Assembly (NCBI RefSeq): GCF_024124825.1
Contig: NZ_JAMXSS010000002.1
Location: forward strand, 1,302,001 to 1,366,000
Origin: Arthrobacter sp. H16F315
Lineage (GTDB): Bacteria; Actinomycetota; Actinomycetes; Actinomycetales; Micrococcaceae
Length of the DNA: 64,000 nucleotides
Direction: 5' to 3'
Position numbers and translations under genes: made by a program. This document shows, in pieces, positions 1 to 64,000 of the stretch (positions are counted from its first letter, which is position 1; every line of letters begins with the position of its first letter). The notes beneath the pieces were generated by a model. That model had not been told where the DNA came from, did no database searches, and worked only from the letters and a program-made list of their open reading frames with translations.

Positions 1-921
1 GGCAGAGGGCCGCCGGCTGGGCGACCCGGAAACCATCCACTACGGCCTGATCCCGCGCTCCAACCGCGGGATCGTGGCCATCAATGAACTCCCGGACCTC
101 GCCGAGCGCATCCAGGTCTCCATGCTCAACGTGATGGAGGAACGCGACATACAGATCCGCGGCTACGTGCTGCGGCTGCCCCTGGACGTCCTGGTGGTGG
201 CCTCCGCCAACCCGGAGGACTACACCAACCGCGGCCGGATCATCACCCCCTGAAGGACCGCTTCGGCGCCGAAATCCGCACGCACTACCCGATCGAACTC
301 GACGACGAAGTGTCCGTCATAGCTCAGGAGGGCCACCTGGTGGCCAACGTACCGGCCGTCATCCTGGAAATCCTGGCCCGCTACACCCGGGCCCTGCGCC
401 AGTCCCCGGCCATTAACCAGACCTCCGGTGTGTCCGCCCGGTTCGCCATTGCCGGCGCCGAAACGGTGGCCGCCGCAGCCCTGCGCCGGGCCAGCGTCCG
501 CGGCGAGGACGAAGCCGTCGCCCGAATCATCGACCTGGACGCCGCCGTGGAAGTCCTGACCGGAAAAATCGAGTTCGAGTCCGGCGAGGAGGGCCGCGAA
601 CAGGACATCCTGGACCACCTCCTGCGCACCGCCACCATGGAGGCCGTGCGGGAGCACTTCCACGGCCTGGATCTGGGACCGCTGGTCACCGCGTTGGACG
701 GGCACGCCACGGTGACCACCGGCGAGCTGGTCACCGCGAAGGAATTCCTGGCCAACCTCCCCTCCCTCAACGGCTCCGGCCTCTACGAGGAGATCGGCGA
801 ACGCCTGGGCGCGGACAACGACGGACAGCGCGCCGCCGCCGTCGAACTGGCACTCGAAGGGCTCTACCTCAGCCGCCGGATTTCCAAGGAGTCCGACGAC
901 GAGGCCACCATTTACGGCTAG
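1..921 (+). CDS. MoxR/ChlI-like AAA+ ATPase, 5' truncated and frameshifted
   Basis: C-terminal part of an AAA+ ATPase of the magnesium-chelatase ChlI/MoxR type. The open frame begins at base 2 and reads through INELPDLAERIQ and the sensor-like ASANPEDYTNRGRIITP, then hits TGA at 251. The family sequence resumes one frame over as LKDRFGAEIRTHYPIEL and runs to TAG at 921. The break lies in a run of five C (246-250); six C would restore ITPLKDRFG. The N-terminus with the Walker A motif lies outside the window. The next gene is a VWA-domain protein, the usual partner of such ATPases in MoxR-VWA pairs, which are thought to act as metal-insertion or complex-remodelling chaperones. The function of this pair is not known. 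A sequencing error is more likely than a true pseudogene. Confidence 0.85.
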
Positions 922-951
922 GTAGTTCCAAGGCAGAGGACAGGAAGCGCC

Positions 952-2954
952 ATGAGCCTTCACAACCGGTCCAGGTACGGCCGCTACGCCGGCGGACCCG
1001 ACCCGCTGGCGCCCCGGTGGACCTGGCGGAGGCGCTGGATGCCGTCGCCGACGACGTGATGGCCGGCTACTCGCCCCGGCGCGCGCTGCAGGAGTTCCTC
1101 CGGCGCGGCGGCCGGAACCAACAGGGCCTGGACGATCTTGCCGGCCGCATCCAGCAGCGCCGCAAGGACCTGCTGGGCAAGCACAACCTGGACGGCACCC
1201 TCAACGAGGTCAAAAGGCTGCTGGACGCCGCCGTCCTGGAGGAGCGCAAACAGCTGGCCCGCGACGCGATGATGGACAACGCCGACCGCGCGTTCCGCGA
1301 AATGCAGCTGCAGAACCTGCCCCAGTCCACGGCGGCCGCCGTCCAGGAGCTGTCCTCCTACGGCTGGCAGTCCAGCACCGCCAAGGAAACGTACGAACGG
1401 ATCAAGGACCTGCTGGGCCGCGAAGTCCTGGACCAGCGGTTCGCCGGCATGAAGCAGGCGTTGGAAAGCGCCACCGAGGAGGACAGGGCCGCCATCAGCA
1501 AGATGCTGCGCGACCTCAACGAGCTCCTGGACAAGCACCGCCGCGGCGTGGACACCGAGCAGGACTTCCAGGACTTCATGGCCCGCCACGGCCAGCACTT
1601 CCCGGAGAACCCGCAGTCGGTTCAGGAGCTGGTGGACGCGCTGGCCAAGCGGGCGGCCGCCGCCCAGCGGATGATGCAGTCCATGTCCCCGGAACAGCGC
1701 GAAGAGCTGATGCGGCTCTCCGCCCAAGCTTTCGGCTCACCGGAGCTGATGGCACAGCTGGGCCAACTGGACCAGACCCTCCAGGCCCTGCGCCCCGGCG
1801 AGGACTGGAATGGCTCCGAACAATTCGAGGGCCAGGAAGGGATGGGCCTGGGCGATGGCACCGGCGCGCTCCAGGACCTTGCCGAACTGGACGACCTGGC
1901 CGAGCAACTTTCCCAGGATTATGACAGTGCGCATATGGATGACCTGGACCTGGGCGCCCTGGCTCGACAGCTCGGCGACGACGCAGCGGTCACCGCCCGC
2001 ACGCTCGCCGCGATTGAAAAGGCCATGCACGACGGCGGCTACCTCAAGCGTGACGAGGACGGGAAACTGCAGCTCTCACCCCAGGCCATGCGCCGGCTGG
2101 GCAGGTCGCTGCTGCGCGACGCCGCCAAGCAACTCTCCGGCCGGCAGGGCAGCCGGGAAACCCGGGAGTCCGGGGCAGCGGGGGAGCCCACCGGCTCCAG
2201 CCGGCCGTGGGAGTTCGGCGACGCCGCACCCTGGGACGTCACCCGGACCATCACCAACGCGATCCGCCGGACCATCGCCGACGGCGGCGATACCAGCCAC
2301 GGCCTCCGGCTGGCGGTGGACGACATTGAGGTGACGGAGACCGAAGCGCGCACGCAGGCCGCCGTCGTCCTGCTGGTCGACGTTTCCTACTCCATGGCCG
2401 CCGAGGGACGCTGGGTGCCGATGAAACGCACCGCGCTGGCCCTGCACCACCTGGTCTCCACCAAGTTCCGCGGCGACCGGCTGCAGCTGATCACGTTCGG
2501 CCGCTACGCGCAGTCGATGGACATTGGCGAGCTCACCTCCCTGCCGGCCGTGCGCGAACAAGGCACCAACCTGCACCACGGCCTGCTGTTGGCCGGCCGT
2601 TTCTTCCGCCGGCACCCGTCCATGCAGCCGGTCCTGCTGGTGGTGACCGACGGCGAACCCACCGCCCACCTGCTGCCCGACGGCGAATCGGTCTTCTCCT
2701 GGCCGCCGCACCCGCAGACCATCCGCCGCACGGTCGAGGAACTGGACAAGGTGGGCCGAGCCGGTGCGCAGTCCACGTTCTTCCGGCTGGGCGATGACCC
2801 GGGCCTGGAACGCTTCGTCCAGCAGATGGCCCGCCGGATCGATGCGCGTGTGGTGGCGCCGGAAACCGACGATCTGGGAGCGGCAGTAGTGGGTGAATAT
2901 CTCCGCGCACACTTCCGTGGCCGCCCCTACGGTGACTCCGACTGGGCAAGTTAG
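952..2954 (+). CDS. VWA-domain (CoxE/BchD-like) protein, frameshifted near the start
   Basis: The start is ATG 952, which begins MSLHNRSRYGRYAGG and has GGAAG a few bases upstream. The frame breaks in a run of four C (1012-1015). One more C turns GPDPLAPRWTWR into GPDPLAPPVDLAEALD and gives a 667-residue protein. The N-terminal two thirds is helical and charged. The C-terminal third is a von Willebrand A domain with a MIDAS motif, LLVDVSYSM, and a downstream VVTDGEPT. It starts 30 bases after the AAA+ ATPase, so the two are probably one transcription unit. By family analogy it is the metal-binding adaptor of that ATPase. The substrate is unknown. Confidence 0.88.
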
Positions 2955-3016
2955 GCGGCCGGCCCGCGCGAGTTCAGTTTTCGCTCGACGGCGGTACGGT
3001 ACTTTCAGCGTTGGTC

Positions 3017-3045
3017 TTGAGCGTTGGGATCGATGACCATACAGT
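3017..3045 (+). promoter_or_regulatory. Putative sigma70-type promoter of the DHFR-like gene
   Basis: TTGAGC at 3017-3022 and TACAGT at 3040-3045 are separated by exactly 17 bases. They lie 33 bases upstream of the ATG at 3078. This is a sequence match only. Confidence 0.5.
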
Positions 3046-3077
3046 GACTGCGAACCACAAGCACTTCAGGAGATGAC

Positions 3078-3737
3078 ATGTCCCTCGTCCGCGTGCATAA
3101 CTTCTCGATCTCCCTCGACGGCTTCGGCACCGGCGAGGGCCAGCAACTCGACACCCCGTTCGGTCACGCAGGCACACGGCTAATGGAGTGGGCGTTCGAA
3201 ACGCGCACCTTCCGCGAAATGGGTATCCACGGGGAGTCGCCGGGATCCCGCGGGGTCGACGAGGCATTCGCCAGCCAGTGGGGGCCCGGGGTTGGCGTGG
3301 AGATCATGGGACGGAACAAATTCGGCCCGCAGCGCGGTCCCTGGGAGGACGCGGAATGGAAGGGCTGGTGGGGCGAAAACCCGGTCTTCCACACTCCTGT
3401 TGTTGTGCTGACACACCATCCTCGGCCGGTACTCGAGATGGAAGGCGGAACAACCTTCCATTTCGTGGACGCCGACCCCGTCTCCGCGCTCCAGCAGGCT
3501 CGGGCCCTGGCCGGCGACCTCGACGTCCGGATCGGCGGCGGTGTCAGCACGGTTCGGCAGTTCCTCGAGGCCGATCTGATCGACCACATGCACATTGTCC
3601 TCGTGCCGATCATCCTCGGTCGGGGCGAACGGCTCTGGGACGGACTCGAAGGACTCGAAGAACGCTTTGACATCGAAGCGACCCCGTCCCCCCGCGGTGT
3701 CCTCCATCTGGTCTTCACTCGACGCACGGCCCGATAG
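3078..3737 (+). CDS. Dihydrofolate reductase family (RibD C-terminal-like) protein
   Basis: 219 residues, start ATG 3078 behind AGGAG. It has the fold features of the RibD C-terminal/DHFR-like reductases: an N-terminal SLVRVHNFSISLDGF strand with the SLDGF motif, a central VEIMGRNKFGPQ, then GGGVSTVRQFLEADLIDHMHI, and a C-terminal LVPIILGRGERLWDGL. These proteins bind NADPH, but most stand-alone members have no assigned substrate. It appears to have its own promoter and is not linked to riboflavin genes here. Folate reductase activity is not implied. Confidence 0.9.
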   Translation: MSLVRVHNFSISLDGFGTGEGQQLDTPFGHAGTRLMEWAFETRTFREMGIHGESPGSRGVDEAFASQWGPGVGVEIMGRNKFGPQRGPWEDAEWKGWWGENPVFHTPVVVLTHHPRPVLEMEGGTTFHFVDADPVSALQQARALAGDLDVRIGGGVSTVRQFLEADLIDHMHIVLVPIILGRGERLWDGLEGLEERFDIEATPSPRGVLHLVFTRRTAR

Positions 3738-3772
3738 GCCGACGTCGGAACGGGCCCCGCGGGCTCCCGGCC

Positions 3773-3830
3773 GCTCACCTGTCCGGACAGCTTCGCAATA
3801 GGGCGAGCACGATCGGGCCGGCCGCTAAAT
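3773..3830 (-). repeat. Decayed copy of the 3' end of the cytochrome b gene
   Basis: This intergenic stretch aligns with 5447-5505, the last codons ([15 protein letters not shown]) of the minus-strand cytochrome b gene. About four fifths of positions match by eye, with one or two single-base gaps. The two copies have the same orientation and flank the HNH endonuclease gene on either side. Confidence 0.6.
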
Positions 3831-3858
3831 TGTCAGTGCCTCCTGAGATGCTGTGGGT

Positions 3859-5399
3859 ATGGAAGGCGAAGCAGTGCTGGAGACCTTGGCGGCCATGGCG
3901 GCCGCCGTTGCCGCTCTGTCTGTTCACGTCTGTGGGGGTGTTTGCGCCGGCCGCGGGACCGGGACCGCAAGCGTGACCGCAGGCACGATTGTGGGTGCGC
4001 CGGGTGCTGACCCGATTCGGGATCAGGCGGATGCGTGTCTGGATGGTCTTGCTGAAGTGGGCCGTATGGAAGCCCGGTTGGCCGCGCTGAAGGTACATTT
4101 CGCCGCCGGCTACGCCGCCGCGGGGGTGGCCATGACGGCGCCGGCCGTGTCCCCGCAGCAACGCATCTCCCGGCAGATGGCGGTGACGGCTGAAGTTGCC
4201 TGCGTGCTGACAGTGAGTGAGCGGTCGGCCGCGGCACTCCTGGCGGAGTCCGCCACGCTTACAACCGGGTTGCCGTTGACGCTGTCGGCGCTGCTGTCGG
4301 GGAGCATTTCGTGGCAGCACGCACGGGTGATGTGTGATGAGACGTCCGGGCTGGAGCCCGCCGCGGCCGCTGCCCTGGAGGCTCATTTCCTGGACCCGGA
4401 GGCTCCCTTTGCAGCGCGCGGTTGCCCGGCGGGAGAGCTGGTGCCAGGCAGGTTTCGGGCCAAGGCGCGCAGTTGGCGTGAACGGCACCATCCAGTGAAC
4501 ATGGAGGTGCGCCACTGCAGAAGCATGCAGGACCGGCGGCTGGACTATGCCCCGGACCGGGACGGCATGGCGTGGCTCTCAGCCTACCTGCCGGCGGACG
4601 CTGCGGCGGGGGTCTGGGCGCGTGCCACGGAGGCGGCCCGTGCCCTGCAGGGTCCGTCCGAATCCCGGACCTTAACCCAGTTGCGGGTTGACGTCGCCGC
4701 CACGTGGCTGCTGGCTGGAGTGGCGGATGGAACCCCATCACCCGCGGCTCAGGTCCTGGTCACCGTTCCGGTGTTGACGCTGATTGGCGCAGGGGAGGAA
4801 CCGGCCCTCTTGGATGGGTACGGTCCCATTCCGGGGAGTATGGCCCGCCGGCTGGTCGGCGATGGTGCCGGATCGTTCCTGCGGGTGCTGACCGATCCTG
4901 CCAGCGGAGCGCCGCTGGAAATCGGACGCACCAGCTACCGGGTTCCGAAGGCGATGCGCCAATGGCTCCGGCTCCGGGATGGCCGGTGCCCTTTTCCCGG
5001 CTGCAGCAACCCTTCCCTGGACAACGAGGCGGACCATCTCTTGGCGTGGTCGGAGGGAGGCGGCACCGGCGTCGCAAACCTTGGCCAGCCCTGCCGAAAG
5101 CACCACCGCCTCAAACACCTCACGCCCTGGCGGCCTGATGGTGCGACCAGGGACCAGCCGCCGCGCTGGATCTCGCCCTCGGGACGCTCCTACCCCAGCG
5201 AACAACAGGACTGGGAACCGGCTCCCTGGCCGGAACATTCGGGGGAAGATCGGAACTGGGAACCGGCTCCCTGGCCGGAACATTCGGGGAAGATCGGAAC
5301 TGGGAACCGGCTCCCTGGCCTGACCGACTCGCCGGACGCACTGCTGCCGCCGGTCACGGGGCCACGCCAACGCCTTCAGCGCGGACCGACTACGCGTGA
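3859..5399 (+). CDS. DUF222 / HNH endonuclease domain protein, frameshifted in a repeat
   Basis: A large DUF222 region is followed by a C-terminal HNH nuclease motif, with CPFPGCSNPSLDNEADHL and CRKHHRLKH as the metal-binding and catalytic core. Next come three copies of a 15-residue repeat starting (D/N)WEPAPWP. The second DNA copy has four G (5286-5289) where the first has five (5241-5245). Restoring that G gives a stop at 5397-5399 and a 513-residue protein. Without it the frame runs antisense through the neighbouring gene to 5856, which is not credible. The start could also be GTG 3853. Such genes are numerous in actinobacteria, often near repeats, and their role is unclear. A decayed copy of the neighbouring gene's tail lies just upstream. 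Confidence 0.85.
5211..5330 (+). repeat. 45-bp tandem repeat inside the HNH gene
   Basis: Three copies start with CTGGGAACCGGCTCCCTGG at 5211, 5256 and 5300. The first period is 45 bases and the second 44. The missing base is one G, which causes the frameshift. The last copy is partial. Confidence 0.9.
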
Positions 5400-5430
5400 A
5401 CCGTGGCCCGATCAAAACCGCGGGTTGATA

Positions 5431-7266
5431 CTAGCGGCTGCTCACCTGCCCGGACAGCTTAGCGATGGGTGCGAGCACGATCGGACGGGCGGCGTACCAA
5501 CCGGCGGCGGTGACGGCGATGGCGGCGGCGAAGAGCCAGAAGCCTGCCCAGTTCACCGCGTCGGTGCCGCCGAACATGTGGTTGAGGTTGCGCAGCGCAC
5601 CGGTAGCGAACACCAGGAACACATGGACGAGTATAAACGCCACGAAAAACAGCATCGTCGGGAAATGGACCGCGCGCGCAAGCTCGATCGGGTAGGCCCT
5701 GTTCAACGTCTTCGCGTTCTTCGGCCAGAATTCGCTCATGCGTACGCCCGTGATCGCCGCGAGCGGGGCCGCGACGAAGACGACAATGAAGTACATCAGC
5801 TGCTGCAGGCTGTTGTAGTTCACCCAGCCGTTCTCGACGGGCCAGTCGAGTGTTAGGTACTGCAGGAGCGCGGAGAGCGCGTTCGGGAACACCTCCCAGC
5901 TGGTCGGGAGGATCCGCATCCAGTGGCCGGAGGCAAACAGCAGCACCACAAAGACGAGTCCGTTGACCAGCCACAAAATGTCGAGCGACTGGTGCAGCCA
6001 CAGGTTGATGCTAATTTTCTTGCCACCGCGTTTCGGCGTCCAGAACGCCGGCGGTTTCTGCTGGGTGCGCACCTGGTAACCGGAGCGGATGATGAGCGCG
6101 ATCAGGAAGATATTCAGGAAGTGTGACCACTGCGCCCACCACGGGAAGCCAGGCTCCGCCGTCTCGGGCAGGCTGTATTCGCCCGGGTATCGGTCGAGGA
6201 ACGCCGGCACACCGGGCAGCGTGGTCACACCGCGCGCGGCGAGCACCAAAATGCCGGCAGCGGACACCGCGCCGGCTGCGAAGATCAACACCAGCTTTAT
6301 CCACTGACCCAGGGTCCGAGAACCGTAGAGCCGCGCCTCGGCTTTTGGCCGGACGGGCTTTTCAGCGGCAACGGACGGTGCCGCCGCTGCCGGTGCCGGT
6401 GCGGGGGCCGACGCCGGTGCCGGGGCCGGTGCAGACGCTGATGCTGATGCTGATGCTGACGCCGGGACGGCGGGTACGCTCGCGACGGTGGTCGCCGGGA
6501 CCACAGGGGCCCCTTGTGCGCTCGCTGCCACCGGCGGTTCGGCCTCGGCCACGGCGTGCTCCACACTGGTAGCCCGGGCAGGGGCCTGGACAATGTGCTC
6601 GGGAGTTGCCTGCACTGTCGGAGCAACGGCGGACGAGGGAGCAAGTCCAGCCAGCGGCCACGGTTCCCCACCGGGGACACGGGGAAGCCCACGACGCAGC
6701 GGGGTCGCTGCCGCCGCCGTCGTCGTGGCCGGTACGGTCGCCAAGGTAGCTGCGGGTAGCGTCGCCGCCGGGATTGCTTGCGCAGGTGTCGCAGGCGTCG
6801 CAGATGCCACCGGCGCAGCCGGCTCAGCAGAATCAGAGGCTAGCGCTGGCGCTGCAGCTTCGCCCGCGGCGGGCGCCCTGGACATAGCCGACGCCGGCAC
6901 CGAGCCCTGGCCCGCGGGCGGCCAAGGCTCGCCGCCGGGCACCCGTGGCAGGCCGCGGCGAAGCTGCCGCGTCCCGGCGTCGGCGTTCACTGCCGGAACC
7001 GGAGCTGCCGGAACCGGAGCGGCCGGTACCGGAGCGGCCGGTACCGGAGCGGCCGGTACCGGAGCGGCCGGTACCGGAGCGGCCGGTACCGGAGCGGCCG
7101 AAACCGGAGCTGCCGGCTCCGTTGTACGGGCAGCGGCGGGAGTGGTGGCCGTCTCCGCTCGTTCCATATCGATGCGTGCGGGTGCCTGGCCTGCTGCGGG
7201 CCAAGGGTCACCACCCGGCACGCGCGGCAGGCCCCGCCGCAGCGGCCGGGACTGGGTTGCCGTCAC
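5431..7266 (-). CDS. Membrane cytochrome b (b561/b6-like) protein with triple GLPR motif, partner of ETF
   Basis: 611 residues. The start GTG overlaps the etfA stop as GTGA, implying coupled translation. Residues 1-305 are low-complexity Ala/Pro/Val and carry [10 protein letters not shown](D/E)PWP three times (residues 10-23, 103-116, 191-204), joined by linkers including repeated APVPA and an Ala-Ser stretch. Residues 320-600 form a cytochrome b-like domain with about five membrane helices. Candidate haem ligands are His382, His425, His534 and His548. Family knowledge: such domains carry two b haems and pass electrons to or from quinone. Inference: this protein takes electrons from the ETF encoded just upstream, replacing the usual ETF-quinone oxidoreductase, which is not seen here. 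The function of the repeated motif is unknown; docking of a soluble partner is one possibility. Confidence 0.8.
6991..7110 (-). repeat. 15-bp tandem repeat encoding APVPA units
   Basis: Eight head-to-tail 15-base units. The five at 7021-7095 are identical (GGCCGGTACCGGAGC). The flanking units differ by one to three bases. They encode the Ala-Pro-Val-Pro-Ala linker of the cytochrome b protein, so copy number is likely to vary between strains. Confidence 0.95.
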
Positions 7267-8247
7267 TTCTTCCGAGCCTCAAGGGCGCTGATCAGTTGGG
7301 GTACAACCTTAAAAAGATCGCCCACCACACCAAAGTCGGCGATCTCGAAGATGGGTGCGTCTGCATCCTTGTTGATGGCGACGATCGTCTTCGCGGTCTG
7401 CATGCCGGCCCGGTGCTGGATCGCGCCCGAAATGCCAAGCGCGATATAGAGCTGCGATGACACGGAAACCCCGGTCTGGCCCACCTGGTGCGATTGCGGG
7501 ATGAAGCCTGCATCCACCGCGGCACGCGAAGCGCCAATGGCAGCGCCGAGTGTGTCGGCGAGCTGTCCGACGAGGGCGAACTGTTCCTCGGACCCGAGGC
7601 CGCGGCCGCCCGCAACAACCTTCGCGGCCCCGCGCAGCTCCGGCCGCGAGGTGGCGGCCACAACCTCTTCGAAGGAATCGATCCGCGCGGCCGGTTTCCC
7701 GGGGAGGCGCCACTGCCAGGGTCTCCGCCGCTTCCGGCTGAGCCGTGGCGCGGGCCTCGATGGAGCCCTGGCGAACCGTGATCACCGGCGGCCCAAACGT
7801 GGACGTTGAGGTCACGTTGTAGGCGCCGCCATAGACGGAATGGTGAGCCACGACGCCCTCCTCATCACGTGAGACGCCGATCGCATCGACGGAAACCGCC
7901 GCGCGCGAACGCGCCGCGAACCGGCCGGCGAGATCGCGCCCGTTCAGTGAGTGCGAAATCAGGATCGCGTCCGGCTGCACCTGCTCCACAGCGGCCGCCA
8001 ACGCGTCAACGCCCGGAACGCCGAGCGCGGAAGTATCCGGGGTCTCGGCGATCAGGATGCGTGCGGCGCCGAGGGCCGCAGCCTCCGCGGCGGCTGCGCT
8101 CCCGGCCCCGGGTGCGGCAAGTACCAGGGCAACGGGCGTGCCGGCTGCGGCGGCAGCGCCGAAGAGTCCGGCTGCAGCCTTCTCAAGTTCACCGGAAGCC
8201 CGGGTTTCCACAACGACGAGGATTGCGTCACGAGGGAATTCAGTCAT
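7263..8247 (-). CDS. etfA: Electron transfer flavoprotein alpha subunit, frameshifted
   Basis: The ETF alpha subunit binds FAD and, with EtfB, carries electrons from acyl-CoA or other dehydrogenases. The start ATG has AAGGAG upstream and lies 11 bases after etfB. The N-terminal half ends at ETLAVAPP, and the C-terminal FAD domain is in another frame ([46 protein letters not shown]). The break is an extra base in a run of four G on the plus strand (7701-7704). Removing it gives [13 protein letters not shown] and a 327-residue protein of normal length. The stop overlaps the cytochrome b start. The arrangement etfB-etfA-cytochrome b is on one transcript. Confidence 0.9.
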
Positions 8248-8258
8248 GTCGTTACTCC

Positions 8259-9035
8259 TTACGCCAGTCGGTTTTCGATCAGGAAGTCAGCGAGCTTTTC
8301 GCCGGCGTCACCCTCGTCGATGATTTTGACGCCGGCCGCGCGCGGGGGCTTCTCGGCGACGGTCAGCATAATCGAACGCGCCGCGTCCGGGCTGTCGGCG
8401 GTGATCCTGAGGTCTGCGAGGGTGAGCGTCTCGAAGGGCTTCTTCTTCGCGGCCATAATTCCTTTGAAATTGGGGAAGCGTGCCCCGGGAAGCGCCTCGG
8501 TAATGGAAATCACCGCGGGCAGGGTCGCTGATACCTGCTGCACGCCTGATTCAACGGCCCTGGAGCCGGACACCTCTCCGTCGCTGATCTGTACGGAGCT
8601 GAGCCCGGTGGCGTGGGGCACGTCCAGCAATTCCGCAAGCATCGCGGGAATCATGCCGCCGGATCCATCGGTGGAGACGTTCCCCGTGATCACCAGGTCA
8701 AACTCGATGCGGCGGAGCGCTGCGGCGAGGGTTTCGGCGGTCAGGCCAAGATCGGCACCCCGGAGCGCCTCGTCCGAGACATGGGTGGCGCTCCCCGCGC
8801 CCATCGCAAGCCCCTTGCGTATGGTTGCCGTCGCATTCCCGGGAGCGAGGGAGAGGACTGCGACGTTGGTGCCCGCATTCGCGTCGGCGTACGTCAGCGC
8901 CAGCTCCAGCGCCCGCTCACCGATCTCATCGATGACCGCCTCGCTGGCTTCCCTGTCGGCGAGGCCTGTTTCATGGTTCAGTTTTCGGTCCCCGTACGTG
9001 TCGGGAACCTCCTTGACGAGGACGACAATCTTCAT
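8259..9035 (-). CDS. etfB: Electron transfer flavoprotein beta subunit
   Basis: 258 residues beginning MKIVVLVKEVPDTYGDRKLN, the typical EtfB N-terminus. A conserved region reads LALTYADANAGTNVAVLSL. Start ATG 9035 is preceded by AGGAAG. A longer in-frame extension to 9308 exists but matches nothing in the family and runs through the divergent promoter region, so I reject it. It forms the soluble heterodimer with EtfA and binds AMP in known members. It is the first gene of the ETF-cytochrome operon and is divergent from an XRE/cupin regulator. Confidence 0.95.
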   Translation of the reverse strand: MKIVVLVKEVPDTYGDRKLNHETGLADREASEAVIDEIGERALELALTYADANAGTNVAVLSLAPGNATATIRKGLAMGAGSATHVSDEALRGADLGLTAETLAAALRRIEFDLVITGNVSTDGSGGMIPAMLAELLDVPHATGLSSVQISDGEVSGSRAVESGVQQVSATLPAVISITEALPGARFPNFKGIMAAKKKPFETLTLADLRITADSPDAARSIMLTVAEKPPRAAGVKIIDEGDAGEKLADFLIENRLA

Positions 9036-9278
9036 TGATGGCTCTTCCTGTGGCGGGCACGCCCCTAGCGGAACATGTCGAGTCTCCACTGAGTCTACGA
9101 AAGTGGCGCGCTGCTTGGTTGACTGGGCGCGTGTCGCGAATATGGAGGACCCACTTTTGCCCGCGCCTTTTGCCGCGCCTTTTGACCGCGCCCTCGACGG
9201 CGAACCCGCCACCATCCCGTTGCTGCTACGTGTCCTCGGCTGGCGCATCCACTTCATTATCTTGACGATATCTTCACT

Positions 9279-9911
9279 ATGGCGGACGATCGTGGGATGG
9301 AGAATCACGGCGTCGGCCCCGGGGCAGGACTGGAATATCCGCCGGTAGAGGATCAGGCCGAGCGCGCGATGACCGCCGTCGGCGCTTTGGTCCTGCAGCT
9401 ACGGCGGGAGGCTGGGTACAGCATCGGCAGCCTTGCGGCGGCGGCCAGCCTCAGCCCCGGCCTGCTGAGCCAGATCGAGCGTGGCCAGGGAAACCCGTCG
9501 CTGACCACGCTGATCAAACTCTCCCAGGCCCTGAAAGTACCGGTGGGACGCTTCTTTGACAGCAAAGACCAAGGCGGGGCGCTGGTGCGGCGCGAGGACC
9601 GGCGGCGGCTCGAAGTTGCCGAGGACAACCTCATCTACGAACTCCTGACACCGCACATGAGCGGCCAGCTGGGGATGCTGCGGGCCCAGATCGCCCCGGG
9701 CTGGGACAACGAGGATGCTCCTTTCAAACACGCCGGCGAAGAATGCGTGACCATGGTGCAGGGCCGGCTCCACGTCTGCGTCAACGGCGTGGGGTATGAC
9801 CTGGAGGAAGGCGATTCGCTGACCTACGACTCCGCGCTGCCGCACTGGTACCGCAACTCCACCTCGGAAGACGCGGCGCTGATCGGCGCCATGACGCCGC
9901 CCTCCTTCTAA
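9279..9911 (+). CDS. XRE-family regulator with C-terminal cupin domain
   Basis: 210 residues. The helix-turn-helix region reads LRREAGYSIGSLAAAASLSPGLLSQIERGQGNPSLTTL (given here as evidence for HTH placement, residues about 33-70), with a C-terminal cupin barrel including PFKHAGEECVTMVQGRLHV and a closing ALPHWYRN. This is the SutR/PuuR-like type that often controls amino acid or polyamine use. The start may instead be ATG 9297. Upstream, TATCTT occurs twice, 12 bases apart (9257 and 9269), which could be an operator. It is divergent from etfBA and 192 bases upstream of an M20 peptidase-transporter operon; either could be its target. Confidence 0.85.
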   Translation: MADDRGMENHGVGPGAGLEYPPVEDQAERAMTAVGALVLQLRREAGYSIGSLAAAASLSPGLLSQIERGQGNPSLTTLIKLSQALKVPVGRFFDSKDQGGALVRREDRRRLEVAEDNLIYELLTPHMSGQLGMLRAQIAPGWDNEDAPFKHAGEECVTMVQGRLHVCVNGVGYDLEEGDSLTYDSALPHWYRNSTSEDAALIGAMTPPSF

Positions 9912-9951
9912 CGGCCGACGGCCGACGGCGGACCTGCGGGAGATACGCTGC

Positions 9952-10014
9952 GTTCAATTTAATGAACAAATCGTGTTCAAAGTGTTGACATGAGTGGTGA
10001 GTCGGTCAAATACT
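9952..10014 (+). promoter_or_regulatory. Promoter and nearby inverted repeat upstream of the M20 peptidase
   Basis: A perfect -35 TTGACA at 9985-9990 and AATACT at 10009-10014 are 18 bases apart. Just upstream, 9952-9967 has arms GTTCA and TGAAC around an AT-rich centre, and a third GTTCA follows at 9975. This arrangement would suit the XRE/cupin regulator encoded immediately upstream, but that is inference. Confidence 0.5.
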
Positions 10015-10103
10015 GGGGGAAGAGAGCGGAATAGGCCGGCAGGCACAACCAGCTGCTGCCGCCCACCGCACCCAAACCGTCAAACACTGCGAGGAACCAG
10101 CCC

Positions 10104-11348
10104 ATGACGTCCGCCACCACACCGGCAACAGCAGTACCCAGCACCGACGATCCAACTGCCGCCGCCCCCAGCGCCGCGGGTCTGGCCTGGGCGGAGAAGC
10201 TGGTCTCCTTCGACACCACCAGCCGCAATTCCAACCTTGCCTTGATCCACTGCATAGCGGACGAGCTCACCGCCCACGGGATCACCCCGGTCATCGTTCC
10301 CAGCCGCGACGGCACCAAAGCCAACCTCTTCGCCACGATCCCGGCCCGGGACGGCGCCGTCACCGGCGGTGTTATGCTCGCCGGCCACACCGACGTCGTA
10401 CCCGTGGACGGCCAGGACTGGCACAGCGATCCTTTCACCCCCGAGATACGCGAGGACCGGCTCTACGGCCGCGGCACCACCGACATGAAGGCCTTCAGCG
10501 GCGCCATCTTGGGCTTGCTGCCCGAGTTCCTGTCCCGCGAACTGTCCGAACCGCTGCACTTCGCCTGGACCTACGACGAAGAGGTCGGCTGCCACGGCGC
10601 AGTCGTCCTGCTGGCCGAGCTCGCTGCACGCGGGATCCATCCCCGGATTGCCTTCGTCGGCGAGCCGACCAGCATGCGTCCCGTCTCGGCGCACAAGAGC
10701 AGCCAGCTCTTCCGCGTCAGCGTCAGGGGCATCGCCGCCCATTCCTCCATGACTTCCACCGGCGTCAACGCCATCGAATACGCGGCCAGGTCCATTGCCT
10801 TTATCAGGTCGCTCGCCGACGAACACCGGCTGTCCGGCCCGTTTGATGACACCTTTGTGGTCCCCTACACCACCGCCAACGTGGGCCTGGTCAGCGGCGG
10901 TGCGGCAGTGAACACCGTTGCTGAACACTGCGACTTCGACTTTGAGTTCCGGACCATTCCGGGTGAGGACCCGGCGACGGTGATCTCCTCTATCGAGGAC
11001 CACCTGGCGCAGCTGCGGGCCGAAATCCAACAGGAGAACCCGGCCGCAGACATCCGGATGGTGCCACGGGGTACGGTCCCGGGGCTCAGCCCGGAAGGCC
11101 CGCGTGCCGCCCTGGAACTGGCCCAGCAGCTCAGCGGACACGCCGTCGAAGAGACCGTGGTCTACGCCACCGAGGCGGGACTTTTCCAGCGGGCCGGCAT
11201 CGACACAGTGGTCTGCGGTCCCGGCAACATGGACCAGGGCCACACGGCCAACGAATACATCGAGCTGTCCCAGATCGCCGCGTGCGAGAGCTTTCTGCAG
11301 GCACTCTCCGCCCACCTCTCCCCAACCGAACGGACTGCCCAGCCATGA
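10104..11348 (+). CDS. M20 peptidase, acetylornithine deacetylase (ArgE-like)
   Basis: 414 residues, start ATG 10104 with GAGGAA upstream. It has the M20 metallopeptidase signatures: MLAGHTDVVPVDGQDW, LYGRGTTDMKAFSG with the metal-bridging Asp, the catalytic Glu pair in WTYDEEVGCHGA, and a late GPGNMDQGHTANEYIE with the metal-binding His. It removes an acyl group from an N-acyl amino acid. It overlaps the next gene, an MHS-type transporter, by ATGA, which suggests a catabolic uptake-and-deacylation role rather than arginine synthesis. The exact substrate is not evident. Confidence 0.9.
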   Translation: MTSATTPATAVPSTDDPTAAAPSAAGLAWAEKLVSFDTTSRNSNLALIHCIADELTAHGITPVIVPSRDGTKANLFATIPARDGAVTGGVMLAGHTDVVPVDGQDWHSDPFTPEIREDRLYGRGTTDMKAFSGAILGLLPEFLSRELSEPLHFAWTYDEEVGCHGAVVLLAELAARGIHPRIAFVGEPTSMRPVSAHKSSQLFRVSVRGIAAHSSMTSTGVNAIEYAARSIAFIRSLADEHRLSGPFDDTFVVPYTTANVGLVSGGAAVNTVAEHCDFDFEFRTIPGEDPATVISSIEDHLAQLRAEIQQENPAADIRMVPRGTVPGLSPEGPRAALELAQQLSGHAVEETVVYATEAGLFQRAGIDTVVCGPGNMDQGHTANEYIELSQIAACESFLQALSAHLSPTERTAQP

Positions 11349-12667
11349 GCCATCAAACTGCCCCCAGCCTCGGTTCCGGTGACCAGGCTACCGGCCAGCG
11401 CCCGCCGGACACCCTGGCGCTGGAACAAAAAAATGCCCGAAAAGCCGTCGTCGCCGCCTCGATCGGCAACGGACTGGAGTGGTTTGACCTGATTGTGTAC
11501 GGCACGTTCGCCGTCACCATCTCCAAGTTGTTCTTCCCCACCAGCAATGAAGCCGCATCACTGCTGTTGACCTTCGCCTCGTTCGGGGTGTCCTTCATCA
11601 TGCGCCCGCTGGGCGGCATCATCATCGGCCGCTACGCCGACAAGGCCGGACGCAAGGCCGGCATGCTGGTGTCCATCCTGGTGATGTTTGTTGGCACCTT
11701 ACTGATTGTGGTGGCACCCACGGCCGCAGCCATCGGGGTCACCGCCAGCATCCTGGTGCTGGTCGCCCGGCTGCTTCAGGGCTTCGCCACCGGCGGGGAA
11801 TTCGGCACGGCCACGGCCTACCTGATCGAGTACGCGCCGAACCGGAAGGCGTTCTACGGCAGCTGGCAGGTGGCCACCCAAGGCGGCGGCATCCTGCTGG
11901 CCGGAATCTTCGGTTTTGTACTCAACTCCTACCTCAGCACCCAATCGCTCGAGTCCTGGGGCTGGCGGCTGCCGTTCATCTTCGCGCTGGCCATCGGACC
12001 CGTGGGCTGGTACATCCGGTCCAAGATGGAGGAAACCCCGGAGTTCCTCGCCACCGAAAAGTCCACTTCGCCGCTGCGGGAGACGTTCATCGGCAACGGC
12101 GGCCGGCTCTGGGCGATCGTGGGTGTTGTATCGCTGGGATCCGTGGGCGTCTACATTGCCCTCTTTATGCCCACCTATGCGATCGTGAACCTGGGGATGC
12201 CGAAATCCGTGGCCTTCCTCTCCACCTTGATCTTCGGTGTGGTGATGAGCCTGGGTTCGCCGTTCATCGGCATGCTGGCGGACAAAGTGGGCCCGGCCCG
12301 GGTGATGACCTGGGCTGCTGCCGGCACAATCGTCGTCGGCATCCCGGCGTTTATGCTCCTCATCGCCGCGCCGGCCCTGCCCACCATGGTCGTGGTGGAA
12401 CTGGTGCTCTCGGTATTGGCCACCAGCTACTTTGCACCGCTGCCGGCCATTATGTCTTCGATGTTCCCGGCCCGCATCCGCTCCACAGGGCTTTCCCTCG
12501 GCTACAACATCGGCGTCACAGTCTTCGGCGGATTCGCGCCCTTTATCCTGACCTGGCTGATCGGCACCACCGGTTCCCTGCTGGTGCCCGGGTTCTACCT
12601 GGTGAGCATTGCGGTCCTCGCCGCCGTGAGCCTGACCATTGCGCGGAAGGTCTACCGCCAGGCCTGA
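11345..12667 (+). CDS. MHS-family MFS transporter
   Basis: 440 residues with about 12 membrane helices. The MHS (metabolite:H+ symporter) signature is in the first helix, ASIGNGLEWFDLIVYG. The loop 2-3 motif is GRYADKAGRKAG, and LLQGFATGGEFG is also typical. ATG 11345 overlaps the peptidase stop, so a longer frame from 11282 is rejected. Family members import organic acids, betaines or amino acid derivatives. It probably imports the substrate of the co-translated M20 peptidase. Confidence 0.92.
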   Translation: MSHQTAPSLGSGDQATGQRPPDTLALEQKNARKAVVAASIGNGLEWFDLIVYGTFAVTISKLFFPTSNEAASLLLTFASFGVSFIMRPLGGIIIGRYADKAGRKAGMLVSILVMFVGTLLIVVAPTAAAIGVTASILVLVARLLQGFATGGEFGTATAYLIEYAPNRKAFYGSWQVATQGGGILLAGIFGFVLNSYLSTQSLESWGWRLPFIFALAIGPVGWYIRSKMEETPEFLATEKSTSPLRETFIGNGGRLWAIVGVVSLGSVGVYIALFMPTYAIVNLGMPKSVAFLSTLIFGVVMSLGSPFIGMLADKVGPARVMTWAAAGTIVVGIPAFMLLIAAPALPTMVVVELVLSVLATSYFAPLPAIMSSMFPARIRSTGLSLGYNIGVTVFGGFAPFILTWLIGTTGSLLVPGFYLVSIAVLAAVSLTIARKVYRQA

Positions 12668-12727
12668 GCACTACCTGCCCGGGCCTGGCCGGGACTATTT
12701 CGCGCCAAGGTGCAGTTATGGAATCGG

Positions 12728-12747
12728 AGCCGGAACCGGTTCCGGCT
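12728..12747. promoter_or_regulatory. 20-bp perfect palindrome upstream of the efflux gene
   Basis: AGCCGGAACCGGTTCCGGCT reads identically on both strands. It lies 37 bases before the GTG start of the DHA2 transporter and after the MHS gene stop. It may be a repressor operator; no neighbouring repressor gene is visible. Confidence 0.45.
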
Positions 12748-12784
12748 GCAACGCGCTTCGGCGCGGACGGGAAGAGACGATCAC

Positions 12785-14239
12785 GTGAAAACAACACTTG
12801 CCGAGGGAGTCGGTTTCCGCTCCAAACGCGGGCCCATCCTGATAGCCCTGATGCTTTCGACCGGCCTGGTGGCGATCGACTCGACGATCGTCGCGACCGC
12901 CGTTCCCTCGATTGTGCATGACGTTGGCGGATTCACGTCCTTTCCGTGGCTCTTTTCCGCCTACCTGTTGGCCCAAGCCGTCTCGGTTCCCGTCTATGCA
13001 AAGCTCTCCGACATCGTGGGCCGCAAACCGATCATCCTGATCGGGATCGGGTTGTTCCTGCTCGGTTCGATCCTGTGCGGGCTCGCCTGGAGCATGCCGG
13101 CCCTCATTGCGTTCCGTGTGCTGCAGGGACTGGGCGCCGGGGCGGTCCAGCCGATGGCCATCACCATCGCCGGCGATATCTACACACTGACCGAACGGGC
13201 CAAGGTGCAGGGCTACCTGGCCAGCGTCTGGGCTATCTCCTCCGTGGTGGGTCCAACGCTCGGGGGCGTGTTTTCCTCGCTGGGCATCTGGCGGGGGATC
13301 TTCCTGGTGAACATCCCGCTGTGCCTCCTGGCCGGGTGGATGCTGATCCGGTCCTTCCACGAGGACATCGAGCGGGTGAAGCACCGCGTTGACTACTTGG
13401 GGGCGGGGTTGCTGACAGTCTCGCTCAGCCTGATCATCCTCGGCGCCCTCGAGGGCGGCCAGGCGTGGGCCTGGAACTCCGCGATCAGCATCGCCGTTTT
13501 TGCCGCCGGCGCAGTCTTGTTCGCAGCGTTTATCCTCGTTGAGCGGCGGGCAGCGGAACCGGTCCTGCCGCCGTGGGTGGTATCGCGGCGTCTGCTGGCG
13601 ACGACGGCGATGATCTCCTTTGGCGTCGGAGCCATCATGCTGGGCCTCACCTCCTACGTGCCGACGTTCCTCGAAGGTGCCCTCTCCACCTCCCCGATCC
13701 TGGCCGGCTTGGCGCTGGCGGCGCTCACGATTGGCTGGCCGATAAGTGCTTCCCAGTCGGGCCGGGTCTATCTTCGGATCGGGTTCCGGCGGACCGCCAT
13801 GATCGGCGTCGCGGTCACGGTCATCGGCGCAGCGGTGCTTGCCCTGACCGCCTCCACACCCAGCATTCTTTTAGTCGCCATAAGTTGTTTCATCGTCGGG
13901 CTCGGTCTTGGGCTGGTCGCGACCCCAAGCCTCATTGCCGCCCAGTCAAGCGTCGAATGGAACGAGCGCGGGGTAGTCACCGGCACCAATCTTTTCGCCC
14001 GCTCGATCGGCAGCGCCATCGGCGTGGCAGTCTTCGGGGCGGTTGCCAACGCGATCTACTCCGGCACCCCGGGCGGCAGCACGGATCCGCACACCATCGT
14101 CTCGGCCTCCGGGGCAGTGTTCCTCTCGGTGCTGGTCGGGGCCGTGCTCACGGTGATCGCCGTCATCGCCATGCCGGCCACCAGCCACAACGCAGGCTCA
14201 GCCGGGCAGCACCGCCGCGCCGAGGCAATCGAAAACTAG
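12785..14239 (+). CDS. DHA2-family (EmrB/QacA-type) drug efflux MFS transporter
   Basis: 484 residues and about 14 membrane helices. The first helix carries the DHA2 signature DSTIVATAVPSIVHDVGG; later come KLSDIVGRKPI and RVLQGLGAGAVQPMAI. The start is GTG 12785, giving MKTTLAEGVGFRSKRG. An upstream ATG at 12710 would add an Arg-rich stretch that crosses the 20-bp palindrome, so I prefer the GTG. It expels hydrophobic cations or antibiotics by proton exchange in characterised relatives. Substrate unknown. Confidence 0.9.
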   Translation: MKTTLAEGVGFRSKRGPILIALMLSTGLVAIDSTIVATAVPSIVHDVGGFTSFPWLFSAYLLAQAVSVPVYAKLSDIVGRKPIILIGIGLFLLGSILCGLAWSMPALIAFRVLQGLGAGAVQPMAITIAGDIYTLTERAKVQGYLASVWAISSVVGPTLGGVFSSLGIWRGIFLVNIPLCLLAGWMLIRSFHEDIERVKHRVDYLGAGLLTVSLSLIILGALEGGQAWAWNSAISIAVFAAGAVLFAAFILVERRAAEPVLPPWVVSRRLLATTAMISFGVGAIMLGLTSYVPTFLEGALSTSPILAGLALAALTIGWPISASQSGRVYLRIGFRRTAMIGVAVTVIGAAVLALTASTPSILLVAISCFIVGLGLGLVATPSLIAAQSSVEWNERGVVTGTNLFARSIGSAIGVAVFGAVANAIYSGTPGGSTDPHTIVSASGAVFLSVLVGAVLTVIAVIAMPATSHNAGSAGQHRRAEAIEN

Positions 14240-14289
14240 CCGGCGGCGTCGGTTGTCCCAGCTGGTCACGGGGCTGAAATACTGGGCCC

Positions 14290-14778
14290 ATGATGCTCGC
14301 CGCACTGGACCTGCCCGGTGGACCCTTTACGATCCGGAAAGCCGAACCCTCCGACGTCGGCCCGATTTTGCGGCTCCTGGCGGACGACCAGCTCAGGGCC
14401 TCCACCGACTCGGCAGCGGCCGAGGCCCGGGGGCCGTACGATCGCGCCTTTCAAGCCATTGACGCCGATCCTGCGCAACTGCTGGTCGCCGTCGTGACGA
14501 CTGATCGGGAGGTAGTTGGGACGATGCAGCTGACATTCATCCCCGGACTCGCCCGTGGTGGGGCGACTCGACTGCAGATTGAGGCGGTGCGGGTCCGGGC
14601 GGACCTGCGGAGCAACGGACTCGGCGGCGCCATGATCAGCTGGGCTGTCAACGAGGGCCGCCGGCGAGGCGCAAGACTGGTCCAACTCACGTCCGACGGC
14701 TCCCGGGTCGCGGCGCACCGGTTCTATCAGCGGCTTGGCTTCGAAGCGTCGCACCTCGGTTTCAAACTTATGCTCTGA
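14290..14778 (+). CDS. GNAT-family N-acetyltransferase
   Basis: 162 residues. The start is the first of two tandem ATGs (14290). The acetyl-CoA binding motif A is seen as VRVRADLRSNGLGGAMISWA, followed by AAHRFYQRLGFEASH near the C-terminus. It acetylates a small molecule or protein amine in the family; the target is not predictable. It converges on the hydrolase gene to the right. Confidence 0.9.
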   Translation: MMLAALDLPGGPFTIRKAEPSDVGPILRLLADDQLRASTDSAAAEARGPYDRAFQAIDADPAQLLVAVVTTDREVVGTMQLTFIPGLARGGATRLQIEAVRVRADLRSNGLGGAMISWAVNEGRRRGARLVQLTSDGSRVAAHRFYQRLGFEASHLGFKLML

Positions 14779-14796
14779 GGGCCCGCTTCGAGTCTC

Positions 14797-15690
14797 TTAG
14801 CCGACCAGGCTCAGTACCGCCTGCGCGAACGCGTCCGGGTCCTCCTGCGGCACGTTGTGCCCAATGCCCGGAAGGACCCGGTGGCGGTAGGGGCCTGTGA
14901 AGTGCCCCCTGCCGGCTGCCGCCGCGGGGCCGCCGACGCCGTCGTCCCCGCTTTCGAGTATTACCGTTGGAACGCTGATCGACGGCTCCCGGGCGATCAG
15001 CTCCTCGAGCCCTTGGTACCGGGGGTCGCCGTCGACCAGCCCGTAGCGGTGGCGGTAGGAGTGGATGACAACGTCGACGAAGTCGGGGTTGTGCAGGCTC
15101 GGGGCGCTCGCGGTGAAGGCCTGCCGCGCACCATCCCAGCCGGGCGACCAGGTACGCCACAACAGCCCGCACAATTCCTCGCGGTTTAGTTCCAGCCCGC
15201 GGCGCCCCCGCTCCGAGTGGAAATAGTACTGATACCAGTAGCTTCGCTCCCATTCCGGGAGGGCAGGCTCGCCGGACCGGGCTAGGTTGTGCATGTTGTA
15301 GCCGCCCACGGAGACGAGGCCGGAAACCCGTCCGGGCTCCAGGGCCGCCACGACGCAGGCCGCCCGGCCGCCCCAGTCGTAGCCTGCCACGACGGCCTGG
15401 CCGATGCTGAGGGCATCCATAAAGTCGATGAGGTCCTGGCCGAGGGCGGCCTGTTGGCCCGAGCGGATGGTCGTGGGGTCGAGGAACCGGGTTGGACCGA
15501 ACCCGCGGAGGTAGGGCGCGAGCACATACGCGCCCTGGCCGGCGAGGACCGGAGCGACGTCGTCGAAGGCCCTAACGTCATACGGGAATCCGTGCAGAAG
15601 GATGACCGGGGTCCCGCCCGGGTCGCCCGCGGACTCGTATCCGATGTCCAGGACGGGCGTCTGAACGCGGCCGGAGGATGAAAAGCTCAT
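14797..15690 (-). CDS. Alpha/beta hydrolase, epoxide hydrolase/dehalogenase-like
   Basis: 297 residues. The oxyanion motif is LLHGFPYDVRAFDDV, and the nucleophile elbow GYDWGG has Asp rather than Ser, which is typical of epoxide hydrolases and haloalkane or haloacetate dehalogenases. The catalytic His is in LPGIGHNVPQEDP near the C-terminus, and an acid candidate lies in ILESGDDGV. It is a soluble cytoplasmic enzyme of unknown substrate with no obvious operon partner. Confidence 0.85.
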   Translation of the reverse strand: MSFSSSGRVQTPVLDIGYESAGDPGGTPVILLHGFPYDVRAFDDVAPVLAGQGAYVLAPYLRGFGPTRFLDPTTIRSGQQAALGQDLIDFMDALSIGQAVVAGYDWGGRAACVVAALEPGRVSGLVSVGGYNMHNLARSGEPALPEWERSYWYQYYFHSERGRRGLELNREELCGLLWRTWSPGWDGARQAFTASAPSLHNPDFVDVVIHSYRHRYGLVDGDPRYQGLEELIAREPSISVPTVILESGDDGVGGPAAAAGRGHFTGPYRHRVLPGIGHNVPQEDPDAFAQAVLSLVG

Positions 15691-15808
15691 GGTGCCATTC
15701 TGGCCCCGGCGGGGCGTTGCCCCCGGAACCTGCCGTGGGCGCGCCTGCCTGCCGATGGGATCGGGGCGGAGCCACTGCCCCGTCGGAGTTCTCCTGCTGC
15801 CCGTGGAG

Positions 15809-17004
15809 TTATATGCGCCCCTTGAGGATCAGGTTCCAGTACATAAACGGAAGCCCGTAGCGCTTCAGCAGCCACATGTCGCTGCGTTCCTTCGTGGTGT
15901 CTATGAACGGAATGCTGGGGGCGGGCTGCAAAGTGTAATCAAACTCCGCCAGCAGCATTTTCCCCCGCGCCGTGGTCAGCGGGCAGGAGGAGTACCCACC
16001 GTACTGGGCGGCCGCGGCCTCCCTTCAATGTCGGCCAGCAGGTTCTTCACCAGCACCGGGGCCTGCTTGCGGATCGCAGCGCCGGTCTTCGAGTTCGGTG
16101 TAGACCCCGCGTCGCCCAGGGCAAAAACTTCCGGGTACCGCTTGTGTTGCATGGTGTGCTTGTCAACGTCCACGTAGCCGGCGGGGTTGGCCGGGTCCGC
16201 CAGCGGGGTGCGCTTGAGCCAGTCCGGCGCAGACTGCGGCGGCACAACGTGGAGCAGGTCGTAGTGCAAGGATTCCTGGGAGCCTGCCGCATTGTCCTTA
16301 ATCACTGCCACGCCAGCGGCCGGGTCCACAGAGGTCATCTCGCTGTTGAAGCGGACTTCGATGCCGTACTTGGCCACCACCCGCTCAAGCTCATCGGCGA
16401 ACACCTTGACCCCGAACATACCCGGCGTCGGCAGAACCATCACGACCCGGATCTTGTCCAGCACCCCCTGCTTTTGCCAGTAATCGGCGGCCAGGTACGC
16501 AATTTTCTGCGGCGCGCCGGCACACTTTATCGGCCCCGAGGGCTGGGTGAAAACGGCCGTTCCGGACTTCAGGTTCCTGATCATGTCCCAGGTCTTTGGT
16601 GCCAAGTCGAAGCGGTAGTTGCTGGAGACGGTCGGCGACTCCAGGGCCTGGGCCATGCCCGGAATCTTGTCCCAGTCCAACTGGATGCCGGGACAGACCA
16701 CCAGATAGTCATAGGTGACGGATCCGCCGGACGCCAGTGCGACGCTTCGCCGCTCAGGGTCAATATCCGTCGCGGCGTCCTTGATCCACGCAACTCCCTG
16801 CGGCATTACGGTTGCCTGTGGACGGACCGACTCCGTCTGGCTGGCCGAACCGCCTCCCACCAGGGTCCATAACGGCTGATAGTAGTGGTGCTCGCTCGGC
16901 TCAATCAGGCCGATATCAGTCCGGCCAGCATGGCGGAGCCGGGCGGCGACACTCAGTCCCGCATTGCCGCCTCCGACGATCAGGATCTCGTGATGCATAG
17001 TCAT
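15809..17004 (-). CDS. Sulfide:quinone oxidoreductase-like FAD protein, frameshifted near the C-terminus
   Basis: N-terminal dinucleotide-binding motif [17 protein letters not shown]. Later motifs are [16 protein letters not shown], with a conserved Cys, and [17 protein letters not shown]. The open frame ends at 15976, but the next frame continues as [19 protein letters not shown] to [15 protein letters not shown] and TAA at 15809. One missing base near 16009-16013 explains the break, and the restored protein has 398 residues. Family members oxidise sulfide and reduce quinone at the membrane. The C-terminal tail is typical of the SQR group. A CsoR/CstR-type palindrome lies just upstream, which supports a role in sulfide or persulfide detoxification. 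Confidence 0.85.
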
Positions 17005-17092
17005 GGATAAGGCGCCTCTCTCGAACCGGGCGTCGCTTCAGCGCGGACGCCGTTCTCTTCGTGTTGCTACACACTGTGATGCCAACCACTCT

Positions 17093-17108
17093 ATACCCTG
17101 GGGGGTAT
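17093..17108 (-). promoter_or_regulatory. CsoR/CstR-type operator palindrome
   Basis: The arms ATACCC and GGGTAT surround TGGG, giving ATACCCTGGGGGGTAT. Such GC-centred ATACCC/GGGTAT elements are typical of CsoR-family repressors, which sense copper or, as CstR, persulfide. On the minus strand it overlaps a possible -10 (TATAGA) for the SQR-like gene about 90 bases downstream. No CsoR-family gene is in the window. Confidence 0.65.
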
Positions 17109-17179
17109 TTTTTGCATAGCTTCACCAGAGGCGTGAACCGGAAGATCCTCCCGGCCTGATCCGGGGCCGCTGCGGGCGC

Positions 17180-17523
17180 CTACGCCTGCCTGACGATATC
17201 GACCGAGATCTCCACCGCCGGAGCGGCCCCCTGTTCTCCAGCCAGTGAATGGTGTTCCCGTCCTCGGGCCAACCCATTCCCGGGCCATAGTCCGTGGCCG
17301 CTCCATTGCGATGGTCGGTGATGGTTCCTTGCAGGATGTAGACCATGCCGGGCCGGTCTTTATGGTCATGCACAGGGCCGAAGACGCCTCCCGGCTCGAT
17401 GGTCACCATCCGCATCCGGAGCAGGCGTCCTGCCATGCCTTCGATCTCGGGCCCCAGGTCAACCGTTCCCAGCAGCTGCGCCGCAACACCTTTTGTCTTC
17501 GGTGCCGCCTGCTCTTCGCTCAT
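17180..17523 (-). CDS. Small cupin-domain protein, frameshifted
   Basis: Start ATG 17523 with GAGGAG upstream. It is a single cupin barrel with GPVHDHKDRPGMVYILQG as the metal-binding His motif and a conserved MGWPEDGNTIHWLENRG. A run of five C (17227-17231) has lost one base. Restoring it gives AAPAVEISVDIVRQA and a 114-residue protein ending at 17180. Without it an Arg-rich artefact tail follows. Small cupins of this kind have no assigned reaction. It lies upstream of the SQR-like gene on the same strand, but the operator between them suggests separate control. Confidence 0.85.
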
Positions 17524-17676
17524 GGTGCTCTCCTCTGTCCTTGCTGTTCCGCCCGCCGGCACCCGGAGTCTGCACGGCTACGGCAAGGACCTCTCGGCCC
17601 GGGCGACGGACTGTTGGCTGTATTAGCTGGTCTACTCCGAAAACGGTTCCTGCATCAAGACCGCCTGCCAAGGAAA

Positions 17677-17711
17677 GGAACCGCCTCCGGCGCGTGGCCG
17701 GAGGCGGTTCC
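17677..17711 (-). terminator. Rho-independent terminator after phospholipase C
   Basis: A perfect 14-bp stem (GGAACCGCCTCCGG and its complement) closes a 7-base loop. On the minus strand it is followed by TTTCCTT. It lies about 75 bases beyond the phospholipase stop. Confidence 0.8.
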
Positions 17712-17786
17712 TGGGGGTGCTGTGTTGAGGACGCGCAGGGACTCCGCGAGGGTGCCTACCTCTCGTCGTCCCTGCCGTGCTTTTCG

Positions 17787-19487
17787 TCATCGTCGTTCCT
17801 TTTTTGTGATGGAGGCGACGGCGCCGGTGTTTTCGTCGAGCAGGACCTTGCCGGTGCGCTGCTTGTGGAAGTTGAACATCTCGTTCAGCGAGCCGGCCGC
17901 GGAGTCGGCGGAAGCGTCACCGATCCGTCCGGTCTGCCAGTTGTCCTCGATGAAGCGCAGGATCGAGGTTTGATCGGTCTCGGTGTGGTCTACGAAGTTC
18001 TTCTTTGCGTACGGGGAGATGATCACGAGCGGCTGGCGTGGGCCGGGTCCGCAGCGGTCAGCGTAGCCGCCCGCCAGCGGAACTCCGCTGGCGGCGGCGT
18101 CCGTGCACCAGGCGGCGTCGTCTTCAGTGTTGGAGGAGTTCTTCACCTTGGCGGCGACATGGTCGTACCAGCCGTCCGAGTCGTCGTAGGCGAGCACCAC
18201 GGCCGTATCCTCCCAGTTCTTGGAATTCTGGATCTGGTTGACGGTGCTGGTAATGAAGTTCTGCTCGTCGATGGGGTCGGAGTAGGCGGCGTGGCCGTCC
18301 TGGTACATGCCCGCCTTTAGGAAGGACACGGCGGGCATGTTGTCGGTGTTGACCACCGTGTTGAACGCCGTGAGGTCGTACTGGTGGTTGGCCTGGCCGT
18401 TGTGGCCAATTTCCGCGTCCGACGCCGGGGCGACGTGGTGCGGGTTGGCGGTGGAAGCGTAGTACTGGAACGGCTGGTGGTGCGGGGAGTAGTCCACGAC
18501 GTCGGCGCCCGCGGCGTTGGTGTGGCTGGACAGGCACGATGCAGGTGTGCTCCCGGACGCCGGGGTGGTGGGCGCGAAGCCGCCCTGGAACCAGCCCCAG
18601 GACGTGCCGTTGGAGTTAAGTAGGTCGCCGATGTTCTTGCCGTCTAGGCCGGCCAGGTTGTTGGTTTTGGCGTGGCTGTTGTTGGAGCAGTCGTCGTAGA
18701 CCGGGTCCGGGTCGTTGATGATGGTGCCGACGCCCTTCGCGTCCGGCCGGCGGACGGTGTAGTCGCTGGCCGCCGGTTTAACGGGCTGGCCGGCCGCCGT
18801 GTATTCGGTGGCTCCGTGGGTCTGGCCGGAGACCAGGTTCAGCACACCCGGAGTGGACGGTCCGAAGACGGTGCTGAAGTGGTTGTCGCTCATGGCGTAG
18901 TTCTGGGCGTAGTTCCAGATGCCGGTGACGGTGTTTCCGTCGTAGTAGTCCATTGTCAGCCCGCTGCGGCCGTACTGGTTGGTGCCGCAGGCGTCCCGGC
19001 TGGTGAACTCAACAAACTTGTCCATCAAGCCGCCGTTGTATGCCTTTTGCTCGGCGCCATAGTTGTGGTCCTGGTCGCAGGTGACGGCCTGCATGGGCGA
19101 GAGGCGGGCCGGCTGGGCAGTATTGGGGTTGTTCGGGGCTAGCAGGCCCGCGGTGGCCAGGGTGTCGATTTTCTTGGGCGTGCTCTTGGCGGCAGTGAAG
19201 GTGGCCGCCGGGGTGCCGGTGCCCTGTTGGGTTTCGCCGGGAATGTTCGCGGCCTCCGGGTAGGTGGCGAAATAGTGGTCGAAGGAGACGTTTTCCTGAA
19301 AAATCACCACCACATGTTTGATCGGGGTCGCGGTTTCAGCGTGCTTATCTCCGGCCGAGGCCGGGGCGGCGCCGACGCCGATCAGGCCGGCTGCCAGCGT
19401 CGACGCGGCCAGAGCCGCGGCGCCGGTGACGGCGGCGAGGCGTTTTCGGGTGGAGCGTGCTGGATGAGGCATAGGGTGTCCATTCAT
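17787..19487 (-). CDS. Secreted phospholipase C / acid phosphatase family protein
   Basis: 566 residues. The N-terminus has a Sec-type signal peptide (basic STRKR, then an Ala-rich core) with a likely cut after PASA near residue 46. The mature part starts with the family motif HVVVIFQENVSFDHYF, and a metal-site-like YDDSDGWYDH occurs late. Members cleave phospholipids or phosphate esters outside the cell. It follows the DUF6454 gene by about 20 bases and probably shares its transcript. The gap has no Shine-Dalgarno sequence; it contains CACCTCCT, which is the anti-SD sequence itself. A start at ATG 19472 is possible. Confidence 0.88.
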   Translation of the reverse strand: MNGHPMPHPARSTRKRLAAVTGAAALAASTLAAGLIGVGAAPASAGDKHAETATPIKHVVVIFQENVSFDHYFATYPEAANIPGETQQGTGTPAATFTAAKSTPKKIDTLATAGLLAPNNPNTAQPARLSPMQAVTCDQDHNYGAEQKAYNGGLMDKFVEFTSRDACGTNQYGRSGLTMDYYDGNTVTGIWNYAQNYAMSDNHFSTVFGPSTPGVLNLVSGQTHGATEYTAAGQPVKPAASDYTVRRPDAKGVGTIINDPDPVYDDCSNNSHAKTNNLAGLDGKNIGDLLNSNGTSWGWFQGGFAPTTPASGSTPASCLSSHTNAAGADVVDYSPHHQPFQYYASTANPHHVAPASDAEIGHNGQANHQYDLTAFNTVVNTDNMPAVSFLKAGMYQDGHAAYSDPIDEQNFITSTVNQIQNSKNWEDTAVVLAYDDSDGWYDHVAAKVKNSSNTEDDAAWCTDAAASGVPLAGGYADRCGPGPRQPLVIISPYAKKNFVDHTETDQTSILRFIEDNWQTGRIGDASADSAAGSLNEMFNFHKQRTGKVLLDENTGAVASITKKERR

Positions 19488-19507
19488 TTATAGGAGGTGC
19501 AAGGGGC

Positions 19508-20529
19508 TTACTCGGTTGCGGTGATGGTGGCCTCGTAGCTGAGGATTTCGGTGCCGTTGCCCTCATCGCCGTTGTCGGGAGCCACCCTCATGGTGAGGTG
19601 GTCGCCGTCGGCGGTCATTTTGAACGGGTTACGCGTCGCCGCGTGACCGGCGGTGGACCACTGCTGGAAGGGGACGTCGCGGAGTACACTGCGGGACTTG
19701 AGGTCGATCATCGCCATTCCGCCGAGTTCGTAGCTTGCGTCGGCTCCGCCGGACTGCGTGGTCTGGGGAGGTTGGTGATCCCGCCGCAGAGCATTTTTGA
19801 GTTCGGCACGTACTGGCAGTCCTGGTAGTCGATGAAGTAGTTCGGGTTCTGCCAGCTAGCGAGCTGCCGGCCGTGCAGGTCCCATTCGGCGAAGCGTCGC
19901 GACCCCCAGGTGTTGCCGACGAGGCGGCCCGTCTGCTTGTCCATCACGATGCCGCCAAAGTGGTCCTTGACCTCGAATTGCTTGTGCACCTCGAGGCTGC
20001 TCGCGTCCACCCGGTACACGATGGCGCTGCTGTTGGGCCGGTACTGGGCAACCGGCACCCAGACGTTGGTGCCGTCGAAGTCGATGCCGCCGGGGTGGTA
20101 CATGTCGCCCTCGCCAAGGATGATGTCCTTCTGGAGGTTCCCGGCGTTGTCCATCACAAACAGGTGGCCGACGCCCTTGCCGGGCGTACGGTCAAAACCG
20201 TCCTGTGTGGCGGGCAACTTTGTGGTCGGTTCCAGGATCTGGACAGCCGAGAGGAAAATGTGGTCCTCACTGAAGGCGATTCCTTCGGTGTGGTACGTGG
20301 GAAAGTTCAACTTCAGCTTGCCGGTCTGCTGCCAGGCTGTGGCACGGTCGACGCCGCTGAACGCCTCGGACAGTGCCGTGTCAGTTACGTGGTGGCTGCC
20401 GGCGCCGCCCCCGCCGTGCTGATCGTTGCTGCCGGCGGCCTGGGCGGCCGCAGTGCCGCCGATTGCGGCCGCTGTCAGGACGATGGCTGCGGCGGCCGTG
20501 AGGATGCCTCGGGTGCGAGTCGTGCTCAT
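19508..20529 (-). CDS. Secreted DUF6454-like protein, frameshifted
   Basis: Start ATG 20529 behind GAGAGG. It has a signal peptide of about 36 residues ending in AAAQAAG. The body is beta-propeller-like, with YHTEGIAFSEDHIFLSA, MYHPGGIDFDGTNVWVPVA and GSRRFAEWDL. The frame breaks at a run of four G (19765-19768). One more base gives ITNLPQTTQSGGADASYEL and continues to TAA at 19508, for 340 residues. The family has no known reaction. Its close pairing with a secreted phospholipase C suggests a shared extracellular phosphate role, but that is inference. Confidence 0.82.
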
Positions 20530-20664
20530 GGGGGAGCCTCTCAAAGGGTGGATCTCAACAGGACCCCGCCAACCTACTCAGTGGTAATGAACCCATTGTG
20601 GAGTGGCAGTGAACGGCAGGGATCGGCGATTGGCCAGTATCCGGGCCGTACAGCAGCCGGAAAC

Positions 20665-20706
20665 ACAAAAGCAGGAACCGGGAGTCCTTCCGGTTCCTGC
20701 TTTTGT
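20665..20706 (-). terminator. Terminator of the pxp operon
   Basis: A perfect 17-bp stem (ACAAAAGCAGGAACCGG and its complement) closes an 8-base loop. The A/T base of the stem gives a U-rich tail in either direction. It lies 9 bases beyond the pxpC stop. Confidence 0.85.
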
Positions 20707-20714
20707 GCCGTGCA

Positions 20715-21701
20715 TCAACGGCTGGAGCCGAGGGCTGCCCGCGCCTCCTCTTTGCGTTCAGCGAGTTCCTTGCGCGCCACCAGCGCCTCGTCCTGGCTGA
20801 CGGCGACGAATCGGGTGGAGGTCCCGGGGGCGGCACGGGCAACCAGATCCATGTCGGCGCTGATGACGGTTCCCACCATGGCGTAGCCGCCGCCGGAGAC
20901 AGCATCGCGATGCAGGATGATGGGCTGGGTACCGCCGGGAATCTGGATGGAGCCGACGGCGTAGCCGGCGTCCACAATGTTGGACGGATCGGAACCGGCC
21001 CCAAAAGGCTGCTCGCGCTCTATCCATTTCACGCCGGGGCCGGAGTACCGCAAGCCCATCCGGTCAGCCACCGGGGTCACTTTCCACTCGCCGTTCAGGA
21101 GGTTGTCCAGTCCTTCGGCGGTGAGGCGGTGGTCGTACAGGCCAAGGACTATCCTGACTTCCTGTTCTTTTGCGAACCCTGGACGGAATTCTTCCGGAAT
21201 CGTGTCGCCGTTGGGTACAGCACCGCCGTTCAGCGGAATTCCGACCGGAACCTGGTCGCCGGCCTCCAGCTTGCGGCCATGGAAGCCGCCGATCGCGCCC
21301 AGGCTGTAGGTGGACCGGCTGCCGAGCACCTCGGGAACGTCGACGCCGCCCTGGACAGCGATGTAGTAGCGCGTCCCGCCGCGGATAACCCCAAAGCTCA
21401 GCTCATCTCCGGCGCCCAGCCGCAGCCGCGTCCACTGGGGGCGGGCTTCGCCGTTGACTTTCACCTCCACTGGAGCCCCGGTGATGGCGACGACGGCGTC
21501 CTCGCCGGTGGTCAGCACCGGGCCGAGATACGTGCATTCCAGGACTGCTTCCCGGGCGGTGTTGCCTACCAGGGCATTGCCAAGTTCGGCAGAGTACTGG
21601 TCCATGGATCCGCTCTGCGGGATGCCCACGTTGTAGTGGCCGGTGCGGCCCTGGTCCTGGACCGTGGTGGCAAGCCCGGGGTTCTTGATATTAAATGCCA
21701 T
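20715..21701 (-). CDS. pxpC: 5-oxoprolinase subunit C / biotin-dependent carboxyltransferase family
   Basis: 328 residues from MAFNIKNPGLATTVQDQGR, the characteristic N-terminus of the PxpC/KipA/AHS2 family. Conserved segments are GIPQSGSMDQYSAELGNALVG and SNIVDAGYAVGSIQIPGGTQPIIL. With PxpA and PxpB it forms the ATP-dependent 5-oxoprolinase that opens pyroglutamate. The start overlaps the end of pxpB by 11 bases. It is the last gene before the terminator. A longer frame to 21761 is not supported. Confidence 0.92.
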   Translation of the reverse strand: MAFNIKNPGLATTVQDQGRTGHYNVGIPQSGSMDQYSAELGNALVGNTAREAVLECTYLGPVLTTGEDAVVAITGAPVEVKVNGEARPQWTRLRLGAGDELSFGVIRGGTRYYIAVQGGVDVPEVLGSRSTYSLGAIGGFHGRKLEAGDQVPVGIPLNGGAVPNGDTIPEEFRPGFAKEQEVRIVLGLYDHRLTAEGLDNLLNGEWKVTPVADRMGLRYSGPGVKWIEREQPFGAGSDPSNIVDAGYAVGSIQIPGGTQPIILHRDAVSGGGYAMVGTVISADMDLVARAAPGTSTRFVAVSQDEALVARKELAERKEEARAALGSSR

Positions 21702-22596
21702 TGAGGGCCCCCATAAGTTCCTGGTTGTACGCTTCGGGATGGGCCAGCGCCTTGGACACATCGAATGTCACGGGCGCCTGCCGGTAGCGGAAGGTCCCCG
21801 CCGAGATCTCGGCCTGGATGGTGTTGTATTCGGCTTCGGTGACCGGCTTGAACTTCACGATGTCGCCCGGCCGGAAGAAGACCATAAAGTCCTTGAAGTC
21901 AGCCAGTGCCTGGGCCGGATCGAAAATCGGCGCGGCGGCTACCCCGAACATCTGGTAGCCCCCGGCACCCCGCACGGAGTAGATGCAGCCGAAGCAGCCG
22001 CCGTGGCCCACCGTCAGCTTGGGCGTATCGGTGCGGGGACTCAGATACTTTGGCACTTCCAGCTGCTTGTCCTGCTCAACTAGCTGGAACAGGAACGGCA
22101 AGCCGGCGACGAATCCAACCATGGTGACAAGCCACGGCTGCTCATGATGGCGCTGGATGAATTCGGCGGCGTCCTTGAGGTTGTTGACCTTTGCTGCGTA
22201 GTCGATGTCCGTGCCGTCCGGCTCCTGATGGAAGCCTTCGCGGAACCGCCCGGCCACCTCTGCGGTGAAGGGATCGTCGTACCAGACCGGGACTTCGACG
22301 ATCCGGGTTTCCAGGGCCCGATCCTCCTGATGGGACAGGTCCCCTTCAATCGTCCGGACGGTCTTTTCCAAGGTCGACGGCGGCAGGACGTCAGGATCGA
22401 ACCGCACCAGCAGCGAAGCGTTGGCAGGACAGACATCCACGATGCCCGGCAATTCCATGGCTGAAAGCTTCGCGGCAATGGACATCACCTTGAAATTGGC
22501 GGCCAGGCTCATGGACTCCGAAACTTCAACGAACAGGAATTCGTCCCCGCCCCAGGTGTAGCGAGCCTCCGGTACTGCAGGTGCGGGGCTATTCAT
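21691..22596 (-). CDS. pxpB: 5-oxoprolinase subunit B (KipI/AHS1 family)
   Basis: 301 residues. It has the AHS1/PxpB features VPVWYDDPFTAEVAGRF, WLVTMVGFVAGLPFL and VGHGGCFGCIYSVRGAGGYQ. Its length is greater than the compact KipI type (about 220), with extra residues at the N-terminus. ATG 22596 overlaps the biotin carboxylase stop as ATGA. It works as a heteromer with PxpC. Confidence 0.9.
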   Translation of the reverse strand: MNSPAPAVPEARYTWGGDEFLFVEVSESMSLAANFKVMSIAAKLSAMELPGIVDVCPANASLLVRFDPDVLPPSTLEKTVRTIEGDLSHQEDRALETRIVEVPVWYDDPFTAEVAGRFREGFHQEPDGTDIDYAAKVNNLKDAAEFIQRHHEQPWLVTMVGFVAGLPFLFQLVEQDKQLEVPKYLSPRTDTPKLTVGHGGCFGCIYSVRGAGGYQMFGVAAAPIFDPAQALADFKDFMVFFRPGDIVKFKPVTEAEYNTIQAEISAGTFRYRQAPVTFDVSKALAHPEAYNQELMGALNGI

Positions 22597-23945
22597 GGCG
22601 CCTCCATTAGATCGGCAACGGTTTCTATGAACTTCGAGTGGTGGCTGACCGCGGCGAATTCGGGCCTGGCCAGCAACAGCTTGTGCACCGGGATCGTGGT
22701 TTTGACCCCTTCGATCACGGTCTGGTCCAGCGCAGCCAGCATGGCCTCAATGGCGGAGTCGCGGCTTTCCGCATGGACTATCAGCTTGGCAAGCATCGAG
22801 TCGTAGTAAGGGCTGACCGTGGATCCGGCCTCGACGCCGGTGTCCACCCTGATGCCGCCGCCTGCGGCCCAGTCCAAGGCGGTGATGAGGCCGGGGCTGG
22901 GGAAGAAGTTGTTCTCCGGGTCCTCGGCGTTAATGCGGCACTCGATGGCGTGGCCGGCAAACGTGATGTCCTCCTGCCGCAAGGACATCTCACCGGTGAA
23001 TGCGATCAGCAGTTGTTCGCGGATCAGATCGACGCCCGTGATTTGCTCGGTGATCGGGTGCTCAACCTGAATTCTGGTGTTCATTTCGATGAACGCAGCT
23101 TCATGATTGACCGGGTCGTAGAGGAACTCGACTGTTCCGGCGCCGCTGTAGCGGCATTCGCGGGCGAGCTCCACGGAGGATTCCCGGATTCTTTCCCGGA
23201 CAGTGTCCGGGAGGTCCGGCGCCGGAGCCTCTTCAATGACCTTCTGCGAACGCCGCTGCATGGAGCAGTCCCGGTCCCCGAGATGGATGAACCGCGTTCC
23301 GTCGCCGAGGATCTGTACTTCTACGTGCCGGGCGTGCTGCACAAAACGTTCCAGATAGACTGTCGGGTCCCCGAATACGGAGGCCGCTTCGCCGCGCGCG
23401 ATCTCGATGGTGTCCAGGAGCTCATCTTCGCTGTGCACAAAGCGGATACCCCGTCCGCCGCCGCCGGCGGAGGCTTTGACGACGAGCGGATAGCCGACCC
23501 TGCGGGCGACCTCCACGGCGTCGGCATCGGGCTCCAGGGGTCCGTCCGACCCCTGGAGGACTGGGACGCCCGCTTTGCGGGCGGATTCCCTCGCCAAGGA
23601 CTTGTTGCCCATCATTTCGATCGCGTCGGCATCCGGCCCCACCCAGATCAGGCCAGCAGCTGCGACCTTACGGGCGAATACCGCGTTCTCGGAGAGGAAC
23701 CCATAGCCAGGGTGGACAGCATGGCAGCCGGCGTCCAGCGCCGCAGCGATGATGGCGTCCTGGTTCAGGTAGCTGGCGGGGGCAGGAGCCGGACCCACCA
23801 CAATCACGTGGTCGGCCGTCCGGGCAGCCAGGGACTCGACGTCGGCTTCGCTGGCAGCCAGGACCGTCTCGATTTCCATTTCACGGGCGGTTCGGGCAAT
23901 CCGCACCGCGATCTCGCCGCGGTTGGCGATCAGCAGTTTCCTCAT
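22593..23945 (-). CDS. Biotin carboxylase (acetyl-CoA carboxylase AccC-like)
   Basis: 450 residues, full length for a stand-alone biotin carboxylase. Motifs: KLLIANRGEIAVRI at the N-terminus, HPGYGFLSENA, the ATP-grasp glycine loop KASAGGGGRGIR, RDCSMQRRSQKVIEEAPAP, and EMNTRIQVEHPITE. It carboxylates biotin on a carrier using ATP and bicarbonate. The carrier gene is 2 bases upstream, but no acetyl-CoA or propionyl-CoA carboxyltransferase gene is present. The pxpBC products belong to the carboxyltransferase-like family, so it may serve them. Confidence 0.93.
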   Translation of the reverse strand: MRKLLIANRGEIAVRIARTAREMEIETVLAASEADVESLAARTADHVIVVGPAPAPASYLNQDAIIAAALDAGCHAVHPGYGFLSENAVFARKVAAAGLIWVGPDADAIEMMGNKSLARESARKAGVPVLQGSDGPLEPDADAVEVARRVGYPLVVKASAGGGGRGIRFVHSEDELLDTIEIARGEAASVFGDPTVYLERFVQHARHVEVQILGDGTRFIHLGDRDCSMQRRSQKVIEEAPAPDLPDTVRERIRESSVELARECRYSGAGTVEFLYDPVNHEAAFIEMNTRIQVEHPITEQITGVDLIREQLLIAFTGEMSLRQEDITFAGHAIECRINAEDPENNFFPSPGLITALDWAAGGGIRVDTGVEAGSTVSPYYDSMLAKLIVHAESRDSAIEAMLAALDQTVIEGVKTTIPVHKLLLARPEFAAVSHHSKFIETVADLMEAP

Positions 23946-23947
23946 GG

Positions 23948-24187
23948 CTATCCTTCCCGGATGATAACGACGGCGTCGCCCGGGTTGACCATGTCGCCTT
24001 CCTTGACTTCAAAGGATTCCAGTGTTCCGGCGACATCGGACTGGATTTCGGTGAACTGCTTCATGATCTCGATAATGCCCAGGGTTTGTCCTACCTCGAT
24101 GGTGTCGCCCTCATTGGCGAAGGGTGGCTTGCCCGGACCGGGCTTGCGGTAGAAGATGCCGGGAAGCGGGGAAATGATGGTTGCCAC
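23948..24187 (-). CDS. Small biotin carboxyl carrier protein
   Basis: 79 residues consisting almost only of a biotinyl domain. The biotinylation site is the Lys in EIMKQF (canonical (A/V)MKM). Other family residues are GIFYRKPGPGKPPF at the start and VKEGDMVNPGDAVVIIREG at the end. It lies between pxpA and the biotin carboxylase on one transcript. A free carrier this short is typical of the pxp/urea-carboxylase-like sets. Confidence 0.92.
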   Translation of the reverse strand: MATIISPLPGIFYRKPGPGKPPFANEGDTIEVGQTLGIIEIMKQFTEIQSDVAGTLESFEVKEGDMVNPGDAVVIIREG

Positions 24188-24222
24188 GGGGTGCTCTCTT
24201 TCGGGAAGTTGGATACTACGGT

Positions 24223-24999
24223 TCAGGCCAGGACCGCACGAACGGCGCCGGCCACTGCAACGGAGTTGGGCGCGTCGGAGTGGACGCAGACGCTGCGGAA
24301 GGTGATGTCCAGTTCGGTTCCGTCAACGGCCAGGACGGGCCGTCCGGCCAGCGCCCCGCGCACCCGCGCGGCGGCGGCGTCGGGGTCGGTGGGAGCCGGG
24401 CGGCGCTGGATCAGCAGCTCCCCGGACGGACCGTAATTGAGGTCAACGTAGAGTTCGGGCACGAACTCGACGCCCATGGCCCGGCACACGGTTTCGTGGG
24501 CCGTCCCAGCAAGTCCGAAAAAGGGGACGCCGAACTGCGACGCGGTTCCGGCGGCGGCCTGCATCAGTTCCTCGTCGCCGGCCAGCATTCCGTACAGGGC
24601 GCCATGGGGCTTGATGTGGTTCAGTTCCAGCCCGTGCTTGGCGAGGAACGCAGCCAGGGCACCGGTCTGGTAGAGGATGATCGACTCGACTTCACCGGGG
24701 CTCATGGTCATACGGCGGCGTCCGAATCCGACCAGGTCAGGGAGGCCCGGGTGCGCACCGACGGCCACGCCGTGCTCTGCGGCCAGCGCAACGGTCCGGT
24801 TCATCACGTCCGGATCGCCCGCGTGGTAGCCGCAGGCCACATTGGCGACGTCGATGATCCGCATAAGTTCTTCGTCGTTGCCGAACTCGTGGAGGCCCAC
24901 GCCTTCGCCCATGTCGGAGTTCAGGAGCACCCGGCTTGGAGGGTAGGCGGGGGTGTCGGGAGTCACATTGCTTTGCATGGGTGTAACGCTACTCAGCAT
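24223..24999 (-). CDS. pxpA: 5-oxoprolinase subunit A (LamB/YcsF family)
   Basis: 258 residues. The family N-terminus is LLNSDMGEGVGLHEFGND, followed by VANVACGYHAGDPDVM, VGAHPGLPDLVGFGRRRM and HIKPHGALYG. It is the first gene of the operon. The ATG at 24999 and an alternative at 24978 both lack a Shine-Dalgarno sequence. A weak CAATAT -10 on the minus strand close to the start could give a nearly leaderless mRNA. It is divergent from the PucR regulator, 48 bases away. Confidence 0.93.
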   Translation of the reverse strand: MLSSVTPMQSNVTPDTPAYPPSRVLLNSDMGEGVGLHEFGNDEELMRIIDVANVACGYHAGDPDVMNRTVALAAEHGVAVGAHPGLPDLVGFGRRRMTMSPGEVESIILYQTGALAAFLAKHGLELNHIKPHGALYGMLAGDEELMQAAAGTASQFGVPFFGLAGTAHETVCRAMGVEFVPELYVDLNYGPSGELLIQRRPAPTDPDAAAARVRGALAGRPVLAVDGTELDITFRSVCVHSDAPNSVAVAGAVRAVLA

Positions 25000-25047
25000 C
25001 TGGGCTTACGGATATTGTGCAGCTCGCTGAATTTGATTCCCTCACTT

Positions 25048-26563
25048 ATGCTTACCGCACTAGCCGAAGATCTTGAGCCTGCCGTTCCTGGAGGATCCTT
25101 GCGAATTTCAGACCTGGTCGGAGACCCCTGACCTCAACATCCGCCTTCGTGTTCCGGGCGGCGCCGGACGGCTGGCCAGGCCCATCACCTGGTGCGCCCC
25201 TACCGAGCACATGGACCCCACGCCGTTCCTCAGCGTGAATGCCCTGGTGCTGACCAACGGCATGGGCCTGAACGTTACAGACTTCAGGATCTGGGACGCC
25301 TACGTGGAACGGCTGGTCGCCGTCCCGGTCTCCGGACTGGCGTTTGGGCTGGGCGCCGCGCACCGCGAGCTGCCGGCCGGCCTGGTCCGGGCCTGCGAGA
25401 CCCATGGCTTGCCACTGCTGGAACTCCCGCCGGAAGTGCCGTTTGTGCTGATCATGCGCCACGTGGACCGGGTGATCGCCGCCGAGCGCTACGAGGAGTT
25501 GCGCAAGGGCTGGGAGCTGGCGGATGAATGCACCCGGTTGGCCGCCGACGGGCATTCCCTGGCCGAGGTTCTGGAGCGGGTGGCGGACGCCGTCGACGCC
25601 AGGGTAGCGGTGATCGATCAAAATGCCTTTGAGCTCGTCGCCGCGGGCACGGCTCATGGCGGGACCACCCGGACCGCGCTTCGGCTGCCCAGCGGTGAAT
25701 CCGCTCAATTCCGGCTGGCCATTGAGGGTATCGGGAGCAATATCGTCCTGCAGCCGATCCTGGGTCCGGTGGCTGCCGTCATTGGAATGCAGCTGAGTTA
25801 TACGCTCGGGTCGCATTCGCCACTGCATTCCGTCGAAGCCGCGCGGTTTATGGAGGCCCTCTACGAGGATCGCGGTGATCCTTCTACCCCGCTGCGCCGC
25901 TATGCCCTCGAATCCGGCTGCGATCCCGACGGCGACTGGGACACTGTGCTGGTCGGAAGTTCCGGCGAGGTGGCGCCCGCCAGGCTTCGTGCCATCGCCT
26001 GGCGAGCCCGTGTGGGCTTGCAGGGCGCCTACGGCACTGTCAGGTTTATGGAGGAGTCCGGGCTCACCACATTGCTGCTGCAGCATCGGCACGGACCTGC
26101 TGACCTGCTCGCTGCCGTCCGTGAGTTCTTTGTGGATGCCCCGGAATTGTCCGTCATCGTCGCGGAATCCGCGAGCCTTGGCGAACTGCCGCTGACTCTG
26201 CAGCTGGCCCGGCGTCAGATGGGGCGGCCCGGGGTCCATCACGCGCCGCCGGCCGATCTCGCCGGCATAGTGCAGGGGCTGCCCAGCCCTGGTCTGGTGG
26301 CAATGTGCCAGCGGCTTCTGGCACCCTTGGCCGCCGACGGTGGTGGCGCCCTGCACGAGACCTTCGACGCCTACCTCCGCCACAGCGGAAATTCCGCCAG
26401 GATCTGCGATGAGCTTTTTATCCACCGAAACACCCTCAGCTACAGGCTGCGGAAGATCGAGGCGCTCCTGCAGCTGGATTTGACCGACGGAGAGGTCCGG
26501 GCCACCTGCATGCTCGCTCTGAGCATCGTTGCCTCTTTGAAGGTCGACGCAAAGCTCGTCTAG
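25048..26563 (+). CDS. PucR-family transcriptional regulator, frameshifted near the N-terminus
   Basis: The N-terminal PucR domain begins SLRISDLVGDP, stops at TGA in that frame, and continues one frame over as DLNIRLRVPGGAGRLARPI. An extra C in the run 25125-25128 explains it; removing it restores GDPDLNIRL and a 504-residue protein. The C-terminal helix-turn-helix (PucR_2) is ARICDELFIHRNTLSYRLRKIEALL. Starts at ATG 25048 and TTG 25108 (behind GGAGG) are both possible. It is divergent from pxpA and probably controls the pxp operon, as PucR-type activators usually control adjacent nitrogen-compound genes. Confidence 0.87.
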
Positions 26564-26623
26564 TCCGGCGACGGCGGCCGCGCGGAGGACCCCGCACCGT
26601 TGGCGAGTCGTTTCTGAACTGGT

Positions 26624-27647
26624 TTAGGCGCTGCTTTCCCGGACGCACAAGGTCGGCACCAGCTTCACGGACTCGACGTGTGCGCCGTCGAGCACGCCCT
26701 TCAGCAGCTGCACCGCCGTACGTCCGATATCCAGCATGGGCGAGCGGACGGAGGACAGCGGAATGGGCAGCTCCGCGGCCAGTGACGTGTCATTAAAGCC
26801 GACCACTGCCACATCGGTACCGACGGTGAGCCCATGGGACCGCAGCGCTCCCATGGCCCCGATCGCGGCGAAGTCATTGACGGCGAAAAGCGCCGTCGGG
26901 CGGGGACGGCAGTGCGTCAGGATGGTCTCGGCCGCTTCACGGCCCCCGGCAGTATCGAACCGGGACCACACCACGGCGTTCCCGGGCAGCTTTCCCCCAG
27001 CGAACGCCAGCGGTCGACGAAACCGGCCGTCCGGTCGACAGCCGTGCTGGCGTACGGCTCGCCGGCGATCACCGCGACATTTCGGTGCCCGGTCTTCCAC
27101 AGGTGCTCGGCCACAAGCTCCCCGCCCAGGACGTCGTCGCAGGTGGCCGCCGGGTAGCCCGGGACGCGGCGGTTCATCAGCACAAACGGCACCTTCCGGT
27201 CGGTCAGTTCCACCAGCAGCCCGGTGTCCAAATGGGCGTCACCGATGATCAACCCGTCCACCCGCCGGGCGAGCATGGTGTCCGTCTTGCGTCGTTGTTC
27301 CTCCGGGTCATCGCGCGAGTTCATCACAAATGTCGAATAGCCCAGTTCCGCCGCGGCCTCGTCGATGCCCTCGTACATGATTGCCAGGACAAGGTCCGAG
27401 AGCCGGGGAACAATTACGCCCATAAGCCGGGTCCGCCGTGTCCGCAGGCCAGCCGCCTGGGGGTCGGGGGAGTAGCCGCGCTTCCGCGCCAGGTCACGCA
27501 CCCGCTCGGCCGTCGCCACGGAGGCGGCCCCCGCGCAACGTCAGTGCCCGAGTGCAGGATCCGGGACACTGTCGACGGGTGGATCCCGAGCTCGTTGGCA
27601 AGATCCTTCAGCGTGACGGCCCGGCCATCGCCTGCGGCTTCTTTCAT
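26624..27647 (-). CDS. LacI-family repressor, two frameshifts
   Basis: The N-terminal HTH is VTLKDLANELGIHPSTVSRIL, followed by the hinge VATAERVRDLARKRGYSPD and a periplasmic-binding-like domain. Three frames must be joined. Runs of five C at 27528-27532 and 26994-26998 each lack one base. Restoring both gives 341 residues, the normal LacI length, ending VPTLCVRESSA. Between it and the divergent asparaginase operon are two identical 16-bp palindromes of LacI type, its likely operators. The inducer is unknown. Confidence 0.87.
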
Positions 27648-27726
27648 TGGTTCCCCCTGGCTCGGCTCAAAAAGGCGTCATCACCAAGACTGCCCGAAAA
27701 CGTGCGTATCTCTGATTCGTGAGCTC

Positions 27727-27755
27727 TTGACGTGCCGCACATCACATTCTATAGT
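27727..27755 (+). promoter_or_regulatory. Sigma70-type promoter of the asparaginase operon
   Basis: TTGACG at 27727-27732 and TATAGT at 27750-27755 are 17 bases apart. The predicted transcript starts near 27762, leaving about 175 bases of leader that contains both operators. Confidence 0.65.
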
Positions 27756-27769
27756 CATCTCACCGGCTA

Positions 27770-27785
27770 ACCCAATCGATTGGGT
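27770..27785. promoter_or_regulatory. LacI-type operator O1
   Basis: ACCCAATCGATTGGGT is a perfect 16-bp palindrome with the central CG typical of LacI/GalR sites. It lies just downstream of the predicted transcription start, where bound repressor would block elongation or promoter escape. Confidence 0.85.
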
Positions 27786-27882
27786 ACCGAGCAGGCCGGA
27801 AGCAGGCGGCACAGTGTTTACACCCTCGAAACACCCGGAAGCATTTAGCCGAAACATCGCGGGGATAACTTTTTAGCCAACT

Positions 27883-27898
27883 ACCCAATCGATTGGGT
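27883..27898. promoter_or_regulatory. LacI-type operator O2
   Basis: A second copy of the identical 16-bp palindrome, 113 bases centre to centre from the first and 38 bases before the asparaginase start. The spacing is close to 11 helical turns, so looping by a tetrameric repressor is possible. Confidence 0.85.
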
Positions 27899-27936
27899 GC
27901 GCATCAGGCATCAGGCGCTTAACTAACGGAGTGGAA

Positions 27937-28953
27937 ATGACTGTCACAGACATGCAGGGCCCCCACGTGGTGCTGTTGGCCACGGGAGGAACAATTTCCT
28001 CCCGTGCGGCCGAGGCCGGGGGTGCCGCTGTGGCGTCGGACACGGGCGAGCAGGTGTTCGCCAGCATGGGGATTCCGGCCCGGCATCCGGTCCGTGTGGT
28101 GGATGTTTTCCGGAAAGGTTCGTACCTGCTGACAGTTGAGGACATGATCGCCATCTGCGCCAAGGTCCGGCAGGCCCTTGCCGACCCGCAGGTCCTGGGA
28201 ATTGTGGTCACCCACGGAACGGACACCATGGAGGAGACCGCCTACCTGATGGACCTCACCCACGATGATCCCCGGCCAGTCGTCTTTACCGGAGCGCAGC
28301 ACCCCGCCGACTCCCACGCCCCGGACGGTCCCGACAATCTCGCACGCGCGATTGCCGTCGCCGGCTCCCCGCAGGCGCATGGAAAAGGCGTACTGCTCGC
28401 CTTCGCCGGGACCATCTACCCCGCGGCAGGAGTCCGGAAGAGCCACACAACGAGGCTCGATGCCTTCGCCAACCCGGACTTCGGCACGGCAGGATCGGTA
28501 TCCGGTTCAGGCGACGTCAGCCTCGAGCGTGCCCGGCCCGCATACGACCCGTTTCCCTTGCCGGGACCGGCGGCCGGTTCACCCCGCGTGGACCTCATCG
28601 CCGCTTACCCCGGGTCCGACGCGACCCTGTTGCGGGCCAGCCTCCAGGCCGGGGCGGCGGGCATAGTGCTCCAGGGGACGGGTACTGGCAATGCCAACCG
28701 CACGATGTGTCGGGCGGTAGTGGACGCCAGCGCTGCCGGCGTCGTGGTGGTGACGAGCACGAGGGTGGAGGCCGGCGCCGTTGTGCCCAGGTACGGCGAC
28801 GGCGGCGGTGAAGATCTGCGCGCCGCAGGTGCCATTTCCTCCGGCCTGCTCAGGCCATCCCAGTCCCTGGTCCTGCTCAGCCTGCTGCTCAGGCTCGGTA
28901 CTCCCCAGCACCGCATTGCGGAAACTTTCGCCCTCCGGGGCAAGGTCCCTTGA
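27937..28953 (+). CDS. L-asparaginase-family amidohydrolase
   Basis: 338 residues from ATG 27937, with CGGAG upstream; GTG 27931 is an alternative. The two catalytic signatures are VVLLATGGTISS (first Thr) and VTHGTDTMEETAY (second Thr-Asp). No signal peptide is seen, so it should be cytoplasmic. It hydrolyses asparagine or a related amide to the acid and ammonia. It is the first gene of a LacI-controlled operon whose other members (deacetylase-like enzyme, transporter, dehydrogenases) point to breakdown of a specific amide-bearing compound. Confidence 0.93.
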   Translation: MTVTDMQGPHVVLLATGGTISSRAAEAGGAAVASDTGEQVFASMGIPARHPVRVVDVFRKGSYLLTVEDMIAICAKVRQALADPQVLGIVVTHGTDTMEETAYLMDLTHDDPRPVVFTGAQHPADSHAPDGPDNLARAIAVAGSPQAHGKGVLLAFAGTIYPAAGVRKSHTTRLDAFANPDFGTAGSVSGSGDVSLERARPAYDPFPLPGPAAGSPRVDLIAAYPGSDATLLRASLQAGAAGIVLQGTGTGNANRTMCRAVVDASAAGVVVVTSTRVEAGAVVPRYGDGGGEDLRAAGAISSGLLRPSQSLVLLSLLLRLGTPQHRIAETFALRGKVP

Positions 28954-29022
28954 CCGTTACCGCACCGAACCAAACCCCAATAACCAAAACCCAAGAAAAA
29001 AGCGCAGTGAAAGGTTGATCTC

Positions 29023-29910
29023 ATGACTAAGGACATCCAAGTCGCGTTCGGCGTCGACGTGGACGCCGTTGCCGGAATGCTCGGCTCCTACGGAGGCGAA
29101 GACTCCCCGTGTGATATCTCCCGCGGCCTGTTCAGCGGGGAAGTCGGCGGCCCGCGCCTCATCCGTCTTTTTGAGAAGTACGGACTTCCCGCCACATGGT
29201 TCGTACCCGGTCACTCGATCGAGACGTTCCCGGAGCTGACCCGGATGATCGTGGACGCAGGCCACGAAATCGGCGTGCACGGGTACTCGCACGAGAACCC
29301 CATCGCCATGACCCGCGAGCAGGAGACGGCCATCCTGGACCGGTCCATCGAACTCATCGAAAAGGTCTCCGGCCGCCGCCCCACAGGCTATGTCGCACCC
29401 TGGTGGGAATTCTCCGGGGTTACCAACGAGATCCTCCTGGAACGCGGGATCAAATACGACCACTCCCTGATGCACCGCGACTTTGAGCCCTATTACGTCA
29501 GGGTCGGCGACAGCTGGAAGAAGATCGACTACACCAAAGACGCCGAAACCTGGATGGAACCGCTGGTCCGGGGGCGCGAAACCGACCTCGTGGAGATCCC
29601 GGCCAACTGGTACCTCGATGACCTGCCTCCCATGATGTTCATCAAGGCATCGCCAAACTCGCACGGCTTCGTCAGCCCCCGGGACATCGAACAGATGTGG
29701 AAGGACCAGTTTGATTGGGTCTACCGCGAAATGGACCAGGCGGTCTTCACCATGACCATCCATCCGGACGTCTCCGGCCGGCCCCAGGTCCTGCTGATGC
29801 TCGAACGCCTTATCGAACACATCAACTCACACGAGGGCGTCAGCTGGCACACATTCGACCAGATCGCGGACTCCTTCCTCACTCGCAGCCCCCGAAAGGA
29901 AAACCAGTAA
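29023..29910 (+). CDS. Polysaccharide deacetylase-like (NodB/PuuE-type) hydrolase
   Basis: 295 residues without a signal peptide. The metal-binding Asp is in [10 protein letters not shown] and the His pair in [11 protein letters not shown]. The region [17 protein letters not shown] and a late [14 protein letters not shown] are typical of the cytoplasmic PuuE/allantoinase-like branch rather than the exported chitin deacetylases. It probably hydrolyses a C-N bond in a small molecule. The stop overlaps the next start as TAATG. Confidence 0.88.
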
Positions 29911-31303
29911 TGACCATCCAGCAGCCCGCCGTCGATCTGACGCAACCCGCACCCGATGAGAAACGCCGTTTCCCGGTCTTCTCAAGCGCCACACCACCAC
30001 CGCCACCGTGCTTGCCCTGTTTGCGTGGACAATTGCCGTTTTCGATTACGGTCTTTTTGGCACCCTCCTGCCGGCCATGCAGGAGGAGTTCGGCTGGAGC
30101 GCGACCGAAGCATACGCCATCAACACCTGGATCGCGGTTGGCACCGCGATCGTTTGCTTCGGCATTGGACCTGTTATTGACCGGCTCGGCCGCCGCAAGG
30201 GCATGATGGTCACCATCGGCGGCACGGCCGTTGTCTCCGGTCTGACGGCCCTGATTCCGACCGGAATCCCGTTCCTGAGCAACGGACTGCTGGTGCTGGT
30301 CCGTTCCTTCGGCGGCCTCGGATTCTCGGAGCAGGCAGTCAACGCGACCTACATGAACGAGGTCTACCAGGTCACCGAAGTCGCCGATAAGCGCAAGCGC
30401 CCCGGATTCCACTACTCCTTCATCCAGGGCGGCTGGCCGCTGGGCTTCCTGCTCGCCAGTGCCCTCGCACTGGCCTTCCTGCCGACCCTCGGCTGGCGCG
30501 CCCTGTACCTCATGGCCACGGTTCCGGCGGCGATCATCGTGTGGGTTATTGCCAAAAAGCTCAAGGAGACACCACAGTTCGAACTGCACCACAAACTGAC
30601 CGAGCTCGAGAAGGGCGGACAGTCCGAGGAGGCCCACGCCCTGGCCCACGCCTACGGCGTCGAACACTCTTCGGCAGCTCCGCTGAAGCGAATCTGGGAA
30701 CCGCAGCTGCGCCGGAACACCATCGTCTTCTCGCTGGCCTGGATCTTCAACTTCTTCGGCATCACCATCTTCAGCGTCCTCGGCAGTTCCGTGCTGAAAA
30801 ACGCCAAAGGCGTGGAACTCTCGGATGCCTTCTGGATGTTGATCGTCATCAACCTGCTGGCGTACTTCGGCTACGTCTTCCACGGCTGGTTCGGGGACAA
30901 GATCGGCCGCAAGCGGACCATCATCGGCGGCTGGATCCTCTCCGGCATTTCCTTCACGATTATGCTCAGCCCCATCGCCACGAGCCCGGTCATGATCATC
31001 ATCACCTACGGCGCAGGTCTGTTCTTCCTGGTCGGCCCGTACGCTGCGATCCAGTACTTTATGGCTGAGTGCTACCCCGTCAGCTGCCGTGCCACGGGTA
31101 CCGCGTTCATCGGTGCGATGAGCCAGCCCGGCACCATCATCGGCGGCGCTATCTTCACCGCAATTGCCGCCGGAAGCGGCACCAGCACCGCGGCCGTCTG
31201 GGTCGGTGCGCTGGGAACACTGATCTCCGGTCTGCTGATGATCGCCGCGAAACCGCCGGCAGCTGCCCTGCTCGAGGACCACCCGCACGAGGTTGCCGCA
31301 TGA
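29910..31303 (+). CDS. MFS transporter (sugar/metabolite symporter type), frameshifted near the N-terminus
   Basis: The start ATG 29910 overlaps the deacetylase stop. The first 24 residues ([20 protein letters not shown]) are in one frame and the rest in another. One missing C near 29979-29982 restores VFLKRHTTTATVLALFAW and a 464-residue protein with about 12 helices. Motifs: IDRLGRRKGM after helix 2, GDKIGRKRTIIGG after helix 8. It is probably the importer for the operon's substrate. The next gene overlaps by ATGA. Confidence 0.85.
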
Positions 31304-32064
31304 CAGCGGGAAAGGTCGCGATAATCACCGGGGCGGCCAGCGGAATCGGACGCGCGCTAGCCGTCTACTACGCCGGACACGGGGTGCGGTCGGTTATCGG
31401 AACCTTTCCCGGCGACCCGCACGACCCGACGGAAACCCTCCGCCTGGTGCATGCGGCAGGGGGTGCGGGCGTCATCCACGAAGTGGATGTCCGCAGCACC
31501 CCCTCCGTCGATGCGTTCGCCGAACGCGCGGTCCAGGAGTATGGCCGGCTGGACTACGCGGTGGCCAACGCGGGAATCCTGCGCAACTCGCCCCTGGGCC
31601 AAATGACCGACGAACGCTGGGAGGACATGCTCGACGTCGACCTCACCGGGGTGCTGCGGACCCTCCGGGCAGGGTCCGCAAGAATGACCGAGGGCGGAGC
31701 AATGGTTGCGGTGTCCTCGATTGCCGGCGGAGTCTACGGGTGGGAGGAACATGCCCACTACGCTGCCGCCAAGGCCGGTGTGCTCGGGTTTATCCGCAGC
31801 GTGGCCGCCGAGCTGGGACCGCACGGCATCCGCGCCAACGCCGTCATCCCCGGGCTGATTGAGACGCCCCAGTCCCTGGACCCGGTGAATTCGCTGGGAC
31901 CCGAGGGCCTGCAGCGCGCCGGGCGGGAGATCCCCTGGGGCCGGGTCGGCCGGCCCGAGGAGGTTGCCAGCGTGATCGGCTTCCTGACCTCCGATGACTC
32001 TGTTTACGTTACCGGCCAGTCGCTGATCGTCGACGGCGGCCTCACCATCAAGATGCGTGCCTGA
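31300..32064 (+). CDS. SDR-family oxidoreductase 1
   Basis: 254 residues. Nucleotide-binding motif TGAASGIGRA, structural NAG in VANAGILRN, catalytic Ser in VSSIAGG and YxxxK as YAAAK, and a C-terminal TGQSLIVDGG. It is a complete classical short-chain dehydrogenase. ATG 31300 overlaps the transporter stop. It presumably oxidises or reduces a hydroxyl intermediate of the pathway. Confidence 0.93.
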   Translation: MTAGKVAIITGAASGIGRALAVYYAGHGVRSVIGTFPGDPHDPTETLRLVHAAGGAGVIHEVDVRSTPSVDAFAERAVQEYGRLDYAVANAGILRNSPLGQMTDERWEDMLDVDLTGVLRTLRAGSARMTEGGAMVAVSSIAGGVYGWEEHAHYAAAKAGVLGFIRSVAAELGPHGIRANAVIPGLIETPQSLDPVNSLGPEGLQRAGREIPWGRVGRPEEVASVIGFLTSDDSVYVTGQSLIVDGGLTIKMRA

Positions 32065-32083
32065 GAGGTATTGGAGGGAAAGC

Positions 32084-32805
32084 ATGAACAACACTGACAC
32101 CTCCCCTAGGGCGTCGGGCCGGGCTGTGGTGGTTACGGGCGGAGCCAGCGGCATCGGCAAGGCCATCGCCGAAGCCTTTGCCGCCAACGGAGACAGAGTG
32201 GCTGTCCTGGACCGGTCCGGCGCGGCGGGAACTGTCGCCGTCGACGTCTCAGATGAGGCAAGCGTAAAAGCCGCTTTTGCGGCAGCGCGCTCGCAGCTCG
32301 GCAGCATCGACATACTCGTCAACAGCGCGGGCCTGCTGACCGAATCACGGCTGGAAGACATGACCCTGGCCATGTGGAACGAAACGGTTTCCGTTGACCT
32401 GACCGGGGTCTTCCTCTGCTGCCGTGAAGTCGTGGGGAGATGCGGCAGCAGAAGTGGGGCCGCATCATCAACATCGCCTCCCAACTGGCCATCAAAGGCG
32501 GAACCGGACTCAGCCACTACAGTGCAGCCAAGGCTGGGGTGGTGGGGTTGACCAAGGCCCTGGCCCTGGAAACCGCCGGCGACAATGTGCTGGTCAACAG
32601 CATCGCCCCGGGGCCCATCGAAACGCCGTTGGTGGAAGGAATCTCAGAGGAGTGGAAAGCCGCCAAGCGTGCCGAACTCCCGTTGCTGCGCTTCGGGCTC
32701 CCGGCCGAGGTAGCTCCCACTGCGTTGCTTCTCGCGAGCGATCCGGGCGGCAACCTGTATGTCGGCCAGACGTTGGGACCAAATTCCGGCGACGTTATGC
32801 CCTAG
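32084..32805 (+). CDS. SDR-family oxidoreductase 2, frameshifted
   Basis: Start ATG 32084 behind GGAGGG. The first half (TGGASGIGKA, LVNSAGLLTE) ends out of frame at a run of four G (32434-32437). One more G restores REVVGEMRQQKWGRI and the active-site segment INIASQLAIKGG with YSAAK. The restored protein has 240 residues, normal for the family. Two consecutive SDRs in one operon suggest sequential or epimerising oxidoreduction of one substrate. Confidence 0.87.
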
Positions 32806-32819
32806 AAAGGGAAGATTAC

Positions 32820-33209
32820 ATGTGTGGTGCATGCGGACAAACTGTCGTAGCTGACCCCGTGCTGGGCCCGGAGAGAACGATCCGGCAACACCTGATCGTC
32901 GCCCAAACGGTCAACGAAGCCTGCCGGTCCTGGGCCGGGGCCTCCAAGGTGGCTGCCACCAGCGGGGGTTGGCTGGTGTCGGGGCCGACAGGTGCCATCG
33001 AAACCGTCTCGACTGTGGAAATGCTCTGGACCGCTGTCCTGCGGGGCACCACCGGTGCAAGGTCCCTGGAGCTGCCTGAAATCTCAACCGGTCTCCCGGG
33101 ACGGGATGCGGCGGATATTTCCGAACGCGTCCTGGCCCTCGGGCACCGACTATCGCAGGAACGTGCCAGTGCGTCGGTCAACGGGGCCGGCCCGGGTTCA
33201 GTGCCCTAG
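32820..33209 (+). CDS. Small CxxC protein of unknown function
   Basis: 129 residues, start ATG 32820 with AAAGGGAAG upstream and 14 bases after SDR 2. The N-terminus is MCGACGQTVVADPVLGPERT, with a CxxC that could bind zinc or iron-sulfur, or act as a redox pair. The rest looks globular (ASKVAATSGGWLVSGPTG) with a polar tail. I do not recognise a family. It is last in the LacI-controlled operon by position. Confidence 0.75.
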   Translation: MCGACGQTVVADPVLGPERTIRQHLIVAQTVNEACRSWAGASKVAATSGGWLVSGPTGAIETVSTVEMLWTAVLRGTTGARSLELPEISTGLPGRDAADISERVLALGHRLSQERASASVNGAGPGSVP

Positions 33210-33526
33210 GTGTTCTGGGCCGGGAGTTGCCGGTCTGCCTGGACTCAAGCGGGGGGAGCGGAAATCCTGGGTATCCCGGACCTTGGAGGATGAAGTTCAC
33301 GGCTGCCCGGGAGACCGGCTGCCCGGCCCCGACGCAGTCGACCCTGACTGAATGGTTCCGTAATTGCAGCGCCCGCTGGGACGTCTTGGGCCAGCAGTCG
33401 GGCCACCGAGGCGGGCCAACCGGCGAGTACCTCGTCCTCTTTCGAGCTCCAGGAAGCGGCCTAAGGGATGAGAGCAACTGACGACGGCGGGAGGTTGGGG
33501 CCTCCCGCCGTCGTCCGTTGGTGCTG
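33210..33526. other. Intergenic region with no clear gene
   Basis: Short frames exist on both strands but lack start signals and convincing composition. The only structure seen is the hairpin at 33480-33515. Confidence 0.6.
33480..33515. terminator. Strong hairpin, probable terminator
   Basis: A perfect 15-bp stem (GACGACGGCGGGAGG and its complement) closes a 6-base loop. There is no clear U tract. It lies between the catabolic operon and a converging small gene, so it could stop transcription from both sides. Confidence 0.65.
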
Positions 33527-33730
33527 CTACAGATTGACCGTTTCGGTGTTGGCTGCGCCGTGGTTCAGGCTGAGCGTAAAGGTGTTGGGCCCGCTGGCGT
33601 GCACCGCGATGCTGCTTTTGGGCGTGTTGTGGCGGACCGAGAGATCGTGCACCAGGGCGTCCAGTTCGCTGTGCATGTTGGAGCGGTCCCAGAGCTTGTG
33701 GGTGACAGAGTTGGCAGTTTCAAACGTCAT
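33527..33730 (-). CDS. Small hypothetical protein (67 aa)
   Basis: 67 residues beginning MTFETANSVTHKLWDRSNMH. GGAAG lies 9 bases before the ATG. The composition (few Arg, mixed hydrophobic and polar residues, ending NHGAANTETVNL) is that of a real soluble protein rather than a GC-rich shadow frame. A hairpin follows its stop by 11 bases. No family recognised. Confidence 0.6.
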   Translation of the reverse strand: MTFETANSVTHKLWDRSNMHSELDALVHDLSVRHNTPKSSIAVHASGPNTFTLSLNHGAANTETVNL

Positions 33731-34166
33731 TGTTCAGTGCTTCCATTCATGTTCCGGATGTCCGGCTGCCGCAACGTTGCGGAGCCGCCGTGCGGCCACA
33801 CCAGGAACGCCGGAGACCGTCGGGCGGCTCTGCGAGCTCACCGGTTTGGCTTCATTGCGTCCACCAGGATGGGTAAAACCGTCGCCCCTGATTTACTTCG
33901 GCGCCGGAGTCGGCGCGGTCAGCGGGCTGGCCCGGCGGGACGTTGGAGGTCCCTGCCGTGCCCTTTTATGATGCACAGTGCCGGGCTGGAGTCTCAAGCC
34001 GGATGGCCAATATTGCAGGGTGAGACTGATCACAGTGCGATCCGGCAGGGGCCGGGCAATCATCGGGGTAAACGTGAAGCGATCAAGATTCAGCGGTGCC
34101 CTGATTATGCCCCTTCCGGCGAGTCGGCTGGGCGACGCAGGTCATCGAGTGTCGGTGGCGGCCGGC
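33731..34166. other. Intergenic region with no clear gene
   Basis: About 430 bases without a convincing coding frame or obvious structured RNA. Open frames present are Arg/Gly-rich and lack ribosome binding sites. Confidence 0.5.
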
Positions 34167-35081
34167 TTAGGGGCGGCGCAGGTCATCGAGCAGGGCTTGC
34201 ACGTACTCCGGACGCTCGATGTTGGCGAAGTGGCCGCAGTCCGGGACCGTGGCAGGCTGGATATGCGGGATAACGGCGGCCAGCCGGATCAGGTCCGATG
34301 CCGGCGTAAAGACATCCCGGTCGCCCCGGAGGGCCAGCACCGGGCAACTGATGCCGCGCCACTGGGAAAAATCGTAGCGGGCCGCGGCCCGGGCAGCCGC
34401 CAGGAAGCTGGCCGGTCGGGCGTCCAGGCCCAATCCGCGAATGACCTGCGGGGAGATGGCTGCGGGGTCTGCGAAGAAGGGTGCCAACAGCGGCCGCATG
34501 ACCGGTGTGGTGCCGACGGCGCGGATCAGCGCGGATCCGGCCGGGCCGAGGGCCGCCATGGCCCGCATCACCGTCAGCATGCCAACAAAAGCCGGGAACC
34601 GGAACAGGGACCGCAGTGGCCGCCGGGCCGCGCCGGCCACACCGAAGGTGGTGGCCGAGATGGTGGCAACGCTGGCTGTCCGCTCCGGCGACGTGGCGGC
34701 AACGTGCAAGGCCAGGAAGCCTCCCATCGAGTGTCCCACCAGGTTCCACCGCTGGTAGCCGAGCGAGTCCAGAACCTCGGTGACGGCGCGTGCCATCGCC
34801 TCGATGCTGAATCGCTCCGGCCGGCAGCCGCTCGTGGAATCTCCCCAGCCCGGCAAATCAATGAGCACCCGGTCATGGGCCGGCGCCCGGGAAAGCAGCG
34901 GTAGGAACGTCGTCCATGATCCCGCGGCCCCGTGGAGGTAGACATCCGGGGTGCCGGTTGCCGGGCGCGGACCATCGGTGCCGTGCTGGACCCTTACCGT
35001 GCAGGGGCCCAGCTCGGTCCGAAGGATGCTCCGCCGCAGCGTCGCGGCCCCCGAGGGAGCGGTTTCCTGCTGAACACTCAT
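34167..35081 (-). CDS. Alpha/beta hydrolase
   Basis: 304 residues from ATG 35081, with AGAAGG upstream. Oxyanion motif VYLHGAAGSWTTFLPLL, nucleophile elbow VGHSMGG, acid in LRGDRDVFTP and catalytic His in VPDCGHFANIERPE. It is a complete serine hydrolase of esterase or lipase type; substrate unknown. It is followed (in genome order) by a MOSC-domain gene in the same orientation, 88 bases away. Confidence 0.9.
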   Translation of the reverse strand: MSVQQETAPSGAATLRRSILRTELGPCTVRVQHGTDGPRPATGTPDVYLHGAAGSWTTFLPLLSRAPAHDRVLIDLPGWGDSTSGCRPERFSIEAMARAVTEVLDSLGYQRWNLVGHSMGGFLALHVAATSPERTASVATISATTFGVAGAARRPLRSLFRFPAFVGMLTVMRAMAALGPAGSALIRAVGTTPVMRPLLAPFFADPAAISPQVIRGLGLDARPASFLAAARAAARYDFSQWRGISCPVLALRGDRDVFTPASDLIRLAAVIPHIQPATVPDCGHFANIERPEYVQALLDDLRRP

Positions 35082-35169
35082 TGTCACCTTCTGTTTGTGG
35101 TTTCAGAAAGTGATTCGTAGCCGCAGGGGTCCCGGACCGGCGTCACGGCTGCGCCGGCCGCCACCCCGG

Positions 35170-35742
35170 CTAGGGCAGCCGCGACGGTCGGAGCGCACTC
35201 GGGGTGCCCGCCTTCCCGGGATCCAGGGGCACGGGGCTGATCAGCACGGCGGGTCCGCGGTGCAGCAGGCCGTCCGAAAGAGGCTGGCATCTCACCCCGC
35301 CGCGCCCGCGCATCGCCGCGTGGGCACCCGGCGCGAGCATCTGGTCCATCCAGGCGCAGGGGTGGGCAGGCCGCCCGGCCCGGAGCCGCACCAGGTGCCC
35401 GCGCGATTCGATGGCGAATTCCCCGCCCAGCAGCGGAGCCAGTTCGGCGCCGCGGAGGACCACATTGCGCCGGGTCAGGAGCGGGTCAAAGGCGCCGGTG
35501 CCCAGCTCCGTGGCCATCGCTTCGAGAGCCTCGACCGCCATAAGGGTGACCGCGGCATCCATATGCGCGGCCTTGCCAAAGAACCGGTCGCCGACAATTC
35601 CCTTGCCGGTCACCAGCTCGGCACGGTCCGCATCGGTCGTCGGGACGTCCGCTGCGCCCTCGCGGGCCCGGCCGAAGTAGGCGTGCGCGGGGGACACGAG
35701 GAGGTGGAGGACCTCGACGTCGTACCTGTAACTTTCCATCAT
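35170..35742 (-). CDS. MOSC domain protein
   Basis: 190 residues. GIVGDRFFGKAAHMD and AVTLMAVEALEAM are MOSC-like, followed by LLTRRNVVLRGAELAPLLG and a conserved Cys in GRPAHPCAWMDQM. MOSC domains bind the molybdenum cofactor or transfer sulfur to it. The stand-alone form may detoxify N-hydroxylated bases. The start could be the second Met (35739). Confidence 0.88.
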   Translation of the reverse strand: MMESYRYDVEVLHLLVSPAHAYFGRAREGAADVPTTDADRAELVTGKGIVGDRFFGKAAHMDAAVTLMAVEALEAMATELGTGAFDPLLTRRNVVLRGAELAPLLGGEFAIESRGHLVRLRAGRPAHPCAWMDQMLAPGAHAAMRGRGGVRCQPLSDGLLHRGPAVLISPVPLDPGKAGTPSALRPSRLP

Positions 35743-35847
35743 GGACTCAAACTATCCTCCCGGGCAGCGGCAGGGCCCCAGTGCCGGCGGCCGGGTCGGC
35801 TGCCGCTTTGCGCGGACCATCATTGATTGTGGGACGCGGTGTCGCGT

Positions 35848-36192
35848 TCACGGCAGCGGCAGGAACAGCACTGTGTAGATTCCCAGGACGGAGAGGACCA
35901 CAACGCTGCCGGCGATGGCCGCCGCGCCCCTGAAATTCGCTACCATCACGGCTCCTGCGATGCCGCTGGCGTGGTGGTGGTAGCGCCGACGCTGCGTTAT
36001 GGCGATGCCCAGGGCGACCATCAGGGACGCTCCCACAAGCGTGCCGGCAAACCAGCCATGGTGCGGCACCCAGCGCAGGAAGATGCACGCCGCCGTAATC
36101 AGCGTGAAGGAGGTCCGCCGCCAGGCAAGGTCCGTACGCTCGGGCTGGAGCCCCGGATCGTTATGCACCGCGGCGGGCCTGGATGTCGCCAT
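35848..36192 (-). CDS. DUF202 membrane protein
   Basis: 114 residues with the DUF202 motif LQPERTDLAWRRTSFTLIT and three hydrophobic helices. The start ATG 36192 is two bases after the upstream gene's TAA, so translation is likely coupled. A longer frame to 36474 is antisense-like and rejected. Function unknown. Confidence 0.88.
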   Translation of the reverse strand: MATSRPAAVHNDPGLQPERTDLAWRRTSFTLITAACIFLRWVPHHGWFAGTLVGASLMVALGIAITQRRRYHHHASGIAGAVMVANFRGAAAIAGSVVVLSVLGIYTVLFLPLP

Positions 36193-36194
36193 GG

Positions 36195-36677
36195 TTAGGC
36201 CGGCCGAACGATCACAAAGACGATCAGCACGGCAGCGACGATGGCGCCGCCGACCGCCAGGAGCGGGGTGAGCAGCGGCGCCGGGAGCGGTTCCTGCCGG
36301 CGCATGGCACGTTCCACGTTGAGCCAGCGGAAGAAGGAGCCGCCGCCGGTCAACAGTCCCAGCAGGAGCAGGAGCACGGCCACGGACTTTCGGAGTTCCG
36401 GTCCGAACAGCGCCGACGTGAACGCTTCGACGGCGATGCCGCCGGCTACCAGCGCCAGCGACGTGCGGATCCAAGCCAGGAACGTGCGCTCGTTAGCCAG
36501 CGTGAAACGGGGGTCCGGGTCGGTCCCTCCGCCCAGGGCCCGGGCCAGCAGCCCGCGCCGGCTGCGGTCCGTGCCCGAACCAGCCCCGGCGGCCTCAGCG
36601 CCGGTCGCGGCTGGGGCGGCGCCGGGAGCCTTGCCGGTGATGGGAGACGGGCTGGGTGCCTCTTCGTGTGCGGTCAT
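36195..36677 (-). CDS. YidH/DUF202 membrane protein
   Basis: 160 residues. The first 50 are low-complexity and Ala/Pro-rich. Then comes the DUF202 motif RFTLANERTFLAWIRTSLALVAGGIA and three membrane helices. It is paired with a second DUF202 gene, a common two-gene arrangement. Function unknown. Confidence 0.9.
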   Translation of the reverse strand: MTAHEEAPSPSPITGKAPGAAPAATGAEAAGAGSGTDRSRRGLLARALGGGTDPDPRFTLANERTFLAWIRTSLALVAGGIAVEAFTSALFGPELRKSVAVLLLLLGLLTGGGSFFRWLNVERAMRRQEPLPAPLLTPLLAVGGAIVAAVLIVFVIVRPA

Positions 36678-36806
36678 AGTGCCCTCAGGATGTCACCCGG
36701 ACGGAAAAAGTCCCACTCGGCCGCTCCTGCGGACCCGAAAGGTGGTCGGCGGGAGATGCCGGACCGAGATTTCCCGGAGGACGGCGGTTAACGGCAAGAT
36801 GTGAGC

Positions 36807-38495
36807 ATGGAGCACACTGACCAGCAGCCCTGGGTGAAGAACTACCAGCCGGGTGTCCCTGCGGAGATTGAATTGCCCACCGAGTCCCTCTCCGCGATGC
36901 TGGAGCGGTCCGTGGCTGAGGCAGGGACAGCACCCGCGATGGAGTTTTTCGGCCGCCGCACCAGCTACACCGAACTCGGTGAACAGGTCGACCGGGCCGC
37001 CGAGGGGCTGCGGCGGCTTGGCGTCCGCGCCGGCGACCGGGTAGCCCTGATCCTGCCGAACTGCCCGCAGCACGTGGTCGCGTTCTACGCGGTGCTGCGC
37101 CTCGGGGCCGTCGTCGTCGAGCACAACCCGCTGTACACCTCGCGGGAACTCCGGCACCAGTTTGAAGACCACCAGGCGCGCGTTGTGATCACCTGGGACA
37201 AAGCCGCGGCGGCCATCCGTGACTTCCCGTCCGACATCGAGATCGACCACGTCGTCTCCGTCAACATCCTCGCGGCGTTCCCCGCCGTCAAGCGCTTTGC
37301 CCTGCACCTGCCCGTGAAAAAGCTGCGCGAGTCCCGCGACGCGCTGACCGCACCGGCGCCGGGAACGACGCCGTGGAAGGATCTCCTGAGCCACGGCAGG
37401 CTGGATCCGGGACACCCCCGCCCCGCTGTGGATGACCTCGCCGCGATCCAGTACACCTCGGGAACCACCGGCCGCCCAAAAGGCGCGATGCTGACCCACT
37501 TCAACCTCTACTCCAACGCCTTGCAGGGCGAAGCGTGGATGCATGGGGCGCAGTACCGCAAGGAAGTGTTCTACGCGATCCTGCCCATGTTCCACGCCTT
37601 TGGCATGACGCTCTACCTGACCTACGGGATCCGCAAGCAAGGCCTGCTGGTGCTGTTCCCCAAATTCGAGCCGGAGCTGGTCCTGGCTGCGATGAAGAAG
37701 TCACCTGCGACGGTCTACTGTGCGGTGCCGCCGATCTACGAGCGCACAGCGATGGCCGCTAAGGAGAAGGGCATCTCGCTCCGGTCCTGCAAATACTGCA
37801 TCTCCGGTGCCATGAACCTGCCTGACCATGTGGTGGAACTGTGGGAGTCGGTCTCCGGCGGGCTGCTGGTTGAAGGCTACGGCATGACCGAGTCCTCACC
37901 GGTCGCGCTGGGCAACCCCTTCCACCCCACACGCCGCAACGGCACGATTGGCGTGCCGTTCCCATCGACCCTGATGAAGGTCGTCAGCCTGGATGATCCT
38001 GCCGTGGAAGTAACGCCGGGCCAGCCGGGGGAGCTGATGCTGAAAGGCCCGCAGGTGTTCCAGGGCTACTGGAACAACCCGGAAGAAACAGCGAAAACAC
38101 TCACCGCCGATGGGTGGCTGCGAACCGGCGACGTCGTGACCGTGGACGAGGACGGTTTCACCACAGTCGTTGACCGGGCCAAGGAGCTCATCATCACTGG
38201 CGGATTCAACGTCTCGCCCACCGAAGCCGAGGCAGTGCTGCGCCTTCATCCGGACGTCAAGGACGCCGCCGTCGTTGGGAAGCCGCTCGAGCGGGGAGGC
38301 GAGATGGTGGTCGCCGCCGTCGAACTGGAGCCGGGGGCCACGCTCGACGAGGACGCCCTCCGCGGGCACTGCCGTGAGCACCTGGCGAGCTACAAGGTGC
38401 CCAAACGGATCGTTGCCATCCCGGACATGCCGCGGTCGATGCTCGGAAAGATCCTGCGCAAGCAGGTGCGGGAAGAGGTCTTGCCGATGCTCTGA
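36807..38495 (+). CDS. Long-chain fatty-acid-CoA ligase (AMP-binding enzyme)
   Basis: 562 residues from ATG 36807 (GTG 36801 also possible). AMP-binding signature YTSGTTGRPKGA, then YGMTESSPVALGNP, DGWLRTGDVV and RAKELIITGGFNVSP. The C-terminal catalytic Lys is in RSMLGKILRKQVRE. It activates a fatty acid with ATP to acyl-AMP and then acyl-CoA. The ETF operon 28 kb away could take electrons from the resulting beta-oxidation, but no other beta-oxidation genes are near. Confidence 0.93.
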   Translation: MEHTDQQPWVKNYQPGVPAEIELPTESLSAMLERSVAEAGTAPAMEFFGRRTSYTELGEQVDRAAEGLRRLGVRAGDRVALILPNCPQHVVAFYAVLRLGAVVVEHNPLYTSRELRHQFEDHQARVVITWDKAAAAIRDFPSDIEIDHVVSVNILAAFPAVKRFALHLPVKKLRESRDALTAPAPGTTPWKDLLSHGRLDPGHPRPAVDDLAAIQYTSGTTGRPKGAMLTHFNLYSNALQGEAWMHGAQYRKEVFYAILPMFHAFGMTLYLTYGIRKQGLLVLFPKFEPELVLAAMKKSPATVYCAVPPIYERTAMAAKEKGISLRSCKYCISGAMNLPDHVVELWESVSGGLLVEGYGMTESSPVALGNPFHPTRRNGTIGVPFPSTLMKVVSLDDPAVEVTPGQPGELMLKGPQVFQGYWNNPEETAKTLTADGWLRTGDVVTVDEDGFTTVVDRAKELIITGGFNVSPTEAEAVLRLHPDVKDAAVVGKPLERGGEMVVAAVELEPGATLDEDALRGHCREHLASYKVPKRIVAIPDMPRSMLGKILRKQVREEVLPML

Positions 38496-38525
38496 CCTGC
38501 CCCCGCATCGAGGGCTTCCGCTGTC

Positions 38526-39167
38526 TTAGACGGTGCGCGGAGCCCGGGCCAGATTCTCTTCCAGCTCGGCGGCATTCTGCCGCTGGCCGTAGGCAGGCCG
38601 GTCCCGCTCCACCCGCCAGCTCTCGGACAACGGGCCGATATTGACCGTGTCGAAGCCGAATTCGTTATAAAGCCGGGTGACCAGATCCGCAGCCTCGGGA
38701 AAATCGCTGGCCGTGGCCAATGCGCGGCGGTTGGGCGTGCCGGCGGGCTCCCCGTCGGTGGTGATCTGCGAGAACATAATGTGGTTAAAGGCCTTGGCCA
38801 CCTTGGACGCGGGCAGGTGTTCCTGCAGGAGCCCGGACGTGGTGGCTTCCCCGTTGTCCAGTGCCGGGAAATGGCCGTCCCGTTCCCAGTAGTAGTTGTT
38901 TGTGTCGACCACGACCTTGCCCGCCAGCGGCTCCACGGGAACGGACCCAAGGTTTTTGAGCGGTACGGTGACGACGGCGAAGTCGCCCGCCGCTGCTGCC
39001 TCGGCCGGGGTCGCGGCCCGGGCGTGCGGGCCGAGTTCCGCGACGAGGTCCGTGAGGGTTTCCGGTCCGCGGGAGTTGCTGATGACGATGTCGTAGCCGA
39101 GCTGCACCGCTTTGCGCGCAATCTGGCTGCCAATGTGTCCTGCACCGATGATTCCGATTGTTGTCAT
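38526..39167 (-). CDS. NADPH:F420 reductase-like dinucleotide-binding protein
   Basis: 213 residues from MTTIGIIGAGHIGSQIARKA. The GAGHIG nucleotide motif is followed by VISNSRGPETL, which resembles the NADP-binding loop of FNO-type F420 reductases. Later come VVVDTNNYYWERDGHF and VKAFNH-like SKVAKAFNHIMF. Many actinobacterial members may use other substrates. The start is chosen at the family Met; a longer frame to 39248 is rejected. Confidence 0.88.
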   Translation of the reverse strand: MTTIGIIGAGHIGSQIARKAVQLGYDIVISNSRGPETLTDLVAELGPHARAATPAEAAAAGDFAVVTVPLKNLGSVPVEPLAGKVVVDTNNYYWERDGHFPALDNGEATTSGLLQEHLPASKVAKAFNHIMFSQITTDGEPAGTPNRRALATASDFPEAADLVTRLYNEFGFDTVNIGPLSESWRVERDRPAYGQRQNAAELEENLARAPRTV

Positions 39168-39204
39168 GTCAGAGCCAACACCGCACGGGGTGAGGATATT
39201 TCGC

Positions 39205-41076
39205 TCAGCCCAGAAGGTCGTCCTCATAGCACCAGCGCCAGTCCTCACCCGGTTCGATGCTCCGCATGACGGGATGGCCGGTCGCGGCGTAGTGCCGGGA
39301 GGCGTGGGTTCCTGGCGACGAATCGCAGCACCCCACGGCGCCGCAGCTCAGGCACATTCTGAGGTGGACCGGCGTTGTGCCTTCCCGGACGCACTCCGCG
39401 CAAAACGGGTTGTGCGGCGCGCCGGCGTCCGGCGCGGATGCCAGGTGCTCACACACCCCACCGGGCTGGGCAACGCCCTCGCCACCGCCGCTGGAGAGGT
39501 CCAAGTCCTCCGCCGCAGCGTCCAGCATCGATTCCTCAACATCCAACCGGTCCAGGACCGAACTGAGGACCTCATGCGGATACGCGCCGCCGCGCCGCAG
39601 TTCCAGTACTTTCGTCCGTTCAGCGTCCAGCATGGCCAGGCGCAGATGCGCATAGCGCTGGCTCGGTGTCGCCGTCTCCGCCGACGGCCGGCCGAGCCGT
39701 TCCCAGGCGGCCAGCCCGCGCTCCTGGGTGCGGCGCTTAAGCATTGCCATGACTTCCGGAGGATCGTTCTCGGTGCCGATTTCCGCCAGCCGCTCCACCC
39801 CGGCTGCCGTGGCCAGCTGCATCAGGGACGCCTGATTCAGGGCATCTTCGCGCTGGTCCGGACCCTGGACCCCCAGCAGCCGGACCAACGCGGGAAGGGT
39901 AAAGCCCTGCAACGCCAGGGTTCCGCCGACCACCACCATGGCCGCCAGCACCAGGACTGACCGGTGTTCCAGGTCCGCCGGCAGCACCAGCACGGCGGCG
40001 AGCGTAACAACACCGCGCATACCTGCCCAGGAGACGATGGCAGCGTGTTGCCACGGCGGGGACGGATCCTTCCGGCGGCTGGCAGGAATCAGCCGGGGCA
40101 GGTAGGTTACCGGGAACACCCAGACCGGACGGAGCAGCAGCACGGCCAGCAGAATCACGGCACAGCCTGCCCAGATCCGGGATGCCCCCAGTGAATCGCC
40201 CTGGACTCCGTCAATGATGGTCCGAACCTGGAGGCCGATCAGCAAGAACACGGAATTCTCGAGCAGGAACTGGACGGTGTGCCAGTTGCTGCGCTGGCTC
40301 AGCCGCGCGGCGCCATTGGGCATGGACGGCGACTTTGTGCCCATCACCAGGCCGGCGACGACGACGGAGAGGACGCCGGAGGCGTGGATCGCCTCCGCCG
40401 GGAGGTACGCGACAAACGGTGCCATCAGCGAAATGGACGTGTTGATTGCGACGTTTCGGGTCCGTTTGCGCACTTGCGTCAGGACGTAAGCCGCGGCTAG
40501 CCCGGCCACCAGTCCGCCGCCGGCCGCGAGCAGAAACCCGCCGGCCACCTGCGCGGCGGAGACGGTTCCCGCAATGGCGGCGATAGCCGCCCGGAGACAG
40601 ACCAAGGCGGTCGCGTCATTGACCAGCGACTCGCCTTCCAGGATCGTAACGATCCGGCGGGGCATGCCCACCTTGCGCGCGATCGCAGTGGCGGCGACGG
40701 CGTCCGGTGGCGCGACGACGGCGCCCAGGGCAATCGCTGCAGCGAGCGGAATCTCGGGGAACAGCCACCAGACAACGAAGCCCACGGCGAGCGTGCCAAA
40801 GATGACATAGCCGACCGAAAGCAGGCCGATGGCCCGCCGGTTGGAGCCAAAATCGAACAGCGAGGTCTGCAGGGCCGCGGCGTACAGCAGGGGCGGCAGC
40901 AACCCCACCAGGACAAGTTCGGGGTTCAGTTCGATGTCCGGTACGAACGGCAGGAAAGATCCGATCACTCCCGCCAGCACCAGTAACAGCGGAACGGACA
41001 CATTGATTTTCCGGCCCAGTGCGCTGCCCGCGCAAACCACCGACACAAGCGCAATCAGTCCAAGAGCAACGTCCAT
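39205..41076 (-). CDS. Na+/H+ antiporter (CPA1) fused to a UBP-type zinc finger
   Basis: 623 residues. Residues 1-400 form about 12 helices of a CPA1 exchanger, with VVAPPDAVAATAIARK and ILEGESLVNDATALV as the ion-binding region. The C-terminal 80 residues are a zinc-finger-UBP domain (CEH, CAECV, CLSCGAVGCC and spaced His). UBP fingers bind ubiquitin C-termini in eukaryotes. In bacteria the role is unknown, and a regulatory sensor of the antiporter is one option. The fusion recurs in actinobacteria. Confidence 0.92.
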   Translation of the reverse strand: MDVALGLIALVSVVCAGSALGRKINVSVPLLLVLAGVIGSFLPFVPDIELNPELVLVGLLPPLLYAAALQTSLFDFGSNRRAIGLLSVGYVIFGTLAVGFVVWWLFPEIPLAAAIALGAVVAPPDAVAATAIARKVGMPRRIVTILEGESLVNDATALVCLRAAIAAIAGTVSAAQVAGGFLLAAGGGLVAGLAAAYVLTQVRKRTRNVAINTSISLMAPFVAYLPAEAIHASGVLSVVVAGLVMGTKSPSMPNGAARLSQRSNWHTVQFLLENSVFLLIGLQVRTIIDGVQGDSLGASRIWAGCAVILLAVLLLRPVWVFPVTYLPRLIPASRRKDPSPPWQHAAIVSWAGMRGVVTLAAVLVLPADLEHRSVLVLAAMVVVGGTLALQGFTLPALVRLLGVQGPDQREDALNQASLMQLATAAGVERLAEIGTENDPPEVMAMLKRRTQERGLAAWERLGRPSAETATPSQRYAHLRLAMLDAERTKVLELRRGGAYPHEVLSSVLDRLDVEESMLDAAAEDLDLSSGGGEGVAQPGGVCEHLASAPDAGAPHNPFCAECVREGTTPVHLRMCLSCGAVGCCDSSPGTHASRHYAATGHPVMRSIEPGEDWRWCYEDDLLG

Positions 41077-41110
41077 GGAGCCATTCTGTCAGGCGCCGCC
41101 GGGGGAGAGC

Positions 41111-41428
41111 CTAGCTTTGGTGCCAGTCCTGCTCGAAGTCAGGGTGGTCGATGTACGGCAGGGCGAGGGCGTTCAGTGAGCGCTCCATCCATTCGAGGGA
41201 CTGCGGGATCCAGCCGGCGTCCTGAGCCGGGGCGCTGACCAGGGCTGCAAGTGCCGCCTGGCGGGCTGATTCCACGATTCGGATCAGGCGTTTTTTCGCC
41301 TCGCATTCGAGCAACAGGCGCTGTTCGTACCAGGCGCCGGATTGCGAGACGGTCCGGTCGCCGAGGAGGGTCCGCGCCACGGCCTCGTCCTCGCTGATCC
41401 GCTCAGACAAAAATTCGACAATGTCCAC
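41111..41428 (-). CDS. DUF6221-like small protein
   Basis: 105 residues from GTG 41428, giving MDIVEFLSERISEDEAVAR, the usual N-terminus of this actinobacterial family. A longer frame (TTG at 41461) adds 11 residues. Later comes WYEQRLLLECEAKKRLIRIV. Function unknown; members occur in chromosomes and phages. Confidence 0.75.
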   Translation of the reverse strand: MDIVEFLSERISEDEAVARTLLGDRTVSQSGAWYEQRLLLECEAKKRLIRIVESARQAALAALVSAPAQDAGWIPQSLEWMERSLNALALPYIDHPDFEQDWHQS

Positions 41429-41483
41429 ATCGTGAGCGTACGCGCCGTCCTTGGCCGGCAACCAGCCCCGCCCGCCGAGGCAG

Positions 41484-41708
41484 CTAGTTCCCTGCCGGGT
41501 GGCCGGTGTCCTCGGGGCCGACGAAGCGGCACGAACCCTGATGCCGTTCGGGCCGGACGCACGTCCGGCCCGAGGGCAGGTGCACGTTGCCGCAGCGGCC
41601 GGTCATGGCTACGTCCTCGCGAATGTGCGAGCTGCTGGCATCGGGCCGGTCCTGGCTGGGGTGCTCATTCCGGGGGCCACTGGGTGTATTGCCTTCTGGA
41701 CTGTTCAT
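41484..41708 (-). CDS. Small Cys/His-rich protein (74 aa)
   Basis: 74 residues from ATG 41708, with AAGGAG 8 bases upstream. The C-terminal half has Cys and His spaced as CGNVHLPSGRTC and HQGSCRF, suggesting a small zinc-binding fold. The N-terminal half is polar and probably disordered. No family recognised with certainty. Confidence 0.7.
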   Translation of the reverse strand: MNSPEGNTPSGPRNEHPSQDRPDASSSHIREDVAMTGRCGNVHLPSGRTCVRPERHQGSCRFVGPEDTGHPAGN

Positions 41709-41901
41709 GTCTGCAGCTCCTTGGAGAGTATGCCGTGCCGGATGGGTCCGTCTCGAAAGGGGCGGCAAGACCAGTCTCGCACCCCCGGATTAACTCCGGG
41801 TTACCATGCGGTAAGGTCTGGGTCTCCTGACGGGCGCCGGGACTAGGGCCGGCAAGGGCGTATATTTCATAGTGAAGAGACATTAGATTTACCCGGCCAA
41901 G

Positions 41902-42666
41902 ATGAGGTACGCCACGATGGTGACAGGTGTAGCGCAAAACGGTGATCGGATGGACGGTACACGCGAAATTTCTCCGATCAGCGCGGCGGCACTCGCCGTC
42001 CGGCTCGGTGACATCGCCCGCGCACTCCAGCACGAGGACGACCCCGAGTCCATGCTGGCCGGCGTGGTGCACGCGGCCCTGGAACTGGTGCCGCACGTGG
42101 CCGAGGCTTCGGTCAGTCTCGTCTCGCCCGGCCGGAAAATTGACTCGCGTGCCGCTTCCAGCGATCTTCCGCGTCGGGTGGATGCGCTCCAGAGCGAGAC
42201 CGGGCAGGGCCCGTGCCTGGACGCCTCCTATGACAAAAGGGTTGTCAGCGTTCCAGACCTCAGCACGGACCAGCGCTGGCCGGATTTCTCCCGGGCGGCC
42301 TACAAGATCGGGGCCCGGAGTATGCTCTCCTTCCAGCTCTTTGTGAACGGAAACCACCTCGGAGCTCTAAACCTCTTCGGGCGGGAGGTTGGTGCCTTCG
42401 ACGCCGAATCGGAGCGAATCGGGGCTATGGTGGCAGCCCATGCGGCAGTGGCGCTCGCCGGTAGCCAGCAGGTCAGCCAGCTCACCCAGGCCCTTGATAC
42501 CCGGGACCTGATCGGACAGGCCAAGGGAATCCTGATGGAGCGCTACAAGATCACTGCCCAGCAGGCCTTCCTACTCCTCTCGCGGGCCAGTTCGGAGTTG
42601 AACATCAAGCTGCGCGACGTCGCCGAGAATTTAACCGTCAGCGGGGAAATGGCAAGCAAGGGCTGA
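41902..42666 (+). CDS. GAF-ANTAR regulator
   Basis: 254 residues. A GAF sensor domain occupies residues 40-180 (QSETGQGPCLDASYD, FQLFVNGNHLGALNLF). The C-terminal ANTAR RNA-binding domain reads LIGQAKGILMERYKITAQQAF. ANTAR proteins bind paired hairpins in leader RNAs to prevent termination. The target is not known. Several in-frame Met codons make the exact start uncertain. Confidence 0.88.
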   Translation: MRYATMVTGVAQNGDRMDGTREISPISAAALAVRLGDIARALQHEDDPESMLAGVVHAALELVPHVAEASVSLVSPGRKIDSRAASSDLPRRVDALQSETGQGPCLDASYDKRVVSVPDLSTDQRWPDFSRAAYKIGARSMLSFQLFVNGNHLGALNLFGREVGAFDAESERIGAMVAAHAAVALAGSQQVSQLTQALDTRDLIGQAKGILMERYKITAQQAFLLLSRASSELNIKLRDVAENLTVSGEMASKG

Positions 42667-42728
42667 GACCGGCCGGACCGCAATCACCCCGCAGGGCGCT
42701 CACCGCGCCAGGGCTGTGTGCCGTGGAG

Positions 42729-42980
42729 CTAGGAGTCGTAGTTTTCCACTTGATTGGTGGGGCGGGGCTGCGCCTCATCCGGATCTTCGCCGTACTGCCG
42801 CTTGGCCCGGCGCTGCCGCAGCAGGTCCCAACACTGGTCCAGGTCCTCTTCGATGCCCTTGAGTCGGGCATGCTCCGGACCGTGTTCGTAATCTGCCGAA
42901 GATGAGGGCGCTTTCTCGCGGAGAGTCTGCTCTTCTTCCACCAGGGCTGAGATTCGCTTCAGGATGTGTTGTTCGTCCAT
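42729..42980 (-). CDS. DUF2630 family small protein
   Basis: 83 residues from ATG 42980, with AGAAGG upstream. The sequence MDEQHILKRISALVEEEQTL to KGIEEDLDQCWDLLRQRRAK is a helical, charged DUF2630 protein. Function unknown. A longer upstream frame is rejected because the start and ribosome binding site are clear. Confidence 0.93.
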   Translation of the reverse strand: MDEQHILKRISALVEEEQTLREKAPSSSADYEHGPEHARLKGIEEDLDQCWDLLRQRRAKRQYGEDPDEAQPRPTNQVENYDS

Positions 42981-43231
42981 GACGGCCTTCTTTCGGGTAG
43001 CTGTCCTTGTGCCAGAGTAGCGAGGTGTTGGTGGGCTGGCCAGAGGACCGTCGTGTGGTGGTAGTTCATCCGGATGCCCGCCGACTCCCTGCATCCGCCG
43101 GCAGCATAATCAGCTTGCTTATGAGTTTGGGGCTTCTTAGAGTGGATGCCGTAAGGCATTAATCTCTCCGAGTGGAGGACCCGGCCTGTCCGACGGCTGC
43201 GTGGACCTCCCCGGATACCAAAGGAGGACCC

Positions 43232-43798
43232 ATGTCAGAACACAACATTTCCGGTAAAAAGGTTGCCTTCCTGCTGACCGACGGCGTGGAGCAGGTGGAA
43301 CTGACAAGTCCTTGGAACGCCGTCAAGGAGGCCGGCGGCGAGCCCACTCTCGTGGCGCCCGGCCGGGGCAAGCTTCAGGGCTATGACGGCACCGAGAAGG
43401 GTCAGGTGTTCGACGTCGACCTCACCGTCGCCGACGCGAACGCTTCCGATTTCCACGCCCTGGTGATCCCCGGCGGCGTCGTTAACGCGGACAACCTTCG
43501 GGCCGACAAGGACGCCCAAGCCTTCACGCGGGCATTCTTTGAGCAGCATAAGCCGGTGGCCTCGATTTGCCACGGGCCGTGGTTGTTGATCGACGCCGGC
43601 GTCGTGAGCGGCCGCAATGTCACGTCCTTCCACACACTCCAGAGCGACCTGAAAAACGCCGGCGCCAATTGGAGTGACCAGGAAGTGGTAGTGGACCAGG
43701 GCCTCGTGACCAGCCGGAACCCGGACGACCTCCCGGCTTTTAACGACAAGCTGCTCGAAGAGATCGCAGAGGGAGAGCACGCCGGACAGACCGCCTAG
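43232..43798 (+). CDS. DJ-1/PfpI-family type 1 glutamine amidotransferase-like protein
   Basis: 188 residues from ATG 43232, directly behind AGGAGG. The nucleophile elbow is ASICHGPWLL with Cys-His, and a Glu lies in DGVEQVEL. PfpI members act as proteases, deglycases or chaperones; the true activity here is not predictable. It lies beside small stress-type genes. Confidence 0.93.
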   Translation: MSEHNISGKKVAFLLTDGVEQVELTSPWNAVKEAGGEPTLVAPGRGKLQGYDGTEKGQVFDVDLTVADANASDFHALVIPGGVVNADNLRADKDAQAFTRAFFEQHKPVASICHGPWLLIDAGVVSGRNVTSFHTLQSDLKNAGANWSDQEVVVDQGLVTSRNPDDLPAFNDKLLEEIAEGEHAGQTA

Positions 43799-43971
43799 CC
43801 GGCGCCGCTCCACCAGGACAGCGTAGAGGGTTCGCTCGCTCTGCAAACGGCAGTGTGCACACCTACCCTCGGGGACCGATTTGCGGGATGATATGGCTGC
43901 ACGGTGCACCGGCCTCCGCCGCGCCAACCCTCCCTGTACCGGCCGGATCCAAGCTGCTAGGAGTCCTGGAC

Positions 43972-44403
43972 ATGACCACGTTGAACCCCTACCTGAGCTT
44001 TCGCGACAACGCGAGGGAAGCCATGACGTTCTACCAGTCGGTTTTTGGCGGTGAACTGACCATAAGCACTTTCGGCGACTACCAGATGAGTGAGAACGCC
44101 AGCGAGCAGGACAAAATCATGCACGCCATGCTGACCGCCGGAAACGGCATGGTGCTTATGGGGGCTGACACGCCGGAGGCGATGGGCTACAAGCCGGGCA
44201 GCAGCATTTCGGTCTCACTCAGCGGTTCCGACGAGACCGAATTGCGCGGCTACTTCGACCGTCTTGCCGACGGCGGAGCGGTGACGGTGCCGATGGAGAA
44301 GTCTCCTTGGGGAGACGTCTTTGGCATGTGCACGGATAAGTACGGGACCGACTGGCTTGTCAATGTCGGCTCCGAGCCGGGACAGGCGCCGGCCGAAGCT
44401 TAG
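43972..44403 (+). CDS. VOC-family (PhnB-like) protein
   Basis: 143 residues from ATG 43972 with AGGAG upstream. The start MTTLNPYLSFRDNAREAMTFY and the domain end KSPWGDVFGMCTDKYGTDW match the PhnB-like glyoxalase/bleomycin-resistance fold. No substrate known for most members. A strong hairpin follows. Confidence 0.92.
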   Translation: MTTLNPYLSFRDNAREAMTFYQSVFGGELTISTFGDYQMSENASEQDKIMHAMLTAGNGMVLMGADTPEAMGYKPGSSISVSLSGSDETELRGYFDRLADGGAVTVPMEKSPWGDVFGMCTDKYGTDWLVNVGSEPGQAPAEA

Positions 44404-44409
44404 GCCACC

Positions 44410-44440
44410 CGACGCCCCCGCCCCTCTGGCGGGGGCGTCG
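44410..44440 (+). terminator. GC-rich hairpin after the VOC gene
   Basis: A perfect 13-bp stem (CGACGCCCCCGCC and its complement) closes a 5-base loop, 6 bases after the VOC stop. No U tract follows. It lies just before the next gene. Confidence 0.65.
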
Positions 44441-44461
44441 GCACGGGCGTATGCTCGCGCC

Positions 44462-44818
44462 ATGGGACAGGATCCGGTGGTAGCAAACCCCTCGCTGTAC
44501 AGGGTCATTTTCGAAAACGACCGGGTCCGAGTCCTCGAGTACCGCGACGTGCCGGGCGATAAAACAGTGCCCCACGGGCACCCGGACAGCGTGATGGTCA
44601 CACTGAGTTCCTTCCGCCGGAGGCTGTCCGGCCAAGGGGAGCACATCGACGTCGAAATCCCCGCCGGGGCGGCCCGCTGGCTCGCCGCTCAGGACCATTC
44701 CGGCGAGAACATCGGGGACACGGAAACCCATACTGTCTTCATTGAACTCAAAGAACCACCGCCCGGGAAGAATCCGGATGACGGGGTGCCGCTGCCGCTC
44801 GGCCCATCAGGGAGCTAG
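44462..44818 (+). CDS. Small cupin-fold protein
   Basis: 118 residues. The centre has VLEYRDVPGDKTVPHGHPDS, a cupin-like His pattern, followed by FRRRLSGQGEHIDVEIPAG. These hypothetical cytoplasmic proteins are widespread. Function unknown. A hairpin separates it from the VOC gene. Confidence 0.85.
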   Translation: MGQDPVVANPSLYRVIFENDRVRVLEYRDVPGDKTVPHGHPDSVMVTLSSFRRRLSGQGEHIDVEIPAGAARWLAAQDHSGENIGDTETHTVFIELKEPPPGKNPDDGVPLPLGPSGS

Positions 44819-44826
44819 CGGGCACC

Positions 44827-44872
44827 CTGGCCGCTGCCCGCACCATGCTCTGGCCGCTGCCCGCACCATGCT
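44827..44872 (+). repeat. 23-bp perfect tandem duplication
   Basis: The segment beginning CTGGCCGCTGCCCGCACCAT occurs twice head to tail at 44827-44849 and 44850-44872 in a non-coding gap. Looks like a recent slippage or a small assembly duplication. Confidence 0.95.
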
Positions 44873-44968
44873 TATGCCCCGGCTACCTGTCTCCGCGCGG
44901 CCGAGGGTATCCTGTATACGGCCGTTACTCCCCGTTCGAATCCCCTTTCCTGCCCAGAGAGGCATGCC

Positions 44969-45178
44969 ATGACTGAGAAGTTACACCTCACGCCGGAGGA
45001 TGAATTCCCCGAGGACCTCAGCGAAGTGGCGGACAAGGACCTGCAGGTCCTTGACAGCCAGGTTCAGCGGCAGCTGGACTACGAATACGTGGCTGAGGGC
45101 GAACCTAATCCGGAGACCGAATTCAGGCACTACGACCTCGATGAGGAGTTCAGCGAACGGGACAAGCGGCAAGGCTGA
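44969..45178 (+). CDS. Small acidic protein (69 aa)
   Basis: 69 residues from ATG 44969 with AGAGAGG upstream. Very acidic (EDEFPEDLSEVADKD) and without Cys or membrane segments. No family recognised. It ends 3 bases before the next gene, which may be co-transcribed. Confidence 0.75.
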   Translation: MTEKLHLTPEDEFPEDLSEVADKDLQVLDSQVQRQLDYEYVAEGEPNPETEFRHYDLDEEFSERDKRQG

Positions 45179-45181
45179 AGC

Positions 45182-46057
45182 GTGCTGCTTGGACGCTTAC
45201 TCGACGCTGGCACGGGGCAAAAAACCAGGACTGCGTGGAAACGAAAAATGCAAAGCGGAGGCTGGCCCGCACCCGTTGAGGTTGAGGCCGCAGGCCATCT
45301 GGGCCACGTGTTCGCGTCCAGGGCCCCAGCCCGTGCGGGGGCGCCGCGCACCGCCGTTGTGCTGATCCACGGTATCGGCGTCTCGCACCGCTATTTCACC
45401 CGGCTCCAGGGTCTGCTGGCGGAATCCGTTGACACCTACGCGATAGACCTTCCCGGTTTCGGAGCGACACCGCGTCCGGAGCGCACCCTCTCCGTTGAGG
45501 ACCAGGCAACCTACATCCTTGGTGCCCTCGAACAGCTCGGCGTCCTGGAGTTTGTGCTCGTCGGGCACTCGATGGGCGCGCAGTTCGCCACGGCTGCGGC
45601 ACTGCAGCAGCCCCACCGAATCTCCCAGTTGGTCCTGATGGGGCCGGTAGTTGATTCGAAACGGCGGACCGTGCTGCAGCAGGCCCTGGCGCTCAGCCGG
45701 GACAGCCTGTTCTACGAAAGCCCGTCCTCGAACGCCCTTGTCCTTACGGACTATTTCCGGTGCGGCGCCAGCTGGTACCTGAAAACGCTGCGCGTCATGA
45801 TGGACTATCCGACGGAAAAGCGCATCCCCGGGGTCACTGCGCCGGTCCTTGTGATCCGCGGTGCCGACGACCCCGTGGCCTCCGTAGACTGGTGCCGCCG
45901 GTTGGCTGGACGCGCAGCGAACGGGCAGCTGCTGGAAATCGAAGGCGCCGGGCATGTGGTGCAGCACAACCGATCCGAGGACGTGGCGGCAGCCATCCTG
46001 GACTTCGCCGGGATCCGCCGTCCGGCAGAGGAAGTCCACCCGGGGCGCCCCGGATGA
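45182..46057 (+). CDS. Alpha/beta hydrolase
   Basis: 291 residues from GTG 45182; ATG 45248 is an alternative that would drop 22 residues. Oxyanion motif VLIHGIGVSHRYFTRL, nucleophile elbow VGHSMGAQF, acid in IRGADDPVASV and His in IEGAGHVVQHNRSED. A complete serine hydrolase. It overlaps the next hydrolase gene by ATGA, so the two probably act together, for example on an ester with two steps. Confidence 0.9.
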   Translation: MLLGRLLDAGTGQKTRTAWKRKMQSGGWPAPVEVEAAGHLGHVFASRAPARAGAPRTAVVLIHGIGVSHRYFTRLQGLLAESVDTYAIDLPGFGATPRPERTLSVEDQATYILGALEQLGVLEFVLVGHSMGAQFATAAALQQPHRISQLVLMGPVVDSKRRTVLQQALALSRDSLFYESPSSNALVLTDYFRCGASWYLKTLRVMMDYPTEKRIPGVTAPVLVIRGADDPVASVDWCRRLAGRAANGQLLEIEGAGHVVQHNRSEDVAAAILDFAGIRRPAEEVHPGRPG

Positions 46058-46737
46058 GCGGGATCCTGCAGCGAGTCCAATGGTGGATCCAGGACTACCT
46101 TTACGCCGCCGGTCGGCAAGTCAGGAGCGCAGCTTCCCGGACCAGGCCGGAGGATTTCCTCAGCGGGACGGCCCGGCCCGTCGTTGTGATTCCCGGAATC
46201 TACGAGGACTGGCGCTTTATGCTGCCGCTGGTCCGGCGGCTTCATAAGGCAGGACATCCGGTGCATGTGCTGGCCCAGCTGCACCGGAACCGGCTTCCCG
46301 TGCCCAAGGCCGCGGATGCGATTGCCGGCTACATCCGGGATCGTGACCTCTCCGACGCCATGATCGTCGCCCACAGCAAAGGCGGACTGATCGGTAAATT
46401 CGTGATGATGCAGCTGGACCCCGACCGCAGGATCACGGGCATGGTGGCGGTCTGCTCGCCGTTCTCCGGCTCGCGCTACGCCTCGTTTATGCTGCTGCCG
46501 AGCCTGCGCGCCTTTTCGCCCCGGAATGCCGTGACCGTGCAGCTGTCCCGGGAGGAACGCGTGAACGAGCGCATCACCTCGGTCTACGGGCTGTTTGATC
46601 CGCATATCCCCGAGGGCAGTGTGCTTCCCGGCGCCCGGAACATCCAGCTGGACACCGCCGGCCACTTCCGGATCCTGGCTCACGAGGACACAATCCGCAC
46701 TGTCCTGGACATAACAGCCGCGCCGGGGCAGCACTAG
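46054..46737 (+). CDS. Alpha/beta hydrolase (lipase-like)
   Basis: 227 residues. PVVVIPGIYEDWRFMLPL and the nucleophile elbow VAHSKGGLIGK show a lipase/triacylglycerol-type hydrolase, with a final His in TAGHFRILAHEDT. The elbow has AHSKG instead of GHSxG. It starts inside the stop of the previous hydrolase. Confidence 0.87.
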   Translation: MSGILQRVQWWIQDYLYAAGRQVRSAASRTRPEDFLSGTARPVVVIPGIYEDWRFMLPLVRRLHKAGHPVHVLAQLHRNRLPVPKAADAIAGYIRDRDLSDAMIVAHSKGGLIGKFVMMQLDPDRRITGMVAVCSPFSGSRYASFMLLPSLRAFSPRNAVTVQLSREERVNERITSVYGLFDPHIPEGSVLPGARNIQLDTAGHFRILAHEDTIRTVLDITAAPGQH

Positions 46738-46773
46738 CGGTCCGCACCCGGGCGGCAGGGGGCTAGTCTGTCA

Positions 46774-48870
46774 ATGGACTTATCAATTTCCGGACCCCGG
46801 ACTGACCTTTCAGGGGCTTTCAGCATGTCACTTCCCAGGGCATCTCCCGAGCCCGCGGGATCGCCGCACGTTGCCGACGGCGTTCCCCCGGAGCTCTTGG
46901 TGCGGGCGCTCTCAGCCACCTCCGAAATCTCCCTGATCACGGACTCGGCTCAGAGAATCATGCATGCCAGCCGCTCCTTCAGCGCTATTACCGGCTACGC
47001 AGAGGCCGAGGTGCTGGGAAACAACTGCCGGGTCCTCCAAGGTCCGGGCACCGCACCCGAGACCGCCAGGGCCATCCGCGACGCCTTGTCCCGTGGTGAG
47101 CAGTTCCGGGGCGACATCCTCAACTACCGCAAGGACGGCTCGCCGTTCTGGAACGCCCTGACCGTCACCCCGCTCTTGGATGAGGACGGGCAGGTGACCC
47201 ACTTCGTCAGCGTGCAGCGCGATATCAACGCCCGGATGGCAATGCACGAACAGCTCCGGTTCCAGGCCACCCACGACCAGCTGACAGGCCTGCCCAACCG
47301 CGCCGCCTTGGACGCCCACCTGGCCAAGGTGCTGGACCCCGACGCGGGCGTCAGGCCGGCCGTCGCCGTCGCCGTCGGGCTGATCGACCTGGACCGGTTC
47401 AAGGACGTGAACAACGCCGTCGGTCACAGTGCCGGTGACGCGATCCTGGCAGGTTGGGCCGCCCGGATGCAGGCTCTCCTCCAGCCGGCGGAGTTCCTGG
47501 CGCGGATGGGAGGCGACGAATTTGTCCTCGTGGTGGAATACGCGGCCGGCGATGACACCGCCGCGGCGCTCGACGGGGTGCTCAAACGCCTCGGCCGCAG
47601 CGTTGAAGAAAGTTTTGCGGCGGCCGGCGAAAGGATTTCCCTGACCATGAGCGCGGGACTGGCGTCTTCGCCCCGCAACGGCACGGAAACGCGCACCTTG
47701 CTGCGCGGCGCCTACGCCGCCCTTAATGTGGCCAAAACCCGCGCCGGCGGACCGGAGAGCTGGTGGGAACTGGCCGCGGATACAGCCGACGCCCGCGTGG
47801 CTCCCGGAACCCTGCCGGGCACGCGCGTCCCCGGCAGCATGCCGGTGCAACCGGGCGCCGGCAGCGGCCCCGTGAACCTCTTGAAGGAACGGCTGTTCGG
47901 CGGCGGGTTGGAAATGTTTATGCAGCCGGCCGTGGACCTCGGCGCCGGCAGCGTCTACCTTTTCGAGGCCCTGGCCCGGCTGAGGCTGGTGGATGGCAGC
48001 GTATTGCCGCCGGCAGCGTTCCTCCAGTACCTGAGCGAGGCGGAGACCGACAGGCTGTTCCGGCTTGGACTGGACCAGGCGTTGGCCTGCCTCCCGGCCT
48101 GGGACGGGGAGGGACTTTCCGCGAAGGTCTCCGTTAACATTGCGCCATCGACCCTGTTGGATCCGGACTGCCCGACGTTTGTTGAAGAGTCGCTTCAGCG
48201 GCACGGGATCGCGCCGCAGCGGCTTGTCCTGGAACTGCTCGAAACCGGAACGACGGACTGGGACGCGGTGCACGCTCCGCTGAGCAGGCTCGTCCAGCTG
48301 GGTGTAGGCCTTGCAATGGACGATTTGGGAGCTGGCTACAGCAGCCTGAAGCGGCTGTCCATGCTGCCGTTCACGGCGGTGAAGATTGACCGGGACATGC
48401 TCACCGGACTCCATACCAGTCCGCTGGAATCACTCAGCCTAATCGCCACGCTGGTGCAAATCGGCAGGGATTTTGGCATGACGGTCGTAGCCGAAGGCCT
48501 TGAGGATCTTGGGATGACCGAGGCGGTGGCCGTGATGGGCGCGGGGTACGGCCAGGGCTACCACCTTGCCCGCCCGATGCCTGCTTCCGAGGTACCCGAA
48601 TGGACCGCGGAGTTCGAATCGCGGGAATACCCCCACCAGGTCCGGACGGCTCTGGGGGCGCTGGCATACCACTGGAAATTCCTGCGCCTCGGTTCCCCGC
48701 ACCCGCACAAGATTGAGGACTGCCCCTTCACTGGATACCTTGCCGCCCGCGGCGGGCGCCCGGACGACGTCGAGCGCTGGCATGCCCAGCAGCACAGGGC
48801 CGACAGCAGCTCCGGCGCCAGCCGGATGATCGTGGATTGGCTGGTCCGGGAGATCCGGCGCGGAGCCTAA
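46774..48870 (+). CDS. LOV-GGDEF-EAL blue-light-type c-di-GMP protein
   Basis: 698 residues. Residues 45-155 are a PAS domain of LOV type: GNNCRVLQGP contains the flavin-adduct Cys85, followed by NYRKDGSPFWN and SVQRD with the flavin-contacting Gln. An intact GGDEF motif is at 246-250. An EAL domain starts at 398-400 with FEALARL, VSVNIAPS, DDLGAGYSSLKRL, KIDRD, AEGLED and GQGYHLARP, so all main catalytic residues are present. The C-terminal 85 residues contain conserved His and Cys (YHWKFLRLG, WHAQQHRA). Inference: blue light controls c-di-GMP synthesis or breakdown. It converges with a GAF-ANTAR gene, overlapping by four bases. Confidence 0.9.
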   Translation: MDLSISGPRTDLSGAFSMSLPRASPEPAGSPHVADGVPPELLVRALSATSEISLITDSAQRIMHASRSFSAITGYAEAEVLGNNCRVLQGPGTAPETARAIRDALSRGEQFRGDILNYRKDGSPFWNALTVTPLLDEDGQVTHFVSVQRDINARMAMHEQLRFQATHDQLTGLPNRAALDAHLAKVLDPDAGVRPAVAVAVGLIDLDRFKDVNNAVGHSAGDAILAGWAARMQALLQPAEFLARMGGDEFVLVVEYAAGDDTAAALDGVLKRLGRSVEESFAAAGERISLTMSAGLASSPRNGTETRTLLRGAYAALNVAKTRAGGPESWWELAADTADARVAPGTLPGTRVPGSMPVQPGAGSGPVNLLKERLFGGGLEMFMQPAVDLGAGSVYLFEALARLRLVDGSVLPPAAFLQYLSEAETDRLFRLGLDQALACLPAWDGEGLSAKVSVNIAPSTLLDPDCPTFVEESLQRHGIAPQRLVLELLETGTTDWDAVHAPLSRLVQLGVGLAMDDLGAGYSSLKRLSMLPFTAVKIDRDMLTGLHTSPLESLSLIATLVQIGRDFGMTVVAEGLEDLGMTEAVAVMGAGYGQGYHLARPMPASEVPEWTAEFESREYPHQVRTALGALAYHWKFLRLGSPHPHKIEDCPFTGYLAARGGRPDDVERWHAQQHRADSSSGASRMIVDWLVREIRRGA

Positions 48871-49616
48871 ACCTCGAAATGCGTCCTGGCCGGACCCTTG
48901 CCGAGCGATTCCACGACTCTGGCCGCCACAGCATGCAGCTTGACGTTGCGCGCACTGGAAGCAGCCTTGAGCAATTCGAAGGCCTCAGCTTGGCTGCAGC
49001 GGTTCTGGGCCATGATGATACCGACCGCGACGTCGATCCCGGTCCGTGTTTCCAGGGTCGCCTTGAGGTTCGCGGCAGTGTCGCTGTAGTGCGCAAAACG
49101 CACCGCCAGCCGCAACGCCAGGGACGTCTGGCTGACGAAGTCCTGGGCCAGGTCCATCGCCCTGCCATCGAACCTTCCGGACCGGCGTGAATACAGGTTG
49201 AGCGCGGCCCGCGTGTCGCCGTCGAGCAGGAAGGGCAACGCCAGGATCGACCGGACCCCGTGGCCGCGCATGGTCTCGGCGTACCGTGGCCAGCGCCCGC
49301 ACTCCTCGAGATCCCTGATATGCACGGTTTCCTGTTCCCGGGAGGCGGTCACGCAGGGGCCGTCACCGAAGGCGTACTGGATTTCGTCCATGGACTGGGC
49401 GGCCGCGCTGCTGCTGGCAACCGTCGCTGCCTTCCGCTGCCGGAAAAGGGTAATTCCGCAGAGAATCTCGTCTCCGGGCTCCGAAAGGCTGCGTGCGGAG
49501 ATCCGCGCCAATTCGCGCAGGAACTCCTCCACGTCGGAGCTGTGAAGCACCAATTCATGCAGGTTCTGGTGGGTTGAAGTTTCGTCAATTGAAGCTGCGG
49601 TCGATTCGCTGGCCAC
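48867..49616 (-). CDS. GAF-ANTAR regulator
   Basis: 249 residues. The GAF region (YAFGDGPCVTASREQETVHIRDLEECGRW, then LPFLLDGDTRAALNLYSRR) is followed by an ANTAR domain with GIDVAVGIIMAQNRCSQAEAFELL. Likely an RNA-binding antiterminator that senses a small signal. It is divergent from the MgtA-type ATPase gene across 246 bases. It overlaps the LOV-GGDEF-EAL gene at its stop. Confidence 0.87.
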   Translation of the reverse strand: MASESTAASIDETSTHQNLHELVLHSSDVEEFLRELARISARSLSEPGDEILCGITLFRQRKAATVASSSAAAQSMDEIQYAFGDGPCVTASREQETVHIRDLEECGRWPRYAETMRGHGVRSILALPFLLDGDTRAALNLYSRRSGRFDGRAMDLAQDFVSQTSLALRLAVRFAHYSDTAANLKATLETRTGIDVAVGIIMAQNRCSQAEAFELLKAASSARNVKLHAVAARVVESLGKGPARTHFEV

Positions 49617-49862
49617 TGCCGTGCCGTTTCACTCAGGTCAACACGATCCGGACGGTCCGCGCCCCACGTGCAGCGGAGCGGCTGTGGCGGATGCAGGCGG
49701 CGGGATCGAAGAACAATCCAACGGCTTGCTGCAAAACCGTACCGGGAGATTATATACAGCCGGTGCCCGCATTCCTGACCGCGCCCGCTACCGTCCTGGG
49801 CCCTCAACGGCAAGCTCCCGGACGTACCCTAGGACATAACCCGACGTTGGAACGGAAGCTCC

Positions 49863-52586
49863 ATGCCAGATCTCGATATCCGGGAACCGCGTTCCCTGCC
49901 CCTCACCATCGCAGACGCCGCCCACCGGCCGGTGGAAGAGGTCCTGGCGCAGCTTGGAGCAGGCGTGAACGGCCTGAGCAGCACCGAGGCCGCCCGGCGG
50001 CTCGTGTCGCTGGGACCGAACGCGTTACGCACCCACCAGGCCAGCGGATGGTCCGTCCTGGCCCGTCAACTGCGCAGCCCCATCCTGATCCTGCTGCTTG
50101 TCACCGCCGGGCTCTCCCTGTTCCTTGGCGACGCCACGAACTCGATCGTGATCGGTGTCATCCTGTTGGTCAGCGTCGGTCTCGGGTTCAGCAATGAATT
50201 CCGGGCCGAACGCGCCGCGGAGGCCCTGCACTCCCGTGTCACCCACCGTGCCGTTGTAGTCCGCGACGCAACCGTGCAGGAAGTGAACGTCACTGCCCTG
50301 GTGCCGGGCGACGTTGTGCACCTGGCTTTGGGCGCGATCATCCCCGCCGATATCCGGCTGCTGAGCGCCAAGGACCTGCTGTGCGATGAAAGTATCCTGA
50401 CCGGGGAATCGATGCCTGTCGCCAAGGACCCTGCTCCGGTCCCCGGCGCTGCGGCGCTGGGGGACCTGACGTCGTGCCTGTTTATGGGAACCGTGATTCA
50501 GGCCGGTAATTGTACCGGCGCGGTGGTCGCCACCGGCGGGCGGGCCGAATTTGGCCGGATCGCCCTGGGCCTCGGCGAGCGGCAGCCCCAGACCGAATTC
50601 CAGCTGGGCCTCCAGCGCTTTTCCTACCTGTTGCTTCAGGTCGCGATCGGCCTCACATCCCTGATCTTCATCGCAAACCTGCTCCTGCAACGGCCGTTAA
50701 TCGAGTCGCTGCTGTTTTCACTCGCGATCGCCGTCGGGATCACGCCGCAACTGCTGCCAGCCATCGTGAGCACGAGCCTTGCCACCGGAACCCAGCAGCT
50801 GGCCAAACGCAAGGTGCTGGTCAAACGCCTGGTCTGCATCGAGGACCTTGGCGACATGGACGTTTTGGTCACGGACAAGACCGGAACCCTGACGGAGGGC
50901 CGGATCAGCTTCACCGCCGCCCTGCCCGCCGGCACCGGCATCTCCGCCGGCGAGCTGCTGACCCTGGGGCTGCTTGCCACCGAAGCCGACTACACCGAAT
51001 CCCAGGCCTCACCGGTGGGCCTGAATCCGTTGGACGCCGCGCTGTGGGCATCCGCAGGGGGCGCTGACTTCGCGCCCGCCCGGTACAAGCGCCTCGACGT
51101 TATCGACTTCGACCATCTGCGGCGCCGGACCAGCATACTGGTCAGCGAAGCAGGCGCCGCGCCCCGCATCGTCACCAAGGGATCCCCCGAAGACGTCCTG
51201 GCGCTCTGCGGAGATATCCCGGCCAGCGTCCAGGCGATGCTGGACGAACAGTTCAACGCCGGCTCACGGGTGGTTGCTGTCGCCACCCGTGCGGCTGACG
51301 GGCTGACGGCTATCGGTCCCGCCGACGAAAAGGACCTGGTTCTCGCCGGCTTCCTCATCTTCCTGGACCGGCCCAAGGCCGCCGCACGCGCCTCCCTGGA
51401 AAGGCTCGCGGAACTCGGCATTACGGTCAAAATCGCCACGGGCGACAACGCCAAGGTGGCGGAAAAAGTCTGCGACGAACTCGGGGTCCCCTCCGGCGGA
51501 ACACTCACCGGCGCCGAAGTCGAGGCCATGTCCGATCCGGAACTGGCCTCTGCCGCGCGTGAGGCCAGCATCTTCGCCCGCGTCTCGCCCGAACAGAAGG
51601 CACGGATCATCAGGCTGCTGCGGCGCAGCGGCGGGTCGGTCGGATTTATGGGCGACGGCGTCAACGACGCGCTGGCGCTGCACGCGGCGGACATCGGCAT
51701 CTCTGTCGACAGCGCCACCGACGTAGCGAAGGATGCCGCCGACGTTGTGCTGCTGGACAAGGACCTGGGCGTCCTGGCCGAAGGAGTGATGGAAGGCCGG
51801 CGGATCTTCGCCAACACCATCAAGTACGTCCTGATGGGCACCTCCAGCAACTTTGGCAACATGTTCAGCGCCGCGACGGCCTCGGTGGTGCTGAGCTTCC
51901 TGCCGATGCTGCCGGGGCAGATCCTGCTGAACAACCTGCTCTACGACGCCGGCCAGCTCGCCATCCCGGGGGACCGGGTGGACAAGGAACAACTCGTGGC
52001 GCCGTCGCGCTGGGATATTGGCTTTATCCGGCGCTTTATGTTCGTCTTCGGCCCGATCAGTTCGCTGTTCGACTTTGCCACATTCGCCCTGATGCTGTTC
52101 GTCTTTGATGCCGTTCCCGGCGAATTCCGCGCCGGCTGGTTTATCGAATCCATCGTCACGCAGACACTGATCATCTTTGTCATCCGCACCCGGCGGGTGC
52201 CTTTCTTCCGAAGCCGGCCGTCGCTGGGCCTGGTCGGGGCCTCCCTGGGCGTAGTGGCATTCGGCGTCTACCTGCCGCTCTCGCCGCTGGCCGGCGTGCT
52301 TGGGTTCGACCCGCTGCCCGTCCCCTTTTTTCTCGCCTTGCTGGGCATGGGGGCCGTGTACCTGGTGCTGGTTGAAATGGCCAAACTCTGGTTTTATGCC
52401 CGCGCCGCGCTGCAGCGACCGCCCACGCCTGTTGGGGTGCGGCGCCGCGGCCGGACCCACCGCATCGCGCGCCGGGCTGCACGCTTCAGCATCGCAAATG
52501 CCGGCCCCTTGCTCCATAACCGGGGACCGGGGCGCCGGCGCGGCCGAATCCGGGCCCAAAGGCCCTCACACCCCGGGCGCTCCTGA
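49863..52586 (+). CDS. mgtA: P-type Mg2+ ATPase (MgtA-like, P-IIIB)
   Basis: 907 residues with about 10 membrane helices. The phosphatase loop has LTGES, the phosphorylation site is VTDKTGTLTEG, and the hinge is MGDGVNDALALHAADIGIS. The IAVGITPQLLPAIVS helix matches the MgtA/MgtB branch. It imports Mg2+ using ATP. No Mg2+-sensing M-box RNA is visible upstream. The last 60 residues are Arg-rich and disordered. It is the first gene of a stress-like cluster. Confidence 0.92.
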   Translation: MPDLDIREPRSLPLTIADAAHRPVEEVLAQLGAGVNGLSSTEAARRLVSLGPNALRTHQASGWSVLARQLRSPILILLLVTAGLSLFLGDATNSIVIGVILLVSVGLGFSNEFRAERAAEALHSRVTHRAVVVRDATVQEVNVTALVPGDVVHLALGAIIPADIRLLSAKDLLCDESILTGESMPVAKDPAPVPGAAALGDLTSCLFMGTVIQAGNCTGAVVATGGRAEFGRIALGLGERQPQTEFQLGLQRFSYLLLQVAIGLTSLIFIANLLLQRPLIESLLFSLAIAVGITPQLLPAIVSTSLATGTQQLAKRKVLVKRLVCIEDLGDMDVLVTDKTGTLTEGRISFTAALPAGTGISAGELLTLGLLATEADYTESQASPVGLNPLDAALWASAGGADFAPARYKRLDVIDFDHLRRRTSILVSEAGAAPRIVTKGSPEDVLALCGDIPASVQAMLDEQFNAGSRVVAVATRAADGLTAIGPADEKDLVLAGFLIFLDRPKAAARASLERLAELGITVKIATGDNAKVAEKVCDELGVPSGGTLTGAEVEAMSDPELASAAREASIFARVSPEQKARIIRLLRRSGGSVGFMGDGVNDALALHAADIGISVDSATDVAKDAADVVLLDKDLGVLAEGVMEGRRIFANTIKYVLMGTSSNFGNMFSAATASVVLSFLPMLPGQILLNNLLYDAGQLAIPGDRVDKEQLVAPSRWDIGFIRRFMFVFGPISSLFDFATFALMLFVFDAVPGEFRAGWFIESIVTQTLIIFVIRTRRVPFFRSRPSLGLVGASLGVVAFGVYLPLSPLAGVLGFDPLPVPFFLALLGMGAVYLVLVEMAKLWFYARAALQRPPTPVGVRRRGRTHRIARRAARFSIANAGPLLHNRGPGRRRGRIRAQRPSHPGRS

Positions 52587-52685
52587 CAGATAGTGGGAGG
52601 AACGGCCAACCGGCTAATTTCCCAGCCTGCGGAGTGCACACCGTGATGAGGCGCCGGCCGACGTCCCGATTGGAAAGCCGCACTG

Positions 52686-54047
52686 ATGAGCATCTTCGAA
52701 GACAGGGTCGACGCCGGCCGGCAGCTGGGAAGGCGGCTCGCGGATCTGCGGGGCCAGGACATCGTGGTCCTGGGCCTGCCCCGCGGCGGAGTCCCGGTCG
52801 CCGCCGAAGTCGCCGCCGCCCTCGATGCACCCCTTGACGTGATTGTGGTGCGGAAGCTGGGCCTTCCCTACCAGCCGGAGCTTGCCATGGGAGCGGTCGG
52901 GGAGGGCGGCGCCCGGGTGCTCGAAGACCACGTGCTGGCCCACGCCCGGGTCAGTGACGCGGAACTGCAGGCCGTTGAAGACCACGAGCGGGCGGTGCTC
53001 GAGAGCAGGGTGGCCCGGTTCCGGAAGGGCAGGACCCGGCAGGACCTTACCGGGCGTATAGCGGTGATCGTCGACGACGGCATCGCTACCGGGTCCACCG
53101 CCAGGGTCGCCTGCCGGATCGCCCGGAAGCTTGGGGCCGCGAGGGTGATCCTGGCCGTCCCGGTCGCCCCCGCCGACACCCTCCGGGCCCTGACCGAGCC
53201 CGACGAGCTGATCTGCCTCGCCACCCCGCAGCAGTTCTCCGCGGTGGGGTACCACTACCGCGATTTCTCCCCCACCGAAGACGATGAGGTGGTGCAACTG
53301 CTCGACGCCGCAGCCAAGCGACTGCAGAATTCCCCGCCGGCGTCCCGCACGCCGGCGGGGACCAGCATGGCAGCCGCCACGGAGTTCGATGAGGAAGTCG
53401 AAATCCCGTCGCGCGGGGTTCGACTCCAGGGTCAGCTGCACCTGCCGGTCCCTTCCCGTGCCGTGGTGCTGTTCGCGCACGGCAGCGGCAGCAGCCGGCA
53501 CAGCCCACGGAACCGGTTCGTGGCCGGGGTGCTCCAGCAGGCGGGACTCGGCACCTTGCTGCTGGACCTGCTGACCCCGGCGGAGGAACGAAACCGCGCC
53601 AACGTCTTTGACATCGAGCTGTTGGCCCGGCGGCTGTCCTCGGCCACGGCCTGGCTCGCCGGCCGGCCGGACACGGTGTCCTGCTCGCTTGGCTATTTCG
53701 GGGCCAGCACGGGTGCCGGAGCTGCGCTTTGGGCCGCCTCCGAACCAACCGCCAGGATCGGCGCCGTCGTCTCCCGCGGGGGCCGGCCCGATCTGGCCGG
53801 GCCCCGGCTCTCCGCGGTCCGGGCGCCCACCCTCCTGATTGTCGGAAGCTACGACTCCGGAGTGCTGGCGCTCAACCGCAAAGCGAAGTCCATGATGCGC
53901 TGTCCGAACCAGTTAGCCGTCGTGCAGGGCGCCACCCACCTTTTTGAAGAACCCGGTACGCTGGCGGCGGCTGCCATCCTCGCCAGGGACTGGTTCGTCG
54001 ATTACCTGCTGCCAACCGAAACCAAAACCCCGGGAGCCACCGAATGA
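52686..54047 (+). CDS. Phosphoribosyltransferase fused to a dienelactone-hydrolase-like domain
   Basis: 453 residues. The N-terminal half is a phosphoribosyltransferase, with VVLGLPRGGVPVAAEVA and the PRPP loop VIVDDGIATGSTARVA. Residues 235-445 are an alpha/beta hydrolase with LFAHGSGSSRHSPRN, the elbow GYFGASTGAGAAL and a final ATHLFEEPG His. In the family the nucleophile is Ser within GASTG. This fusion is typical of actinobacterial stress loci. The reaction and substrate are unknown. It overlaps the DUF302 gene by ATGA. Confidence 0.9.
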   Translation: MSIFEDRVDAGRQLGRRLADLRGQDIVVLGLPRGGVPVAAEVAAALDAPLDVIVVRKLGLPYQPELAMGAVGEGGARVLEDHVLAHARVSDAELQAVEDHERAVLESRVARFRKGRTRQDLTGRIAVIVDDGIATGSTARVACRIARKLGAARVILAVPVAPADTLRALTEPDELICLATPQQFSAVGYHYRDFSPTEDDEVVQLLDAAAKRLQNSPPASRTPAGTSMAAATEFDEEVEIPSRGVRLQGQLHLPVPSRAVVLFAHGSGSSRHSPRNRFVAGVLQQAGLGTLLLDLLTPAEERNRANVFDIELLARRLSSATAWLAGRPDTVSCSLGYFGASTGAGAALWAASEPTARIGAVVSRGGRPDLAGPRLSAVRAPTLLIVGSYDSGVLALNRKAKSMMRCPNQLAVVQGATHLFEEPGTLAAAAILARDWFVDYLLPTETKTPGATE

Positions 54048-54457
54048 GCTACACCTACACTGCCGTCGTTCCGCTGAACTGGGAAGACACTGTGGCAAAG
54101 ACACGCGCCGTGCTCGCCACCCAGGGCTTCGGGATACTCTCGGAAATCGATGTGCGTGCCACCTTCGCCGCTAAACTCGGCGCGGACGCAGCGGAAGCCC
54201 TGGGGGACTACGTCATCCTCGGCGCCTGCAACCCGGTGCTCGCGAGCAAGGCGCTGGCCGCGGAGCCGGAAATGGGGGCACTGCTGCCCTGCAACGTGGT
54301 GGTGCGCCGCGGGACCGGGGCCACCGCGACGACTGTCGATGCCATCGACCCGCAAACCATGGTCCAGCTCAGCGCTACCCCGGCAGTCCGCGACGTTGCG
54401 GACGACGCCGGCACCCGCCTGCGTGCGGCCATAGCCGAACTGGCAGGAGAAGGCTGA
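54044..54457 (+). CDS. DUF302 protein
   Basis: 137 residues. Conserved DUF302 residues lie in VAKTRAVLATQGFGILSEIDVRATF and YVILGACNPVLASKAL. The domain is thought to bind nucleotides or a small thiol or metal, but this is unproven. It starts in the stop of the PRT-hydrolase gene, which suggests a functional link. Confidence 0.92.
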   Translation: MSYTYTAVVPLNWEDTVAKTRAVLATQGFGILSEIDVRATFAAKLGADAAEALGDYVILGACNPVLASKALAAEPEMGALLPCNVVVRRGTGATATTVDAIDPQTMVQLSATPAVRDVADDAGTRLRAAIAELAGEG

Positions 54458-54462
54458 TACGG

Positions 54463-55194
54463 TCAGGCCCCACGCACCCCATGGCGGCCGCCGGAACGGT
54501 GCCGGAAGGCGTAGACCAGCAGCGCCACACCGGCGAGCACTAAGAACACCGGGACAAAGAACTCGCTCGCGGTAAGCAGCGCCGTAGCCTGCACGGCGAA
54601 AACGACACCCAGCACGGCCAGGACCGCGGCCGGTATCAGCGGCCACTTCATCCTCGCTGATTCTGCAGACCCGGCCCGGCCGGCTGCGGCTGCCTGCCGG
54701 GCCAGGCCGGGCCCGGCTTGGACGGGAACCAGGGAAAGTCCCGCGAATGTAGCGGCGAGGCCCAGGAAGAGCACCGCGGCCACCGGCATGCCTTGCCAGG
54801 ATTGCGGGAGTGCCACCACGAGGGCAAGCGTCAGCATCACGCCGCCGGGGATGAGCGCCCACCAGTTGGAGCGCTCGCGCAGGTAAACAGCGCCGAATCC
54901 TGCGCCCATAAACAGGAAAAGGAAAGCCCCGGCCCAAGTTCCGGCCCGCCCCGGCCAAAGCTGGGTGACCAGGGTAACCGAGGCAAGGCCCAGGAATACC
55001 GAACCGGGAATGGCAGCCCACCAGTTACCCCGGCTGCGGAAGAACACAACGACAAAAACGACCCCGGCCGCCGCAAAGAAGAGCGGCCACACCAGAGCAG
55101 CGCTGTCGAGGTAGCCGAGCAGGTCCAACAAAAGCAGGAATCCGGACGCCATCAGCGCGATTCCCACGATGATGCTTGTTCGTGCTGATTTCAC
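54463..55194 (-). CDS. Multi-pass membrane protein of unknown function
   Basis: 243 residues from GTG 55194, preceded by GGGGAGG. Eight or so helices arranged as repeats of GNWWAAIPG and SNWWALIPGG, suggesting an internal duplication. A longer frame to 55281 lacks a ribosome binding site. No family recognised beyond generic integral membrane protein. Confidence 0.85.
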   Translation of the reverse strand: MKSARTSIIVGIALMASGFLLLLDLLGYLDSAALVWPLFFAAAGVVFVVVFFRSRGNWWAAIPGSVFLGLASVTLVTQLWPGRAGTWAGAFLFLFMGAGFGAVYLRERSNWWALIPGGVMLTLALVVALPQSWQGMPVAAVLFLGLAATFAGLSLVPVQAGPGLARQAAAAGRAGSAESARMKWPLIPAAVLAVLGVVFAVQATALLTASEFFVPVFLVLAGVALLVYAFRHRSGGRHGVRGA

Positions 55195-55285
55195 CGTTTG
55201 CCTCCCCGGAACACTGCGGGCGGCTGAGGGCCGCCCGGCAAGTTCGAGGCTATGCCGGCACCTCCCGACGGGGTAGGGCACAAGG

Positions 55286-55995
55286 TCACGGGCGCCGCAC
55301 GCGGCTGGGCTGGCGGCCGAGGCCCTCGGCCCGGGACTTGATGCCCAGGAGCATACGCCGCTCCATGAGGAACTGCAGGGGTTCCAGCACTGGCCGGAGG
55401 ATCAGCCCCACAGGAAGCGGGGAATAGTCGTACCGCGTCCGGGACAGCAGCCGGGTGGTGTGCGCATCGACGGGATGCAGCACAAATGACCAGCCGAGCT
55501 CCAGCCGCAGGCCTGCAGCTGCCCCGGCGGAGGAGATGATTTTTCCGGTGCGCGGGTCCATGGTTCCGCCGAGGCCCAGCACGGATCCGGGCTCCAGCCT
55601 CCGGACCGGAATCCCCGTGCCCGGGCCCAGCGGGATGACGTCGCCGACGGCGAGCTGCTGGTATTCGGGAAGGACCCGGTCCGCACTGTGCATACCAAGG
55701 CCTGCCCCGTTTTCGAGCAGATCGTAGCTATACATGCCACCGCGTCCCGCACCCAGCTGGACGAGCCAGGGCCAGAGGTCCGCAGCAGGAGCGTGGACGG
55801 TGACGGCACGCGTACTCTGCATCCGCGGCATCGGGACGATCTCGTCGCCGGGAAGCGCGGCAGCTGATTCCTGGGCCGTCGCCCCCAATGCAGCAGCCGA
55901 GGCCGGACGGCGAGGACATAGCCGGCAGCGGCGGCGGCCGCGGCCAGGGCGGCCACTGGACCGCGGAACCGGAAGGAGCAGGCGAGCCGGCTCAC
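55286..55995 (-). CDS. SRPBCC-like protein with N-terminal membrane anchor, frameshifted
   Basis: The start GTG 55995 gives MSRLACSFRFRGPVAALAA, a membrane helix. After LLHWG the frame is lost and resumes as ATAQESAAALPGDEIVP. A run of five C (55882-55886) lacks one base, and restoring it gives 236 residues. The C-terminal part (HAPAADLWPWLVQLGAGRGGMYSYD, DRVLPEYQQLAVGD) is a START/SRPBCC-like ligand-binding domain. Function unknown. It is followed by the membrane protein gene on the same strand. Confidence 0.82.
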
Positions 55996-56110
55996 GGGAC
56001 GAGGCCTTCCAAAGGCTCTACCGGCGGCGCCACCGCGCGATTGCGGACGTGACGAGGAGCGCCAGCAAGGGGACGCTCCACCGCCGGAATCTCCAGCCGG
56101 GCCACCGCTG

Positions 56111-56983
56111 CTAACCTTCAGGGCCGGAAACGGTGCCGGCGCCGGTATGCTGCCCGACGGGGCGGCTGTCCCGGTTGCGCCTGCCGACGCCGCCGGGATT
56201 CAGCTCGAGTTTCCACAGGTGCAGCACTCCCAGTACCAGGAACAGGGCAGACAACAGCACCGAGGACCAGAGGGACGCCGCCGACACTGGGAGCTTAAAC
56301 AGCGGTTTGAACAGCTCCCCCAGGGCCAGGGAGAAAATGAGCGTGAAGCCGAGCAGGAACAGCGCGGGCATAAAGACCAGACCCGGCCAGCGGCCGCGGA
56401 ACGTCAGGACGGCGAGGATCAGGAACGCGGGCATGATGAAGCACAGGTCAAGGACGAACACGGAATAGAGTGAATCGATCTGCTCGCGGGTGCGCATCAG
56501 CGGCAGCAGCATGGCAATCCACAGCGGATAAAAGATCAGCGGCTGCAGGAGCGCGCCCGTGGCGGAAAGCCTGCGGATGCCCGCAGGCACACGGACCCGC
56601 TTTGGCCCCTCCGCCCTGACCTCCATTGCGGTGTAGAGCACCCCCCAGAAAGACAACGCAAAGATGGCGAGATACACGAGGTAAAAGCCGTTGTAGGTCC
56701 GCTCGATGGAGTAGATGCCGTAGGCGTAGAACAGGTAGCCCAAGATTCCCAGAGCCACGAGCCGCGCCTTGGTCTGCTCCCGACGCACTGTCAGCGCCAG
56801 GACGATCAGGGCGATGCCCGCAACACCGGACATCAGGTCCTGCGATACGGCGCCGGGAAGCAGGTCCGCTGCCACGACGCCCCGGTAGATGTCCGGGAAG
56901 ACCAGCCCGGCCACCGCGGCAGTGACGGTCAGCAAGCCAATGACCATCCAGAGTGCCCGGACCGGCCACTGGCTGTGGTTCAT
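56111..56983 (-). CDS. Multi-pass membrane protein of unknown function
   Basis: 290 residues from ATG 56983, which overlaps the USP stop as ATGA. Six to eight hydrophobic helices (VIGLLTVTAAVAGLVFPDIY, IFALSFWGVLYTAMEV). No family recognised. Coupling to a universal stress protein suggests a stress-related function. Confidence 0.85.
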   Translation of the reverse strand: MNHSQWPVRALWMVIGLLTVTAAVAGLVFPDIYRGVVAADLLPGAVSQDLMSGVAGIALIVLALTVRREQTKARLVALGILGYLFYAYGIYSIERTYNGFYLVYLAIFALSFWGVLYTAMEVRAEGPKRVRVPAGIRRLSATGALLQPLIFYPLWIAMLLPLMRTREQIDSLYSVFVLDLCFIMPAFLILAVLTFRGRWPGLVFMPALFLLGFTLIFSLALGELFKPLFKLPVSAASLWSSVLLSALFLVLGVLHLWKLELNPGGVGRRNRDSRPVGQHTGAGTVSGPEG

Positions 56984-57444
56984 CTTCCCGCTTGGTCCTT
57001 GTCCGGGTCCTGACCGACCACCAGCACCGGGCAATGGGCATGGGCCGCGCAGGCGCCGCTGACTGATCCCATCACCTGTGCAAGGAAGCCACCGCGGCCG
57101 CGGCGGCCGACCACCAGGAGCTGGGCGTTCCGGCTCTCCGCCACGAGGACCTTGGCCGGGGCGCCGAACTTCACGGTCCGGCTCAGGCCTTCCGGCAGGT
57201 CGGTGCCAAAGGCACGCTCCAGGGCTTCGTCAACGAGCCGCTTGGCCGTCTCTTCGAGTTGGGTGGTCGTAGGGGAGCTCTCTTCGGGCAGGTGGGATGC
57301 CAGAAAGAGATCCGAGGTGCCCAGGCAGGTCACGACCGCCAAGGGCGCATCCAGGCCCCTGGCCATACGGCCGGCGAGCCGGAGCGCCGCCGTCGAGAAA
57401 TCCGAACCGTCCACGCCCACGACTACGCGCTGATCACCGTTCAT
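56980..57444 (-). CDS. Universal stress protein
   Basis: 154 residues, a single UspA domain. VVVGVDGSDFSTAALRL at the N-terminus and the ATP-binding loop VVGRRGRGGFLAQVMGSVS (G-2X-G-9X-G-S pattern) are intact, so it should bind ATP. It overlaps a membrane protein gene and belongs to the stress cluster started by mgtA. Confidence 0.95.
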   Translation of the reverse strand: MNGDQRVVVGVDGSDFSTAALRLAGRMARGLDAPLAVVTCLGTSDLFLASHLPEESSPTTTQLEETAKRLVDEALERAFGTDLPEGLSRTVKFGAPAKVLVAESRNAQLLVVGRRGRGGFLAQVMGSVSGACAAHAHCPVLVVGQDPDKDQAGR

Positions 57445-57634
57445 GGCCCCAGCCTGCTCCCGGTCTGGCGGAGTGCCTAGGGCCGAAAGTCACGGCGGCC
57501 CTGCTGGCGGTCCGTGGCCGGGCAGGTGAGGGGGACTGGATCTTCCTAGGACGCACAGGGCCTGCCACGGGGGCTGGGCAGCACTCTTTACCGCCTTTAG
57601 GGTGGAGTGACGAAGACCACCAGAGGAGATCTTG

Positions 57635-58507
57635 ATGCGAGTTGCTGTTACCGGAGGAAGCGGAAAACTGGGACGGAGCGTAGTCCGGAGACTGAGCGAG
57701 GACGGTCATGAGGTGACCAGCCTGGACCGGGTCGGTGCCCGCGGCCGGGACTTCACCGAGGTGGACCTGCGCAACTATGGTCAGGTCGTGGATGTCTTCC
57801 TGGGACTGGAGGACCGTCACGCCGGCTTCGACGCGGTGGTGCACCTGGCCGCCATCCCGGCTCCCGGCCTCGCCCCCGACGCGGCGACGTTCGAGAACAA
57901 CATGCAGTCCAGCTACAACGTGTTCCAAGCAGCCCGCCGAGCCGGGATCAAGAAAATTGTTTACGCCTCCAGCGAGACGGTATTGGGTTTGCCGTTCGAC
58001 GTCGACCCTCCCTATATCCCGGTTGACGAGGAATACCCGGCGCGGCCCGAGAGTACCTACTCCTTGGTCAAGCACCTCGAAGAGCAGATGGCCATCCAGC
58101 TGACCCGCTGGGACCCGGAGCTGAGCATCACGGGCCTGCGGTTCTCCAACGTGATGGACCCGGAGGACTACGAGGAGTTTCCTTCGTTTGACCACGATGC
58201 GTCCCTGCGCAAGTGGAATCTCTGGGGCTACATTGACGGCCGGGACGGTGCGCAGGCCGTCGCGCGCGCCCTGGAGCACGGCAAGCCCGGGTTCGAGGCG
58301 TTTATCATCGCCAATGAGGACACCGTGATGGGCCGCTCCAGTGCCAGCCTCGCCGCAGAAGTGTTCCCGGACGTCACGGTGGTCAAGGAACTCGGCGAAC
58401 ACGAAACCATGCTCTCGATCGAGAAGGCCAAGCGGCTCCTGGGTTACGCCCCTGAGCACAGCTGGCGCGATTACCACCCCGAGCGGACCACCCCCACCGA
58501 AGACTGA
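57635..58507 (+). CDS. NAD-dependent epimerase/dehydratase (extended SDR)
   Basis: 290 residues from ATG 57635 with AGAGGAG upstream. Nucleotide motif VTGGSGKLGRS, catalytic Ser in VYASSETVLG and YxxxK as YSLVK. Substrate unknown; likely a sugar or uronate-type hydroxyl compound. It precedes an aldo/keto reductase by about 37 bases and the two may be co-transcribed. Confidence 0.92.
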   Translation: MRVAVTGGSGKLGRSVVRRLSEDGHEVTSLDRVGARGRDFTEVDLRNYGQVVDVFLGLEDRHAGFDAVVHLAAIPAPGLAPDAATFENNMQSSYNVFQAARRAGIKKIVYASSETVLGLPFDVDPPYIPVDEEYPARPESTYSLVKHLEEQMAIQLTRWDPELSITGLRFSNVMDPEDYEEFPSFDHDASLRKWNLWGYIDGRDGAQAVARALEHGKPGFEAFIIANEDTVMGRSSASLAAEVFPDVTVVKELGEHETMLSIEKAKRLLGYAPEHSWRDYHPERTTPTED

Positions 58508-58544
58508 ATCAGCTGCATTCATTCACTTTCCACTAAGGAGTTCC

Positions 58545-59576
58545 ATGAAATACCGCACCCTGGGCGGCAGCGGCGCCGTCGTCTCCACCTACGCGCTGGG
58601 CACCATGACCTTTGGCGCCGAGGCCACAGAGGAGCAGTCACGCACGATCCTTGACGACTACTTCGCGGCCGGCGGAAACTTCATTGACACCGCGGACGTC
58701 TACAGCTCCGGGGTCTCTGAGGAGATTGTGGGACGGTGGCTCGCGGACCGGACCGAGGTCCGGGACCGGGCCGTCGTGGCCACCAAGGGCCGGTTTCCGA
58801 TGGGGGCCGCCCCCAACGACGTCGGGACCTCCCGGCGCCACCTCACCCAGGCACTAGATGCTTCGCTGCGCCGGCTCGGCGTGGAGCAGATCGACCTATA
58901 CCAGCTGCATGCCTGGGATCCGATCACTCCGTTGGAGGAGACCTTAAGGTTCCTGCACGACGCCGTCAGCAGCGGCAAGATCGCCTACTACGGGTTCTCG
59001 AACTTCCTTGGCTGGCAGCTGACGAAGGCAGTGCATCTGGCGAAGGCCCTTGGCTTCAGCGCCCCGGTGACGCTGCAGCCGCAGTACAGCCTGCTGGTCC
59101 GTGAGATCGAGTCCGAGATCGTTCCTGCTTCGCTCGACGCCGGGATCGGCCTGCTGCCGTGGTCCCCGCTGGGCGGCGGCTGGCTCTCGGGCAAATACAA
59201 GAAGGACGAGCCGCCCGCGGGTGCCACCCGGCTGGGCGAAAATCCGGAACGGGGCATGGAGGCCTGGAAGGCCAGGAACGCGGACCCTCGCACCTGGGAA
59301 ATCGTGGAGGCAGTGCATGAGATCGCCGGCCGGCACGAGGCCAGTGCCGCCCAGGTGGCCTTGGCCTGGCTGGCGGACCAGCCGGCCGTGACGTCGGTGA
59401 TCCTGGGCGCCCGCAGCACCAAACAGCTTGCCGACAACCTCGCGGCGGCCGACCTGCGGCTGACTGAGGGCGAACTGATGCGCCTCAGCGAGGTGAGCCG
59501 CCCGCGCGTCGGAGTCTACCCGTACGGGCCGATGGCACAGGAACAGCGGAGCCGGAAGATCGAGGGCGGCCGCTAG
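58545..59576 (+). CDS. Aldo/keto reductase
   Basis: 343 residues from ATG 58545 behind AAGGAG. The tetrad is visible: Asp in FIDTADVYSSG with Tyr, Lys in VVATKGRF and His in YQLHAWDP. NADP-binding end VILGARSTKQLADNL. It reduces aldehydes or ketones with NADPH in the cytoplasm. A longer upstream frame is rejected. It converges with the FadR-type regulator. Confidence 0.94.
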   Translation: MKYRTLGGSGAVVSTYALGTMTFGAEATEEQSRTILDDYFAAGGNFIDTADVYSSGVSEEIVGRWLADRTEVRDRAVVATKGRFPMGAAPNDVGTSRRHLTQALDASLRRLGVEQIDLYQLHAWDPITPLEETLRFLHDAVSSGKIAYYGFSNFLGWQLTKAVHLAKALGFSAPVTLQPQYSLLVREIESEIVPASLDAGIGLLPWSPLGGGWLSGKYKKDEPPAGATRLGENPERGMEAWKARNADPRTWEIVEAVHEIAGRHEASAAQVALAWLADQPAVTSVILGARSTKQLADNLAAADLRLTEGELMRLSEVSRPRVGVYPYGPMAQEQRSRKIEGGR

Positions 59577-59603
59577 CGTCAACGACGCGGGGTCACCGCG
59601 GGC

Positions 59604-60398
59604 CTATCCCACCACCGGGGATGAGCCCTCGGTGGCCCCGCGTTGTGTTGCGGGGGCCGGTGCCGGGCCGGCGGGCTGCTGGTTGCTGGACCAGATGTAA
59701 CTCATTTCCTCGGAGGACTGCTCCACGATTCGGCTCATAGCCGCGTGAGCGACGTCCGCCTCGCCGCGCTGAATGGCGCTGGCTACGTCCACATGCAGCT
59801 GCAGGGCCTCGTGCTGCGGCAGATGTGGCATCAGTCCATGCTGGGTGCGGCCGGTCAAAACCTCCGTGACAAGGTTGTGCAGCTGGGAAAACATCGGATT
59901 CCCGGAGGCTCGAAGTACTGCCGCGTGAAATTCGATGTCCAGGCGCAGGAACTCGTCCTGGTCTCCCTGCTGGCCCGCGGCCCAGAGCCGGGCCGCTTCG
60001 GAAACCAGGTCGCTGCCGGTATCCCAGGAGGCGCGTTCGGCGGCCAGCCGGGCAGCATGTGGTTCGATGGCGCCGCGCAGTTCGTTCAGCGCCTGCAACT
60101 GCTCCAGCCGCTTGGAGGAGGCCAGCCGCCACCGGATCACCTGCGGATCGTAAGCGTTCCAGGACTCTTCCGGCTGGACTACAGTTCCCAGCCGCCGCCG
60201 CGATTCCAGCATCCCCTTGGAGGAAAGGACCCGCGTGGCTTCCCGAACCACCGAGCGGGACACCCCGTACTGGGCCTCAAGTTCGTCCAGGCGCAGGATC
60301 GAGTGTGGCACCAGGGTCCCCTCGGCAATGGCAAGTCCCAGATTCTGGACCAGCACGGAATGCAGGTCGGCCGGGAACTCCGCCTTTGGGGTTTTCAT
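59604..60398 (-). CDS. FadR/GntR-family regulator (FCD domain)
   Basis: 264 residues. The winged-helix DNA-binding part is ELEAQYGVSRSVVREATRVLSSKG and the C-terminal FCD domain has LDIEFHAAVLRASGN with metal-binding residues. FCD regulators usually respond to organic or sugar acids. It is divergent from a sugar ABC importer and a galactonate-dehydratase-like gene, the arrangement expected for a DgoR-like repressor of that operon. Confidence 0.92.
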   Translation of the reverse strand: MKTPKAEFPADLHSVLVQNLGLAIAEGTLVPHSILRLDELEAQYGVSRSVVREATRVLSSKGMLESRRRLGTVVQPEESWNAYDPQVIRWRLASSKRLEQLQALNELRGAIEPHAARLAAERASWDTGSDLVSEAARLWAAGQQGDQDEFLRLDIEFHAAVLRASGNPMFSQLHNLVTEVLTGRTQHGLMPHLPQHEALQLHVDVASAIQRGEADVAHAAMSRIVEQSSEEMSYIWSSNQQPAGPAPAPATQRGATEGSSPVVG

Positions 60399-60428
60399 AA
60401 ATAAATCATACCGATAAGGCGCAAGGGG

Positions 60429-60458
60429 TTGTTTAAGTCTGCTTTATTTCCCTAAGAT
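60429..60458 (+). promoter_or_regulatory. Possible promoter of the ABC importer operon
   Basis: TTGTTT at 60429-60434 and TAAGAT at 60453-60458 are 18 bases apart, 81 bases before the start. Weak match; probably the region controlled by the FadR-type regulator. Confidence 0.35.
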
Positions 60459-60539
60459 CGCTTCCAGAGCAGATGTAAAGATGCATTTGCGGCCGGCTGG
60501 ACAGTGACGCCCAGCCCTAAATGAACCAAGGGAGTCGTA

Positions 60540-61835
60540 ATGAAGCGACGTTCGATCATGCAGTACGCGGCTGTCGCAGCTGCGCTGTCTCTGGGCCTCA
60601 CCGCCTGTGGCGGAGCCAGCGGCAGCAGCGATGCCAAAGCGTCCGGCACCGTCCGGGTGACCCTCGCGAACCACGTCTGGACCGAAGGCATCAAGGCGGC
60701 GATTCCGGAATTCGAGAAGTCCAGCGGCCTCAAAGTTGAGCTGACCCAGCTCGGCGAAGACCAGCTTTCAGACCAGTACAACGTCAAGCTCAACGCCGGC
60801 AGCGACGAGATCGACGTTATGATGTACCGCCCCCTGCAGGAGGGCAAGGCGTTCGCGAAGAACGGTTACCTCGCCGACCTGACGTCCAAGGTCTCCGCGG
60901 ACGCCAGCTGGGACTGGAAGGACTACCAGGAGGGCCCGGTCAAGGCCACTACAGCCGACGGCAAGGTCGTCGGCGTCCCGATTATCACCGAACGCGAAGT
61001 GCTCTACTACCGCAAGGACCTGCTGCAGGCCGCCGGCCTTGAGGTGCCCAAGACCATGGAAGAGCTCGAAGCGGCCGCCAAGGCCATCAAAGCCGCCACA
61101 CCGGACACGGCAGGTTTTGTCGCCCGGACCGGCAAGTCCGCGGCCGTCACCCAGTTCTCCAGCTTCCTGTACAGCTTCGGCGGCGACTTCACGGATGCCA
61201 GCGGCAAATCCGCCATCAACTCCGACGCTGCCAAAAAGGCCTATGAGTACTACGGCGGCCTGATCAAGAACTACGGCCCGGCCAACGTCAGCACCGATAT
61301 GAGCTGGCCCGAAGCGATGGCCATCTTCACCCAGGGCAAGGCCGCGTTCTACACCGAGGCCGACTCCCTGTACAAAAACGCCACCGACCCGGCCAAGTCC
61401 AAGGTTTCCGACACGGTCGGTTTTGCTGCGCTGCCCGCAGGCCCTGCCGGTTCCAAGCCGTACAACATCCCGTCGTGGGGCCTTGCCGTGAACCAGGCTT
61501 CAAGCAATCAGGACAACGCCTGGAAGTTCATCCAGTGGGCCACGAGCAAGGAACGCACCCTGGCCGCGCAGAAGGCCGGCGTTCCCGGACCCCGCAGTTC
61601 GGTCTGGGCCGACCCGGCCGGAACGTCCACGTACCCGAAGGATCTGGCCGAGGCTATCTCCGCGAGCGCCAAGAACGGCGTCGGCCACGACCGGCCCGAG
61701 GTCATCACGGTAGGCAAGGCCCGCGAAATTGTCGGCGGGCCGATTGTCTCCTCCATCACCGGAGCCGACGTCCCCGCTGCGGCCGATGCCGCCAACGGCG
61801 ACTTCCAGAAATTCCTGGATACCGAAAAGAAGTAG
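60540..61835 (+). CDS. Sugar ABC transporter substrate-binding lipoprotein
   Basis: 431 residues from ATG 60540, with GGGAG upstream. The signal peptide ends in the lipobox LTAC (Cys about residue 22), so it is a membrane-anchored lipoprotein. The mature domain (VRVTLANHVWTEGIKAAIPEF, VPIITEREVLYYRKDLLQAAG) is of the extracellular solute-binding family 1 type. It captures the sugar or sugar acid for the two permeases that follow. No ATPase gene is seen nearby; a shared ATPase elsewhere is likely. Confidence 0.94.
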   Translation: MKRRSIMQYAAVAAALSLGLTACGGASGSSDAKASGTVRVTLANHVWTEGIKAAIPEFEKSSGLKVELTQLGEDQLSDQYNVKLNAGSDEIDVMMYRPLQEGKAFAKNGYLADLTSKVSADASWDWKDYQEGPVKATTADGKVVGVPIITEREVLYYRKDLLQAAGLEVPKTMEELEAAAKAIKAATPDTAGFVARTGKSAAVTQFSSFLYSFGGDFTDASGKSAINSDAAKKAYEYYGGLIKNYGPANVSTDMSWPEAMAIFTQGKAAFYTEADSLYKNATDPAKSKVSDTVGFAALPAGPAGSKPYNIPSWGLAVNQASSNQDNAWKFIQWATSKERTLAAQKAGVPGPRSSVWADPAGTSTYPKDLAEAISASAKNGVGHDRPEVITVGKAREIVGGPIVSSITGADVPAAADAANGDFQKFLDTEKK

Positions 61836-61872
61836 CACACCGGGGCGCATCTCGTACTGGTCGCCCTGCACA

Positions 61873-61912
61873 GCACCGGCGGAACGGCGGTCCGCTGCCG
61901 TTCCGCCGGTGC
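61873..61912 (+). other. Intra-operon hairpin
   Basis: A perfect 16-bp stem (GCACCGGCGGAACGGC and its complement) closes an 8-base loop between the binding-protein gene and the first permease gene. Without a U tract it probably protects or partly attenuates the upstream mRNA, giving excess binding protein, as in malE-type operons. Confidence 0.75.
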
Positions 61913-61949
61913 CAGCTTCTCACTTCACCCCCAACTCCTTAGGTGAACC

Positions 61950-62903
61950 ATGTCTGTACTGAACCCTCCCCGCAGCGCACCGGCCCGCAGCGCCGGCCGC
62001 CCGCCGGGTCCGCGCGCGAACTTTTCCGCCTGGGCCAACCGGCACCGCAAGTGGCTCTTCGCGGCCCCCGCCATGATCTTCGTCGGCGTCCTGATCGTTT
62101 TCCCCCTGGCCTGGACGCTGTTCCTGAGCCTGACCGACTCCCAGGGATCCGTCCGCGCAGCCTCTGAGTTCATTGGCCTGCAGAACTACATCACGGTCCT
62201 CTCCGACGTCGACCGGTTCTGGCCCGCCGTCGGCCGCACCATGTCCTTCACCGGAGTGGCCCTGGCCTGCGAAGTGGTTCTGGGCATGTGCATCGCGTTG
62301 CTGCTGTGGCGGCCGTTCCGCGGCGAAAAGTGGGTCCGGGTGGCCATTCTCCTGCCGCTCGTCGCAACCCCGGTGGCGGTCGGCATGATGTGGCGGTTGA
62401 TCTTCGATCCCAACATCGGCTTCGCCAACCAGCTTCTCGGACTGATCGGCATTCCGGCCCAGCCTTGGCTCTCCGGCCAGGACACGGCCCTTGGCACCAC
62501 GATCTTTATGGACGTGTGGCAGTGGACCCCCATGGTGGTGCTGATCCTTCTCGCCGGCCTGACCTCGCTGTCCGAGGAACCCGATGAGGCCGCCAGGATG
62601 GACGGCGCCAACGCCTTCCAGCGCTTCTTTTACATCACCCTTCCGCTGATGTTGCCGACGGTGATCGTCGCCATCCTGCTGCGCGGCATCGACGCCCTCA
62701 AGACCTTCGACATCCTCTATGCCACCAAAGGCAAAGGCGGCGGTTCATTCCACGAGGTAGAGACCCTGAACGTCTACGCCTACGGGCTGAGCTTCGATTA
62801 CAACCAGTACGGGCTCTCCTCCGCGGTGTTGATCCTGTTCTTTATGATCATCATCGGCACCATGTGGCTGCTCACCATGCGCAAGAAGGCGGCAAACAAA
62901 TGA
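61950..62903 (+). CDS. Sugar ABC transporter permease 1 (MalF-like)
   Basis: 317 residues with six membrane helices and a cytoplasmic EAA-loop: EPDEAARMDGANAFQRFFYI, with the conserved Glu-Ala-Ala-x-x-x-Gly. It forms the channel with permease 2. Its stop overlaps the next start as ATGA. The N-terminus is basic and Ser/Pro-rich. Confidence 0.95.
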   Translation: MSVLNPPRSAPARSAGRPPGPRANFSAWANRHRKWLFAAPAMIFVGVLIVFPLAWTLFLSLTDSQGSVRAASEFIGLQNYITVLSDVDRFWPAVGRTMSFTGVALACEVVLGMCIALLLWRPFRGEKWVRVAILLPLVATPVAVGMMWRLIFDPNIGFANQLLGLIGIPAQPWLSGQDTALGTTIFMDVWQWTPMVVLILLAGLTSLSEEPDEAARMDGANAFQRFFYITLPLMLPTVIVAILLRGIDALKTFDILYATKGKGGGSFHEVETLNVYAYGLSFDYNQYGLSSAVLILFFMIIIGTMWLLTMRKKAANK

Positions 62904-63781
62904 CCGTACAGACCGAATCCAAAATCCCCGCCGCGCGGCCTGCCCCGGCTCCGCGCCGCCGGAAAGCCCGCGGCCCCCGCGCCTACAAGGTCTTCCGCGT
63001 GGTCGCCCTCGTGGCGGTGGTGTTGTTCCTGGTCGCGCCGCTGTTCTGGATGCTGCTGGCCTCATTCAAGACCAACGTGGACATCTACGACACGGGGAAG
63101 TCCTTCTTTTTCACCCCGACCACCGAGAACTACGCGAACGTGCTGGAGCGGAACAACTACTTCGTCTTTATCATCAACAGCTTCTGGGTGGCCTTCGTTT
63201 CCACCGCCTTCTCGCTGGTGCTCGGCGTCCCTGCCGCCTATGCCATGAGCCGTTTCACGATGCACCGTTCGGCCCTGGTGGTCCTGATGGCCCGCGTGAT
63301 TCCGGGCGTCTCCCTGCTGGTGCCCTGGTACTACGTCTTCTCCAACCTGAAGATGGTGGGCGGATTTGAAGTGCTGATTCTGAGCCACATGTTCGTCGCG
63401 CTCCCGCTGATCGTCTACATCATGATGAGCTACTTCGATTCCCTTCCGCTGGAACTCGAGGAATCGGCCCAGGTGGACGGGCTCACCCCGATCGGAGCTT
63501 TCCGCCGCATCACCTTGCCGCTCTCCGTGGCCGGCATGGCTACTGCAGGGATCCTGTCCTTCATCTTTTCGTGGAACAACTTTATGTTTGCCCTCGTACT
63601 GTCCGGGTCCAAAACCAAGACGCTCCCGGTCGCGATCTTCGACTTCGTCTCTTACGCCTCGATCGATTGGGGCGGGCTGATGGCGGCCGCCATGGTGGTC
63701 ACGATCCCGATCATGGTCATTGCCTTGTTCACGCAGAAATACATCGTCTCCGGCATGACCGCCGGCGCGACCAAAGGGTAG
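62900..63781 (+). CDS. Sugar ABC transporter permease 2 (MalG-like)
   Basis: 293 residues, six helices and an EAA loop LELEESAQVDGLTPIGAFRR. Partner of permease 1. It is translated from an ATG inside the previous gene's stop codon and is followed by a galactonate-dehydratase-like gene 7 bases later, so all are one operon. Confidence 0.95.
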   Translation: MTVQTESKIPAARPAPAPRRRKARGPRAYKVFRVVALVAVVLFLVAPLFWMLLASFKTNVDIYDTGKSFFFTPTTENYANVLERNNYFVFIINSFWVAFVSTAFSLVLGVPAAYAMSRFTMHRSALVVLMARVIPGVSLLVPWYYVFSNLKMVGGFEVLILSHMFVALPLIVYIMMSYFDSLPLELEESAQVDGLTPIGAFRRITLPLSVAGMATAGILSFIFSWNNFMFALVLSGSKTKTLPVAIFDFVSYASIDWGGLMAAAMVVTIPIMVIALFTQKYIVSGMTAGATKG

Positions 63782-63788
63782 CGGGCAC

Positions 63789-64000
63789 ATGACACTCATC
63801 AACAGGATTGAAACCTTCCTGGTCGCGCCGCGCTGGCTGTTCGTCCGGATCGAGACTGAGTCCGGGATCGTCGGCTGGGGCGAGGCCAGCTGCGAGGGCC
63901 GCAGCGAAACGGTCCGCACCGCCGTCGACCAGCTCTCCGAGCTGCTGATCGGCAACGATGCGCTCCGGATCGAAGACCACTGGCAGGTCATGACGAAAGG
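63789..64000 (+). CDS. D-galactonate dehydratase-like enolase-superfamily enzyme, 3' truncated
   Basis: First 70 residues only. The start MTLINRIETFLVAPRWLFVRIET and GIVGWGEASCEGRSETVRTAVDQL match the N-terminal capping domain of galactonate dehydratase/mandelate racemase family enzymes. The catalytic barrel is beyond the window, so the exact substrate cannot be read. Operon with the ABC importer suggests dehydration of an imported sugar acid such as galactonate. Confidence 0.85.
   Translation, partial: MTLINRIETFLVAPRWLFVRIETESGIVGWGEASCEGRSETVRTAVDQLSELLIGNDALRIEDHWQVMTK

Follow-up and report, generated by a model that had tools for sequence, protein, structure and literature searches.

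A conserved etfB-etfA-cytochrome b module with repeated motifs that may tether ETF to the membrane

Where do electrons go from ETF in a bacterium in which no ETF-QO is recognized? This question is raised by a locus in Arthrobacter sp. H16F315, which lies in the window analyzed here (the whole stretch of 64,000 nucleotides, contig NZ_JAMXSS010000002.1, positions 1,302,001 to 1,366,000). Its features are as follows.

8259..9035, minus strand: etfB, 258 aa, ETF domain (PF01012, E 4.7e-30)
7309..8247, minus strand: ORF of 312 aa holding the N-terminal part of etfA, ETF domain (PF01012, E 3.7e-23, aa 9-180)
7263..7661, minus strand: C-terminal FAD-binding part of etfA, in a different frame (PF00766, E 1.2e-32)
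5431..7266, minus strand: armed cytochrome b, 611 aa, GTG start (PF01292 at aa 374-567, E 4.6e-11)
7198..7239, minus strand: motif copy 1, 14 residues
6992..7116, minus strand: 15-bp tandem repeat, 8.3 copies, coding for part of linker 1
6919..6960, minus strand: motif copy 2, 14 residues
6655..6696, minus strand: motif copy 3, 14 residues
5434..6312, minus strand: membrane domain, aa 319-611, six proposed helices, N-in/C-in (helices delimited by hydropathy and a model of low confidence)

PF01012 was found in both ETF subunits and PF00766 in EtfA, the latter subunit being read across two frames: etfA is broken by a frameshift in this assembly, its ETF and FAD domains sit in separate frames, and the end of the ORF at 7309-8247 is out-of-frame reading beyond the frameshift. 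The initial annotation described etfB, etfA, and the membrane protein as coupled. This holds at the junction of etfA and the cytochrome gene, where the stop of the former and the GTG start of the latter share GTGA (7263-7266), and not between etfB and etfA, which do not overlap; etfA itself is split. The cytochrome does carry the three motif copies described earlier (ten residues followed by [DE]PWP; consensus RRGLPR..GG[DE]PWP), which start at residues 10, 103, and 191, within Ala/Pro arms ahead of the helices.

Is this arrangement conserved? We compared 80 related loci, a set skewed to the armed type because it comprises the best 80 of 307 matches. The gene order etfB-etfA-cytochrome was present in 77 of them, and the other 3 end at contig edges. 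Two to four scoring motif copies were present in 76 of these 77 loci (three in 50, four in 23, two in 3); the single locus without a scoring copy was L085. Judged by sequence, etfB, etfA, and the armed cytochrome gene are a conserved module. It occurs in part of the Arthrobacter-Brevibacterium group of bacteria.

We then asked how closely the motif follows ETF. The membrane domain was present in 28 of 119 sampled genomes of the order. All 14 motif-armed cytochromes in this sample adjoin an ETF alpha gene; the armed gene of G475 is broken across two contigs, and one motif copy adjoins ETF alpha. No ETF gene was found in the ∼1.5-kb flanks of 10 armless and 4 molybdenum-fused cytochromes. The concern that the motif might reside mainly in proteins unrelated to ETF was not borne out: among 41 listed matches to the motif in the 119 genomes, the 37 at E ≤ 1.7e-4 all fall in the ETF-linked cytochrome, and the remaining 4 (E ≥ 0.004) lie in frames of 57 to 87 aa. 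Phylum-wide, an exact DNA pattern occurred in 3 of 396 genomes, namely, the genome under study, G343, where the match is an armed cytochrome, and G162, where it falls in a frame of 127 aa that has neither ETF nor cytochrome and was taken as chance. Among 120 listed homologues, 27 are short and motif-free; these were not accepted as a separate type throughout, since one of them, P0100, comes from the same strain as P0053 and is its C-terminal part, which points to a start-site artifact. Genuine armless relatives also exist. The cytochrome tree kept 29 of the 32 listed armed rows; the trimming pattern dropped three.

The ETF beside the armed cytochrome is itself distinctive. In a tree of 55 rows hand-picked from 109 full-length EtfA rows, the EtfA proteins of armed loci formed one clade (35 rows; support 100/100) against 20 others, and this clade excludes the second ETF of the same genome. 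Their mean net charge was −13.4 (n = 33), compared to −7.6 (n = 20) for the others, and such acidity would suit the cationic motif.

The membrane domain passed the curated cutoff of PF01292 (43.3 bits versus 30.1). Numbers of K+R per loop alternate (6.0/1.1/5.9/1.1/4.9/1.0/3.0; 17 sequences), which by the positive-inside rule would place the arms in the cytoplasm. His382, His425, His534, and His548 were the only invariant histidines among 17 diverse membrane domains and supply those required for two b hemes in the PF01292 family. We propose them as the heme ligands; the 14-residue spacing is as in hydrogenase and formate dehydrogenase subunits. This predicted topology, together with the four histidines, fits a diheme cytochrome conducting electrons from cytoplasmic ETF to menaquinone. 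A model built with 16 relatives was of low overall confidence (mean pLDDT, 42.4; pTM, 0.23), and in it aa 1-318 had no secondary structure. When the full-length alignment was searched as a profile against solved structures, the matches were all chance-like (best E, 0.016). With the membrane domains, significant matches were to sulfite oxidases and nitrate reductases, owing to molybdenum-fused rows in the alignment.

Can another enzyme account for the exit of electrons from ETF? The earlier remark that no ETF-QO gene lies nearby can be extended to the whole 95.6%-complete genome, in which PF21162 had no match (control positive in 2 of 14 genomes). An EtfD-type CCG protein (PF02754) was likewise not found in it (control positive in 12 of 14 genomes), and these searches thus revealed neither ETF-QO nor EtfD elsewhere as an exit. 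The cytochrome protein has no PF21162 match; PF01292 is its sole domain, with no CCG or 4Fe-4S dicluster domain. Across 57 genomes of one genus, which are related so that the counts are not independent, 35 have the armed cytochrome (called first by frame length, with the motif then confirmed by reading in all 35), 8 have EtfD, none has both, and 14 have neither. The motif was absent from all 14 armless cytochromes fetched from this genus; a fifteenth, in G399, was read separately and is also armless.

The absence of ETF-QO by itself proves little. By the criteria used, of 89 genomes of the order that bear ETF, ∼36 to 38 have no armed cytochrome, EtfD-like protein, or ETF-QO-like protein, so some other route exists, and no partner for the second ETF of the genome under study was recognized by eye within 13 kb. 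The EtfD-like count (30 of 119 genomes) is defined by E ≤ 2e-18 and a frame of at least 583 aa, with domains checked by Pfam in L168 and L169 only. In these two proteins, a long insert separates the cluster motifs. The CCG matches of G413 and G426 were rejected as EtfD and left uncounted because their two cluster motifs lie close together; a search with an EtfD protein gave no match in either genome.

On the basis of these results, we propose that the module probably consists of a dedicated EtfAB with its own membrane ETF:menaquinone oxidoreductase, in which the motifs act as multivalent ETF tethers. The first interpretation of the locus, an alternative route from ETF to the quinone pool with docking by the motif, is supported by these sequence comparisons; it gains further from the operon order, from an EtfA clade that stands apart, and from the mutual exclusion of armed cytochrome and EtfD. 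The oxidoreductase would be a b-type cytochrome with two hemes and neither a flavin nor an iron-sulfur domain. EtfAB would receive electrons from acyl-CoA dehydrogenases and enzymes like them, and reduced EtfAB would be captured in the cytoplasm by one of the three or four motifs on the disordered N-terminal arm. Held close to the membrane domain by the arm, its FAD could pass single electrons to the cytoplasm-side heme, from which they would reach the second heme and then menaquinone. Several weak sites would increase the local concentration of ETF and would fit a carrier that delivers electrons singly. Acyl-CoA oxidation by menaquinone is near-level or slightly uphill, and for this reason the membrane potential could help to move electrons from the inner heme to the outer one.

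Do the motifs bind ETF or something else? The cytochrome could oxidize ETF while its motifs dock acyl-CoA dehydrogenases to form a metabolon, attach to the membrane surface or to another respiratory complex, or bind one another. Acyl-CoA dehydrogenase genes lie within 10 kb in 23 of the 77 loci, and in 7 of these loci the gene ends no more than 150 bp from the etfB frame; a cationic motif with Trp could also fit anionic lipid. In a one-chain fold of EtfB, EtfA, and the arms, for which the alignment was built from genes lying in one frame, the FAD domain of EtfA was unfolded (pLDDT <50 over 445-568), and the motif blocks reached pLDDT 29 to 41 versus mostly 25 to 35 for the other arm residues. 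A similar small rise (35 to 40 versus 27 to 34) was seen when the cytochrome was modeled without ETF, so the rise speaks neither for nor against docking. However, motif presence follows ETF linkage and the separate EtfA clade rather than one dehydrogenase, and the membrane domain is kept without the motif in relatives not beside ETF. We therefore consider docking to a partner other than ETF unlikely.

Quite improbable, in our view, is a reverse or other use. In the first case, ETF would be reduced through the cytochrome by menaquinol or some other donor and would power a reductive reaction; in the second, the cytochrome would work with a different enzyme and merely be cotranscribed with etfBA. 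Relatives of the membrane domain are fused to a sulfite-oxidase-like molybdenum domain (in the same genome by Pfam and in four others in the alignment), suggesting that the fold is partner-flexible. Against such a use stand the mutual exclusion with EtfD, an ETF-oxidizing enzyme, and the neighboring genes: 29 of the 77 loci have an acyl-CoA dehydrogenase, enoyl-CoA hydratase, or thiolase gene within 10 kb (no beta-oxidation gene is nearby in the other 48), and 18 of 77 have sarcosine oxidase alpha within this distance.

The arms are rich in Ala and Pro (28.6% and 11.9% of the linkers), and the linkers had been attributed to repeats. This is true for part of linker 1, encoded by the expanding 15-bp repeat (8.3 copies), which is mostly missing from the closest homologue, P0001; the remaining linkers are not DNA repeats. 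The motif, for its part, is short, conserved, and present in several copies in a disordered region, as is characteristic of a multivalent short linear motif. Between copy 3 and each of the other two, 11 of 14 codons show synonymous changes and 1 or 0 a nonsynonymous change, and copies 1 and 2 differ by 8 synonymous and 1 nonsynonymous codons, which argues for selection at the protein level rather than recent DNA duplication. Shuffled arms of relatives (n = 1600) gave a top motif score of 0.58, compared to 26 to 49 for the printed real copies. That the arms are low-complexity spacers whose motif copies have no binding role is thus highly implausible, given this divergence and motifs that are near-invariant from genus to genus on linkers that barely align.

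How does the armed cytochrome relate to known systems? ETF-QO (ETFDH; PF21162) has the same proposed job and belongs to a different protein family. The membrane domain and its four invariant histidines resemble the PF01292 cytochromes b of formate dehydrogenase (gamma subunit), NiFe-hydrogenase, and thiosulfate reductase, which receive electrons from iron-sulfur subunits, whereas the linked partner of the window protein is a flavoprotein and repeat arms are present. Its match to the formate dehydrogenase gamma model was weak and far under the cutoff; the hydrogenase and thiosulfate reductase models matched 4 of 17 related membrane domains, that of the window not among them. A paralogue in the same genome (L181, 4710-7412) is of the same membrane family, combining PF01292 with PF00174 (the sulfite-oxidase-like molybdenum domain), but it lacks the motif and has another partner.

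The closest functional parallel is EtfD (Rv0338c, MSMEG_0690), described in PMC13083937 as a mycobacterial ETF:menaquinone oxidoreductase with a b heme in the membrane; repeats are scattered through its long disordered region, which AlphaFold 3 predicts to touch ETF. The same source states that no complex of mycobacterial EtfD with ETF was seen. PMC8593149 and PMC13083937 describe two 4Fe-4S sites and two CCG domains in EtfD. It shares with the window cytochrome the proposed job (ETF to menaquinone), a b heme in the membrane, and a long disordered repeat region; unlike EtfD, the window cytochrome lacks 4Fe-4S and CCG, and its arm is N-terminal rather than a C-terminal tail. A repeat tail predicted at ETF would give the tether principle a precedent on an unrelated enzyme. 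The armed cytochrome may replace a known enzyme that feeds ETF electrons into respiration. If so, it would partly close the gap in ETF oxidation for Actinobacteria that have neither ETF-QO nor EtfD and provide an example of one enzyme replacing another inside a single genus. The candidate tether is a short near-invariant peptide that occurs naturally three or four times on an enzyme simpler than EtfD, which makes peptide-binding, copy-number, and charge-swap tests direct.

We regard it as an even call whether the armed protein, a cytochrome b with two hemes and no flavin or iron-sulfur relay, which it would offset by tethering its own dedicated ETF at three to four sites, is a further solution, unrelated to ETF-QO and EtfD, for passing electrons from ETF to menaquinone. 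Repeated Trp-containing motifs on disordered tails would then be a convergent grammar by which ETF docks on quinone reductases. Among 22 EtfD tails (20 regions plus L168 and L169), 3 were long with Trp repeats and 19 were short without them; DPWD and APSWE repeats occur on a few EtfD tails, and [DE]PW occurs on the cytochrome arms.

The genes of the module, which spans positions 5431-9035 of the window, are as follows:

8259-9035, minus strand: etfB
7309-8247, minus strand: etfA, ORF with the ETF domain
7263-7661, minus strand: etfA, ORF with the FAD domain, in a frame different from that of the ETF-domain ORF
5431-7266, minus strand: membrane protein (cytochrome) of 611 amino acids, matching PF01292

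The initial annotation described etfB, etfA, and the membrane protein as coupled. This holds for the GTGA overlap between the etfA stop and the GTG start of the cytochrome, but the split of etfA over two frames had been overlooked. In two related loci (L031 and L038) etfA is also split. Because these splits fall at other positions, the one in the window (7263-8247) is more suggestive of a sequencing error than of a shared feature. The Pfam match of the 611-aa protein to prokaryotic cytochrome b561 covers residues 374 to 567 (E = 4.6e-11); a match to formate dehydrogenase gamma scored far under that model's cut-off. A 44-bp tandem repeat (5210-5320, 2.5 copies) lies close to the 3' end of a DUF222 gene (ORF 3853-5856, plus strand), whose frame continues antisense into the cytochrome gene; the repeat unit is not divisible by three.

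As annotated, the motif [10 protein letters not shown][DE]PWP occurs three times on Ala/Pro-rich linkers ahead of the helices; the copies lie at residues 10, 103, and 191, all within the first ∼318 residues. Relative to copies 1 and 2, copy 3 has synonymous changes in 11 of 14 codons and one or no non-synonymous change. The repetition extends to related loci: scoring with a 14-column profile revealed two to four copies in 76 of the 77 loci that contig ends leave intact (three copies in 50, four in 23, two in 3, and none in L085). The real copies listed scored 26 to 49, and 1600 shuffled arms reached at most 0.58. Among 120 listed homologues (of 1820 hits), RG[LV]PR cores numbered three in 54, two in 17, one in 22, and none in 27, with at least one of the short homologues being a start-site artefact. 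In three-copy homologues the copies mostly start near residues 10, 90, and 170, while the linkers barely align. Six loci (L056, L060, L077, L079, L082, and L086) have an extra conserved P[LI]PF..TVW.G ahead of the first membrane helix.

Is the motif tied to ETF genes? A scan of named genomes, from which the best 80 of 307 relatives were retained, gave a set biased to the armed type, with the order etfB-etfA-cytochrome on one strand in 77 loci and contig ends cutting the other 3. These loci include Arthrobacter, Pseudarthrobacter, Paenarthrobacter, Glutamicibacter, Brevibacterium, Leucobacter, Microbacterium, Gulosibacter, Agromyces, and Myceligenerans. The contig of L077 is labelled Planococcus sp. 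APC 4015, and its module groups with Microbacteriaceae; the label is probably wrong or reflects contamination. Because of the bias, we added 119 genomes drawn from the order. The membrane domain was present in 28, and 14 of these were armed, including G451, whose RR(R)GLP repeats are shortened. Sequence or coordinates place an ETF alpha gene next to each of the 14 armed cytochromes; the armed gene of G475 is split between two contigs, and one motif copy lies beside ETF alpha. Of the remaining 14, 10 had no arms and 4 carried a fused molybdenum domain, and no ETF gene was found within about 1.5 kb of them. Searching the 119 genomes with the motif peptide yielded 41 matches, of which 37 (E ≤ 1.7e-4) all lie in armed cytochromes of 13 genomes; the other 4 (E ≥ 0.004) fall in frames of 57 to 87 aa. 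In the window's own genome the three copies came top; below them ranked a match antisense to copy 2 (E = 0.027), and all further matches had E ≥ 0.125. In these samples the motif thus belongs to ETF-linked cytochromes and is not found mainly in proteins unrelated to ETF, an outcome in favor of the initial annotation. The window's genus includes two genomes (L170 and L171; G008 and G412) in which an armless cytochrome b lies ∼6.6 kb upstream of an etfB frame on the same strand.

The EtfA tree (55 rows of 109 available, two identical and two, L133 and L136, long-branched) placed the 35 EtfA from armed loci on one side of a branch (support 100/100; recovered in all 200 bootstrap trees), with 20 others, the own genome's second EtfA among them, on the other side. 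EtfA from armed loci are also the more acidic group, their net charge averaging −13.4 (n = 33) versus −7.6 (n = 20). Judged from these sequences, the ETF of armed loci appears to be a dedicated one. The cytochrome tree unites 29 armed rows in one group (98/96), which takes in a sole armless exception, L116 (G316), whose genome is without ETF alpha and whose placement is weak (85/24, long branch). Loss of the arms after loss of ETF would fit, and may have occurred.

The lack of an ETF-QO gene nearby extends to the whole genome (4.2 Mb, 95.6% complete), which has no match to ETF-QO (PF21162) or to the CCG domain of EtfD (PF02754). Across the 119 genomes, neither the 10 ETF-QO-like matches (8 over the cut-off) nor the 30 genomes classed as EtfD-like (from score and frame, two look-alikes left out) overlapped the 14 armed genomes. 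This overlap is tested most cleanly in a single genus, to which G413 belongs and which is Brevibacterium by likeness to named loci. Of its 57 genomes, 8 have EtfD, 35 have the armed cytochrome (motif read in 35/35), and none has both. An armless cytochrome is present in 15, one of these with EtfD, and 14 have neither EtfD nor the armed cytochrome. This exclusion and the absence of both oxidoreductases from the genome favor the alternative ETF-to-quinone route suggested initially. However, by the criteria used, all three systems are missing from some 36 to 38 of 89 ETF-bearing genomes, and the own genome's second ETF likewise has none of them. Another electron route must therefore exist, which counts against a simple story. 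No partner oxidoreductase of that second etfBA (L182, 5347-7208, plus strand) was recognised by eye in a 13-kb stretch.

How might electrons pass? Lysine plus arginine counts per loop alternate (6.0/1.1/5.9/1.1/4.9/1.0/3.0); therefore, the arms and C terminus face the cytoplasm, the site of ETF. Across 17 membrane domains (26 to 65% identity to the window's), four histidines and no others are invariant (His 382, 425, 534, and 548), as expected for two bis-histidine haems in view of their proposed ligand roles and spacing. The motif would catch EtfAB, which would pass electrons to the inner haem, and the second haem would reduce menaquinone. Acyl-CoA oxidation is not much more negative than the menaquinone midpoint, so that assistance from the membrane potential is plausible. 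The midpoint is given as −74 mV (PMC10734219). The original observation is right and its interpretation survives the available tests. We propose that the armed cytochrome is an ETF:menaquinone oxidoreductase, based on a different protein family and equipped with a putative multivalent tether. In titles and abstract openings of open-access papers, we recognised no description of this motif or of such an ETF-linked cytochrome b.

In function, the closest counterpart is EtfD of mycobacteria. The cryo-EM structure of EtfD, without bound ETF, leaves unseen a disordered region at the C terminus in which conserved repeats are interspersed, and through which an AlphaFold 3 model makes the ETF-EtfD contact (PMC13083937). 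An earlier study reported that pull-down of EtfD also recovered EtfB (PMC8593149). Of 22 EtfD proteins of the order, 3 have a long tail that bears Trp repeats (PSWE ×12 in L226, DPWD ×9 in L227 and at least 3 in L231, at a contig end); the tails of the other 19 are short and without such repeats. Since the armed cytochrome has neither CCG nor 4Fe-4S domains, its resemblance to some EtfD is one of principle and not of ancestry. In an own-genome paralogue (G000:C2:2890810-2891742; L181, 4710-7412, plus strand), the membrane domain is joined to a sulfite-oxidase-like molybdopterin domain, and the motif is lacking.

ETF is commonly used by acyl-CoA dehydrogenase, sarcosine oxidase, and such pathways. 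Acyl-CoA dehydrogenase genes lie within 10 kb of the module in 23 of the 77 loci, those for enoyl-CoA hydratase in 15, and those for thiolase in 8; 29 loci have at least one of the three. Sarcosine oxidase alpha is encoded within this distance in 18 loci, all from Brevibacterium. The dehydrogenase ends ≤150 bp from the etfB frame in 7 loci; remaining hits lie farther away, part of them on the opposite strand. None of these genes was seen beside the window's module. There, at 9279-12667, etfB is flanked by a PuuR-related cupin/HTH regulator (9279-9911, plus strand), an M20 peptidase, and an MFS transporter. A transporter cluster is found in 12 loci, the window included.
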